Source of the DNA: Chryseosolibacter histidinae
Lineage (GTDB): Bacteria; Bacteroidota; Bacteroidia; Cytophagales; Cyclobacteriaceae
Assembly (NCBI RefSeq): GCF_018598225.1
Contig: NZ_JAHESF010000053.1
Span: 1-38,817 of the forward strand
Direction: 5' to 3'
Length of the DNA stretch: 38,817 nucleotides
Shown: in pieces, positions 1-38,817 of the stretch
Position numbering within the stretch: the first letter of the stretch is position 1
How the letters are laid out: each line of letters opens with the position of its first letter
The notes under the pieces: generated by a model
What the model was told of the DNA's origin: nothing
Databases searched by the model: none
The model's input: the letters and a program-made list of their open reading frames with translations, nothing else
Made by a program: the position numbers and the translations under genes

Positions 1-77
1 GTTTCAAGTTGGAAGTTTCAAGTTTCAAGTTTGGGAGCTCCGAACTTTAAACCTTAAACTTTAAACTTTAAACTTTT
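1..77. repeat. Heptamer tandem repeat, AGTTTCA / AACTTTA family
   Basis: Two blocks of 7-base units: AGTTTCA-like units at about 7-34 and AACTTTA/AACCTTA units at about 43-75. The two blocks are roughly complementary and could pair. The array lies directly after the stop codon of the first minus-strand gene. Related AACTTTA-type arrays occur at 35193-35234 and 38361-38400. Confidence 0.8.
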
Positions 78-79
78 AA

Positions 80-889
80 TCACGCGGAACGTACCGCCTT
101 GCCGAATTCCAGCCAGTCGAATCCGGTTTCGATCCGTCCGTGCCTGAGTGCGGGGATCTGCGTTGTGATCAGCAAGGTGGTTCCCTGGAGGTCGGCCCGG
201 TGATGCTGAGGCGTCTGGAGCTTGATCGCTTTCACCATTTTGAACTTCGCCGCCGGGAAGAATGCCTGCACAGAACTTTTAAGTGAATTGATGTTATTCA
301 TTCCGTACATCAGCACAAGCTCCGGCCTGTGGGCGCTGATCTTTTGAAGAATGGCGTTGATGCGCTGCTCATACAACTGCTCCTGGTACAGCGTGCGGCT
401 TTTAAGAAAAGGAAACTGAGGCATGTCGAGCCAGCTGTAGTACCACGCATGGTTATGCGGACTGGGCAAAGGATATAACTGGATCAATGCCTCCTGCGCT
501 GAAGACGATGCAAAGGAGTTTTTCTGGTAGTCCAGCAGGTCGGGGAGGGCTTCGTTCCTGTAGCCATGCCTGAAGGCGATGAGATTTTTCCAGACGCCGT
601 TTTGGATGGCATTGCTATCGAACCTGTATTCGTAACGGTTCGTATACAGGTCGGCTTTAGGTCCATCCCCCCGGAAGGCAACACGTTTGTACAGCTCACG
701 GATATCGCAGAGGGTGGCCTCCGTGCTGGAAGCATGTGCGTCATAAAAATAGTCGAACTTCTCCGCTACTTCCTCCGGCAGGTCACCGCCACTTTCCTCA
801 TATCCAACAAACCAAAACCTGGCATCCCATGACCCATAACCATAAAAATGATCCACCCAATGCCTGAGCGCTTTCTCTTTGATCAGCAT
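80..889 (-). CDS. Hypothetical protein, 269 aa, possibly UDG-like fold
   Basis: I do not recognise this family with certainty. The protein is soluble, without signal peptide or membrane segment. It starts with a conserved-looking FWFVGYEESGG stretch near residue 25, has an aromatic PSPHNHAWYYSWLD segment in the middle, a strand-like ELVLMYGMNN segment near residue 195, and a TTQIPALRHGRIE segment near the C-terminus. An early glycine loop, a central hydrophobic strand and a late His-containing loop recall the uracil-DNA glycosylase-like superfamily, but the canonical motifs are absent, so this is only a suggestion. The ATG at 887-889 is the first in the frame. The stop is followed at once by a heptamer repeat array; the next gene on this strand is over 300 bp upstream. 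Confidence 0.7.
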   Translation of the reverse strand: MLIKEKALRHWVDHFYGYGSWDARFWFVGYEESGGDLPEEVAEKFDYFYDAHASSTEATLCDIRELYKRVAFRGDGPKADLYTNRYEYRFDSNAIQNGVWKNLIAFRHGYRNEALPDLLDYQKNSFASSSAQEALIQLYPLPSPHNHAWYYSWLDMPQFPFLKSRTLYQEQLYEQRINAILQKISAHRPELVLMYGMNNINSLKSSVQAFFPAAKFKMVKAIKLQTPQHHRADLQGTTLLITTQIPALRHGRIETGFDWLEFGKAVRSA

Positions 890-918
890 AAGGCTGGAAA
901 GATAGCATTATTTGCCGA

Positions 919-946
919 GTCCACGGTCGACGGTCCACAGTCCACA
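919..946. repeat. 28-bp block of four GTCCACG-type heptamers
   Basis: Four consecutive 7-mers: GTCCACG, GTCGACG, GTCCACA, GTCCACA. Same family as 4350-4377 and, inverted, 15314-15341. Each block has exactly four units, one of them a GTCGACG variant, and each lies 60-100 bp from the 5' side of a copy of the structured element. Confidence 0.85.
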
Positions 947-1006
947 GTAAATACACTGAAGGACTGCAGCCATTACTGGAATCTTCAACTGTGCTGCATT
1001 CCTTTT

Positions 1007-1153
1007 CAGTCATGTGGTGTGAGGACATAAGCCAACCTTTGGCCTGGCAGTGGCATGTGCGGGTTGGGTTCAGTCCGAACGCCACATGACGAGGCCCCTT
1101 CCGCGGCCTCGGAGCGGAACATAATCTTATTGTTACACAAAAGCTATTTCGAA
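1007..1153 (+). repeat. Structured interspersed element, copy A
   Basis: Outer stem GTCATGTGG (1009-1017) pairs with CCACATGAC (1082-1090). Nested inside are GGAC/GTCC and CCAACC/GGTTGG pairings. A second hairpin GAGGCC (1091-1096) / GGCCTC (1105-1110) follows, then a conserved tail containing CTTATTG and CTATTTCGAAA. It lies in the 335-bp gap between two minus-strand genes, which has no coding potential that I can see. Confidence 0.85.
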
Positions 1154-1224
1154 ATAAACGGATCTACACATCAGGAGCACGAGACGAAAGAGTAGAAGGA
1201 GAGGATGAGGTTGATTCAGAGGCT

Positions 1225-1545
1225 TCAACAAAGGTTCGCTATACTATCTTTTGCTGCCTGCAGCGCATTCTGAAAGTCAATCCGGTTCTGTCCAGTAAGC
1301 GCGGTACAGTTTCCATACGGCTCCAGCTTGTTGACATAATTCTGATACGCAGTTTTGTAAGCAGCGCAGTTGGCTGCTGACGGATCGGCAATGTATGCAT
1401 TGGCTGCCGCCGAAATCGCATTGACCTCGTTCTGTAACTCAGTGCCCCATGCCACCGAACATGCCGGTGCATCATCCTCTTTATCATCGCACGAAAAAAG
1501 CATTGCCACGATAAAAAAAAGCAGTAGTGTGATCTTGGATTTCAT
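1225..1545 (-). CDS. Small secreted lipoprotein, 106 aa
   Basis: Starting at the ATG at 1543-1545, the N-terminus is a basic MKSK followed by a hydrophobic run ending in the lipobox LFSC, with the lipidated Cys at residue 19 and an acidic DDKEDD stretch behind it, typical of Bacteroidota lipoproteins. The mature part is a short helical Ala/Asn-rich domain with four further Cys (PAC, NC, GNC and the C-terminal Cys), which could form disulfides. The open frame extends upstream to 1644, but that part reads as non-signal sequence, so the later start is preferred; an ATG two codons earlier (1551) is also possible. Function is unknown; similar small Cys-containing lipoproteins are usually annotated as hypothetical. 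Confidence 0.7.
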   Translation of the reverse strand: MKSKITLLLFFIVAMLFSCDDKEDDAPACSVAWGTELQNEVNAISAAANAYIADPSAANCAAYKTAYQNYVNKLEPYGNCTALTGQNRIDFQNALQAAKDSIANLC

Positions 1546-1637
1546 AAACATTTTTGAATAAAGGTATCGGGGGAGCAGCGCGCATTCAATGATATTGCTC
1601 ATGGAGGAATTAAACCGATGTGTGGGTAAATACAGTT

Positions 1638-1751
1638 CACGCAAAGGGCGCGAAGAAGCGCAAAGGCCGCCAAGTTTTTTTTAATGCAGATAACGCAAAG
1701 ATTTTTTTTAACCGCAGAGAATGCGGAGAAAACGCAGAGGGCCGCAGAGAT
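1638..1751. repeat. CGCAAAG/CGCAGAG degenerate repeat region
   Basis: Irregularly spaced units CGCAAAGG, CGCGAAGA, CGCAAAGG, CGCCAAG, then after T-rich spacers CGCAAAG, CGCAGAGA, CGCAGAGG, CGCAGAGA. Period is roughly 8-12 bases, unlike the strict heptamer arrays. Noncoding. The rest of the 1546-1903 gap shows nothing else recognisable. Confidence 0.6.
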
Positions 1752-1903
1752 ACTTGTTATACCAGCCGTGAAGACGTCAGCGAAACCTTTACGTTTTTAT
1801 GAATAATTTAGATAACAGGTAAACGTGAATCTGTTTATCGGCCGTTAAGGTTTTTCTGCAATTCCTTGCGATTTCTATGGTTTTTGCATTTAAGCCGCTA
1901 ATA

Positions 1904-1932
1904 AAAAAGGTGGCCTTTCGGACCACCTTTTT
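1904..1932 (-). terminator. Intrinsic terminator of katG
   Basis: Hairpin AAAAAGGTGG / CCACCTTTTT with a short loop, 24 bp beyond the katG stop codon. On the minus strand the stem is followed by a run of T residues. The symmetric A/T tracts make it a possible bidirectional terminator. Confidence 0.8.
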
Positions 1933-1955
1933 AAGAAGGAAATATGTCACTTGGA

Positions 1956-4208
<2,253 letters not shown>

Positions 4209-4327
4209 TTAATGACTAACTGACGTGATCGTGAATGCCTGCCGCTTTATTGATCAGCAGAACACTTTCCATACGCTAAGGTTGCTACTTGCGGGCTATC
4301 GATCAAATTGATTGTCTTTATGGATAT

Positions 4328-4342
4328 ATAGTATTTATCTAT
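4328..4342 (-). promoter_or_regulatory. OxyR-like half operator upstream of katG
   Basis: ATAG-N7-CTAT, the core half-site described for OxyR, 132-146 bp upstream of the katG start. The second half-site at the expected spacing is not visible, so this may be chance in AT-rich DNA. Confidence 0.25.
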
Positions 4343-4349
4343 GGGAGGA

Positions 4350-4377
4350 GTCCACGGTCCACAGTCGACGGTCCACG
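4350..4377. repeat. 28-bp block of four GTCCACG-type heptamers
   Basis: GTCCACG, GTCCACA, GTCGACG, GTCCACG in a row, about 75 bp before the 5' edge of structured element copy B. Same design as 919-946 and 15314-15341. Confidence 0.85.
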
Positions 4378-4452
4378 GATGCGTGAATCCGTGCTTCGAC
4401 TACAATGCCGTACACAAGTTGTTCGTAATGAACCAGTGAACGAAGCTTCTTC

Positions 4453-4602
4453 CAGTCATATGCCGTGAGGACATAAGCCAACCTTTGGCCTGGCAGGGCA
4501 TGCGCGGGTTGGGTTGAGTCCGAAGGGCATATGACGAGGCCCCCGCCGCGGCCTTGGAACGGCACCGAAAACTTATTTACTTACTCAGAATCTATGTCGC
4601 AG
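4453..4602 (+). repeat. Structured interspersed element, copy B
   Basis: Outer stem GTCATATGCC (4455-4464) pairs with GGCATATGAC (4526-4535), nested GGAC/GTCC and CCAACC/GGTTGG pairings, second hairpin GAGGCC/GGCCTT, then the AACTTATT...TCTATGTCG tail. It lies between divergent katG and the first permease gene. The remainder of this 616-bp gap shows no gene. Confidence 0.85.
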
Positions 4603-4812
4603 AAGTACAGCAGTGCTGGAACGTCTCTGGTTCGGCTTTGCTGCGTGACTTCGTAGTACGCATCAATGCGCGGAGGTCCCGATGCCATGCTCCCGGTTTT
4701 CAGTGACACTGCGTGAATCATTGACCTGGCCCGTCGGTTGACAGTGGACTTTTTTTACTGTGCATTAGGTGTGCATCAATATTTTCGGTTACTTCCTGCC
4801 AACTTCAAGATC

Positions 4813-7239
4813 ATGATCCGTAACTATCTCATCACCACCTTTCGCTCATTGTTCAAGCACAAGTTTATTTCAGCCATCAACCTGTGCGGTCTTGCTATCG
4901 GCATGACAGCCTTTCTGCTGATGGTTCAGTTTGTGATGTTCGAGCTGAGCTATGACGACTTTCATGAAAAGAGCGCAGATATCTACAGGGTGGAAAGTAA
5001 TTTTTTTCTGAATGGCGTGATGACCGATGACTGGGCTACAAGCTCAGCCGGTTACGCCACGGCCATGCAGCGCGAATTCCGTGACGTCAGGAAATTTGCG
5101 CGGATCTATCTGCAGAGCAATGAACGCATCGTGAGTTATGCAGACATCAAGCATCGTGAGAAAAACGTCTTTTTTGCAGACGCATCGTTATTCGATATCT
5201 TTTCTTTTGAGCTGCTGCAGGGAGATCCAGGCACAGCGCTCGCGGAGCCCAATACCGTTGTTATCTCCGAATCGGCAGCCAGAAAATATTTCGGTGATGC
5301 TGATCCCATTGGCAAGACGCTGAAGCTTAGCAATACACGGTCGATCTATGAGTGTGCCGTTACCGGGGTTTTCAAAGATGTTCCCGCGAACTCACATATT
5401 ACATTCGATATGCTGATCTCGTGGACCACCATGTCGAGCCGTTGGAAAGGAGTCGATGAGTTCTGGTATCAACACTCGGCCTACACGTACCTGCTGCTCG
5501 AGCCAGGCACCGACGTAGCCCGCATGGAGGCTCAGTTCCGCGTGCTCGCAGAAAAATACAAGACCGAAGACGCAATGAAGCGCCATACCTGGGGCATCAG
5601 CCTGGTGCCGCTGGAAAAGATCCACCTGAATCCGGCGAAGTCAAACGAGCACGAGGTCAAGGGAAGCCGCACAACGGTGGGGATCCTTGCCGTTACGGCT
5701 GTGCTGACACTTCTCATCGCCTGGATCAATTATATGAACCTGGCCACCACACGGGCCATGGAGCGCGCCAAGGAGATCAGCATCCGCAAAACCGCGGGAG
5801 CCAACAAGGCCATGCTCGTCAGCCAGTTCCTGCTCGAGTCCACGTTTGTCAACCTGGTGAGCCTTGCTATCGCGATAGCCGTGACGTGGCTGGTGCATCC
5901 TTACTTTCAATCGCTCACCAACACGCAGATGATCTTCTTCCTGAGCTATGGATGGCAGCCGCTCCTGGTATTGTTGGGCATCTTTGCCGCGGGCATATTC
6001 TTCTCTGGATTGTACCCGGCGATGATCCTGGCTTCATTCCATCCGATCAGCGCGTTGAAGGGTAAGATCACCAGGCATGGCCGTGGAAAATCCGTGAGGA
6101 AGGCGCTGGTTGTGTTTCAATTCACGGTATCCATAGTGTTGATCACCGTTTCTATCGTTGTATTTGAGCAGGTCAGGTTCATGCGCACGCAATCTCTCGG
6201 CATCGATACCGAGCAGGTAGTGGTGATCAAGATCCCGGGTCGCACGGAAAACTACCACGAAAAAATAGAGGGACTTCGCAACGAATTGCTGCGGGTGTCG
6301 GCAGTTTCCAATGTCACCATATCCACTTCCGTAGCAGGGAAGGAGGTAGGAATGAACCTGGCCAACCGCCGCGCGGATATCGATTCTGACCAGACCAACC
6401 TTTATGAAATGCTGAGAACCGATCCCGAGTTCATCGAAACTTACGGGCTCGAGCTGTTGCATGGAAGAAATTTTTCACGCGATATCCAAAGCGATGTGCA
6501 GGCCGTCATCGTGAACGAAGAGGCCGTCAAGCTGCTGGGGTACAAAAACAACGAAGAGGCATTGCATAAGGAGATCTATCTCGAGACCAGCGACAAGAAG
6601 TTTGAGATCATCGGTGTGGCAAAGAACTACCACCATACTTCGCTGAGGGATAAGTTCGTGCCCATCATCCTGTTCACGTCACCCGACTTTGGCTGGATCC
6701 CGTACAGCTATATCTCGCTGAAGATAACGTCTTCCAACTGGACAGAGACCTTATCAGCTGTGAAAGGTCAGTGGGACGCGCTTTTTCCTGAATCCTCCTT
6801 CGATTATTTTTTCCTTGACGAGTTCGTCGATCAGCAGTACAAGAACGATGTGGCTTTCGGCAAGCTCGTCAACATCTTCTGTGGCCTGATCATCGTCATC
6901 GCCTGCCTGGGATTGTTGGGGCTGGCATCGTACGATACTGTATTACGAAGAAAAGAAATGGGCATCCGGCAGGTGCTTGGTGCTTCGCTGGCAAACCTTG
7001 TGTTCCTGTTTTCGCGTGACGTGCTGGTGCTGCTGGCCGTGGCGTATGGCATCGGACTGCCCGTGGCGTATTGGATCGGGAGCTCGTGGTTGACCAACTA
7101 CAGTTTTCATACCGAGATCGGTGTGTGGATGCTGGCGCTTCCGGTGGTTATCCTGCTGCCGATCGCCTTTTTCACGGTAAGCTCGCAAACACTGAAAGCT
7201 GCCTTCACAAACCCGATGGATAGCTTACGGCAGGAATGA
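4813..7239 (+). CDS. FtsX-like/MacB-type permease without prefix domain, 808 aa
   Basis: Inner-membrane permease of the FtsX/MacB superfamily with duplicated architecture: TM1 (about 21-43), large periplasmic MacB-like core domain (about 45-280), three TMs (about 285-308, 340-365, 380-405), a fifth TM (about 428-450), a second periplasmic domain, and three C-terminal TMs (about 686-706, 735-755, 767-790) ending in the conserved NPMDSLRQE tail. The start MIRNYL at 4813 aligns with the conserved MFKNYF junction in the other four permeases; the frame is open back to 4738 but that extension is not protein-like. Unlike its paralogues it lacks both the N-terminal prefix and a PadR partner. No ATPase gene is nearby; substrate unknown. 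A TATTTTCG sequence at 4780-4787 could be a -7 element. Confidence 0.9.
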   Translation: MIRNYLITTFRSLFKHKFISAINLCGLAIGMTAFLLMVQFVMFELSYDDFHEKSADIYRVESNFFLNGVMTDDWATSSAGYATAMQREFRDVRKFARIYLQSNERIVSYADIKHREKNVFFADASLFDIFSFELLQGDPGTALAEPNTVVISESAARKYFGDADPIGKTLKLSNTRSIYECAVTGVFKDVPANSHITFDMLISWTTMSSRWKGVDEFWYQHSAYTYLLLEPGTDVARMEAQFRVLAEKYKTEDAMKRHTWGISLVPLEKIHLNPAKSNEHEVKGSRTTVGILAVTAVLTLLIAWINYMNLATTRAMERAKEISIRKTAGANKAMLVSQFLLESTFVNLVSLAIAIAVTWLVHPYFQSLTNTQMIFFLSYGWQPLLVLLGIFAAGIFFSGLYPAMILASFHPISALKGKITRHGRGKSVRKALVVFQFTVSIVLITVSIVVFEQVRFMRTQSLGIDTEQVVVIKIPGRTENYHEKIEGLRNELLRVSAVSNVTISTSVAGKEVGMNLANRRADIDSDQTNLYEMLRTDPEFIETYGLELLHGRNFSRDIQSDVQAVIVNEEAVKLLGYKNNEEALHKEIYLETSDKKFEIIGVAKNYHHTSLRDKFVPIILFTSPDFGWIPYSYISLKITSSNWTETLSAVKGQWDALFPESSFDYFFLDEFVDQQYKNDVAFGKLVNIFCGLIIVIACLGLLGLASYDTVLRRKEMGIRQVLGASLANLVFLFSRDVLVLLAVAYGIGLPVAYWIGSSWLTNYSFHTEIGVWMLALPVVILLPIAFFTVSSQTLKAAFTNPMDSLRQE

Positions 7240-7292
7240 GCCGTGAGCTGTGACCTTCCAGCCTTTAACGGGAAGCTCTCGCAGCTCACGGC
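7240..7292 (+). terminator. Hairpin after permease gene
   Basis: GCCGTGAGCTG (7240-7250) pairs perfectly with CAGCTCACGGC (7282-7292), directly after the stop codon. The left arm also reads as two 7-mers, TGAGCCG and TGAGCTG. No clear T-run follows, so terminator function is inferred from position. Confidence 0.5.
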
Positions 7293-7333
7293 TTGGGGTT
7301 TGAAGCTTTTGTGGCATTGACCATTGATTTTCT

Positions 7334-7341
7334 TACCTTCG
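7334..7341 (+). promoter_or_regulatory. Probable -7 element for the EVE gene
   Basis: TACCTTCG matches the Bacteroidota TAnnTTTG -7 box at seven of eight positions and lies 23 bp before the start codon. A convincing -33 TTTG at ideal spacing is not seen. Confidence 0.4.
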
Positions 7342-7364
7342 CGCCCGGATCAATTATTTGGTAA

Positions 7365-7784
7365 ATGAATTACTGGCTCGTGAAGTCCGAACCTTTTAAA
7401 TACAGCTGGGAGCAGTTTGTGCGCGACGGGAAAACCTTCTGGGATGGTGTACGCAACTATGGCGCACGTAATAACCTGAAAGCCATGAAGAAAGGCGATC
7501 ACGTGCTCTTCTATCACAGCAACGAAGGACTGGCCATTGTGGGCATCGCGGAAGTGTTGAAGGAAGCTTACCAGGATCCGACCACCATCGATCCTAACTG
7601 GGTGGCCGTTGACCTCAAACCCGTGAAGGCACTTCCTACGCCGGTCACCCTGGCGCAGATCAAGGCAGAGTCAACGCTGCAGAACATGGACCTGGTGCGG
7701 CTCTCACGCCTGTCCGTGGGCGCCGTGAAGGAACGCGAATACAAAAAAGTTCTCACCATGGCCGGCCTCAAGTCTGCGAAATGA
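7365..7784 (+). CDS. EVE domain-containing protein, 139 aa
   Basis: A single EVE (PUA/YTH-like) domain fills the protein. Recognisable are the start NYWLVKSEP, WDGVRNYGARN, the KKGDHVLFYHSN strand-turn and the downstream GIAEVLKEAYQDPT segment, close to the THYN1-like group. EVE domains bind modified bases in DNA or RNA in an aromatic cage; the bacterial role of the stand-alone form is poorly defined. Cytoplasmic, no signal. Separated from the preceding permease gene by a hairpin and followed by a palindrome at 7801-7818, so probably monocistronic. Confidence 0.93.
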   Translation: MNYWLVKSEPFKYSWEQFVRDGKTFWDGVRNYGARNNLKAMKKGDHVLFYHSNEGLAIVGIAEVLKEAYQDPTTIDPNWVAVDLKPVKALPTPVTLAQIKAESTLQNMDLVRLSRLSVGAVKEREYKKVLTMAGLKSAK

Positions 7785-7800
7785 TGTACGTCTCATGGCC

Positions 7801-7818
7801 TCCCGATAGAAATCGGGA
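7801..7818. repeat. TCCCGAT-N4-ATCGGGA palindrome
   Basis: 7-bp perfect arms with loop AGAA, 17 bp after the EVE stop. The same arms with loop AGTT occur at 23484-23501, so this is a small repeated palindrome that could act as a transcript end. Confidence 0.6.
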
Positions 7819-7837
7819 TTCCTAATGCCTGATTAAC

Positions 7838-9160
7838 ATGAAGATCTTAGGTTTCGACCTGTCGCCTGGCGGCAATTTCAAAATCACGGAAGATGACAGA
7901 CTTTGGGTGGAAGAGAATTTCAGGTGGCTGAAAGAAGTATTCGGCTATCCTAACAAAATGGAAGAGCAGGTGCTGCTCACACCGAAGTTTTTCCCCGAGA
8001 CGTTTGCGGCAACCGCGGTCACGGTAGATAACGTCATCACCGACCTCAGCAAACAATTTGGCATCCCACGCCACATCGTGAAGCACGAGATCGTCACCGA
8101 CCTGCGTGACTTCAACAACATTCCTTACCAGATCGAAGGAAAACCTTTTGAATGTGAAACCGAGCTCAGGAAAAGGCAATACAGGATCTTTGTTGCCAGA
8201 AGCCTGGAGAAGCATCCGCAGCGCCTGATCTACAGCCTTATTTATGAGTTCATCCGCATCCGGCTCACCGAAAGCGACATCGAGTTTGATGTAGGCGGCG
8301 ATGATACAGGATTGTTCATTTTCCTTGCCGGCATCTACTATGGATTTGGTGTGGTGCTCGCACAAAACCTGGAGCATACGGGGCGCAGCAACGACGGCCT
8401 GTGGGAGATCAAATGGAACTACGTGTCTGAGATGCCGCTGCCGGTGATGGCGTTCAGTCTCGCCACGTACGCTAACCTGAGAGGAGAGCAGGATCCCGCA
8501 TGGAAGAATGAGTTCAAAGGCGATTTTAAAAAGTTGTTTGAGGATGCGCTGGCCTATCTCCGTGAGAATCCGAACGATCTGTATGATGAAGTAGAGGTAA
8601 AGGCCAATGATCTGTTCAACCTGGCCAACGATCATTTTGAAAAGAATGCGCTGGAGGAAGCGATCGCCACTTTGCAGAAAATACTTTTTCTAAGCAATGA
8701 TGCCCACCTGAGGGCCGATGTGTATAACAACATGGGCTATTACTACCTGCGCATGAAAGATTATCAGCAGGGCATGTCGAACTTTCGCAAGGCACTGGCA
8801 TTGGGCCCGGAATACGGTTATGCCAACGACAACCTGGGCTATGCGCTGATCATGACCGGTGAGCTCGAAGAAGGACGGTCATACCTTGAAAAAGCCATGC
8901 AGACGGCCAACAACGATGCCGCCTACACGTACCGGAATTTTGCCCTGTATCACCAGCGCAAAAAGCAATTTGACCTTGCCGAAGAATTCTTCCAAAGAGC
9001 ATTTGACCAGCAAACCCCGGTTGACCTGCTCGAATATCACTACGGTGAATTTTTACTCGAGCAGGGCAATATCGAAAAAGCGAAAGCATTTTTTCAGAAG
9101 TCCGCTGAAAAGAAAGAGGAGGAGGGTGCCAGCAAGCTCCGTCAATTGCACGCCCTCTAG
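7838..9160 (+). CDS. Tetratricopeptide-repeat protein, 440 aa
   Basis: The N-terminal 240 residues form a domain that I do not recognise; it includes a VGGDDTGLFIFLAGIYYGFG segment near residues 160-180 and has no signal peptide. From about residue 255 to 430 there are about five TPR units, for example ALEEAIATLQKILFL, VYNNMGYYYLRMKDYQQGM and YANDNLGYALIMTGELEEGR, each with the usual small and aromatic residues. TPRs are protein-interaction scaffolds; the partner is unknown. A hairpin plus T-run follows at 9168-9207, so the gene ends before the ars unit. It is not obviously in an operon with the EVE gene. Confidence 0.88.
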   Translation: MKILGFDLSPGGNFKITEDDRLWVEENFRWLKEVFGYPNKMEEQVLLTPKFFPETFAATAVTVDNVITDLSKQFGIPRHIVKHEIVTDLRDFNNIPYQIEGKPFECETELRKRQYRIFVARSLEKHPQRLIYSLIYEFIRIRLTESDIEFDVGGDDTGLFIFLAGIYYGFGVVLAQNLEHTGRSNDGLWEIKWNYVSEMPLPVMAFSLATYANLRGEQDPAWKNEFKGDFKKLFEDALAYLRENPNDLYDEVEVKANDLFNLANDHFEKNALEEAIATLQKILFLSNDAHLRADVYNNMGYYYLRMKDYQQGMSNFRKALALGPEYGYANDNLGYALIMTGELEEGRSYLEKAMQTANNDAAYTYRNFALYHQRKKQFDLAEEFFQRAFDQQTPVDLLEYHYGEFLLEQGNIEKAKAFFQKSAEKKEEEGASKLRQLHAL

Positions 9161-9167
9161 CGTATTT

Positions 9168-9207
9168 CCGCCACTTTCAAGTGGAAGTTCAGGCGCGGTT
9201 TTTTTTT
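9168..9207 (+). terminator. Terminator of the TPR gene
   Basis: CCACTT (9171-9176) pairs with AAGTGG (9179-9184), flanked by CCGC/GCGG that can extend the structure, followed by nine T residues (9199-9207). The T-run overlaps the start of the arsR promoter. Confidence 0.6.
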
Positions 9208-9234
9208 GACAATCTGAAACATTTATCGTAATAT
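9206..9234 (+). promoter_or_regulatory. Promoter-like sequence of arsR
   Basis: TTGACA (9206-9211), 17-bp spacer, TAATAT (9229-9234): a textbook sigma-70 style pair, unusual for Bacteroidota. The -10-like hexamer lies inside the operator palindrome, so a bound repressor would block it. Confidence 0.5.
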
Positions 9235-9243
9235 TACGATAAA
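9222..9243. promoter_or_regulatory. ArsR operator 1 (22-bp perfect palindrome)
   Basis: TTTATCGTAAT / ATTACGATAAA is a perfect inverted repeat ending 5 bp before the arsR start codon. Its 16-bp core, ATCGTAAT/ATTACGAT, recurs exactly before arsC, which marks it as the binding site of the local ArsR regulator. Confidence 0.85.
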
Positions 9244-9248
9244 TAGCT

Positions 9249-9575
9249 ATGGGCCTTACAAAAACAGAAGAATTCACCAAAACGCAGAATGACCTGGCAA
9301 GCCTGGCCAAGGCCATCGGGCATCCGGCCAGGATCGCTATTCTTCAATTCCTGATCAAGACCAAATCATGTGTATGTGGCGATATTGTTGACGAGTTGCC
9401 GTTGTCGCAGTCTACCGTTTCGCAGCATTTAAGCGAGCTCAAAAAAGCAGGGTTGATCAAGGGAGAGATCGATGGCCCGAGCGTCTGTTATTGTATCGAT
9501 GAAAAAGCATGGGGCAAAGCAAAGAAAGTGATCGGTGAGCTGTTTGACAGTTATACCGGGCAAAACTGTTGTTAA
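9249..9575 (+). CDS. arsR: ArsR-family metalloid-responsive repressor, 108 aa
   Basis: Winged-helix repressor that leaves DNA on binding As(III)/Sb(III). The helix-turn-helix is visible as LSQSTVSQHLSELKKAGLI (about 52-70), preceded by the CVCGD motif with C41 and C43, which corresponds to the metal-binding CVCDL motif of plasmid ArsR proteins. Additional Cys occur at 80, 82, 107 and 108 (a terminal CC pair), which may supply the third ligand. Full length for the family. It reads from its own promoter overlapped by a perfect palindrome, and the same palindrome lies between this gene and the arsenate reductase gene, so it probably represses both. Confidence 0.93.
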   Translation: MGLTKTEEFTKTQNDLASLAKAIGHPARIAILQFLIKTKSCVCGDIVDELPLSQSTVSQHLSELKKAGLIKGEIDGPSVCYCIDEKAWGKAKKVIGELFDSYTGQNCC

Positions 9576-9593
9576 ATTTTTTTGGATCAGTTG

Positions 9594-9609
9594 ATCGTAA
9601 TATTACGAT
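9594..9609. promoter_or_regulatory. ArsR operator 2 (16-bp perfect palindrome)
   Basis: ATCGTAAT/ATTACGAT, identical to the core of operator 1, located 18-33 bp before the arsC start codon. It indicates a second regulated promoter for arsC and the sigma factor gene rather than simple read-through from arsR. Confidence 0.85.
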
Positions 9610-9626
9610 ATAAATAAACACAGAAG

Positions 9627-10052
9627 ATGGGCGACCAAACAAAAAAGATCCTGGTGCTCTGCACGGGTAACAGCTGCCGGAGCCAGATGGCGGAAGGTTA
9701 CCTGAAGCATTTTGCCGGCGATGGAGCGATCGTTAAAAGTGCTGGCATCGAAACGCATGGTGTCAACCCGCGGGCAATTGCCACTATGAAGGAAGATAAC
9801 ATTGACATATCGGGGCATACCTCCAATCATGTTGATGAATACGCGGCGATAACATTTGATTTTGTGATCACGGTCTGCGATCACGCCAGGGAACGATGTC
9901 CGGTACTGCCTGCCAAAGCGAAAAGATTTCATCATAACTTCCCGGATCCTGCAAAAGCCACCGGGAGCGAAGAAGAAGTTCAGGAAAAGTTCAGGTTTAC
10001 CCGTGACCTGATCAAAGACTATTGCCGCGATTTTGTTGCTAAAAACCTGTAA
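9627..10052 (+). CDS. arsC: Arsenate reductase, thioredoxin-coupled LMW-PTP type, 141 aa
   Basis: Reduces arsenate to arsenite. The low-molecular-weight phosphatase P-loop C12-TGNSC-R18-S (CX5R) is at the N-terminus, the general-acid loop FPDP at about 105-108, and the Cys pair C84/C91 in VCDHARERCP corresponds to the redox-relay cysteines of the thioredoxin-dependent ArsC family. Cytoplasmic and of normal length. It follows arsR with its own ArsR operator and precedes the sigma factor gene by only 11 bp, which suggests cotranscription. No arsenite efflux gene (arsB or ACR3) lies in the window. Confidence 0.92.
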   Translation: MGDQTKKILVLCTGNSCRSQMAEGYLKHFAGDGAIVKSAGIETHGVNPRAIATMKEDNIDISGHTSNHVDEYAAITFDFVITVCDHARERCPVLPAKAKRFHHNFPDPAKATGSEEEVQEKFRFTRDLIKDYCRDFVAKNL

Positions 10053-10063
10053 CGCCTAATCAT

Positions 10064-10609
10064 ATGAATGCGCTTGAAACACAGACCTGGTCCGGGATCC
10101 AACAGCAGTTGAAGGGATTTGTGCTCCGGCAAACAAGAGACAAAGCGCTCACGGAAGACATCGTGCACGATGTGTTTTTAAAGATCCACAACAAGCTTCC
10201 ACAGCTGCGGGAAAATGATAAGATCATCGCCTGGATCTACCGGATCGCCCGCAACACCATCACGGACCATTTCAGAATGCAGGCAAAGGCGATCAGGGCT
10301 GTCGATCTCGATTGGGAGAGCGCGTCACCGACCCTGAACGATTGTGTTATCGCATGCCTGCAGGAGATGCTGCTGACGCTTCCCGATAAATACCGCGAGG
10401 CCATAGAATTGGCAGAGCTGAAAAATATGTCTCAGCTTCAGCTGGCTGAAACCCTTCAGATCTCATACTCGGGTGCCAAGTCACGTGTACAGCGTGCACG
10501 GCAGCTGCTGAAAGAGAAGATGGAACAGACCTACCGCATCAAATTCGATAACTATGGCAACGTTGTGGTTTGCGAAAACCGGTTGCCTTGTGGCTGTTCT
10601 CAGTCATAA
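10064..10609 (+). CDS. SigZ-like ECF sigma factor with Cys-rich tail, 181 aa
   Basis: ECF-type sigma factor resembling SigZ. Region 2 includes LTEDIVHDVFLKIHNKL and AWIYRIARNTITDHFR (about 30-75); region 4 includes LPDKYREAIELAE and the helix-turn-helix LQLAETLQISYSGAKSRVQR (about 113-150). After region 4 there is a tail of about 25 residues ending with Cys at 170, 176 and 178 (CENRLPCGCSQS), not part of a standard ECF core and suited to metal or metalloid binding. No anti-sigma gene is adjacent. It lies 11 bp after arsC and shares the second ArsR operator, so it is probably induced by arsenic. Targets are unknown. Confidence 0.88.
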   Translation: MNALETQTWSGIQQQLKGFVLRQTRDKALTEDIVHDVFLKIHNKLPQLRENDKIIAWIYRIARNTITDHFRMQAKAIRAVDLDWESASPTLNDCVIACLQEMLLTLPDKYREAIELAELKNMSQLQLAETLQISYSGAKSRVQRARQLLKEKMEQTYRIKFDNYGNVVVCENRLPCGCSQS

Positions 10610-10613
10610 AAAG

Positions 10614-10638
10614 AAGGCAGAGCTTTTCGCTCTGCCTT
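10614..10638 (-). terminator. Hairpin between sigma factor and micropeptide genes
   Basis: Perfect 10-bp stem AAGGCAGAGC / GCTCTGCCTT with a 5-base loop. On the minus strand the stem is followed by TTCTTTTTATG, a proper T-tract, placing a terminator 9 bp after the stop codon of the minus-strand Cys-rich peptide. On the plus strand there is no T-tract. Confidence 0.75.
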
Positions 10639-10646
10639 GTGCATCA

Positions 10647-10718
10647 TTAGCAGCAGCCTATGATGATTTCACCACAGCAGCCACCGTCACAACATCCCGG
10701 ATCTGTCTTGCATTCCAT
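10647..10718 (-). CDS. Cys-rich 23-residue peptide, putative
   Basis: An ATG at 10716-10718 opens a 23-codon frame ending in TAA. It begins MECKTDPGCC and ends GEIIIGCC; seven of 23 residues are Cys, at positions 3, 9, 10, 14, 15, 22 and 23, giving three CC pairs set off by glycines. This is metallothionein-like in composition and suggests soft-metal or arsenite binding. Support for a real gene: a terminator with a T-tract on this strand just after the stop, an inverted repeat 34-55 bp upstream of the start, and convergence with the arsR-arsC-sigma unit whose products are also Cys-tailed. Against: it is very short and no conservation can be tested here. I know of no named family. Confidence 0.5.
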   Translation of the reverse strand: MECKTDPGCCDGGCCGEIIIGCC

Positions 10719-10751
10719 ACTTTTTGTGTTTTAAGTTGAACATGATTTTTC

Positions 10752-10773
10752 TGTGATCGTTTTTCAGATCACA
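10752..10773. promoter_or_regulatory. Inverted repeat TGTGATC-N8-GATCACA
   Basis: Perfect 7-bp arms, 34-55 bp upstream of the micropeptide start on the minus strand, and upstream of the plus-strand PAP2 gene. The arms resemble CRP-type TGTGA/TCACA halves but the spacer is too long for that. Candidate operator of unknown regulator. Confidence 0.4.
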
Positions 10774-10796
10774 CCCTGCTGACGTACTCCTGAATG

Positions 10797-10829
10797 AAAA
10801 GACGCAGAAATAACGTTGCGTCTTTTTTT
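10797..10829 (+). terminator. Intrinsic terminator, plus strand
   Basis: AAAAGACGCA (10797-10806) pairs with TGCGTCTTTT (10817-10826) and is followed by more T (seven T at 10823-10829). It is the first good plus-strand terminator after the sigma factor gene, so the ars transcript probably runs antisense through the micropeptide gene. Confidence 0.75.
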
Positions 10830-10862
10830 AGTCGTGTTCGTCTTAATAACAAACACAAACCA

Positions 10863-11780
10863 ATGAAACACATCCTGATACTTTTCTTAGCCCTTGGCCC
10901 TATTGCATTTTCTTATGGTCAGAAATATCAACGTGACCTGACCCCGGCGCGTGGGCATTACAAGCAGCTTTCCGTTTTCAGCAGGTCACCAAAAACAGGC
11001 AACGAGACGATCGACCGACAACGGTTCATCAGCGACCAGGAAACCATCGACCGACGCATGAGTCGTAAACCGAATTACCTGGAAGCAGTGAAGCTCAGTG
11101 ATTTTAACATTCCCGAGGTACCCGCCAATAGCTCGGAGATGACCCGTGCGGAGATCAATTACCTGCTTGCACTGCAGCAGTCGCGAACGGAAGAAGACGT
11201 GCGCGCCAGTTTGTTTTTTGCCAATGTTTACTACAATTTGAGTGTCAAGCCTGGCGACTCAACTTATACATTGTTTCGCCACAATCTTTTCCACATCGGC
11301 CGTTCCATCGGCACCTGGTTCAATCCTGAGAACCTTCCGCTAACGGCAGACCTGATCGCGAACGTATGGAGGGATGCAAGCTATTTTATCTGGTCGATGA
11401 AGTTCAAATACGCGCGCATTCGCCCCTATGTTATTGACCCCGGGTTAAAGAACCTCGAAGAAACCGATTGGGCTGCTTACCCGAGCGGACATGCCTCCAA
11501 TTCGTATGTGAACGCATACCTTTACAGCGAGCTCGCCCCTGAGTTTGCAGACGTGTTCATGAAGGACGCCTACGATATGGCACACTCCCGGGAGATCATC
11601 GGTGTGCACTATCCCTCGGATTCGGAAGCAGGAAGGATCTTCGCCCGGCAGTTCGTTAACAAGTTGTTTCAGAACCCGAAATTCCTGGCGGATTTTGAAC
11701 GTGTAAAAAATGAGTGGAAGCAGAAAGCAAAAGAGACCTTTGAGCGTCCCCTGACAAAAACTCAAGCAACATCCAATTAA
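10863..11780 (+). CDS. Secreted PAP2-family acid phosphatase, 305 aa
   Basis: Class A non-specific acid phosphatase/PAP2 protein exported to the periplasm. The start at 10863 gives a signal peptide, MKHILILFLALGPIAFSYGQ; the frame is open further upstream but that part overlaps a terminator. The three-part phosphatase signature is complete: K-x6-RP (KFKYARIRPY), PSGH (AYPSGHAS) and SRx5HxxSD (SREIIGVHYPSD). The expected reaction is hydrolysis of phosphomonoesters by a phospho-His intermediate. The gene is monocistronic, between the terminator at 10797-10829 and a hairpin at 11794-11826. No link to the neighbouring ars unit is evident. Confidence 0.92.
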   Translation: MKHILILFLALGPIAFSYGQKYQRDLTPARGHYKQLSVFSRSPKTGNETIDRQRFISDQETIDRRMSRKPNYLEAVKLSDFNIPEVPANSSEMTRAEINYLLALQQSRTEEDVRASLFFANVYYNLSVKPGDSTYTLFRHNLFHIGRSIGTWFNPENLPLTADLIANVWRDASYFIWSMKFKYARIRPYVIDPGLKNLEETDWAAYPSGHASNSYVNAYLYSELAPEFADVFMKDAYDMAHSREIIGVHYPSDSEAGRIFARQFVNKLFQNPKFLADFERVKNEWKQKAKETFERPLTKTQATSN

Positions 11781-11793
11781 ACCAATTGGCAAA

Positions 11794-11826
11794 AGGGCGC
11801 TGATCCCTCATCACGATCAACGCCCT
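11794..11826 (+). terminator. Hairpin after PAP2 gene
   Basis: AGGGCG-c-TGATC pairs with GATCA-a-CGCCCT, an almost continuous 12-bp stem with one mismatch and a 9-base loop, 13 bp after the stop codon. No strict T-run. Confidence 0.6.
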
Positions 11827-11828
11827 CT

Positions 11829-11918
11829 TCTTACTCCTTACTCCCTTGCCCGCCGTAGCTTTAGCGAAGGAGGCTTACTCCTCCTCCTGACTCCTGGCTT
11901 CTGACTCCTGACTTCTAG
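11829..11918. repeat. Heptamer array CTCCTGA family with embedded GCCCGCC palindrome
   Basis: Two CTTACTC-like units, then a GCCCGCCGTAGCTTTAGCGAAGGAGGC palindrome at about 11848-11874, then five 7-mers CTCCTGA, CTCCTGG, CTTCTGA, CTCCTGA, CTTCTAG (11884-11918). The palindrome has a near-identical relative inside structured element copy D (23894-23922). The array abuts the 3' end of the next permease gene. Confidence 0.7.
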
Positions 11919-11928
11919 TCCAGACTCC

Positions 11929-14577
11929 TCATTCCGATCTCAGACTCCTCACCGGATTTGCCATCGCTGCTTTGAAAGCCTGAAAGCTCACAGTGATCAA
12001 CGCTATGACTAAAGCAGCAACACCTGCCAGCAATATTACGGTGGCATCGATGCTGATGCGATAGCCGAAGGTCTGCAGCCACTGGTGCATAGCCCACCAC
12101 GAGACAGGTGCCGCTACCACAATGGCCGCGAGCACGAGCAGCAGAAATTCCTTCGACTGCAGCAATACGATCTGCCCCACGCTGGAGCCCAGCACCTTCC
12201 GGATGCCGATCTCGCGCGTTCGTTGTTCGGCGGAGTGGGTGCTCAGACCGAACAGCCCGAGGCAGGCGATCAGAATGGCAATCACCATGAAGACAATAAA
12301 GATCTGCTCGGTAGTTTGTTCGGCTTTGTAAAGATGGCTGAACCGGTCGTCGAGGAAATAGTAGCTGAAGGGAACGTCGGCATGGAACGCGTTCCATTGA
12401 GCTTTTGTGTCGGTGATGAAGTTGCTGATGTCGCTGGTCTTTACTTTGACAAGATAGGTAGGCGCCACGCGACGGTAAAGCATCATCATTGGAGCGATCT
12501 TTTCTTTTGCCGAGGTATAATGGAAGTCTTTTACAACGCCCACTACCTGGTACTGCACCTGCGCCGACCGGTAGATGGTGCTGCCGAGCACGTTGCTCTC
12601 GTCCCATCCCAGGTTTTTCATCGCTGTTTCATTGATCACCACATTCAGCCCGAGTGAGTCGTTTGAAAACTCATTTGAGAGGTTCCGGCCCAGCACCAGT
12701 TGAAGGCCCATGGTTTCCAGAAAATCGTAATCGACCGTAAAGATATGGATGTGTGTGCCTGAAGGATTGGGGCCCCTGCTTGAAACCTCCGTGCCGCCGT
12801 AAGAGCCTGCATTGCCGATGGGCACGGTTGCATGACTGACGTGGCTCACGCGGTGGTCCTGTTCCAGCTTGCGTTTGAAGGCATCCATGTTCCCACCCAG
12901 GGCGCCGGCATTTTCAACTACCACCACCTGGTCTTTGTCATATCCCATCTCGATGTTCTGCAGAAAATGGAGCTGCTGATACGCTACGATGGTGGCCACG
13001 ATCAGCGCCGTGGAGATGGCGAACTGAAATACCACCAGCACGCTGCGAAGGTTGCTGCGCCTGGAGCCTCCCGGGGAGTTACTTTTTAGTACTCGCAAGG
13101 TCTGGAACGACGACAGGAACACAGCAGGGTAAGTTCCAGCCAGCAGGCCTACCGTGATGCCGAGCACCACCAGCGACGTGAGCACCGGTGCCGACAAAAA
13201 GAAAGAGATGCCGATCTGTTTGCCTGTGAGCTGATTGAAGAAGGGGAGGAGCGTGAGGGCAAAAACGACCGCAAATGTCAGCGCGATCATGGCGAGGATC
13301 ATCGATTCTACCAGGAACTGCGTCACCAGCTGACTGCGGAACGATCCCAAAGATTTACGGATCCCGATCTCGACACCACGCCGGGCAGCGCTGGCCGTAG
13401 ACAGGTTCATGAAGTTGATGCATGCCAGCAGCAGAATGAAGATGGCCAGCGCACCGAAGATGTATACGTTGTTGATGTCGCCGTTCGCTTCTATCTCGTA
13501 TTTGGTGTGTGAGTATAAGTGGATCTTCGACAGGGGCATCAGGTAGAACTTCCACGTATTGACAGACCGTTGTGCATCCGCCAGGCTGATCCCCATATCG
13601 TCCTGGATCTCTGGCACCACATACTTTTCGATGAGGGCCGGGAGCTTCGCTTCAAGCCGGTGCGGGTCTGCATGCTCATCCAGCAGAAGATAGGTGTGGA
13701 ACCCCACGTTGCTCCAGGTTTGCCTTCCATTCGTGATCCTGGCGTTGGAGTTCATGCTGAGGAAGGCGCTATAATGAAAATGAGAATTGTCAGGGATCTT
13801 GTCAAAAACACCGGTAACCTTCAGCGTGCCGTACCTGCGGGAAGTGAGGAGTTCGCCGAGTGCCGGCTTGTCACCAAAGTATTTTTTGGCAAACGCCCTG
13901 GAGACCACGATGCTGTTGGGTTCTGTGAGCGCGTGGTCGGCATTGCCTTCGATCAGTGGAATGGAGAACAGTCTGAGAAAATTGGAATCGGCCAGTGTAA
14001 GCCCTTCTTCCCGTACATTCACATCGCCGTACCGGAGATAGTCGAACAAATTCCCGGTGGCGCGGGTAAACTCCACAACCTCGGGGTAGTTGCTTTTGAT
14101 GCCGGCGCCTACAGCCACGTCAACGTGCGGGTAGTCGTCCACACCGCCGTTCTGTTCCAGCTGTAGTCCCACACGGTAGATGCGCTTATACTGTGCGGCG
14201 TATTGATCATAGCTGAGCTCATCATAAACAAAAGAGGCGATGAGCAGGAAGCAGGTGAGGCCGATGGCGAGCCCGAAGACATTGATCATGGAAAACGCCT
14301 TCTTGCGCATCAGGTTGCGCCACCCTGTTTTAAAGTAATTTTTCAGCATAGCAGCAGAGAATTGATTTGAGTAATAGTGTTTTGTTTTTCGCCGGATGTT
14401 TCTCCACCGGAAGAAGCGGATCACATTCCAGGTAAAATAGAGGTCGGCTTTGAACTTGCTGGCGATAACGGTCCGGTCGAACAGCTCGTGAGCATCGCCC
14501 TGGATCTCCTCGAGGCGGTCAGGGCGGCAATACCACTCCAGGAACCGGTTCGGCCATTTGGGAGGTCTTGGTTTCAT
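11929..14577 (-). CDS. PadR-linked FtsX-like permease with prefix domain, 882 aa
   Basis: Same two-module FtsX/MacB architecture as the permease at 4.8 kb (TM1 at about 97-118, a large periplasmic domain, three TMs, a fifth TM, a second periplasmic domain, three final TMs, C-terminal NPVRSLRSE). Residues 1-75 form a cytoplasmic prefix with the RLEEIQGDAHELFD motif; I recall this type being called permease prefix domain 2. The internal MLKNYF at residue 77 marks the junction. The ATG at 14577 overlaps the upstream PadR stop as ATGA; an open frame back to 14988 reads through the PadR gene and is not the start. No ATPase is encoded nearby; substrate unknown. Confidence 0.93.
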   Translation of the reverse strand: MKPRPPKWPNRFLEWYCRPDRLEEIQGDAHELFDRTVIASKFKADLYFTWNVIRFFRWRNIRRKTKHYYSNQFSAAMLKNYFKTGWRNLMRKKAFSMINVFGLAIGLTCFLLIASFVYDELSYDQYAAQYKRIYRVGLQLEQNGGVDDYPHVDVAVGAGIKSNYPEVVEFTRATGNLFDYLRYGDVNVREEGLTLADSNFLRLFSIPLIEGNADHALTEPNSIVVSRAFAKKYFGDKPALGELLTSRRYGTLKVTGVFDKIPDNSHFHYSAFLSMNSNARITNGRQTWSNVGFHTYLLLDEHADPHRLEAKLPALIEKYVVPEIQDDMGISLADAQRSVNTWKFYLMPLSKIHLYSHTKYEIEANGDINNVYIFGALAIFILLLACINFMNLSTASAARRGVEIGIRKSLGSFRSQLVTQFLVESMILAMIALTFAVVFALTLLPFFNQLTGKQIGISFFLSAPVLTSLVVLGITVGLLAGTYPAVFLSSFQTLRVLKSNSPGGSRRSNLRSVLVVFQFAISTALIVATIVAYQQLHFLQNIEMGYDKDQVVVVENAGALGGNMDAFKRKLEQDHRVSHVSHATVPIGNAGSYGGTEVSSRGPNPSGTHIHIFTVDYDFLETMGLQLVLGRNLSNEFSNDSLGLNVVINETAMKNLGWDESNVLGSTIYRSAQVQYQVVGVVKDFHYTSAKEKIAPMMMLYRRVAPTYLVKVKTSDISNFITDTKAQWNAFHADVPFSYYFLDDRFSHLYKAEQTTEQIFIVFMVIAILIACLGLFGLSTHSAEQRTREIGIRKVLGSSVGQIVLLQSKEFLLLVLAAIVVAAPVSWWAMHQWLQTFGYRISIDATVILLAGVAALVIALITVSFQAFKAAMANPVRSLRSE

Positions 14578-14912
14578 GCCATCCTGAATTGAAGCGCGAT
14601 GCGTGGAATGCGGTTGTACAACTGGTTGCGCAGCTCGTTGGTCTCTTCCAGCGAACGTTTTCCGGCAGCGGTCAGCAAAAAGATCCTTTTCCTTCGCCCA
14701 CCGCGGGCATCGGTAGGCTCGCTCATTTTTGACTCGAGCAGCCCTTTGTCCTCCAATCGCGTAAGCACAGCATGCACGGCGCTGATGTTCAGGCTCCGGC
14801 CAGCTTGTTTGTCGAGCTCGTCCATCACGGAAACGCCATATGCTTCCGGATATAAAACGCCTACCATCAATAAAACCAGCTCTTCCAGCTCGCCGATGTG
14901 TGTTCCTTTCAT
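14574..14912 (-). CDS. PadR-family transcriptional regulator, 112 aa
   Basis: Small PadR winged-helix regulator. The N-terminal GELEELVLLMVGVLYPEAYGVSVMDEL region is the first helices, ISAVHAVLTRLEDKGLLESK (about 43-62) the recognition part, and RGGRRKRIFLLTAAGK (about 70-85) the wing. The C-terminal dimerisation helix is short. It is translationally coupled by the ATGA overlap to the permease gene and preceded by a large inverted repeat at 14925-14968 that could be its own operator. The expected role is autoregulation of the operon; the inducer is unknown. Confidence 0.93.
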   Translation of the reverse strand: MKGTHIGELEELVLLMVGVLYPEAYGVSVMDELDKQAGRSLNISAVHAVLTRLEDKGLLESKMSEPTDARGGRRKRIFLLTAAGKRSLEETNELRNQLYNRIPRIALQFRMA

Positions 14913-14924
14913 AGTATTGATTAA

Positions 14925-14968
14925 CTCTACAAACGTGAAAGTAAAAAATATGTTTTACTTTTGTAGAG
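14925..14968. promoter_or_regulatory. Inverted-repeat operator upstream of PadR/permease operon 2
   Basis: CTCTACAA (14925-14932) pairs with TTGTAGAG (14961-14968), and inside it AAGTAAAA (14939-14946) with TTTTACTT (14953-14960). It lies 13-56 bp before the PadR start codon, a typical place for autorepression. Confidence 0.6.
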
Positions 14969-15079
14969 GAATTTGGATCGGAAGGCACCCGAACTCCTTT
15001 GTTTTTTCCCCGCGCTTTGGCCTTTCGCCTCCTGGGTTGATTAAGTATCAGTTATTCAATGGGTTATTGAGGTGACGCT

Positions 15080-15232
15080 TGCTGGTATGTAGAGTTTGTG
15101 TGGCAATAAGGTTCGGTCCCCGCTCCGAGGCCGCGGGGTGGGGCCTCGTCATACGCCGTTCGGACTCAACCCAACCCGCGCATGCCCTTGCCAGGCCAAA
15201 GGTTGGCTTATATCCTCACAGCGTATGACTGG
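15080..15232 (-). repeat. Structured interspersed element, copy C
   Basis: On the minus strand the outer stem is GTCATACGC (from 15229) against GCGTATGAC (to 15148). The GAGGCC/GGCCTC hairpin and ACCTTATTGCCACAC tail follow toward lower coordinates. One base in the conserved GGACATAAG box is changed (GGATATAAG). It lies between the divergent PadR genes of operons 2 and 3; no gene is present in this 494-bp gap. Confidence 0.85.
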
Positions 15233-15313
15233 AAGTGCACGTATATAATTCAGAGTCCATGGCCACTATTGGTCTAACGAAAGCAGAAATGCAGTGGCGG
15301 TGTTCCTTACAGC

Positions 15314-15341
15314 CGTGGACTGTGGACCGTCGACTGTGGAC
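15314..15341. repeat. 28-bp block of four GTCCACG-type heptamers, inverted
   Basis: CGTGGAC, TGTGGAC, CGTCGAC, TGTGGAC, the inverse of the blocks at 919 and 4350. Relative to copy C it is again on the 5' side, about 80 bp away. Confidence 0.85.
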
Positions 15342-15352
15342 TGATTATATAA

Positions 15353-15405
15353 ACTGCAATTGCGAATAATATAATAACTGTTATATTTACTGCAATTACG
15401 ACTAA
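15353..15405. promoter_or_regulatory. Direct/inverted repeats upstream of PadR/permease operon 3
   Basis: ACTGCAATTGCGAATAATAT and ACTGCAATTACGACTAATAT form a direct repeat flanking an imperfect AT-rich palindrome (ATAATAACTGTTATAT). They end at the PadR start codon and probably hold its operator and promoter. Confidence 0.5.
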
Positions 15406-15406
15406 T

Positions 15407-15745
15407 ATGAAGAAAACGAAGCTTGGCGAATTCGAAGAGCTTGTTCTTCTGACCGTGGCAGCCCTTCAGCAGGAGGCGTACGGAGTGGAGATCAAACGCG
15501 AGCTCGAAGCGCGGTTGAAGCAGAAGCTCAGCGTGGGGTCCATTCAGTCGGCACTGAAACGAATGGAGGAGAAAGGATTTCTTACTTCCGATTTCGGGGA
15601 AGCCACCCAGAAAAGAGGCGGGAAACGCAAACGCATTTACGCCACCACTTCTTACGCTCATAAAGTGCTTGCCGAGCTGAAGGAGATCCGCGCCGGGTTA
15701 TGGGATGCCATGCCCAGGCTGGCACATGAACTGAAACTGATATGA
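15407..15745 (+). CDS. PadR-family transcriptional regulator, 112 aa
   Basis: Paralogue of the regulator at 14.6 kb, with GEFEELVLLTVAALQQEAYG at the N-terminus, recognition segment VGSIQSALKRMEEKGFLTSD (about 44-63) and the wing KRGGKRKRIYATT. It overlaps the permease gene by four bases (ATGA), so the two are coupled. The upstream DNA carries a 20-bp direct repeat different in sequence from the inverted repeat of the divergent operon, suggesting that each PadR recognises its own site. Confidence 0.93.
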   Translation: MKKTKLGEFEELVLLTVAALQQEAYGVEIKRELEARLKQKLSVGSIQSALKRMEEKGFLTSDFGEATQKRGGKRKRIYATTSYAHKVLAELKEIRAGLWDAMPRLAHELKLI

Positions 15746-18387
15746 TGCCGCGCAGCGATATCCATCCGCCGGAGTGGCCCCTCAGGTTGCTAAGGTTCGT
15801 GATCAAAGACGAATACATCGAAGAGATCGAAGGCGATATGGAAGAGCTCTTCCTGGCCAACGTCGAACAACTATCGGTCCGGAAAGCGCGGCGGATCTAC
15901 ACGTGGGAGATCCTCAGACTGCTGAGGCCTGTCTTGCTGAAGAATATAAAATCATCGCCCCAATTTTATCAAAATGCCATGTACAAAAACTACCTCAAAG
16001 TCGCTTACAGGAATCTGATCAAAAAGAAATCCTATTCGCTCATCAATATCTTCGGGCTTGCGCTCGGCATCGCCTGCTGCGTGTTGATCTTCATGTTTGT
16101 TCATGACGAGCTCTCGTACGACACCTACCATGTAAACAAGGACCGGATCTACCGGGTCACGCATGGCGAGTCTTCGAAGGATGGCAAGACGGGGCCGTTT
16201 TGGGTTTGGGGAAATGCACCCGTCGGCCCTGCGCTGAAAAGCGATTTTCCGGAGATCGATAAGGTTGTGCAGTTCTCGGGAAGAGCGGATATCCTGCTGA
16301 GCAATGGAGACAAGTTGTACCAGGAAGACGGTGTCTTCTTCATGGACTCTACGGCCTTCGATGTATTCAGCTGGAAAGTGCTTCGCGGTGATCCTAAAAC
16401 TGCGCTGGCCGACCCTTACAGCATTGTGCTGACGGAGACCACGGCAAAAAAATATTTCGGTGATGAAGACCCTGTTGGCAAAACACTGAAGGGAAGCGAA
16501 TCTTCAGGAAGGTCAGCTGCGGGCGACTATACTGTGACGGCGGTGATGGAAGATGTACCTGCCAATTCGCATTTCCGTTTTAATGCGCTGCTCTCGCTGA
16601 ATACTTTCCGAAAGTCGCGCCCGGAAATATTCAATGAATGGGGGTATGTTGATATGTACACCTATTTCCTGGTCAATGATCAGTTCAATGAAGCAGCCTT
16701 CAAAAGCAAGATCCCCGATTTTATAAAAAGGAACATCCAGTATCCCGATTCCAGGTATACCATCGCTATCGAGCCATTGAAGAATGCCTACCTGGGAACC
16801 GACGCAGACAGGCAACCCGGCGAGACTGGCAGCATGTCGAATATCTATGTGTTCTCGGTCATCGGTGTGTTCATTCTTGCCATTGCCATGATCAACTTCA
16901 TGAACCTTTCCACCGCCAGGTCACTGGAGCGGAGCAAAGAGGTGGGCATCCGGAAATCGGTAGGCGCAGACCGGAGAAACCTGATCTCGCAGTTCCTGGG
17001 CGAGTCGCTGCTCATCGTATGCCTGTCTACCGTGGTAGCGCTGGTGATCGTTGTCACGGCATTACCCTACATGACGGATTTTATCGGTAAGGAATTTGCC
17101 ATCGAAGGCTTCGTAACGTGGCAGAACATTTCATTCTTCGTTGCGGTGATGTCTGTGGTGGGATTGATCGCCGGCTCGTATCCGGCCCTGGTGCTTTCAG
17201 GCTTTAACCCGGTAATGATCCTCAAAGGGATCTCGAGGTCGCAGGCGGGTGGTGCCAACATGCGGAAGGGGCTGGTGGTATTCCAGTTCAGCCTGTCCAT
17301 TGCGCTGATCGCCGGTACCATCGTTGTATACGATCAGATGAGCCTGCTGCTGAACAAGGACCTCGGATTCGATAAGGAACAAATGCTCATTGTGGATTAT
17401 AACTATGATGGCGCTGTGAACAACAAATCGCAGGCGCTGAAAACCGAGCTGGAAAAGAATCCCTCCATTGTATCGGTAGCTTTTACCCGAAGTGTGCCGG
17501 GTGGTTACTATCCCCATGCCTACACGCAGATTGAAGCGCCAGACGGCGAAATGAAAGGTCAAGGGCAGCCCATTTTCCAGGTGGGCATGGATTTCGTTAC
17601 GCATTTTGGACTGGAGCTGGTGGCAGGCAGAACATACTCAAAGGAATATCCGTCAGACAGCTCGAAGGCGCTGGTGCTCAACGAGTCGGCGGCAAGGCAA
17701 TACGGCTATACCGATCCCAAGCAGATCGTTGGAAAAAAATTCGACCAGTGGGGCAGGGCAGGTGTGGTGATCGGTGTGGTGAAGGATTTCAATTTCACTT
17801 CTTTGCATCGCACCATCGAGCCGCTCACGTTGCCGTTTGAGCCCTATGCATGCCGTTATATGTGCATCAAAGTTAAGTCTGCGGGCATGAGAGAAACCAT
17901 TAACGCCATAGGTGAGGTCTGGAAACAGCTGGCACCCCACAGGCCATACCTGTACAGCTTTCTCGATGATGACTTCGAAAGGCAATACAAGTCCGATCTC
18001 ATGTTCAGGAGACTGTTTACAACCTTTGCCTGTCTCGCGATCTTCATCGCCTGCCTGGGATTGTTAGGACTGGCCACCTATACGGCACAGCAGCGCACCA
18101 AAGAGATCGGCATCCGAAAAGTGTTGGGCGCGGATGTGAGGCATATTGTTGCTTTGTTGTCGGCCGATTTTATGAAACTGGTCCTCATCGCTGTCGCCAT
18201 CGCCACGCCCGTTGCATGGTACGCCATGAACCAGTGGCTGCAAGGGTTCGCCTACCGGATGGAGATCCACCCCACGGTCTTTATCCTTGCGGGATTGATT
18301 GCCCTTTCGATAGCGGTCTTCACCATCAGCTTTCAGTCCATCAAATCCGCCTTGATGAATCCGGTGAAATCCTTGCGGAGCGAATAG
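15742..18387 (+). CDS. PadR-linked FtsX-like permease with prefix domain, 881 aa
   Basis: Prefix domain at residues 1-78 with PPEWPLRLLRF and IEEIEGDMEELF, then the junction MYKNYL at residue 80, TM1 at about 99-120, periplasmic MacB-like domain containing AKKYFGDEDPVGKTLKG, three TMs, a fifth TM, second periplasmic domain, and three C-terminal TMs with QRTKEIGIRKVLGA between the first two. The C-terminus NPVKSLRSE is nearly the same as in the paralogues. The start codon overlaps the PadR stop. FtsX-type permeases work with an ATPase or a periplasmic partner; neither is encoded here, and the substrate is unknown. Confidence 0.93.
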   Translation: MMPRSDIHPPEWPLRLLRFVIKDEYIEEIEGDMEELFLANVEQLSVRKARRIYTWEILRLLRPVLLKNIKSSPQFYQNAMYKNYLKVAYRNLIKKKSYSLINIFGLALGIACCVLIFMFVHDELSYDTYHVNKDRIYRVTHGESSKDGKTGPFWVWGNAPVGPALKSDFPEIDKVVQFSGRADILLSNGDKLYQEDGVFFMDSTAFDVFSWKVLRGDPKTALADPYSIVLTETTAKKYFGDEDPVGKTLKGSESSGRSAAGDYTVTAVMEDVPANSHFRFNALLSLNTFRKSRPEIFNEWGYVDMYTYFLVNDQFNEAAFKSKIPDFIKRNIQYPDSRYTIAIEPLKNAYLGTDADRQPGETGSMSNIYVFSVIGVFILAIAMINFMNLSTARSLERSKEVGIRKSVGADRRNLISQFLGESLLIVCLSTVVALVIVVTALPYMTDFIGKEFAIEGFVTWQNISFFVAVMSVVGLIAGSYPALVLSGFNPVMILKGISRSQAGGANMRKGLVVFQFSLSIALIAGTIVVYDQMSLLLNKDLGFDKEQMLIVDYNYDGAVNNKSQALKTELEKNPSIVSVAFTRSVPGGYYPHAYTQIEAPDGEMKGQGQPIFQVGMDFVTHFGLELVAGRTYSKEYPSDSSKALVLNESAARQYGYTDPKQIVGKKFDQWGRAGVVIGVVKDFNFTSLHRTIEPLTLPFEPYACRYMCIKVKSAGMRETINAIGEVWKQLAPHRPYLYSFLDDDFERQYKSDLMFRRLFTTFACLAIFIACLGLLGLATYTAQQRTKEIGIRKVLGADVRHIVALLSADFMKLVLIAVAIATPVAWYAMNQWLQGFAYRMEIHPTVFILAGLIALSIAVFTISFQSIKSALMNPVKSLRSE

Positions 18388-18548
18388 TTAAAACACAGAT
18401 GATGCAGTTTAACATTTTACAGTCTTGCTAAAGACGCCATATTGGTAGTCACGAGAAAAACATGACCTCCAATCCCGTCAGGGATGACCTATAGCATTGG
18501 ACTTTCTTCAAACGCTTACGGCGTGAATGTGTTGACTTTCCCTAAACC

Positions 18549-18576
18549 GGCAACTGGCAACCGGCAACTGGCAACC
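18549..18576. repeat. 28-bp block of four GGCAACY heptamers
   Basis: GGCAACT, GGCAACC, GGCAACT, GGCAACC in a row. It is unrelated in sequence to the GTCCACG family but again has exactly four units of seven. Confidence 0.85.
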
Positions 18577-18581
18577 AGGAC

Positions 18582-18599
18582 CTACCCTCTACAGGGTAG
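18582..18599. repeat. Palindrome CTACCCT-N4-AGGGTAG
   Basis: Perfect 7-bp arms around CTAC, about 23-40 bp upstream of the -33 box of the receptor promoter. It could be an operator or another small dispersed palindrome. An ATCCCGTCAGGGAT palindrome lies at about 18473-18486 in the same gap. Confidence 0.45.
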
Positions 18600-18621
18600 A
18601 AATTTTCGCCCTTACCGGGGA

Positions 18622-18652
18622 TTGTGCTGAGAAACCCGTGCCCCTAGTTTTG
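18622..18652 (+). promoter_or_regulatory. Bacteroidota-type promoter of the TonB receptor
   Basis: TTG (18622-18624), 20-bp spacer, TAGTTTTG (18645-18652), a perfect TAnnTTTG -7 element. Transcription should start near 18658, giving a leader of about 40 nt before the ATG at 18696. Confidence 0.6.
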
Positions 18653-18695
18653 CCACCCGTAAAACTTTGGTCAACACTTAACAAGCACATCCCTA

Positions 18696-21095
18696 ATGAA
18701 ATATTTTTTACTCGTCTGTCTCTTCATGAGCGGCGTTTCCGCTGTCGCCCAGGTCGGCTCGATCAGGGGCACCGTAAAAACTTCCGATGGCGCGCCCGCT
18801 GAATTCGTTTCCGTAGGATTGAAAGGAACCCGGAAAGGCGCGCAGTCCAACAGCAAAGGTGAATTTGAGATCAGGAACCTTCAGCCCGGAGCCTACACCG
18901 TGGTCATTTCGAACATCGGCCTCGAAACCAAAGAGATCGAAGCGCAGGTGAACGCCGGTGAGGTGACTACATTGCCACTGATCACCTTGCAGGAAAACGC
19001 CCGGGAGCTCAACCAGATCGTGATCCAGGGAGCGGGAGAGAAGTACACCACCGACCGCGTATCTTCATCGTTGCGCCTGGCATCCTCGCTGCTGGAGACC
19101 CCGCAGAACATCCAGGTGGTGACCACCGAAATGCTGAAAGACCAGCAGGTGATCAGCATGAGCGATGGATTGATCCGCAACGTAAGCGGTGCCGTTCGCC
19201 AGGAACACTGGGGCGACATGTATGCAAACATCGTAGCCCGCGGCTCTCAGATCCAGGCATTCCGCAATGGTTTCAACGTGGTGAATTCCTACTGGGGGCC
19301 ATTGACAGAAGACATGAGCTTTGTCGATCACATCGAATTTGTAAAAGGACCAGCCGGGTTTATGCTTTCAGGCGGCGACCCTTCTGGATTGTATAACGTG
19401 GTGACCAAAAAACCAACCGGTGTTACCAAGGGTGAAGCGTCGATCACTACCGGAAGCTTCGGCCTGCTGCGAACAACACTCGATTTGGACGGCAAGCTGC
19501 GTACCGACGGCAAACTGCTTTATCGCCTCAACCTCTCTGCGCAGAACAAAGATTCTTACCGCGCCAATGAGTACAACGACCGTTATGTTGTAGCGCCGGT
19601 TATTGCTTATGACCTCGACGACAAAACGAAACTTACACTGGAGTACAATTATCAGCGCGCCAATATGAGCAACGTTGGATCGTTCTACATTTTTTCGCAA
19701 CAGGGCTTCGCTGCATTCCCGGCAGACTACACCACACTTCCCGCGGGCACACCCGGAACGAAGATCGATGATCACAGCTTTTATGTGAACCTTCAGCATT
19801 CCCTGAACGACGACTGGAAGATCACCGGCCAGGTATCGAAGTTCATCTATCAACAGGTTGGACATTCCATGTGGCCCTCTGTTGTGAACCAGGATGGAAC
19901 ATTTGTGCGCAACATCGGCATCTGGGATGCATACAGCAACATGACCATGGCCCAGGTGTTTGTAAATGGCGAGGTGCAGACCGGGGCTGTGCGTCACCGG
20001 ATCCTTTCGGGATTGGACATTGCCGGCAAAGATTACATGGCCGACTGGGGACAATCGCACGACCTGGACACACCAGACAAGCCTTTCGATCCGGCAAACC
20101 CGGACCTCGGCATGCCGGCCACCGGTTATCCGAAATTCGATCGCGAAACCCCGCTCGAAGAAAGGGCACAGGCTGCGGGAGGACTCCAGGATCAACGTTA
20201 CACCAGCGTCTACCTGCAGGACGAACTGAGCTTCATCGAGAACCGGATCCGTTTCACCGTTGCCGGACGTTACACGCAGCTTCAGCAATCAGCCTGGGGC
20301 GCAGCGCCTGATAAAGCGAAACACTTCACACCCCGTGTAGGGCTTAGTGCATCACTCACCAGCCAGCTTGCTGCCTATGCTTTATATGACCAGGCATTCA
20401 TTCCACAGACCGGCATCATGGCCAATGGCGGAAAAGTGCAGCCGATCACGGGTAACAACATGGAGCTGGGACTTAAGAAAGACTGGCAGGGCGGATGGAA
20501 CACTACGCTGTCGGTATACCGCATCCTGAAGAACAACGAGCTCGTTGCCGATCCTACCGATCCAACTTCGGGCCGCAGCATCGAGATGGGGCGCAAGCGG
20601 GCACAGGGGGTGGAGTTCGATCTCCGGGGAACGATCGTACCCGGGCTGAACCTGGTGGCGAACTATGCCTACACGGATTCCCGCGTGATCGAAGTTGCCG
20701 ACGGCGTGACCTATCCGGAAGAAGGTTCTATTGTGCCGGGATTTGCCAAACATACGATCAACGCATGGCTGAATTACAAATTCAGAAATGGTGTGCTCAA
20801 GGATATCGGCCTCTCCGCAGGCGTGACCTATCTCGGCGACCGCGCAACGTACTGGGAAGCATCACCTGATCCTGACAAAGAGCTGGAGAACTATCTCAAG
20901 GTGGATGGCGGATTGTTCTGGGAAAAAGAGAAGCTCAAAGTGACCCTGAACGTGTTCAACCTGCTCGATGAATACTTATACAGCGGCTCTTATGAATCGT
21001 GGATGACCGATGCCGATGGCAACCCGTCTCCGATGTACAGTTACCAGGCCGAAGCACCGCGGAATGCAAGGTTCAGCATTACGTATAAATTCTGA
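18696..21095 (+). CDS. TonB-dependent siderophore-type receptor, 799 aa
   Basis: Outer-membrane receptor taking up a ferric siderophore or similar ligand with TonB energy. Order: signal peptide (1-19, ending AVAQ), carboxypeptidase-like regulatory beta-sandwich (about 22-105, GTVKTSDGAPAEFVSVGLKG), plug domain (about 120-245, with TPQNIQVVTTEMLKDQQ and FVKGPAGFMLSGGDPSGLYN), and a 22-strand barrel to the C-terminal aromatic ITYKF. The plug resembles the FhuE/FpvA siderophore group, not SusC; no SusD gene follows. A clear promoter lies upstream. The ligand is not predictable. No iron-regulator box was identified with confidence. Confidence 0.93.
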   Translation: MKYFLLVCLFMSGVSAVAQVGSIRGTVKTSDGAPAEFVSVGLKGTRKGAQSNSKGEFEIRNLQPGAYTVVISNIGLETKEIEAQVNAGEVTTLPLITLQENARELNQIVIQGAGEKYTTDRVSSSLRLASSLLETPQNIQVVTTEMLKDQQVISMSDGLIRNVSGAVRQEHWGDMYANIVARGSQIQAFRNGFNVVNSYWGPLTEDMSFVDHIEFVKGPAGFMLSGGDPSGLYNVVTKKPTGVTKGEASITTGSFGLLRTTLDLDGKLRTDGKLLYRLNLSAQNKDSYRANEYNDRYVVAPVIAYDLDDKTKLTLEYNYQRANMSNVGSFYIFSQQGFAAFPADYTTLPAGTPGTKIDDHSFYVNLQHSLNDDWKITGQVSKFIYQQVGHSMWPSVVNQDGTFVRNIGIWDAYSNMTMAQVFVNGEVQTGAVRHRILSGLDIAGKDYMADWGQSHDLDTPDKPFDPANPDLGMPATGYPKFDRETPLEERAQAAGGLQDQRYTSVYLQDELSFIENRIRFTVAGRYTQLQQSAWGAAPDKAKHFTPRVGLSASLTSQLAAYALYDQAFIPQTGIMANGGKVQPITGNNMELGLKKDWQGGWNTTLSVYRILKNNELVADPTDPTSGRSIEMGRKRAQGVEFDLRGTIVPGLNLVANYAYTDSRVIEVADGVTYPEEGSIVPGFAKHTINAWLNYKFRNGVLKDIGLSAGVTYLGDRATYWEASPDPDKELENYLKVDGGLFWEKEKLKVTLNVFNLLDEYLYSGSYESWMTDADGNPSPMYSYQAEAPRNARFSITYKF

Positions 21096-21107
21096 TCAGG
21101 ATTTTTT

Positions 21108-21187
21108 GAATATCGAACAAGGAATTCGAATGACGAATGACGGGGTGGAGCGGCGTTCGGAATTCAGTCCTTGTTCGATATTTATAT
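21108..21187. terminator. Bidirectional hairpin between convergent genes
   Basis: ATATCGAACAAGGA (21110-21123) pairs perfectly with TCCTTGTTCGATAT (21168-21181), with an inner GAATTC-containing pairing. It lies between the receptor stop (21095) and the lipoprotein stop (21193). Related ATTCGATATCCAA segments occur near 28326 and 31637. Confidence 0.65.
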
Positions 21188-21192
21188 TCAGA

Positions 21193-21924
21193 TTAATTGA
21201 ACGTCACTTTCTTTTCCACTCTCATCCTGGAAATGGTTCCGCTTCCGGTGCTGAATTTTGAGTCGATGGTGCCGTATTTGACACCGGTAAGTGTGACGGT
21301 TGCACTCGTAATTCCCTGAGGTGTCGCGAAATTCGATTTAGGGATTACAAAAGAGCCTTGCTCCATCTGGGCAGCAGTAAGGGAGAACGTTGGCCCGGGT
21401 ACTGTGCCTGCCGGCGATGTGAGATTGAGGGTGATAATGAGCTCGTCGTGAACATATACATCCTGCCAGGAGATCGTCAGGTCGCTGTTCACACTGGCGC
21501 TTGAAGGCACCGTTAAAGAAGTAAATGTTTTCTGCGGCGTGGTAACGGTGCCGCTATGTTTCTGACCATTGGCAAGAACCACATCAAAATTGTAACTGGT
21601 ATTCAGGTTCACCGTGGCGGACGGAATGTAGTAGGTTGAAATGTTCAGAATTTCGGTCAACGACATTTGCTGCCCATTTACCTGTACTTTGCCATTCTTT
21701 AATTCCACACTCGCCAGGTTCTTGTCGAGTATCGTGGCTGTGAGCGCAGCAGCCACCGTTCCATCGTTTTGCAAGGTGCGCTCTACAACAAAGTGGGTTT
21801 GCAAAACAGCGGGATCTGTGATCTCGATATCATTCAGGGAAGATTCACAGTTGCTGAAAAGCAAAGTAGTTGCGAATGCAAACAGTGTTGCCGCCTGACG
21901 TGAATACTTTGAAAATTGGCTCAT
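21193..21924 (-). CDS. Secreted lipoprotein of unknown function, 243 aa
   Basis: N-terminal hydrophobic segment ending in LLFSNC, with Cys26 as the probable lipidation site. The mature protein is rich in Thr, Ser, Val and beta-strand patterns (for example TVNLNTSYNFDVVLANGQK and LTISWQDVYVHDELIITL), suggesting one or two immunoglobulin-like beta-sandwich modules. No catalytic motif is seen. The gene is convergent with the TonB receptor gene and separated from it by a bidirectional hairpin, so it is not in that operon. A surface or periplasm-facing location is expected. Confidence 0.8.
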   Translation of the reverse strand: MSQFSKYSRQAATLFAFATTLLFSNCESSLNDIEITDPAVLQTHFVVERTLQNDGTVAAALTATILDKNLASVELKNGKVQVNGQQMSLTEILNISTYYIPSATVNLNTSYNFDVVLANGQKHSGTVTTPQKTFTSLTVPSSASVNSDLTISWQDVYVHDELIITLNLTSPAGTVPGPTFSLTAAQMEQGSFVIPKSNFATPQGITSATVTLTGVKYGTIDSKFSTGSGTISRMRVEKKVTFN

Positions 21925-22106
21925 GGTATAGTTGTTAAGTTTGAAAAAAAATTACTGCTTTCCTGAAGCAATCATTTTCGCGGTTTTGGATACCGGTCAT
22001 TGCCGAAAAGTGACCGGCGCTGTGGAAACGGAGGCCCCAGGGCAGGGGCCATGTAATAATTGGACGAAGAGTGTCAAAAAATGAAATGGAATTCAGTCTA
22101 TCCGTA

Positions 22107-22114
22107 TATCTTTG
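22107..22114 (+). promoter_or_regulatory. Probable -7 element
   Basis: TATCTTTG matches TAnnTTTG and lies 22 bp before the TTG start of the following gene, supporting that start. No good -33 TTTG at the ideal distance. Confidence 0.45.
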
Positions 22115-22136
22115 AGGCCGGAAAAAAATTACCCCA

Positions 22137-23438
22137 TTGAAAATCCCTTTCATCGCCATTGCCACCGTTGCCATATGCGCTTCCTGTGGACCCGCTGCAC
22201 AAAACTCTACCGAAACGCGTACTGATTCAGCAACTACCAGTGCTGTGACGCAAGACCAAATGATTGCCCCGGCAAAAGAAATTGCTCCATTGCCACAGCC
22301 GGATACCACCGCGATCCTTTTCGATACGGTCACCATCGAACATCCCCGTGGTGACACTTTCGATCTCTATGTGCCTTCGGGGTTTCAGGTCGCCATTGCC
22401 GCGCATGGCATGAACAGGATCCGGTTCATGGACAGGAGTGCTGATGGCAGATTGTTTATCACAGACATGCTGAACCTGGCCGACAACACAAAAGGAAAGG
22501 TCATCATCCTGGAGGACCCTGACAGCAGTGGCGTTTTTCAAAAACAATCGCTTTATCTCGACAAGCTGAGAAATCCCAACAGCCTGAAGTTCCATAAAGA
22601 CAAGTCTGGCAAAGACTGGTTATACCTGGCGATGACGGATAAGCTTGTGCGTTATCCTTTCAATCCCGGAGACACCAGGCCTGCCGGAGATGCGGAGGTG
22701 CTCGATACATATCCTGACTATGGTTTAAGTTATCGCTATGGCGGATGGCATCTTACCCGCACCATTGAATTTGATGATGAGGGCCGCCTGTACATCTCGG
22801 TGGGCAGCAGCTGCAATGTTTGCGTAGAGAAAGAGGAGGTGCGTGCCAGCATTCTTGTGATGGATGAGGATGGTAAGAACAGGTCAATTTATGCGAAGGG
22901 TGTGCGCAACGCTGTGGGACTTGCCTGGACCCATGGGAGCTTATTTGCAACGAATATGGCTGCCGACCACCTGGGAAAAGACCAGCCTGATGATGCCATG
23001 TTCCGCGTGGAGAAAGACCGCCACTATGGATGGCCTTATTGTTACCACTGGAATGGAAAGGTGTATGCCGATCCAAAGCTGGACACGGCCTCGACAAAAG
23101 TTTCCCCGCACGAAGTGCCCGGAGCTTTCAGTTATTTTGGTGCACACACAGCGCCGCTGGGATTGGCCTGGTTCGGTGAGCATGAAGCGGAGGACCCCAG
23201 CCTGAAGAATTATTTTCTCGTGGCACAACACGGATCCTATTCGCCCGCCATTGGTCGCGGTTACAGCATTCAGCGCGTGCGTGAAGGCAACCCTCCGGAA
23301 GATTTCGTCAAAGGTTTCCTCGATGCTAAGGGCAACATTCATGGCCGGCCCTGTGGTATCTTCTCCATCGGTAAAGATGATTTTTACTTCACGGATGATA
23401 AATTCGGCACACTGTATCACGTCTATCGCCGGCATTAG
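22137..23438 (+). CDS. PQQ-type sugar dehydrogenase-like lipoprotein, 433 aa
   Basis: Six-bladed beta-propeller of the glucose/sorbosone dehydrogenase family, expected to oxidise a sugar or related alcohol in the periplasm with pyrroloquinoline quinone. Recognisable stretches are LYVPSGFQVAIAAHGMNRIR, RLYISVGSSCNVC (about 219-231), KNRSIYAKGVRNAVGLAWT and YGWPYCYHWNGK. The start codon is TTG at 22137; no ATG lies near, and from TTG the product begins with a hydrophobic segment ending in CASC, with Cys17 as lipidation site. The -7 box TATCTTTG lies just upstream. No PQQ biosynthesis genes are in the window. Substrate is unknown, and cofactor dependence is inferred from the family. Confidence 0.88.
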   Translation: MKIPFIAIATVAICASCGPAAQNSTETRTDSATTSAVTQDQMIAPAKEIAPLPQPDTTAILFDTVTIEHPRGDTFDLYVPSGFQVAIAAHGMNRIRFMDRSADGRLFITDMLNLADNTKGKVIILEDPDSSGVFQKQSLYLDKLRNPNSLKFHKDKSGKDWLYLAMTDKLVRYPFNPGDTRPAGDAEVLDTYPDYGLSYRYGGWHLTRTIEFDDEGRLYISVGSSCNVCVEKEEVRASILVMDEDGKNRSIYAKGVRNAVGLAWTHGSLFATNMAADHLGKDQPDDAMFRVEKDRHYGWPYCYHWNGKVYADPKLDTASTKVSPHEVPGAFSYFGAHTAPLGLAWFGEHEAEDPSLKNYFLVAQHGSYSPAIGRGYSIQRVREGNPPEDFVKGFLDAKGNIHGRPCGIFSIGKDDFYFTDDKFGTLYHVYRRH

Positions 23439-23440
23439 AA

Positions 23441-23501
23441 AGGTACGAGGTACGTGGAGGGTATTCCGTACTTCGTACCTCGTTCCCGATAGTTATCGGG
23501 A
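23441..23501. repeat. AGGTACG heptamers with inverted units and TCCCGAT palindrome
   Basis: AGGTACG, AGGTACG, then after a 14-base spacer TACTTCG, TACCTCG, all in register of seven; the two halves can pair. A TCCCGAT-AGTT-ATCGGGA palindrome (23484-23501) follows. It probably ends the dehydrogenase transcript. Confidence 0.65.
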
Positions 23502-23557
23502 TCGTACCTATCATAAGAGGCTCTGGCAATTCTCTCGGATTCTCACTATATTCGTCT

Positions 23558-23710
23558 ATGATCTGGTTAACGCTTCTCCTGACCGTCATTATCACCACCG
23601 CCATCGTCTACGGTGCCGGCTGGATCAGGCGCCATCGTGAGACCCATCCCGAGCTTTACAAGAACAGAGGCGTGATCGGCTTTATTGTGTGGTTGATCCT
23701 CCAGTACTAG
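23558..23710 (+). CDS. Small membrane protein, 50 aa, putative
   Basis: ATG at 23558, TAG at 23708-23710. The peptide starts with a hydrophobic helix MIWLTLLLTVIITTAIVYGA, then a charged loop with RRHRETHPELYKNRG, and ends in a second short hydrophobic stretch GFIVWLILQY. Such a TM-loop-TM layout is typical of small Bacteroidota inner-membrane proteins of unknown function. A TATATTCG box at 23547-23554 resembles a -7 element but lies very close to the ATG. I do not recognise the family. Confidence 0.5.
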   Translation: MIWLTLLLTVIITTAIVYGAGWIRRHRETHPELYKNRGVIGFIVWLILQY

Positions 23711-23794
23711 TTATCTCGATTCCGCACAATTCCCATCCCTATTTAACATTCGATTGTCAAAGATCGTGAGCCTAACGCCGTACGGAGCTTCTCT

Positions 23795-23975
23795 CAGTCA
23801 TACGATGTGAGGACATAAGCCCAACCTTTGGTCTGGCAAGGGCATGTGCGGGTTGGGTTGAGTCCGAACAGCGTATGACGGGGCCCTCCGCGCTGTGCCC
23901 GCCGCAGCTTTAGCGAAGGCGGGGCCTCGGAGCGCTCCGGAACCTTTATCGCTACACCAACCTTACTTCGCAAAA
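23795..23975 (+). repeat. Structured interspersed element, copy D, with nested insertion
   Basis: Outer stem GTCATACG (23797-23804) pairs with CGTATGAC (23872-23879). The inner box is AAGCCCAACC, pairing perfectly with GGTTGGGTT. The second hairpin GGGGCC...GGCCTC is enlarged by a GCCCGCCGCAGCTTTAGCG-type palindrome at about 23894-23922, also known from 11848-11874. The conserved tail ACCTTTATCGCTACAC follows. The rest of the 23711-24082 gap shows a CCGGT/ACCGG hairpin at about 24027 and no gene. Confidence 0.8.
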
Positions 23976-24049
23976 ACCAATCTCTTGACGGTACCAAGCG
24001 CTAGTTAAAAAAAAATGAATTCCCGGTAACCTTCACCGGAAGTTGAAGT

Positions 24050-24082
24050 ATATTAACTACATTTAAGATAAATATATGTAAC
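24050..24082. promoter_or_regulatory. AT-rich inverted repeat upstream of PadR/permease operon 4
   Basis: TACATTTA and TAAATATATGTA form an imperfect inverted repeat ending at the GTG start of the PadR gene; likely operator. Its sequence differs from those of the other three operons. Confidence 0.45.
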
Positions 24083-24415
24083 GTGAGTCGTCACCAGCTT
24101 GGAGAATTTGAAGAAATTGTAATGCTTACCGTAGGCATTCTTTATAAGGAAGCTTATGGCGTTGCCATCATCGATGAAATTGAAACGCGCATGAACCGCA
24201 AGGTGAGCATCGGGTCGCTGCAGACCGTGCTGAGACGCCTCGAAGGGAAAGGCTATCTGACATCCGAGTTCGGCGAAGCCACCAATGTGCGGGGCGGCAA
24301 GCGAAAACGATACTTCAGCCTTACAACCCTCGGCTCACGTGTATTACGCGAAACACAGGAACAACGTCAGGAGATGTTTAAAGCGATCCCGCGTGTCGCA
24401 TTCCCCAAGTCATGA
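24083..24415 (+). CDS. PadR-family transcriptional regulator, 110 aa
   Basis: Starts with GTG at 24083, giving the canonical SRHQLGEFEEIVMLTVGILY N-terminus shared with the other PadR proteins here. The recognition segment is IGSLQTVLRRLEGKGYLTSE (about 44-63) and the wing NVRGGKRKRYFSLT. The four-base ATGA overlap with the permease gene implies coupling. The three other PadR genes use ATG. Confidence 0.92.
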   Translation: MSRHQLGEFEEIVMLTVGILYKEAYGVAIIDEIETRMNRKVSIGSLQTVLRRLEGKGYLTSEFGEATNVRGGKRKRYFSLTTLGSRVLRETQEQRQEMFKAIPRVAFPKS

Positions 24416-27033
24416 ATCAGCTACCCGGCATACAACCTCCAGCGCTCTTCCTCCGGTTCTTCCGGTGGTTCTGCAATCCCGCGTTTGCGGAAGACATCGA
24501 AGGCGATCTCGTGGAGATGTTCGGACGTGACGCCGCCACCGGTAACCTTACCCGGGCGCGGATGCAGTTCTCGATTCGTGTGCTTCGCCTGTTTCGTCCC
24601 GGCATCATCAGAAAGATCGGTTATCAGTCATCCTATATCCATCCATTACCTATGTTCAAAAATTATTTCATCACCTCCCTGCGTTCGCTGATGCGAAGCA
24701 AAGGTTTCTCGACCATTAACATTGTGGGGCTCGCCGTGGGCCTGGCTACCTTCAGCCTCATCTCGTTCTATGTTTACCACGAGCTCTCATTCGACCGTTA
24801 TCATCAGAATGCCGACCGCATCTTTCGCATCGTCGAGAACCTGAAAACGGAGAATGAAATGCTCTTTCAATCCACCAGCTCTCCGCCGATGGGTCCACGC
24901 TTCCAGAAAGATTTCCCGGAAGTTGAAAGCTATGTGCGTTTTCAGCAATGGAGCCTGCTGGCGCAGCGTAATGACATCACCGGCTACGAGTCCGACAGCT
25001 ACATCGCCGACAGCACCGTGTTCGACGTCTTCAGCTTCAAGCTGCTGGCGGGTGATAAAAAGACAGCACTGCGCGAGCCTTATTCCATTGTGCTCACGCA
25101 GTCGATGGCAAAAAAATATTTCGGTAACGAAGACCCCGTCGGTCAAACGTTGAAGATGGATTACGACAATTACAAGGTAACAGGTGTGATGGAGGATGTG
25201 CCCGGCAATTCTCACTTCCGGTTCTCGAACCTGATCTCGTTCTCTACATGGAGCCGCAACAACAAAGACGCGGAAGATCGCGCGTGGTTCTGGAACGGTT
25301 TCCATACGTATGTGCTGCTGCGCGATGCTCAGTCGGCAGACAAGGTGCGTGCAAAGATGAAGGACTTCCTGAAAAGAAATGTCGAAAAGGGTGGCATGTA
25401 TTACGAAGACCTTCCGCTGCAGCCGCTGACCGGCATTTATATGGCTCCTGAACGCTCTTGGGAGAATGGCACCCGGGGCAGCATGAGCAACGTATACATT
25501 CTTTCCATCATTGCTGTGTTCATACTCCTGATCGCGTGCTTCAACTACATCAACCTGACCACCGCCCGCGCCTCACGGCGTCTTAAGGAAGTAGGACTTC
25601 GTAAAACACTAGGCGCGCAGAAAAGAATGCTGATCGCGCAGTTCCTGGGCGAGTCACTGATCGTCACCCTGCTTTCTTCGCTCATGGCGGGCATCCTGGC
25701 CTGGATCGCGCTGCCCGCATTCCGTACACTGGTTGAATCTCCGCTGGACTTTTCGGTTTTACCGGAAGCGTGGAAGGTGATTGGCGCAACGCTGGGGCTG
25801 GTACTCATCGTAGGATTGCTGGCAGGTGGTTACCCGGCCTTCATTATATCACGCTTTGAGCCCGTGCAGATCTTTCGGCCATCCGCCCAGGGTATCTTCG
25901 GCCATCACAATCTCAGAAAGGTGCTGGTTGGTATTCAGTTCCTCATCTCCATCACGCTGGTAGCCGGAACCATGCTCGTGTATGACCAGTTGGATGTGGT
26001 CCGTAAACAGGACCTGGGCTTCGATAAGGAGGGCATGATCGTGGTACCCACCAATGGCGACACGGCTATCGTAAAATATCTCGATGCCGTCAAAAATGAG
26101 TTGATGCAGGTGCCCGGAGTACAACATGTCGCTGGCTCCCGCCAGATCCCCGGGCAGAATGCGAACAATTTATATACGGAGATCGAAATGACGGGCGGAA
26201 AAATGTCACCGACCAATATCAACTACAATTTCGTAGATCATGATTTTCTAACCACCTATAATATCAAGCTGCTGGCAGGGCGTGATTTCAGCCGCAGTGT
26301 ACAGGCAGACGACACCACAGCGTACCTGATCAACGAGGCTGCCATCAAAGATTTCGGCTGGACTCCGGAAGAAGCCATCGGCAGGAAAGTAAGGAGGGGA
26401 CGCGAGGGCAAGATCATCGGTGTGATCAAAGATTTCCATTACCGCTCGCTGCACACCAAAGTAGAACCCATGATGATCGGCATGACCAATTATGTCGGGC
26501 GCCTGTCCATCCGTCTTGAGAAGAACGGTGATGTGCCGGCTACGGTAGCGCGCGTGGAGAAAAAATGGCACGAGCTCATCCCTTATCTTCCGTTCGACTA
26601 TTCTTTCCTCGATGTTGAGTTCGACCGTCAATATAAGGCTGACCAGCAGCTGGGTAAAGTGGCAGGTGTGTTTACCGGGCTCGCTATCTTTATCGGATGC
26701 CTCGGTCTGTTAGGGCTCACGTCATTTGTGGTGGAGCGCAGAACAAAAGAGATCGGTATCCGCAAAGTGCTGGGTGCGTCGGTGCCCAGTGTGGTGATGC
26801 TGATCACACGTGAGTTCATCTGGCTGATCGCCATTGCGCTGATCATGGCTACGCCGCTCACGTGGTACCTCATCGATCAATGGGAGCAGAACTTCACCTT
26901 GCAGGCTGCGATCAATCCGCTTCGGTTTGTGATGGCAGGCACGGCGGTGTTCATGGTTGCCTGGCTCACCATCAGCTTCCTGTCACTGCGCGCGGCCAAT
27001 GCCAATCCCGCGAAAGCGCTGCGAACAGAATAG
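24412..27033 (+). CDS. PadR-linked FtsX-like permease with prefix domain, 873 aa
   Basis: Prefix domain 1-80 with PPALFLRFFRWF and EDIEGDLVEMFG; junction MFKNYF at residue 81; TM1 about 100-122; MacB-like periplasmic core containing AKKYFGNEDPVGQTLK; TM2-TM4; TM5 near LVGIQFLISITLVAG; second periplasmic domain; and TM6-TM8 with RRTKEIGIRKVLGAS. The C-terminus is NPAKALRTE. A 12-bp stem hairpin follows at 27065-27103. As with the paralogues, no ATPase gene is near, and what it moves or pulls on is unknown. Confidence 0.93.
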   Translation: MNQLPGIQPPALFLRFFRWFCNPAFAEDIEGDLVEMFGRDAATGNLTRARMQFSIRVLRLFRPGIIRKIGYQSSYIHPLPMFKNYFITSLRSLMRSKGFSTINIVGLAVGLATFSLISFYVYHELSFDRYHQNADRIFRIVENLKTENEMLFQSTSSPPMGPRFQKDFPEVESYVRFQQWSLLAQRNDITGYESDSYIADSTVFDVFSFKLLAGDKKTALREPYSIVLTQSMAKKYFGNEDPVGQTLKMDYDNYKVTGVMEDVPGNSHFRFSNLISFSTWSRNNKDAEDRAWFWNGFHTYVLLRDAQSADKVRAKMKDFLKRNVEKGGMYYEDLPLQPLTGIYMAPERSWENGTRGSMSNVYILSIIAVFILLIACFNYINLTTARASRRLKEVGLRKTLGAQKRMLIAQFLGESLIVTLLSSLMAGILAWIALPAFRTLVESPLDFSVLPEAWKVIGATLGLVLIVGLLAGGYPAFIISRFEPVQIFRPSAQGIFGHHNLRKVLVGIQFLISITLVAGTMLVYDQLDVVRKQDLGFDKEGMIVVPTNGDTAIVKYLDAVKNELMQVPGVQHVAGSRQIPGQNANNLYTEIEMTGGKMSPTNINYNFVDHDFLTTYNIKLLAGRDFSRSVQADDTTAYLINEAAIKDFGWTPEEAIGRKVRRGREGKIIGVIKDFHYRSLHTKVEPMMIGMTNYVGRLSIRLEKNGDVPATVARVEKKWHELIPYLPFDYSFLDVEFDRQYKADQQLGKVAGVFTGLAIFIGCLGLLGLTSFVVERRTKEIGIRKVLGASVPSVVMLITREFIWLIAIALIMATPLTWYLIDQWEQNFTLQAAINPLRFVMAGTAVFMVAWLTISFLSLRAANANPAKALRTE

Positions 27034-27064
27034 GACGTAGAAGAACCGATCACTGAATGGCGGA

Positions 27065-27103
27065 CAGCAGGGTAATAATTGAAAATCAATGATTACCTTG
27101 CTG
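27065..27103. terminator. Long hairpin after permease operon 4
   Basis: CAGCAGGGTAAT (27065-27076) pairs with ATTACCTTGCTG (27092-27103), with only one G-T pair, and an inner TTGA/TCAA pairing. Positioned between the permease stop and the next gene; no T-run, so termination is inferred. Confidence 0.5.
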
Positions 27104-27117
27104 CAAACTCCGCTTTC

Positions 27118-27504
27118 ATGATGAATCCATTGTTTGCACCTTCTTTACTCTTTTACTATGGCGTGTTCCTGATCTTGTGTGGGATCGTGTCCGTTGTTCT
27201 GATCGGCCTTAAAGCAAAAACAGCGCTGGCGTCAGGAGGAATATCCGGCGTTATTGCCATCACCATCGGGCATTTTATTGCCCAGGGATCAGTGATAGCG
27301 CAGATCGCTGGTATCCTGGTCTGTTTAGCGCTGTTTATCGTTTTCTGCTGGCGTTCTGCCAAAACGTTGTTCAAAGTGTTCGAGCTTATTCAGGAACGCG
27401 ACCCCGACCTGAAAGGTAAAGGTATCGCGTTCCTGATCATCAGCCTGATGGCAGTCGTTACCGTTGTGGTCCTGCTGCTGCAGCTGACGTACATCACCGT
27501 ATGA
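27118..27504 (+). CDS. Small polytopic membrane protein, 128 aa
   Basis: Four hydrophobic segments: LFYYGVFLILCGIVSVVLIG (about 10-29), ASGGISGVIAITIGHFIAQG (about 37-57), IAGILVCLALFIVFCW (about 62-78) and IAFLIISLMAVVTVVVLLLQ (about 102-122), separated by short charged loops. The glycine pattern in the first two helices recalls the TMEM14/UPF0136 group, but this is uncertain. The frame is open to a TTG at 27079 inside the preceding hairpin; the double ATG at 27118/27121 is preferred. It is convergent with, and directly abuts, the DinB-like gene (stops at 27504 and 27505). Confidence 0.7.
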   Translation: MMNPLFAPSLLFYYGVFLILCGIVSVVLIGLKAKTALASGGISGVIAITIGHFIAQGSVIAQIAGILVCLALFIVFCWRSAKTLFKVFELIQERDPDLKGKGIAFLIISLMAVVTVVVLLLQLTYITV

Positions 27505-28026
27505 TCATTGATTTTCGCTCCAGGGCGGTGTGATCTTGTTCATACGCGCATAGGCGATCAATTGGCCAAGGTGCTCATTCGAGTGGGCAACCACGATCAG
27601 TATGGCAGACATGCTTGTGAACTCACCGGGAAAAGGGAACTCTACTTTATTGGGCAGCGATGCATCCGGCGTGGTTTTGATAGCGTTGATCACCAGGTCG
27701 TACGATCTTTTCAACTCGGTGGCAATGGCGTCTTTCGTTTTCAGGTCTTTCTCCAGCGTTTCCATTTTAACACCTTCGGGGATCTTGGCGCCCAGCTTGG
27801 AAGCGAAGAAATAATTCGCTGAAATGATGTGCGCATAAACCTGTGCCACGGTGCGTACACCCGCCTGTGGACTCCAGGCGTACTTGTCTGCGGGAATTGC
27901 CTGTGCAAGTTGCATCACATGTCCGGATACATAGCCGAGCGATCCCGCTGTTTCCTTCTGGAATTGTCCCTGGCAAAATGCCTGTGTTGTGAATAACAGC
28001 GCTGCAATGGTTAATAGTTTTTTCAT
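27505..28026 (-). CDS. Secreted DinB-fold protein, 173 aa
   Basis: DinB/YfiT-like four-helix bundle exported by a signal peptide, MKKLLTIAALLFTTQAFCQG. The metal-binding His triad of the family is intact: H66 in VYAHIISAN, and H148 and H152 in VAHSNEHLGQL. Bundle length is normal. DinB-fold proteins bind divalent metal and include thiol S-transferases, but the exported Bacteroidota versions have no assigned reaction. No neighbour in the same direction gives a clue. Confidence 0.9.
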   Translation of the reverse strand: MKKLLTIAALLFTTQAFCQGQFQKETAGSLGYVSGHVMQLAQAIPADKYAWSPQAGVRTVAQVYAHIISANYFFASKLGAKIPEGVKMETLEKDLKTKDAIATELKRSYDLVINAIKTTPDASLPNKVEFPFPGEFTSMSAILIVVAHSNEHLGQLIAYARMNKITPPWSENQ

Positions 28027-28085
28027 AGTGTTTGTGTAGTTGGTGGATAATAAAATGGTGATTTAGTCAAATGTAAATTGTGGGT

Positions 28086-28275
28086 TTATACTTTTTCAAG
28101 TCTTGTTTTCCTCCATGCTTCGAAATCTGCTGTGCCCAGGCGCGCGTTGTCAGCAGGCGTAAGTGTTTTTGTTTTCAGCAATAATGCGCCTGAGCCGTTT
28201 ATATGGATCGTATCGCTGAATCCGGATATAAGTTCGAAAATATTTTGCCTTTTTTCAGATTGAAAACTTAAAAAA
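28086..28275 (-). pseudogene. Possible gene remnant without start codon
   Basis: The minus-strand frame is open for about 60 codons up to a TAA at 28086-28088 but has no ATG or plausible GTG. The translation reads as protein: NIFELISGFSDTIHINGSG followed by LLLKTKTLTPADNARLGTAD and FEAWRKTRLEKV, with amphipathic and charged composition. It may be the 3' end of a decayed gene or a small gene using an unusual start. The family is not recognised. It accounts for most of the gap between the DinB and MFS genes. Confidence 0.35.
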
Positions 28276-28362
28276 GAATCCGATCAATAGCTGGTTCAGT
28301 GATCATAGGCCCATTACTTCACCATTCGATATCCAAGTTTCTCATCCCGTTAATACTTGTGG

Positions 28363-29550
28363 TTATTTCTTCAACGGCTTCGCATCGCCGAATACGAGCA
28401 CTAACCCGGTGACTCCCGCCACAAAAAGACTGAGCACAAGCGGAAAAACACCATTAACCATGAAGTAGCTGATGATTGACCCCAGGGTGGCGCCAATGAA
28501 AAAGAAACATGTACCGTAAATAGCCGAGGCCATGCCTGCCATGGTTCCCATCGGCTCCAGGGCTAACGCGCTGCTGTTGGGCTCGATCGCCAGGTTGATG
28601 GCCATCATCAGCGCGACCGCAATAAAAAATAACACGATGGGGGGCGGATCGCCGAAAACCAACGTGAAGAGCAGCAACAGGCCGCCAGCTACTGTGTAGA
28701 TGATGAGGAGCCAACGAAGGGTACGCCGGGCGCCGTATTTTGATGAAAGACGCGAGTTCGTCAAGGCACAAAGCGACATCAGCAGTCCGATGCTGGCGAA
28801 GATCCAGGCGAACAGTTGTGGCCTGCCATAGATATTTCCCACGATGTGCTCCGAGCTGGCCACATACGAGCTCAAGGCTGCAAAAAGAGCAGTAGTGATG
28901 CCGGTATAACGGAGAAAGGTCCGGTTGCCGATCACGCTTCTGACGGAACTGGCAATGCTTGCCCAGTTGAAAGCTGTGCGTTGTTCACGCGAAAGGGACT
29001 CTTCCAGCCTGAGCGACCAGAGAAACACAATGACCGCGAACAGGGGTGGTGTAAGGAACACAGCCTGCCAGGATGCAACGGACAGGATGGCGATCCCTAA
29101 GAATGGCGCAAAGACCGGTGTGAACAAGAAGATGGTCAGGATCAGTGACATGGTGTGGGCCATCCGGTCTCCGACGAAGCGGTCACGAACACCCGCGATG
29201 GTGGTTGTAAACACGGCGGAGGCTCCGATGCCGGCCACGAACCGTGCGGCAAACATGAGCTCCAGGCTGGGGCTTATGGCAGCGGCGATCCCGCCAATAA
29301 TGTAGAGTGGAAACCCAACACGAAGGATTGGCAGTCGACCGAAACGATCTGACAGCGCTCCGAAGATGATCTGCACCACCTGGCCCATAAAGAAAAAGGA
29401 AATGACCTGGGCCGGCGCTGTGGAAGCAGGGCTGAGTCCAAAGTGCTGCCGGAGCTCGCCAAACGCCGGAAGCATGATATCGATGCCCAAAGCCGTCAGC
29501 ATCATGGTGCAGGCCGACAGGGCAATAAACTCGGCTTGTTTCATTTTCAT
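28363..29550 (-). CDS. Bcr/CflA-type MFS drug exporter, 395 aa
   Basis: Twelve-helix major facilitator, drug:H+ antiporter type. TM1 carries LTALGIDIMLPAFGELRQHF, the loop between TM2 and TM3 has the motif A-like GALSDRFGRLPILRVG, and TM5 has the APFLG motif, as in Bcr/CflA proteins. The expected function is efflux of small toxic compounds across the inner membrane. The frame is open upstream to a TTG at 29646, but a TAGCTTTG -7 element overlaps that TTG, so the start is placed at the ATG at 29550 (another ATG at 29544). It is divergent from the LpxR-like gene, with a structured element between them. Confidence 0.9.
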   Translation of the reverse strand: MKMKQAEFIALSACTMMLTALGIDIMLPAFGELRQHFGLSPASTAPAQVISFFFMGQVVQIIFGALSDRFGRLPILRVGFPLYIIGGIAAAISPSLELMFAARFVAGIGASAVFTTTIAGVRDRFVGDRMAHTMSLILTIFLFTPVFAPFLGIAILSVASWQAVFLTPPLFAVIVFLWSLRLEESLSREQRTAFNWASIASSVRSVIGNRTFLRYTGITTALFAALSSYVASSEHIVGNIYGRPQLFAWIFASIGLLMSLCALTNSRLSSKYGARRTLRWLLIIYTVAGGLLLLFTLVFGDPPPIVLFFIAVALMMAINLAIEPNSSALALEPMGTMAGMASAIYGTCFFFIGATLGSIISYFMVNGVFPLVLSLFVAGVTGLVLVFGDAKPLKK

Positions 29551-29643
29551 ACTTCGGGGTTGTATAGCCTGGTTGCCGATATTAGCATCACCATCCACAG
29601 CAGCAACGTTTTCTTCTGATCTTTTCACCGGATTGATTTTTCC

Positions 29644-29651
29644 CAAAGCTA
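29644..29651 (-). promoter_or_regulatory. Probable -7 element of the MFS gene
   Basis: TAGCTTTG on the minus strand, a perfect TAnnTTTG match, about 95 bp before the ATG at 29550. No -33 TTTG at the ideal spacing. An AGGGCT/AGCCCT hairpin lies further upstream at about 29695-29717. Confidence 0.4.
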
Positions 29652-29797
29652 CTGTCTTGATTCAGTTTAGAGGGGGTGTGAATAAGACATTTTAAAGGGC
29701 TGATTCAGACAAGCCCTCCCAATTATTACGGTTACTCAACTCATGTCGCAGCAGACCACCCCTCAACCAGCACCTGGACACTTGAACCGACCCCTCT

Positions 29798-29950
29798 CAG
29801 TCATATGCCGTGAGGACATAAGCCAACCTTCGGCCTGGCAGGGGCACGAGCGGGTTGGGTTGAGTCCGAAGGGCATATGACGGGGCCACCTCGCCGCGGC
29901 CCCGGAGCGGCGCCAAACCTTATTGCCAACACAGAGTCTATTTTTCGAAA
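29798..29950 (+). repeat. Structured interspersed element, copy E
   Basis: Outer stem GTCATATGCC (29800-29809) pairs with GGGCATATGAC (29871-29881). The second hairpin is GGGGCC/GGCCCC, a paired change from GAGGCC/GGCCTC in copies A and C. The tail ACCTTATTGCCAACAC...TTTTCGAAA is conserved. It fills the gap between the divergent MFS and LpxR-like genes. Confidence 0.85.
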
Positions 29951-30066
29951 GCAGACAATTACTCAACCCGTGCCAGTAATCTTGCAAGACAACACAGCCC
30001 TTTGTAATTTTCCCACCGATTGTCGCAAGTACCAAACACTCCCGCAACCCCACCGTTTTCAGCCAG

Positions 30067-31074
30067 ATGAGAAGCCCGCGAATCGTTAAACGCTATGTGA
30101 CCTTTCTGTTTACGCTTTTCACTGTTGTGGCCGTAAGAGGGCAGGAGCACCATGCTGAAAGCAGGTCCCACCAGCTCACCGTGTCGTGTGATAACAACCT
30201 GTTCTTGCTAAATGGTGAAGACGGTTATTATACCAATGGCGTGTTTCTGAAATACGACCGCCTGAGCAGAAAGCACCGGTCGGCGGCGCTGAAGCGGATC
30301 TTTTCATACGAGATCGGGCAGATGATCTACAACGCGCACAGCAGAAAGATCCTGGCCCATGGCAATGCAAATTTTCCGGGCGGCATCCAGGAGATCGACA
30401 GGCCTGTCACCGGCTACCTGTTTGGCAAAGCAAGCTGTTCATCTTTCTACGGCGGCAACAAAATGCTGACACTCGGTGTCTCTGTCGGCAGCATCGGCAA
30501 AAATGCGTTCGGCAAAGAGGTGCAGGAGTCGTGGCACAAGATGATCGGCATAAAACCGCACTGGAACTGGGTGTGGGATTATCAGCTCAACAGTGAAACC
30601 GGTGTGAACATCAGCGGTGTATATGCGTTCACGCTGGTAAACCCGGAACGGCGATCGTGGTTTCAGATCACACCTGTGACCGAAGCCACCGTGGGCACCA
30701 TTTTTACCAACGTGTCGCAGGCTGTGGTTTTGCAGTTCGGAAAGTTGAGGCCGATGTCCTCCGGCAGTTATTGGAGTTCACGATTACAAGAGAACGACGC
30801 AACCGGTAGCCGTCCTGTTGAATTGTTCGTGTTCTATAAACCAGAGGCCAGGTACCAGGTATACAACGCGACGGTTCAGGGTGGTATGTTAAGAGATGAC
30901 AAAGGACCGATCACTTCAGCAATAGAACCTTTCTTCTTTTCGCAGGATATTGGTGTCCGTTATTCCACGCCTGGGTATTGCCTGGGGTATCATGTAACGT
31001 TTCAGACCCGGGAAGCCAAAGGGCAGTTCAACCATCACGCGTTCGGGAATCTTGTTTGCATCCTGCGGATATAG
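30067..31074 (+). CDS. LpxR-family outer-membrane lipid A deacylase-like protein, 335 aa
   Basis: Beta-barrel outer-membrane protein of the LpxR (DUF2219) family, which removes the 3'-acyloxyacyl group from lipid A. Visible: a signal peptide (to about GQE at 25-27); the signature CDNNLFLLNGEDGYYTNGVF (41-60), corresponding to the family NDxxxxxDxxYTNG box; and IGKNAFGKEVQESWHKMIG, with H157 at the position expected of the catalytic His. The barrel continues to the end. In Bacteroidota the substrate may be a penta-acylated monophosphoryl lipid A. No operon partner; structured element copies lie on both sides (29.8 kb and 31.2-31.5 kb). Confidence 0.88.
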   Translation: MRSPRIVKRYVTFLFTLFTVVAVRGQEHHAESRSHQLTVSCDNNLFLLNGEDGYYTNGVFLKYDRLSRKHRSAALKRIFSYEIGQMIYNAHSRKILAHGNANFPGGIQEIDRPVTGYLFGKASCSSFYGGNKMLTLGVSVGSIGKNAFGKEVQESWHKMIGIKPHWNWVWDYQLNSETGVNISGVYAFTLVNPERRSWFQITPVTEATVGTIFTNVSQAVVLQFGKLRPMSSGSYWSSRLQENDATGSRPVELFVFYKPEARYQVYNATVQGGMLRDDKGPITSAIEPFFFSQDIGVRYSTPGYCLGYHVTFQTREAKGQFNHHAFGNLVCILRI

Positions 31075-31154
31075 CTTTCAAATATCTGTCAACTTCATAG
31101 ACCGGTCTTTTCAATTTAAACAGTTCTTGTGAACGGAGCAGAGCGACGCTTTGC

Positions 31155-31302
31155 TGATAGGTAGATTTATCTGAGCAACATAGTTTCGGGTCCCGCTCCG
31201 AGGCCGCGGGGGGCCACGTCATACGTCGTTCGGACTCAACCCAACCCGCTCGTGCCCCTGCCAGGCCAAAGGTTGGCTTATGTCCTCACGTCGTATGACT
31301 GA
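31155..31302 (-). repeat. Structured interspersed element, copy F
   Basis: On the minus strand, outer stem GTCATACG (from 31299) pairs with CGTATGAC (to 31218) with one internal mismatch further in; nested CCAACC/GGTTGG; second hairpin GTGGCC/GGCCTC with one mismatch. First unit of the tandem duplication. Confidence 0.85.
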
Positions 31303-31398
31303 AGGAGCTACGTTCACAGGTACAGTTGAGTTTGGATATTGAACTCCGAACAAAGGAGTGCCGAATTTTCTTGTGAACGGAGCAGAGCGACGCTTTGC

Positions 31399-31546
31399 TG
31401 ATAGGTAGATTTATCTGAGCAACATAGTTTCGGGTCCCGCTCCGAGGCCGCGGGGGGCCACGTCATACGTCGTTCGGACTCAACCCAACCCGCTCGTGCC
31501 CCTGCCAGGCCAAAGGTTGGCTTATGTCCTCACGTCGTATGACTGA
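31399..31546 (-). repeat. Structured interspersed element, copy G
   Basis: Identical to copy F, shifted by 244 bp (outer stem 31462-31543). Second unit of the tandem duplication. Confidence 0.85.
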
Positions 31547-31782
31547 AGGAGCTACGTTCACAGGTACAGTTGAGTTTGGATATTGAACTCCGAACAAAGG
31601 AGTGCCGAATTTTTCGAAGGTGGGCGTACTTCGTCATTCGATATCCAAAATTTTGCGAACAGTGAAGCATCAGTACACCTATGTTAAAGATTGAATAACA
31701 CTTTCTTAATCCTTTCAGCATTTTTCTTGTCCATATTTAAACCGTTTTAGCGAACTTGTTCGATAACCCTTAAGATTGAAAT

Positions 31783-33618
31783 ATGAAACATTTCTCCGCT
31801 TTCACTGTTTTATTGCTCTTCACCGTTTGTCTGGCGCAGGGGCAGCAAAAGCCGCTTCACCCAGACCTGAAGATTGAGCAACCCGCAGGTCCCAAACCGT
31901 GGACCAACCTGAACATTAACGACAAGCCTGGACAGTTCCAGTTTGTGGTGGTGACCGATCGCACGGGGGGCCATCGTCCCGGTATTTTTGAGAAGGGCGT
32001 TGACAAGGTCAACCTGCTGCAGCCCGAGTTTGTGATGAGCGTAGGAGATATGATCGAGGGGTATACCACTGACACTGCGGAGATCAACAGGCAGTGGGAT
32101 GAGTTCTGCGGATTTGTCGGCAAGCTGACGATGCCATTCTTCTATGTGCCGGGCAATCACGACTTCACCAACCCGGTGATGGAGCGGATCTGGAAGGAAC
32201 GGTTCGGACCCGCTTATTATTCTTTCGTCTACAAGGATGTGTTGTTCATGGCGCTGAACTCGGAAGACCAGACCCGCGGATCGGGAAAGGGAAGCATCTC
32301 ACCACCACAGCTGGAGTGGATCCGCAAAACGCTGGATGCCAATCGAAACGTAAAGTGGACCTTCCTGTTTATGCACCAACCGCTCTGGGTGCAGGAGACC
32401 GACCCGGTAAAATGGTTCGACGTTGAAAAACTGCTCGCCGACAGGAAACACACCGTGTTTGTAGGTCACCGCCATCACTACGAACGATTTGAGCGTAATA
32501 ACACGCAGTACTACATGCTGGCTACAACGGGTGGTGCCTCGGCTTTGCGCGGTCCGCAGCTGGGAGAATTTGATCATTTCGTATGGGTGACCATGACGGA
32601 GCAGGGCCCCATACTCGCAAACCTTCACCTGGATGGCGTTTTCGATCATGATGTGTTCAATGAACAGCTCACCGCATTTACGGAAAAGATCTGGAGCTCA
32701 AATATGATCCGGGTAGAAGAGCCTCTTTACGTCAAGGGTGCCACGTTCACACAGGATTCGATCCGCTTCCGCATCACCAATAATTTCGACGTTCCTGTTA
32801 AGGTAAAGCTTGATCATGGTTTCTCGTGGGACTTCAAAGCCGATATCGCAAAACCCGAGCTCACAGTGCCTCCCAACAGCGTGAGATTTTCATCCATAGA
32901 GCTTACAGCCCGCAAACAGAAAGAGATCGAAGCCATGAAGGCTGTGAAAGTAAAAGCCGGAGTAGCCGTGCAGCAGGCGGGGAAAAGTGACTTCTTTGTG
33001 CCCTTTGAGTTCAATGTGGCGCCGCTCAGGAGATATGAGTTGAAGAAGGCTACCGGCAGCATCAAAACCGATGGTGTGTTGAACGATTGGGCCTCGCTGC
33101 CGTACACACTGCCGACCCCGGAGGGTGGCCGGTTTGGCATTGCCTACGACAACAAGTTTATCTACCTGGGCGTACAGGTCAATGACAGCGAGCTGATCAA
33201 CGACTCCGCAGGCACTACCATTAACCAGGACTTTGTGGGCTTTGTGCTCGATGGACAACCCACAACGAAAAGCATTTCGGAAAAAGGAGACGACTGGTTT
33301 AAAAACTCCCTGTACTTTATTGCCAGCCCTGAAGACGGTTCCGGCAAGAGCAGCGTAAGGGACCTGGGTGAGAGCGAGCAGCAGCTCGTATGGAAATGTA
33401 TCAAAAACAAGAGCGGTTATGCTTTTGAGATCGCCATCCCCATCGAGTACGTTCAACAGCAGCAAGGTGATCTGTGGCAGAGTGTAAGGGTGAACGTGGT
33501 GGTTCAGGACAAAGACGCAAAATCTTCAAGCCGCATCACCTGGCAACCCAACTGGCGTGACCGCGATAACCTTCCCGGCTCAGGTATGTTCTTCAGGGAT
33601 GCGAAGAGCAAGATGTAG
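31783..33618 (+). CDS. Secreted metallophosphoesterase with CBM9-like C-terminal domain, 611 aa
   Basis: Signal peptide (to about CLAQG, 16-20), calcineurin-like phosphoesterase domain (about 50-300), linker, and a C-terminal beta-sandwich (about 425-605) whose start IKTDGVLNDWASLP and strand FIYLGVQVNDSEL resemble carbohydrate-binding family 9-like domains. Metal motifs: D59-R-T in VVVTDRTGG, G88-D89 in SVGDMIEGY, GNHD (124-127), H198 in FMHQP, and GHRHH (228-232). The first two differ from the classical DxH and GDxxD forms. The expected activity is hydrolysis of a phosphoester in the periplasm or outside the cell, perhaps on a sugar-linked substrate. Its stop lies one base from the stop of the convergent gene. 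Confidence 0.9.
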   Translation: MKHFSAFTVLLLFTVCLAQGQQKPLHPDLKIEQPAGPKPWTNLNINDKPGQFQFVVVTDRTGGHRPGIFEKGVDKVNLLQPEFVMSVGDMIEGYTTDTAEINRQWDEFCGFVGKLTMPFFYVPGNHDFTNPVMERIWKERFGPAYYSFVYKDVLFMALNSEDQTRGSGKGSISPPQLEWIRKTLDANRNVKWTFLFMHQPLWVQETDPVKWFDVEKLLADRKHTVFVGHRHHYERFERNNTQYYMLATTGGASALRGPQLGEFDHFVWVTMTEQGPILANLHLDGVFDHDVFNEQLTAFTEKIWSSNMIRVEEPLYVKGATFTQDSIRFRITNNFDVPVKVKLDHGFSWDFKADIAKPELTVPPNSVRFSSIELTARKQKEIEAMKAVKVKAGVAVQQAGKSDFFVPFEFNVAPLRRYELKKATGSIKTDGVLNDWASLPYTLPTPEGGRFGIAYDNKFIYLGVQVNDSELINDSAGTTINQDFVGFVLDGQPTTKSISEKGDDWFKNSLYFIASPEDGSGKSSVRDLGESEQQLVWKCIKNKSGYAFEIAIPIEYVQQQQGDLWQSVRVNVVVQDKDAKSSSRITWQPNWRDRDNLPGSGMFFRDAKSKM

Positions 33619-33619
33619 G

Positions 33620-34234
33620 TCATAACCTTTTTATCTGTGGCGTGTAGCCCGCACGAAATGCGTTTACAATGGAGGTGGGGGTAAGCGCTGTCAGCATTGA
33701 TCCTTCAGGTACGGCGATGGCGTTGTCATAGCCGGAGGGTGTCCAATGATGCAGCCTGCCTTCGGTGAAGAGGTAAGGCTCATCATCGATGGCCACAAAC
33801 GTTCCTTCTACAAGATCGGAAGGCATGCGTTGATGTGTTACTTTTTTCTTTTCGCGATCGATTCGCTCCCGGTGTATGACCTCATCGATTTCTTTGATCG
33901 AGGTTGTCATGCTGAAATGATACGATGGGTTTCCCTGGATCCAGCAGGCCTTGAATCTTTTCGCGTCTTCTTTGCGGCATTCAAAGCAGGGCCGGTGCCC
34001 CGCGGCAAAGGCAGTGGCTTCGTCGAGAAAAAAAAGCTCCGTCCAGCGATCGGGTGTCATCACCGTTCTTTTTCTTCCCTTAAACGCCAGAAGGCAGATG
34101 ATCCACGCTTTATGCTTAAACGTGTGTGTGATCTCTTTCCGCTCATTGTGGATCACCCCACGGTTGCCCATGAACAACCCGCGCGCACTGGTCTTGATGA
34201 TCCTCCCGAACGGGTCAACACGGTTTTGAAGCAT
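33620..34234 (-). CDS. Hypothetical protein with HRPCFECR motif, 204 aa
   Basis: Soluble protein without signal. It begins with VDPFGRIIKTSARGLFMGNRG, then has WIICLLAFKGRKR and the motif AGHRPCFECRKEDAKRF at about 79-95. The HRPCxxCR core resembles the Zn-binding motif GxRPCxRC of the Ada methylphosphotriester-binding domain, but the rest of that domain is not evident. The second half includes DLVEGTFVAIDDEPYLF and a WTPSGYDNA segment. I do not recognise a named family; a nucleic-acid or repair role is only suggested by the motif. It follows the pentapeptide-like gene on the same strand but is separated from it by a strong hairpin. Confidence 0.75.
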   Translation of the reverse strand: MLQNRVDPFGRIIKTSARGLFMGNRGVIHNERKEITHTFKHKAWIICLLAFKGRKRTVMTPDRWTELFFLDEATAFAAGHRPCFECRKEDAKRFKACWIQGNPSYHFSMTTSIKEIDEVIHRERIDREKKKVTHQRMPSDLVEGTFVAIDDEPYLFTEGRLHHWTPSGYDNAIAVPEGSMLTALTPTSIVNAFRAGYTPQIKRL

Positions 34235-34263
34235 CCTTAAAAGTACACAATCGGGCGCAAAAA

Positions 34264-34316
34264 GTCGTCAGACCACTGCGCGCAGGCAACGCGCCCCGTC
34301 AGTGGTCAGACGACTA
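34264..34316 (-). terminator. Strong hairpin between minus-strand genes
   Basis: AGTCGTCAGACCACTG (34264-34279) pairs with CAGTGGTCAGACGACT (34301-34316) with one mismatch; the loop can form an inner GCG/CGC pairing. It lies 6 bp after the pentapeptide-like gene stop. TTTT follows on the minus strand. Confidence 0.7.
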
Positions 34317-34321
34317 TCGTA

Positions 34322-35029
34322 CTACTGCTTGCTCAGCAAGTAAGAAGTAAAGCTGTCACCGTCTATTTTGGTATACTTAAAGTCCTCATTGCCTTTAAAG
34401 GCAACGCCGTCCAAATTCAAGGGCGATCTGAATTTGGAATATTTGAAATTGGCAAGGCCATGGAAGCTGGCTTTCTCGAACGAAGTCCCACGCGGGAATT
34501 CGGTGTATTTAAAATCGGCACCTGATTCAAATTTTGTGTTGCTGAACGAGGGGCCGCTGGAGAACTCGGCGTATTTGAAGTTGGCAGGATCATTGAAGGT
34601 GCATCCCGAAAATGTGGCCGCACCATTGAACTCGGAATATTTGAACTCGCTGCCTTTTTTGAAAACACAATCCTTAAAAACAACATCTTTTTCAAAGTGC
34701 GCAACGTAGGTCTCGTGTCTGCGCTCCAGGTGGTAGTAGGCGAGTACGTCGTCCAGGAAGGTGCAGTTGGTGAAATTCACGGGGACTTCCACAACGCTTT
34801 CATAGGTACCATGATCGTTGTCGCTGAGCCAGTTGTTCACTTTGCGATCGAGACTGCGGTTTTGGAGATCTGTGAGGTCAAGGTTTCCCTCGATCTCAAC
34901 GTTGCTGTATTGAACGATACGGCCTTCGTTGATCTGTTTGATGATGTCGGCGGCCTTGATCCTGGTTTGTGCCACCGTGGAGGCAGTTGCAGCGATCAGG
35001 CAGAGAAAGATGGTAAGGAGCTGTTTCAT
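34322..35029 (-). CDS. Secreted pentapeptide-like repeat protein, 235 aa
   Basis: Signal peptide MKQLLTIFLCLIAATASTVAQ, then a beta-helix made of repeats. From about residue 85 to 225 the protein follows a 20-residue period built of pentapeptide-like steps, with the recurring phrases FKYSEF, FKYAEF, FKYTEF, FKYSKF and FKYTKI alternating with FSGCTF, FSNTKF, FEKASF. This matches a right-handed quadrilateral helix in which Phe lines the core. An upstream helical part includes IKAADIIKQINEGR. Secreted examples in Bacteroidota have no known function; interaction with another protein is likely. The promoter region (35030-35190) shows no convincing -7 box. Confidence 0.85.
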   Translation of the reverse strand: MKQLLTIFLCLIAATASTVAQTRIKAADIIKQINEGRIVQYSNVEIEGNLDLTDLQNRSLDRKVNNWLSDNDHGTYESVVEVPVNFTNCTFLDDVLAYYHLERRHETYVAHFEKDVVFKDCVFKKGSEFKYSEFNGAATFSGCTFNDPANFKYAEFSSGPSFSNTKFESGADFKYTEFPRGTSFEKASFHGLANFKYSKFRSPLNLDGVAFKGNEDFKYTKIDGDSFTSYLLSKQ

Positions 35030-35175
35030 GAGTTTTATTCTTTATTAGGTAATACCGGTGTAACTAAAAAAGGTTACAAAGGTCTCCGAAAGATGCCTCA
35101 AGTCCCCGAAAGGTTGCATGCCGCTTTGTAAAATTTTGCCAATACGTTCCTGTACAGGCGTTGGATCCCCGGAAG

Positions 35176-35234
35176 AAGGGCACACGTGCCCTTGACCTTG
35201 AAACTTTAAACTTCAACCTTAAACTTTAAACTTC
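35176..35234. repeat. Palindrome and AACTTTA-family heptamer array
   Basis: AAGGGCAC-AC-GTGCCCTT palindrome (35176-35193) followed by 7-base units of the AACTTTA/AACCTTA type to 35234. Same family as arrays at 43-75 and 38361-38400. The rest of the 35030-35301 gap has no gene. Confidence 0.7.
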
Positions 35235-35251
35235 CCTCCAATATTTTTCCT

Positions 35252-35292
35252 TTTGCAGGTAAAATCCCTACCTTTATCATAATAGCTGCAAA
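35252..35292. promoter_or_regulatory. Inverted repeat upstream of PadR/permease operon 5
   Basis: TTTGCAG (35252-35258) and CTGCAAA (35286-35292) flank a TACCTTTA -7-like box (35269-35276), just before the PadR start at 35302. Candidate operator and promoter. Confidence 0.45.
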
Positions 35293-35301
35293 TAGAAAAT
35301 A

Positions 35302-35649
35302 ATGTCATCGCGAAATAACCTGGGTGAATTTGAAGAGATCGTCATGCTTACCATCGGTGTGTTGGGGGAGAATGCTTACGGCCTCGCTATCAAAGAACAT
35401 ATTGAATCACGATTGAACCGGGTTGTGAGCATGGGAGCGCTGCACACCGGACTATATCGCCTCGAAGAAAAAGGATATCTGAAATCCAAACTTGGTAAGG
35501 CAACAAACGTGCGGGGTGGAAAACCGAAACGATTCTTCATTGTGACCAACGGCGGTCAGAAAGCATTGAAGAAGGCGATGGAAGACCGGCAGCAGCTCTG
35601 GAAAGATATCCCCGAGGGTGTGTTCAAACTTTTCCCGTCACAGTCATGA
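35302..35649 (+). CDS. PadR-family transcriptional regulator, 115 aa
   Basis: Fourth PadR paralogue: GEFEEIVMLTIGVLGENAYG, recognition segment MGALHTGLYRLEEKGYLKSK (about 43-62) and wing NVRGGKPKRFFIVT. It is slightly longer at the C-terminus than the others. It overlaps the permease gene by ATGA. It most resembles the 24.1-kb PadR in the first 30 residues, suggesting these two duplicated from each other more recently. Confidence 0.93.
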   Translation: MSSRNNLGEFEEIVMLTIGVLGENAYGLAIKEHIESRLNRVVSMGALHTGLYRLEEKGYLKSKLGKATNVRGGKPKRFFIVTNGGQKALKKAMEDRQQLWKDIPEGVFKLFPSQS

Positions 35650-38264
35650 GCAAACCTCCGAAAATACTGGACTGGTTTCTGGACGCATGTTGTCCTGACA
35701 GCCGCCCCGATCTTAAAGGCAATTTCCTGGAGCTGTACGATGACCGGCTGCGTGAACGCGGGAGATCGTTTGCTAACCGAAAGCTGCTGCGAGACACGTT
35801 CAGCATTATACCGTTGAAATTTATTGTTAAGGAAGAAAGACATACCCCTGTACCCATGTTCAAGACCAACCTCAAGATCGCGCGACGGATCCTCCTCAAA
35901 AACAGGATGTATACCGCCATCAACATCATCGGGCTTTCCGTAAGCCTTGCCATTTGTGTTCTGATCGCTCTTTTTATCCAGGATGAGCTCAGCTTCGATC
36001 AACATTTCCAGGATGGCGACAAGGTGTATCGCATTGCGGGAAATTATTCACAGGGCGGCGCCGACCGGGTTACCAGCGCGCAGACAACGTACCTGATCAA
36101 ACCATTGATCGAAAAGGATGTTGACGGCCTCGAGGCGATCACACGCGCGGATTTCACTGCCGACCTGGTGACGATTAACGGCGACAAGCAATACCAGGAA
36201 CGCGCCATGGTCTTTGCCGACTCGACCTTTTTTGATGTGTTCAGGATCCCATTCCTGAAAGGTGATGTTGCCACTGCGCTGGACCGGCCTGAGAATGTTG
36301 TGGTTGACCGGACAACTGCCATCAAATACTTTGGCACGGACGATGTTCTTGGCAAAACGGTAGCGCTGCGGGGCAAACAGTTTATGATCACGGGTGTGTT
36401 TGAACCGCTTCCGGGCAATACCCATTTTCAATGTAGCATCGTTTTTCCGATCTCGGGTATCAAACAATGGTATCCTGATTGGGTGCTGACCAACGCCTCG
36501 GGCACGAGCTTGTACACCTACATCCGTACAAAAGAAAACTTCAGTGCCGCCGGGTTTGAAGCCGCCGTGAGCAAACAGATCGCAGCGCGCTGGGGCTGGG
36601 AGGGCAGCGGGGCGCCCAAATATTTTGTACAGCCACTCACCTCCATCCACCTCGAATCGAACCTGCAGGGCGAGGCGGGCGTGAATGGAAGTAAATCAAC
36701 TGTTTACATCTTTGCCGTTACGGCCATTGTGATCTTCATCCTGGCTTGCATCAATTATATTAACCTGACCACGGCAGCGTCATTTCAGCGGGGCAAAGAG
36801 GTAGGAATAAAAAAAGTACTGGGTTCTACTACCCGCATGCAGCTTTCGCAATTTCAAACCGAGTCATTCATCGTGGCAACCATCGCTGTGACGATTGCTG
36901 TTATTCTTGCGAGGCTGGCCATCCCTGTATTCAACGAGCTGAGTGGAAAAACACTGGGCTTCAACCCGTTTATCGATCCGCTGGTAGGCATCGGGTTACT
37001 GGTTGTATTGATCCTGGTCGGTGCGGTGGCCGGCATCTCGCCTGCATTCGTGTTGCTGCGGACCACCACCATCGGTATGCTTTACGACAAACTAGCTTTG
37101 CGCAGCATCAAATCGTACCTGCGGAGCGGTCTTATTGTTTTTCAGTTTTCAATTTCCATTACACTGATCACGTGTACACTGATCGTGATGGACCAGATCT
37201 CCTTTATCAGAAAACGGGACCTTGGTATCGATCCGGAGTCGGTTGTTCTGATCCCGCTTCAGACCCCGGAGATCGCTTCAAAGCTCGAGCTCATCAAAAC
37301 CGAGATGACGCGCGTGCCCTCGGTTTTAGGTGTTTCGGCATCCGGCAATAAAGTAACGGAAAGAGTAGGAGGATGGCGCCAGTATAAAACGGACCCAGCG
37401 CAAAAAGATGTAATAAATTGTGCGAGTACAGCAGTGTCCTATGACTTTTTCGAAACCATGAAAGCGACAATGGCTGACGGACGTGCTTTTTCGAAGGAAT
37501 ACTCGACCGACCTGCTCACAGGTTATGTATTGAATGAGTCTGCGGTAAAATTTTTAGGTATGGAGGATCCTGTTGGAAAAAACCTGCAGGGCACTACATT
37601 CACCGGATCAGAGTGGTTCAGACGCGACGGGCAGGTTATTGGCGTTGTGAAGGATTTTCATTTCGCGTCCCTTCACGATAAGGTACAACCTGTGATCTTT
37701 TACCTCGCCTCGGCGCAAACAGAATCATGTTCGTGGCTGGAAGTACGCATCCTGAGCGGAGATATGCCAAAGACCATCGAATCGTTGAAGAAGGTCTGGG
37801 CCAATGTCGCCGGTTCGCGTCCCTTCGAATTTGAGTTTATGGATGAAGCGGTGGCAGCGCACTATCAGGCCGAAGACAGGTTCTTAAAGGTATTTACAAC
37901 ATTTTCTGTGTTATCCATTATGCTCGGCGGCCTTGGGCTGTTTGGTCTCACGGCATTTGCAGCGAAAAGAAGAACGAAAGAGATCGGTATTCGCCGGGTG
38001 ATGGGGGCCAGCACCGCCACGTTGATCAAAGTTCTGTCAGCCGATTTTCTCAAGCTGGTGCTGGTGGCCAACATCATCGGGTGGCCGATCGCGTCCTATT
38101 TTATGAACCAGTGGATGACGAATTTTGCCTATCACGCTCCCATGCCTGTGTGGGTGTTTATCGGTACCGGTATTGGTGTGCTGGTGATTGCCTTCCTGTG
38201 TGTTTTGTATCATTCACTGAAAGTATCGCGGACCAGCCCGGTGAGATCTCTACGAAGTGAATAG
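35646..38264 (+). CDS. PadR-linked FtsX-like permease with divergent prefix, 872 aa
   Basis: Prefix residues 1-70 retain PPKILDWFLDACCP and an altered DLKGNFLELYDDR in place of the EEIEGDxxELF seen in the others. The junction MFKTNLKIARRI at residue 71 differs from MFKNYF. TM1 about 90-112, MacB-like core, TM2-TM5, second periplasmic domain, TM6-TM8 with RRTKEIGIRRVMGAS, C-terminus SPVRSLRSE. It is the most divergent of the four PadR-linked permeases in this window. A GGGGAACT/AGTTCCCC hairpin follows. No ATPase partner; substrate unknown. Confidence 0.92.
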   Translation: MSKPPKILDWFLDACCPDSRPDLKGNFLELYDDRLRERGRSFANRKLLRDTFSIIPLKFIVKEERHTPVPMFKTNLKIARRILLKNRMYTAINIIGLSVSLAICVLIALFIQDELSFDQHFQDGDKVYRIAGNYSQGGADRVTSAQTTYLIKPLIEKDVDGLEAITRADFTADLVTINGDKQYQERAMVFADSTFFDVFRIPFLKGDVATALDRPENVVVDRTTAIKYFGTDDVLGKTVALRGKQFMITGVFEPLPGNTHFQCSIVFPISGIKQWYPDWVLTNASGTSLYTYIRTKENFSAAGFEAAVSKQIAARWGWEGSGAPKYFVQPLTSIHLESNLQGEAGVNGSKSTVYIFAVTAIVIFILACINYINLTTAASFQRGKEVGIKKVLGSTTRMQLSQFQTESFIVATIAVTIAVILARLAIPVFNELSGKTLGFNPFIDPLVGIGLLVVLILVGAVAGISPAFVLLRTTTIGMLYDKLALRSIKSYLRSGLIVFQFSISITLITCTLIVMDQISFIRKRDLGIDPESVVLIPLQTPEIASKLELIKTEMTRVPSVLGVSASGNKVTERVGGWRQYKTDPAQKDVINCASTAVSYDFFETMKATMADGRAFSKEYSTDLLTGYVLNESAVKFLGMEDPVGKNLQGTTFTGSEWFRRDGQVIGVVKDFHFASLHDKVQPVIFYLASAQTESCSWLEVRILSGDMPKTIESLKKVWANVAGSRPFEFEFMDEAVAAHYQAEDRFLKVFTTFSVLSIMLGGLGLFGLTAFAAKRRTKEIGIRRVMGASTATLIKVLSADFLKLVLVANIIGWPIASYFMNQWMTNFAYHAPMPVWVFIGTGIGVLVIAFLCVLYHSLKVSRTSPVRSLRSE

Positions 38265-38272
38265 TTTAGGTG

Positions 38273-38289
38273 GGGGAACTAAGTTCCCC
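38273..38289 (+). terminator. Hairpin after permease operon 5
   Basis: GGGGAACT (38273-38280) pairs with AGTTCCCC (38282-38289), 8 bp after the stop codon. No T-run; the one-base loop would open to a larger loop in RNA. Confidence 0.45.
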
Positions 38290-38325
38290 AATGAAGGCCA
38301 TGCTATCGAACAAGATTTTTTGAAA

Positions 38326-38349
38326 GGCGCCGGAAGAAACTTCCGCGCC
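38326..38349 (-). terminator. Terminator of the ureohydrolase gene
   Basis: GGCGC-c-GGAAG pairs with CTTCC-g-CGCC around a 3-base loop; on the minus strand it is followed by TTTCAAAAAAT. It lies beyond the heptamer array after the ureohydrolase stop. Confidence 0.5.
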
Positions 38350-38360
38350 AGGGGAGGCCC

Positions 38361-38400
38361 AACTTTAAACTTTAGACCTTAAACCTTGAACCTTAAACTT
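38361..38400. repeat. Heptamer array AACTTTA family
   Basis: AACTTTA, AACTTTA, GACCTTA, AACCTTG, AACCTTA and a partial unit, all in phase of seven, ending at the ureohydrolase stop codon. The first gene of the window has the same array directly after its stop. Confidence 0.85.
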
Positions 38401-38770
38401 GCCCCGTCAGGATTGACACAACCTCACCCACAACTTCCGGCACCTTGCGCTGCGGATCGAGGGTGGGGTCATAGGCGGTAAAGGCAACGGCGGCAATGCC
38501 GAACCTGCGTTTGATAGTTCTGATGGCGTTGTAAAGATCTTCCGGGGAGAGTCCTCCGGTCTCGCAATATTCGTTGACCTTCACAAAGTCTGCATCCAGC
38601 ACATCAAGGTCGATGTGCAGATAGACTTTCTTTACCGGAAGGGAGATTGTGCTAAGAATATCCGGGTTCTTTTTCAACAGCGAGGGGGGCACACGTTGTA
38701 TGGCCGACTTTGCGAGCCGTGTTTCTTCCAACCCTACCTTGTCACGCGAGCCGACCTGCCCCCCCGAGAG
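38393..38770 (-). CDS. Arginase/agmatinase-family protein, C-terminal part
   Basis: C-terminal portion of a ureohydrolase (arginase, agmatinase or formimidoylglutamase type) that hydrolyses a guanidino group using two Mn ions. The metal motif HIDLDVLDADF holds the conserved DxDxxD aspartates, and GGLSPEDLYNAI and AVAFTAYDPTLDP match the family's following segments. The frame continues above the TTG at 38731 with QVGSRDKVGLEETRL, but meets a TAA at 38771-38773 next to a 7-base C run, where the DNA becomes homopolymer-rich up to the window edge. A sequencing or assembly frameshift is the simplest reading; a truncated pseudogene is the alternative. Confidence 0.75.
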   Translation of the reverse strand, partial: LSGGQVGSRDKVGLEETRLAKSAIQRVPPSLLKKNPDILSTISLPVKKVYLHIDLDVLDADFVKVNEYCETGGLSPEDLYNAIRTIKRRFGIAAVAFTAYDPTLDPQRKVPEVVGEVVSILTGQV

Positions 38771-38817
38771 TTACGCGGTTGGAAAAAAAAAGCGCACCGC
38801 CCCCGCCACTGCCCCCC

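Follow-up and report, generated by a model that had tools for sequence, protein, structure and literature searches.

A repeat of 115–150 bp, present in seven copies in a 38,817-nt stretch of the Chryseosolibacter histidinae genome (contig NZ_JAHESF010000053.1, hereafter the window), has the base-pair covariation of a multi-stem, pseudoknotted fold, and its relatives were detected in five families of one bacterial order. We are inclined to regard it as a new family of non-autonomous, RNA-structured dispersed repeats, either MITE-like or bcr1-like. An earlier note, made from the letters of the window, had offered three readings: a dispersed structured RNA, a REP-like element moved by a RAYT transposase, or a non-autonomous mobile element. 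The first and the last remain and may both hold, whereas the REP-like reading is unsupported by the present results.

Seven matches to GTGAGGACATAAGCCAACC were found in the window at up to three mismatches (chance mean 0.01), together with seven matches to GGGTTGGGTTGAGTCC (chance mean 0.22). As these numbers are far above chance and the copies defined by the covariance model agree with them in position (Table 1), the seven structured copies in both orientations described in the earlier note are real. The positions given there also agree with the model, except that the starts of the minus-strand copies take in some 3' flank. The window contains at most six independent insertions, because copies 6 and 7 are the two halves of a perfect tandem duplication. 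In the whole genome (8.04 Mb, 122 contigs), the covariance model detected 16 copies at E ≤ 0.001, of which seven are concentrated on the single 38.8-kb contig that forms the window. An additional copy on contig 31 is truncated within the apical loop, and a second subtype of the element occurs in the same genome (C42:48654-48773). Copies beyond the window, on which the earlier note had let its proposal depend, are thus found in the same genome, as they are in its relatives.

Table 1. Copies of the element in the window and structural parts of copy 2 (window coordinates)
Feature	Positions	Strand	Remarks
Copy 1	1007-1122	+	P1-P2-P3 hairpin and P4/pseudoknot; covariance model
Copy 2	4453-4567	+	Named in the earlier note; covariance model
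Copy 3	15115-15231	-	Covariance model
Copy 4	23795-23940	+	Palindromic insert inside P4 loop; covariance model
Copy 5	29798-29915	+	Covariance model
Copy 6	31188-31301	-	Within one half of a perfect 244-bp tandem duplication
Copy 7	31432-31545	-	Within the other half of the perfect 244-bp tandem duplication
Copy 2, P1 outer stem, 5' side, GTCATATGCC	4455-4464	+	Pairs with 4526-4535; covariation
Copy 2, P1 outer stem, 3' side, GGCATATGAC	4526-4535	+	Covariation
Copy 2, P2, 5' side, GGAC	4469-4472	+	Near-invariant in own genome, covaries among relatives
Copy 2, P2, 3' side, GTCC	4518-4521	+	Pairs with GGAC 4469-4472
Copy 2, P3, 5' side, CCAACC	4478-4483	+	Pairs with GGTTGG 4507-4512
Copy 2, P3, 3' side, GGTTGG	4507-4512	+	Pairs with CCAACC 4478-4483
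Copy 2, apical loop	4484-4506	+	Most copies from the window's family are TTYGGNCTGGCANNGGYATGYGCG-like here
Copy 2, P4 hairpin	4536-4555	+	4536-4541 pairs with 4550-4555
Copy 2, pseudoknot	4545-4563	+	4545-4548 pair with 4560-4563; covariation

Read 5' to 3' on the plus strand, the element begins in most copies with CAG. Three stems then follow, P1 of up to 11 bp, P2 of 4 bp and P3 of 6–8 bp; a short internal loop separates P1 from P2, and another internal loop separates P2 from P3. P3 ends in an apical loop, which for the majority of copies in the window's family measures about 23–24 nt and is close to TTYGGNCTGGCANNGGYATGYGCG. The 3' strands of the three stems come next and are directly followed by P4, a short GC-rich hairpin with a GGCC/GGCC core. 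The last bases of the P4 loop pair with bases beyond a short spacer, usually ending in GGA, and thereby form an H-type pseudoknot; in copy 2 the adjoining pair, 4549-4559, is a C-A mismatch. P4, the covarying pseudoknot and the second subtype had all been overlooked in the earlier note. The apical loop has been replaced in the families f11 and f13 and survives in part in f5, with P1, P2, P3, P4 and the pseudoknot retained throughout. Some copies carry inserts within the P4 loop or the apical loop, and in several (copy 4; L013, L020, L024) a palindromic repeat with a core like GTAGCGATAGCGAAGGCGG was observed inside the P4 loop or the apical loop. In f13 (e.g., L137, L138, L143), conservation extends for roughly another 80 nt on the 3' side, and a motif on the 5' side of these copies, GCTATCGAA, can pair with GGATAGC of this extension, which suggests an outer stem and a longer RNA; by eye, the motif is similar to the flank CGAAGCT..CTTCCAG of the window's genome.

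The paired changes of the outer stem reported in the earlier note were borne out by the copies of the genome itself. Among 12 of them, six of the 24 pairs change on both sides, a number reached in 0 of 500 shuffles and compared with three in the best slid control, in which pairing partners are displaced. The number of further pair types was not above that of the shuffles (312/500), and the outer pair of columns 16-82 is unpaired in seven of the 12 copies. When P4 and the pseudoknot were included, eight of 36 pairs change on both sides in nine copies (best slid control, three). The nested pairings that the note had also proposed are less variable in this genome: GGAC/GTCC is without any both-side change, and a single pair of CCAACC/GGTTGG covaries, in one copy outside the window. 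As the copies of this genome scarcely vary there, the P2 and P3 stems rest on the relatives, in which both are supported by covariation.

The alignment of 60 distinct sequences from 50 loci, which was fitted to a model, keeps 95.4% of the pair cells (shuffled mean 70.0) and contains 435 double-change cells, compared with 126 in shuffled alignments and at most 93 in slid controls, with a covariation score of 0.650 against 0.194 and at most 0.140, respectively. Double changes occur at 21 of the 28 pairs; no slid control has more than 17, but this number lies within the range of the shuffles, which average 19.6 and attain it in 92 of 500. A second model-fitted alignment contains 33 sequences, of which 24 come from other families; here 94.8% of the cells pair, 24 of the 28 pairs show double changes (shuffled 18.6, 0/500 as high) and 238 cells are double changes, compared with at most 63 in the slid controls. 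The same architecture was recovered from a MAFFT alignment of the 60 sequences made from sequence alone, with a consensus energy of -84.7, compared with a mean of -24.5 and a minimum of -34.9 in 30 column-shuffled alignments. Compensatory pair changes exceed the controls, as is characteristic of structured RNAs, and selection on a folded strand, as the earlier note supposed, is strongly supported and extended by covariation above shuffled and slid controls on most measures, the slid-partner test being the sole control for phylogeny.

The pseudoknot was assessed in 102 distinct copies, of which 95 could be parsed, giving 50 unique signatures, at least five of them visibly mis-split; the other seven of the 102 did not conform to the pattern and were excluded. 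At position 1 the pair is almost invariably C-G, which makes it uninformative. Position 2 pairs in 43 of the 50 signatures compared with 25.6 expected (0/5000 shuffles as high), with G-C in 29 and C-G in 11 of them, position 3 in 33 compared with 25.1 (2/5000) and position 4 in 25 compared with 17.3 (17/5000).

At well-supported pairs, G-U outnumbers A-C by 40 to 10 in the 76 sequences of the window's family set, by 31 to 9 in the 60 sequences of alignment A6 and by 123 to 11 in 88 copies from other families, although these three counts may be tilted towards G-U by the fit to a plus-strand model. In the 12 copies of the genome itself, whose alignment was unfitted, the ratio is 15 to 1, with 11 of the 15 G-U cells coming from one pair. 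The excess of G-U over A-C therefore favours the plus strand as the one that probably folds. Folded singly, five window copies in plus sense have z values between -4.0 and -4.6, and the single reverse strand that was folded gave -1.3. For several copies, model R1 also gives a weak match on the reverse strand, at 29–36 bits compared with 41–141, and the consensus energy of the reverse strand in the MAFFT alignment of 60 sequences, -79.0, is close to that of the plus strand. Two opposite-strand matches were dropped from alignment A5 before the later counts, and six weak ones are also present in the R1 results. The selected single strand is most simply RNA.

Three covariance models were searched against genomes of increasingly wide taxonomic groups, in overlapping draws whose counts each include the window's own genome. 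Model R1 gave full-length matches in 22 of the 390 genomes drawn from the window's family, representing 7 of 84 genera. R2 gave such matches in 30 of 390 genomes from the order, spread over five families and 10 of 130 genera, and R3 in five of 395 genomes from the phylum, one of which, with three matches, is from another order. Copy numbers in these searches are lower bounds, as eight or nine candidates were scored per genome. R3, trained on 25 of 85 loci with the remainder brought in by R2, hit all 85, with 88 hits in total. A pattern search of the 22 model-positive genomes matched 17 of them, with 0 to 29 hits per genome and the maximum in G150, and the reversed pattern gave at most one hit in any of the 22. 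Among named genomes, a looser pattern matched 17 stretches and a stricter one none; the carriers identified with the looser pattern are Chryseolinea serpens, C. lacunae, Chryseosolibacter indicus, Fulvivirgaceae bacterium JP3-4 and the MAG UBA2366, and both Chryseolinea and Chryseosolibacter belong to the order Cytophagales. Judging from their element sequences, G001 and G002, two genomes of the window's genus, are probably C. indicus and JP3-4. No match was found in plasmids with three copies as queries, in phages with one copy as query, or in viral contigs with two element patterns. In the genome from the other order (G1075; L256, L258, L263), P1 and P2 are seemingly merged into one long stem, and the ORFs within 3.5 kb of its three copies include no transposase, as judged by eye from the protein starts; these copies may have been acquired by horizontal transfer.

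By simple ORF calls, 81 of the 102 copies overlap no ORF of at least 90 aa, and the other 21 overlap such ORFs, three of which are predicted to exceed 150 aa (294, 308 and 630 aa). An all-against-all comparison of neighbouring ORFs revealed no neighbour family recurring across genera, apart from common genes and ORFs running through the element itself, and no transposase recurring beside the copies. An encoded transposase or IscB/TnpB-like neighbour was likewise not recurrent, and the protein starts of ORFs within 3.5 kb of a cluster in one relative also include no transposase by eye. Among the 88 copies from other families, four pairs of genomes share both gene neighbours of a copy, with the element inverted in one of them, and eight more pairs share one neighbour. 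As copies lie between the same two genes in four genome pairs, some copies are old and stay put.

The orientation of the copies bears on two of the rival explanations. The downstream gene is in sense for 52 and in antisense for 50 of the 102 copies. In the window's family there is no bias (tandem in the same direction 19, opposite 16, convergent 17, divergent 15, edge 10), whereas a moderate bias along transcription is seen in f13 (25, 11, 21, 8 and 1, in the same order) and f5 (10, 2, 4 and 2 for the first four classes); f11 and f16 contribute three copies in all to this count. A riboswitch-like leader acting in cis on downstream genes would fit the pseudoknotted, aptamer-like architecture and the four of seven window copies that precede a gene in the same direction, but the even division between sense and antisense rules against it, and because no neighbour family beyond common genes recurs across genera and the window's family has no orientation preference, we consider a leader very unlikely. 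The element might also be a stability or processing element of 3' UTRs and intercistronic regions that selection has spread, comparable to RNase III or terminator-type hairpins. The co-directional tandem copies of f13 and f5 and the predominance of convergent over divergent contexts in f13 speak for this second rival, but copies are also located in divergent promoter regions and those of the window's family are unbiased in both tandem and convergent versus divergent contexts, and we regard it as improbable. That copies in tandem contexts follow gene direction in f13 and f5 speaks for a role at the RNA level.

The main rival holds that the copies are paralogous genes for trans-acting small RNAs that work through the apical loop or the pseudoknot. 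Such genes would account for the presence of the pseudoknot, for an apical loop that is strongly conserved in the majority of copies from the window's family, for the orthologous sites of some copies and for the orientation that follows the genes in two families. However, the apical loop, which would be the natural target-binding part, is just what is replaced in f11 and f13 and partly kept in f5, no flank motif common to all families was seen by eye, copy number is very uneven (from 0 to 29 by one pattern in the 22 model-positive genomes), and inverted pairs and truncated copies exist; small RNA genes are thus a serious but rather unlikely reading. A REP-like single-stranded DNA hairpin, moved by a Y1 (TnpA_REP) transposase, would be compatible with plus-strand folding, and the genome does have Y1 transposase genes (four matches). 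A search of the four Y1 loci, with about 1.5 kb on each side, nevertheless gave no hit to any of seven element motifs or, at E ≤ 1, to model R2, and a multi-stem pseudoknotted element of 115–150 bp is far longer than a palindrome of 20–40 bp, so this proposal of the earlier note appears highly doubtful. By eye, the Y1 genes (L043-L046) seem to be flanked by hairpins of their own that are unlike the element.

No gathering-score match was obtained with Rfam 15 (4227 families) in the window and 20 relatives' loci, and when three stretches were scanned at a permissive cut-off, all hits were to unrelated families and weak, far below the gathering score. No description of the element was found in the literature, in which subscription journals were thinly covered and an earlier description is possible. 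Within the databases and literature searched, the family is new and was placed in no known one. HEARO, the omega RNA of IscB (RF02033), is a dispersed structured RNA with pseudoknots that is tied to mobility. The element would be alike as a dispersed pseudoknotted RNA, but no recurrent neighbouring protein was seen; RF02033 gave no gathering-score hit among the 20 relatives' loci and no match in the window's genome, where control genomes gave none either, so the latter result is no proof of absence. Integron attC sites have conserved AAC/GTT core sites and share one orientation within a cassette array, and this candidate was rejected, as the P3 bases vary in relatives (e.g., CCUAUC/GAUAGG) and copies occur in both orientations.

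The bcr1 repeat, which has a conserved RNA fold in which we know of no pseudoknot, is closest in behaviour, being dispersed and multi-copy with mobile-like traits. The dispersed repeats of B. cereus are described as 100–400 bp long and confined to one species group, with bcr1 averaging 39 copies per strain and showing features of mobile elements (PMC6542083), and bcr1 is counted among the MITEs lacking coding capacity (PMC3733652). The present element differs in its unrelated host group and in its spread over five families and a genome of another order. MITEs, ERIC and NEMIS among them, are characterized as short, non-coding, foldable, near genes and bounded by terminal inverted repeats of 15–30 bp (PMC3733652). 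The element resembles them in the first four respects, and it is without coding capacity, multi-copy and mostly located between genes, but its conserved inverted repeat has the character of an RNA stem, with unpaired loops that are conserved too. REP, BIME and REPIN sequences are described as intergenic, palindromic and often arranged in close pairs of opposite orientation (PMC3733652), as is the element; single REPs are given as 20–40 bp long and tagged GTAG or CGTC. The element differs from them in its multi-stem pseudoknotted fold and in having no link to the Y1 genes of its own genome.

Several traits point to mobility. Sequence types are mostly alike within a genome and different between clades, few neighbours are shared between copies, truncated and inverted-dimer copies occur, copies 6 and 7 form a perfect tandem duplicate, those of the window's family are unbiased in orientation, and all seven copy pairs of G150 that lie within 1.1 kb of each other face outward. 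Because types are lineage-specific, shared locations are few, and inverted, tandem and truncated copies exist, we infer that the element has been mobile. The behaviour of a dispersed repeat, combined with a selected fold, therefore argues for a non-autonomous, mobile-like element that is recognised by its fold. The information of such a MITE-like or bcr1-like element would lie in the folded strand, read from the plus strand; it may spread as a MITE-like passenger, with machinery encoded elsewhere recognising the fold, and may be tolerated, or used, as structured RNA in transcripts of the intergenic spaces. Comparison of a 3.6-kb Chryseolinea locus and 16 kb of the window with relatives, in which synteny was too weak, revealed neither a clean empty site nor a target-site duplication.

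A more speculative and rather improbable variant is a protein-less mobile RNA, a bacterial analogue of SINEs, with a conserved core of P1-P4 and the pseudoknot and an exchangeable apical module, the fold itself being recognised and moved. It might be moved in trans, for example by a reverse transcriptase or by an RNA-dependent transposase, and would have spread through one bacterial order and at least once beyond. To our knowledge, small dispersed bacterial repeats are mostly simple hairpins confined to narrow groups. The present element stands out through its multi-stem pseudoknotted fold, its strong covariation and its occurrence in five families of a single order and in one genome outside that order. 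The covariance model can be used to annotate many environmental genomes, and the fold raises the question of what recognises it, at the RNA or the DNA level.

Some rearranged copies were also observed. L163, L164 and L165, from two g16 genomes, are inverted dimers that have lost the centre and consist largely of sequence from the element's 3' part. In G108 (L173:461-521, L174:498-558), an isolated apical module enclosed by a ATTTTATCCGC/GCGGATAAAAT stem, without P1, P2 and P4, follows a full element in inverted orientation after about 120 bp, twice.

The window contains further repeats and paralogous genes. Tandem Repeats Finder located three GTCCACG-type heptad arrays (918-948, 4349-4378 and 15313-15343), which lie 59–82 bp off the 5' side of an element and all have the same strand orientation with respect to it. 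Further arrays of period 7 (GTTTCAA, AACTTTA, AACCGGC, CTTTAAA, AACCTTA and others) occur elsewhere. Five paralogous ABC-transporter permease genes, FtsX/MacB-like by eye, are located at 4738-7239, 11929-14988, 15742-18387, 24412-27033 and 35646-38264. Four of them adjoin small PadR-like regulators, and three of the seven window elements lie directly upstream of ABC-permease units.
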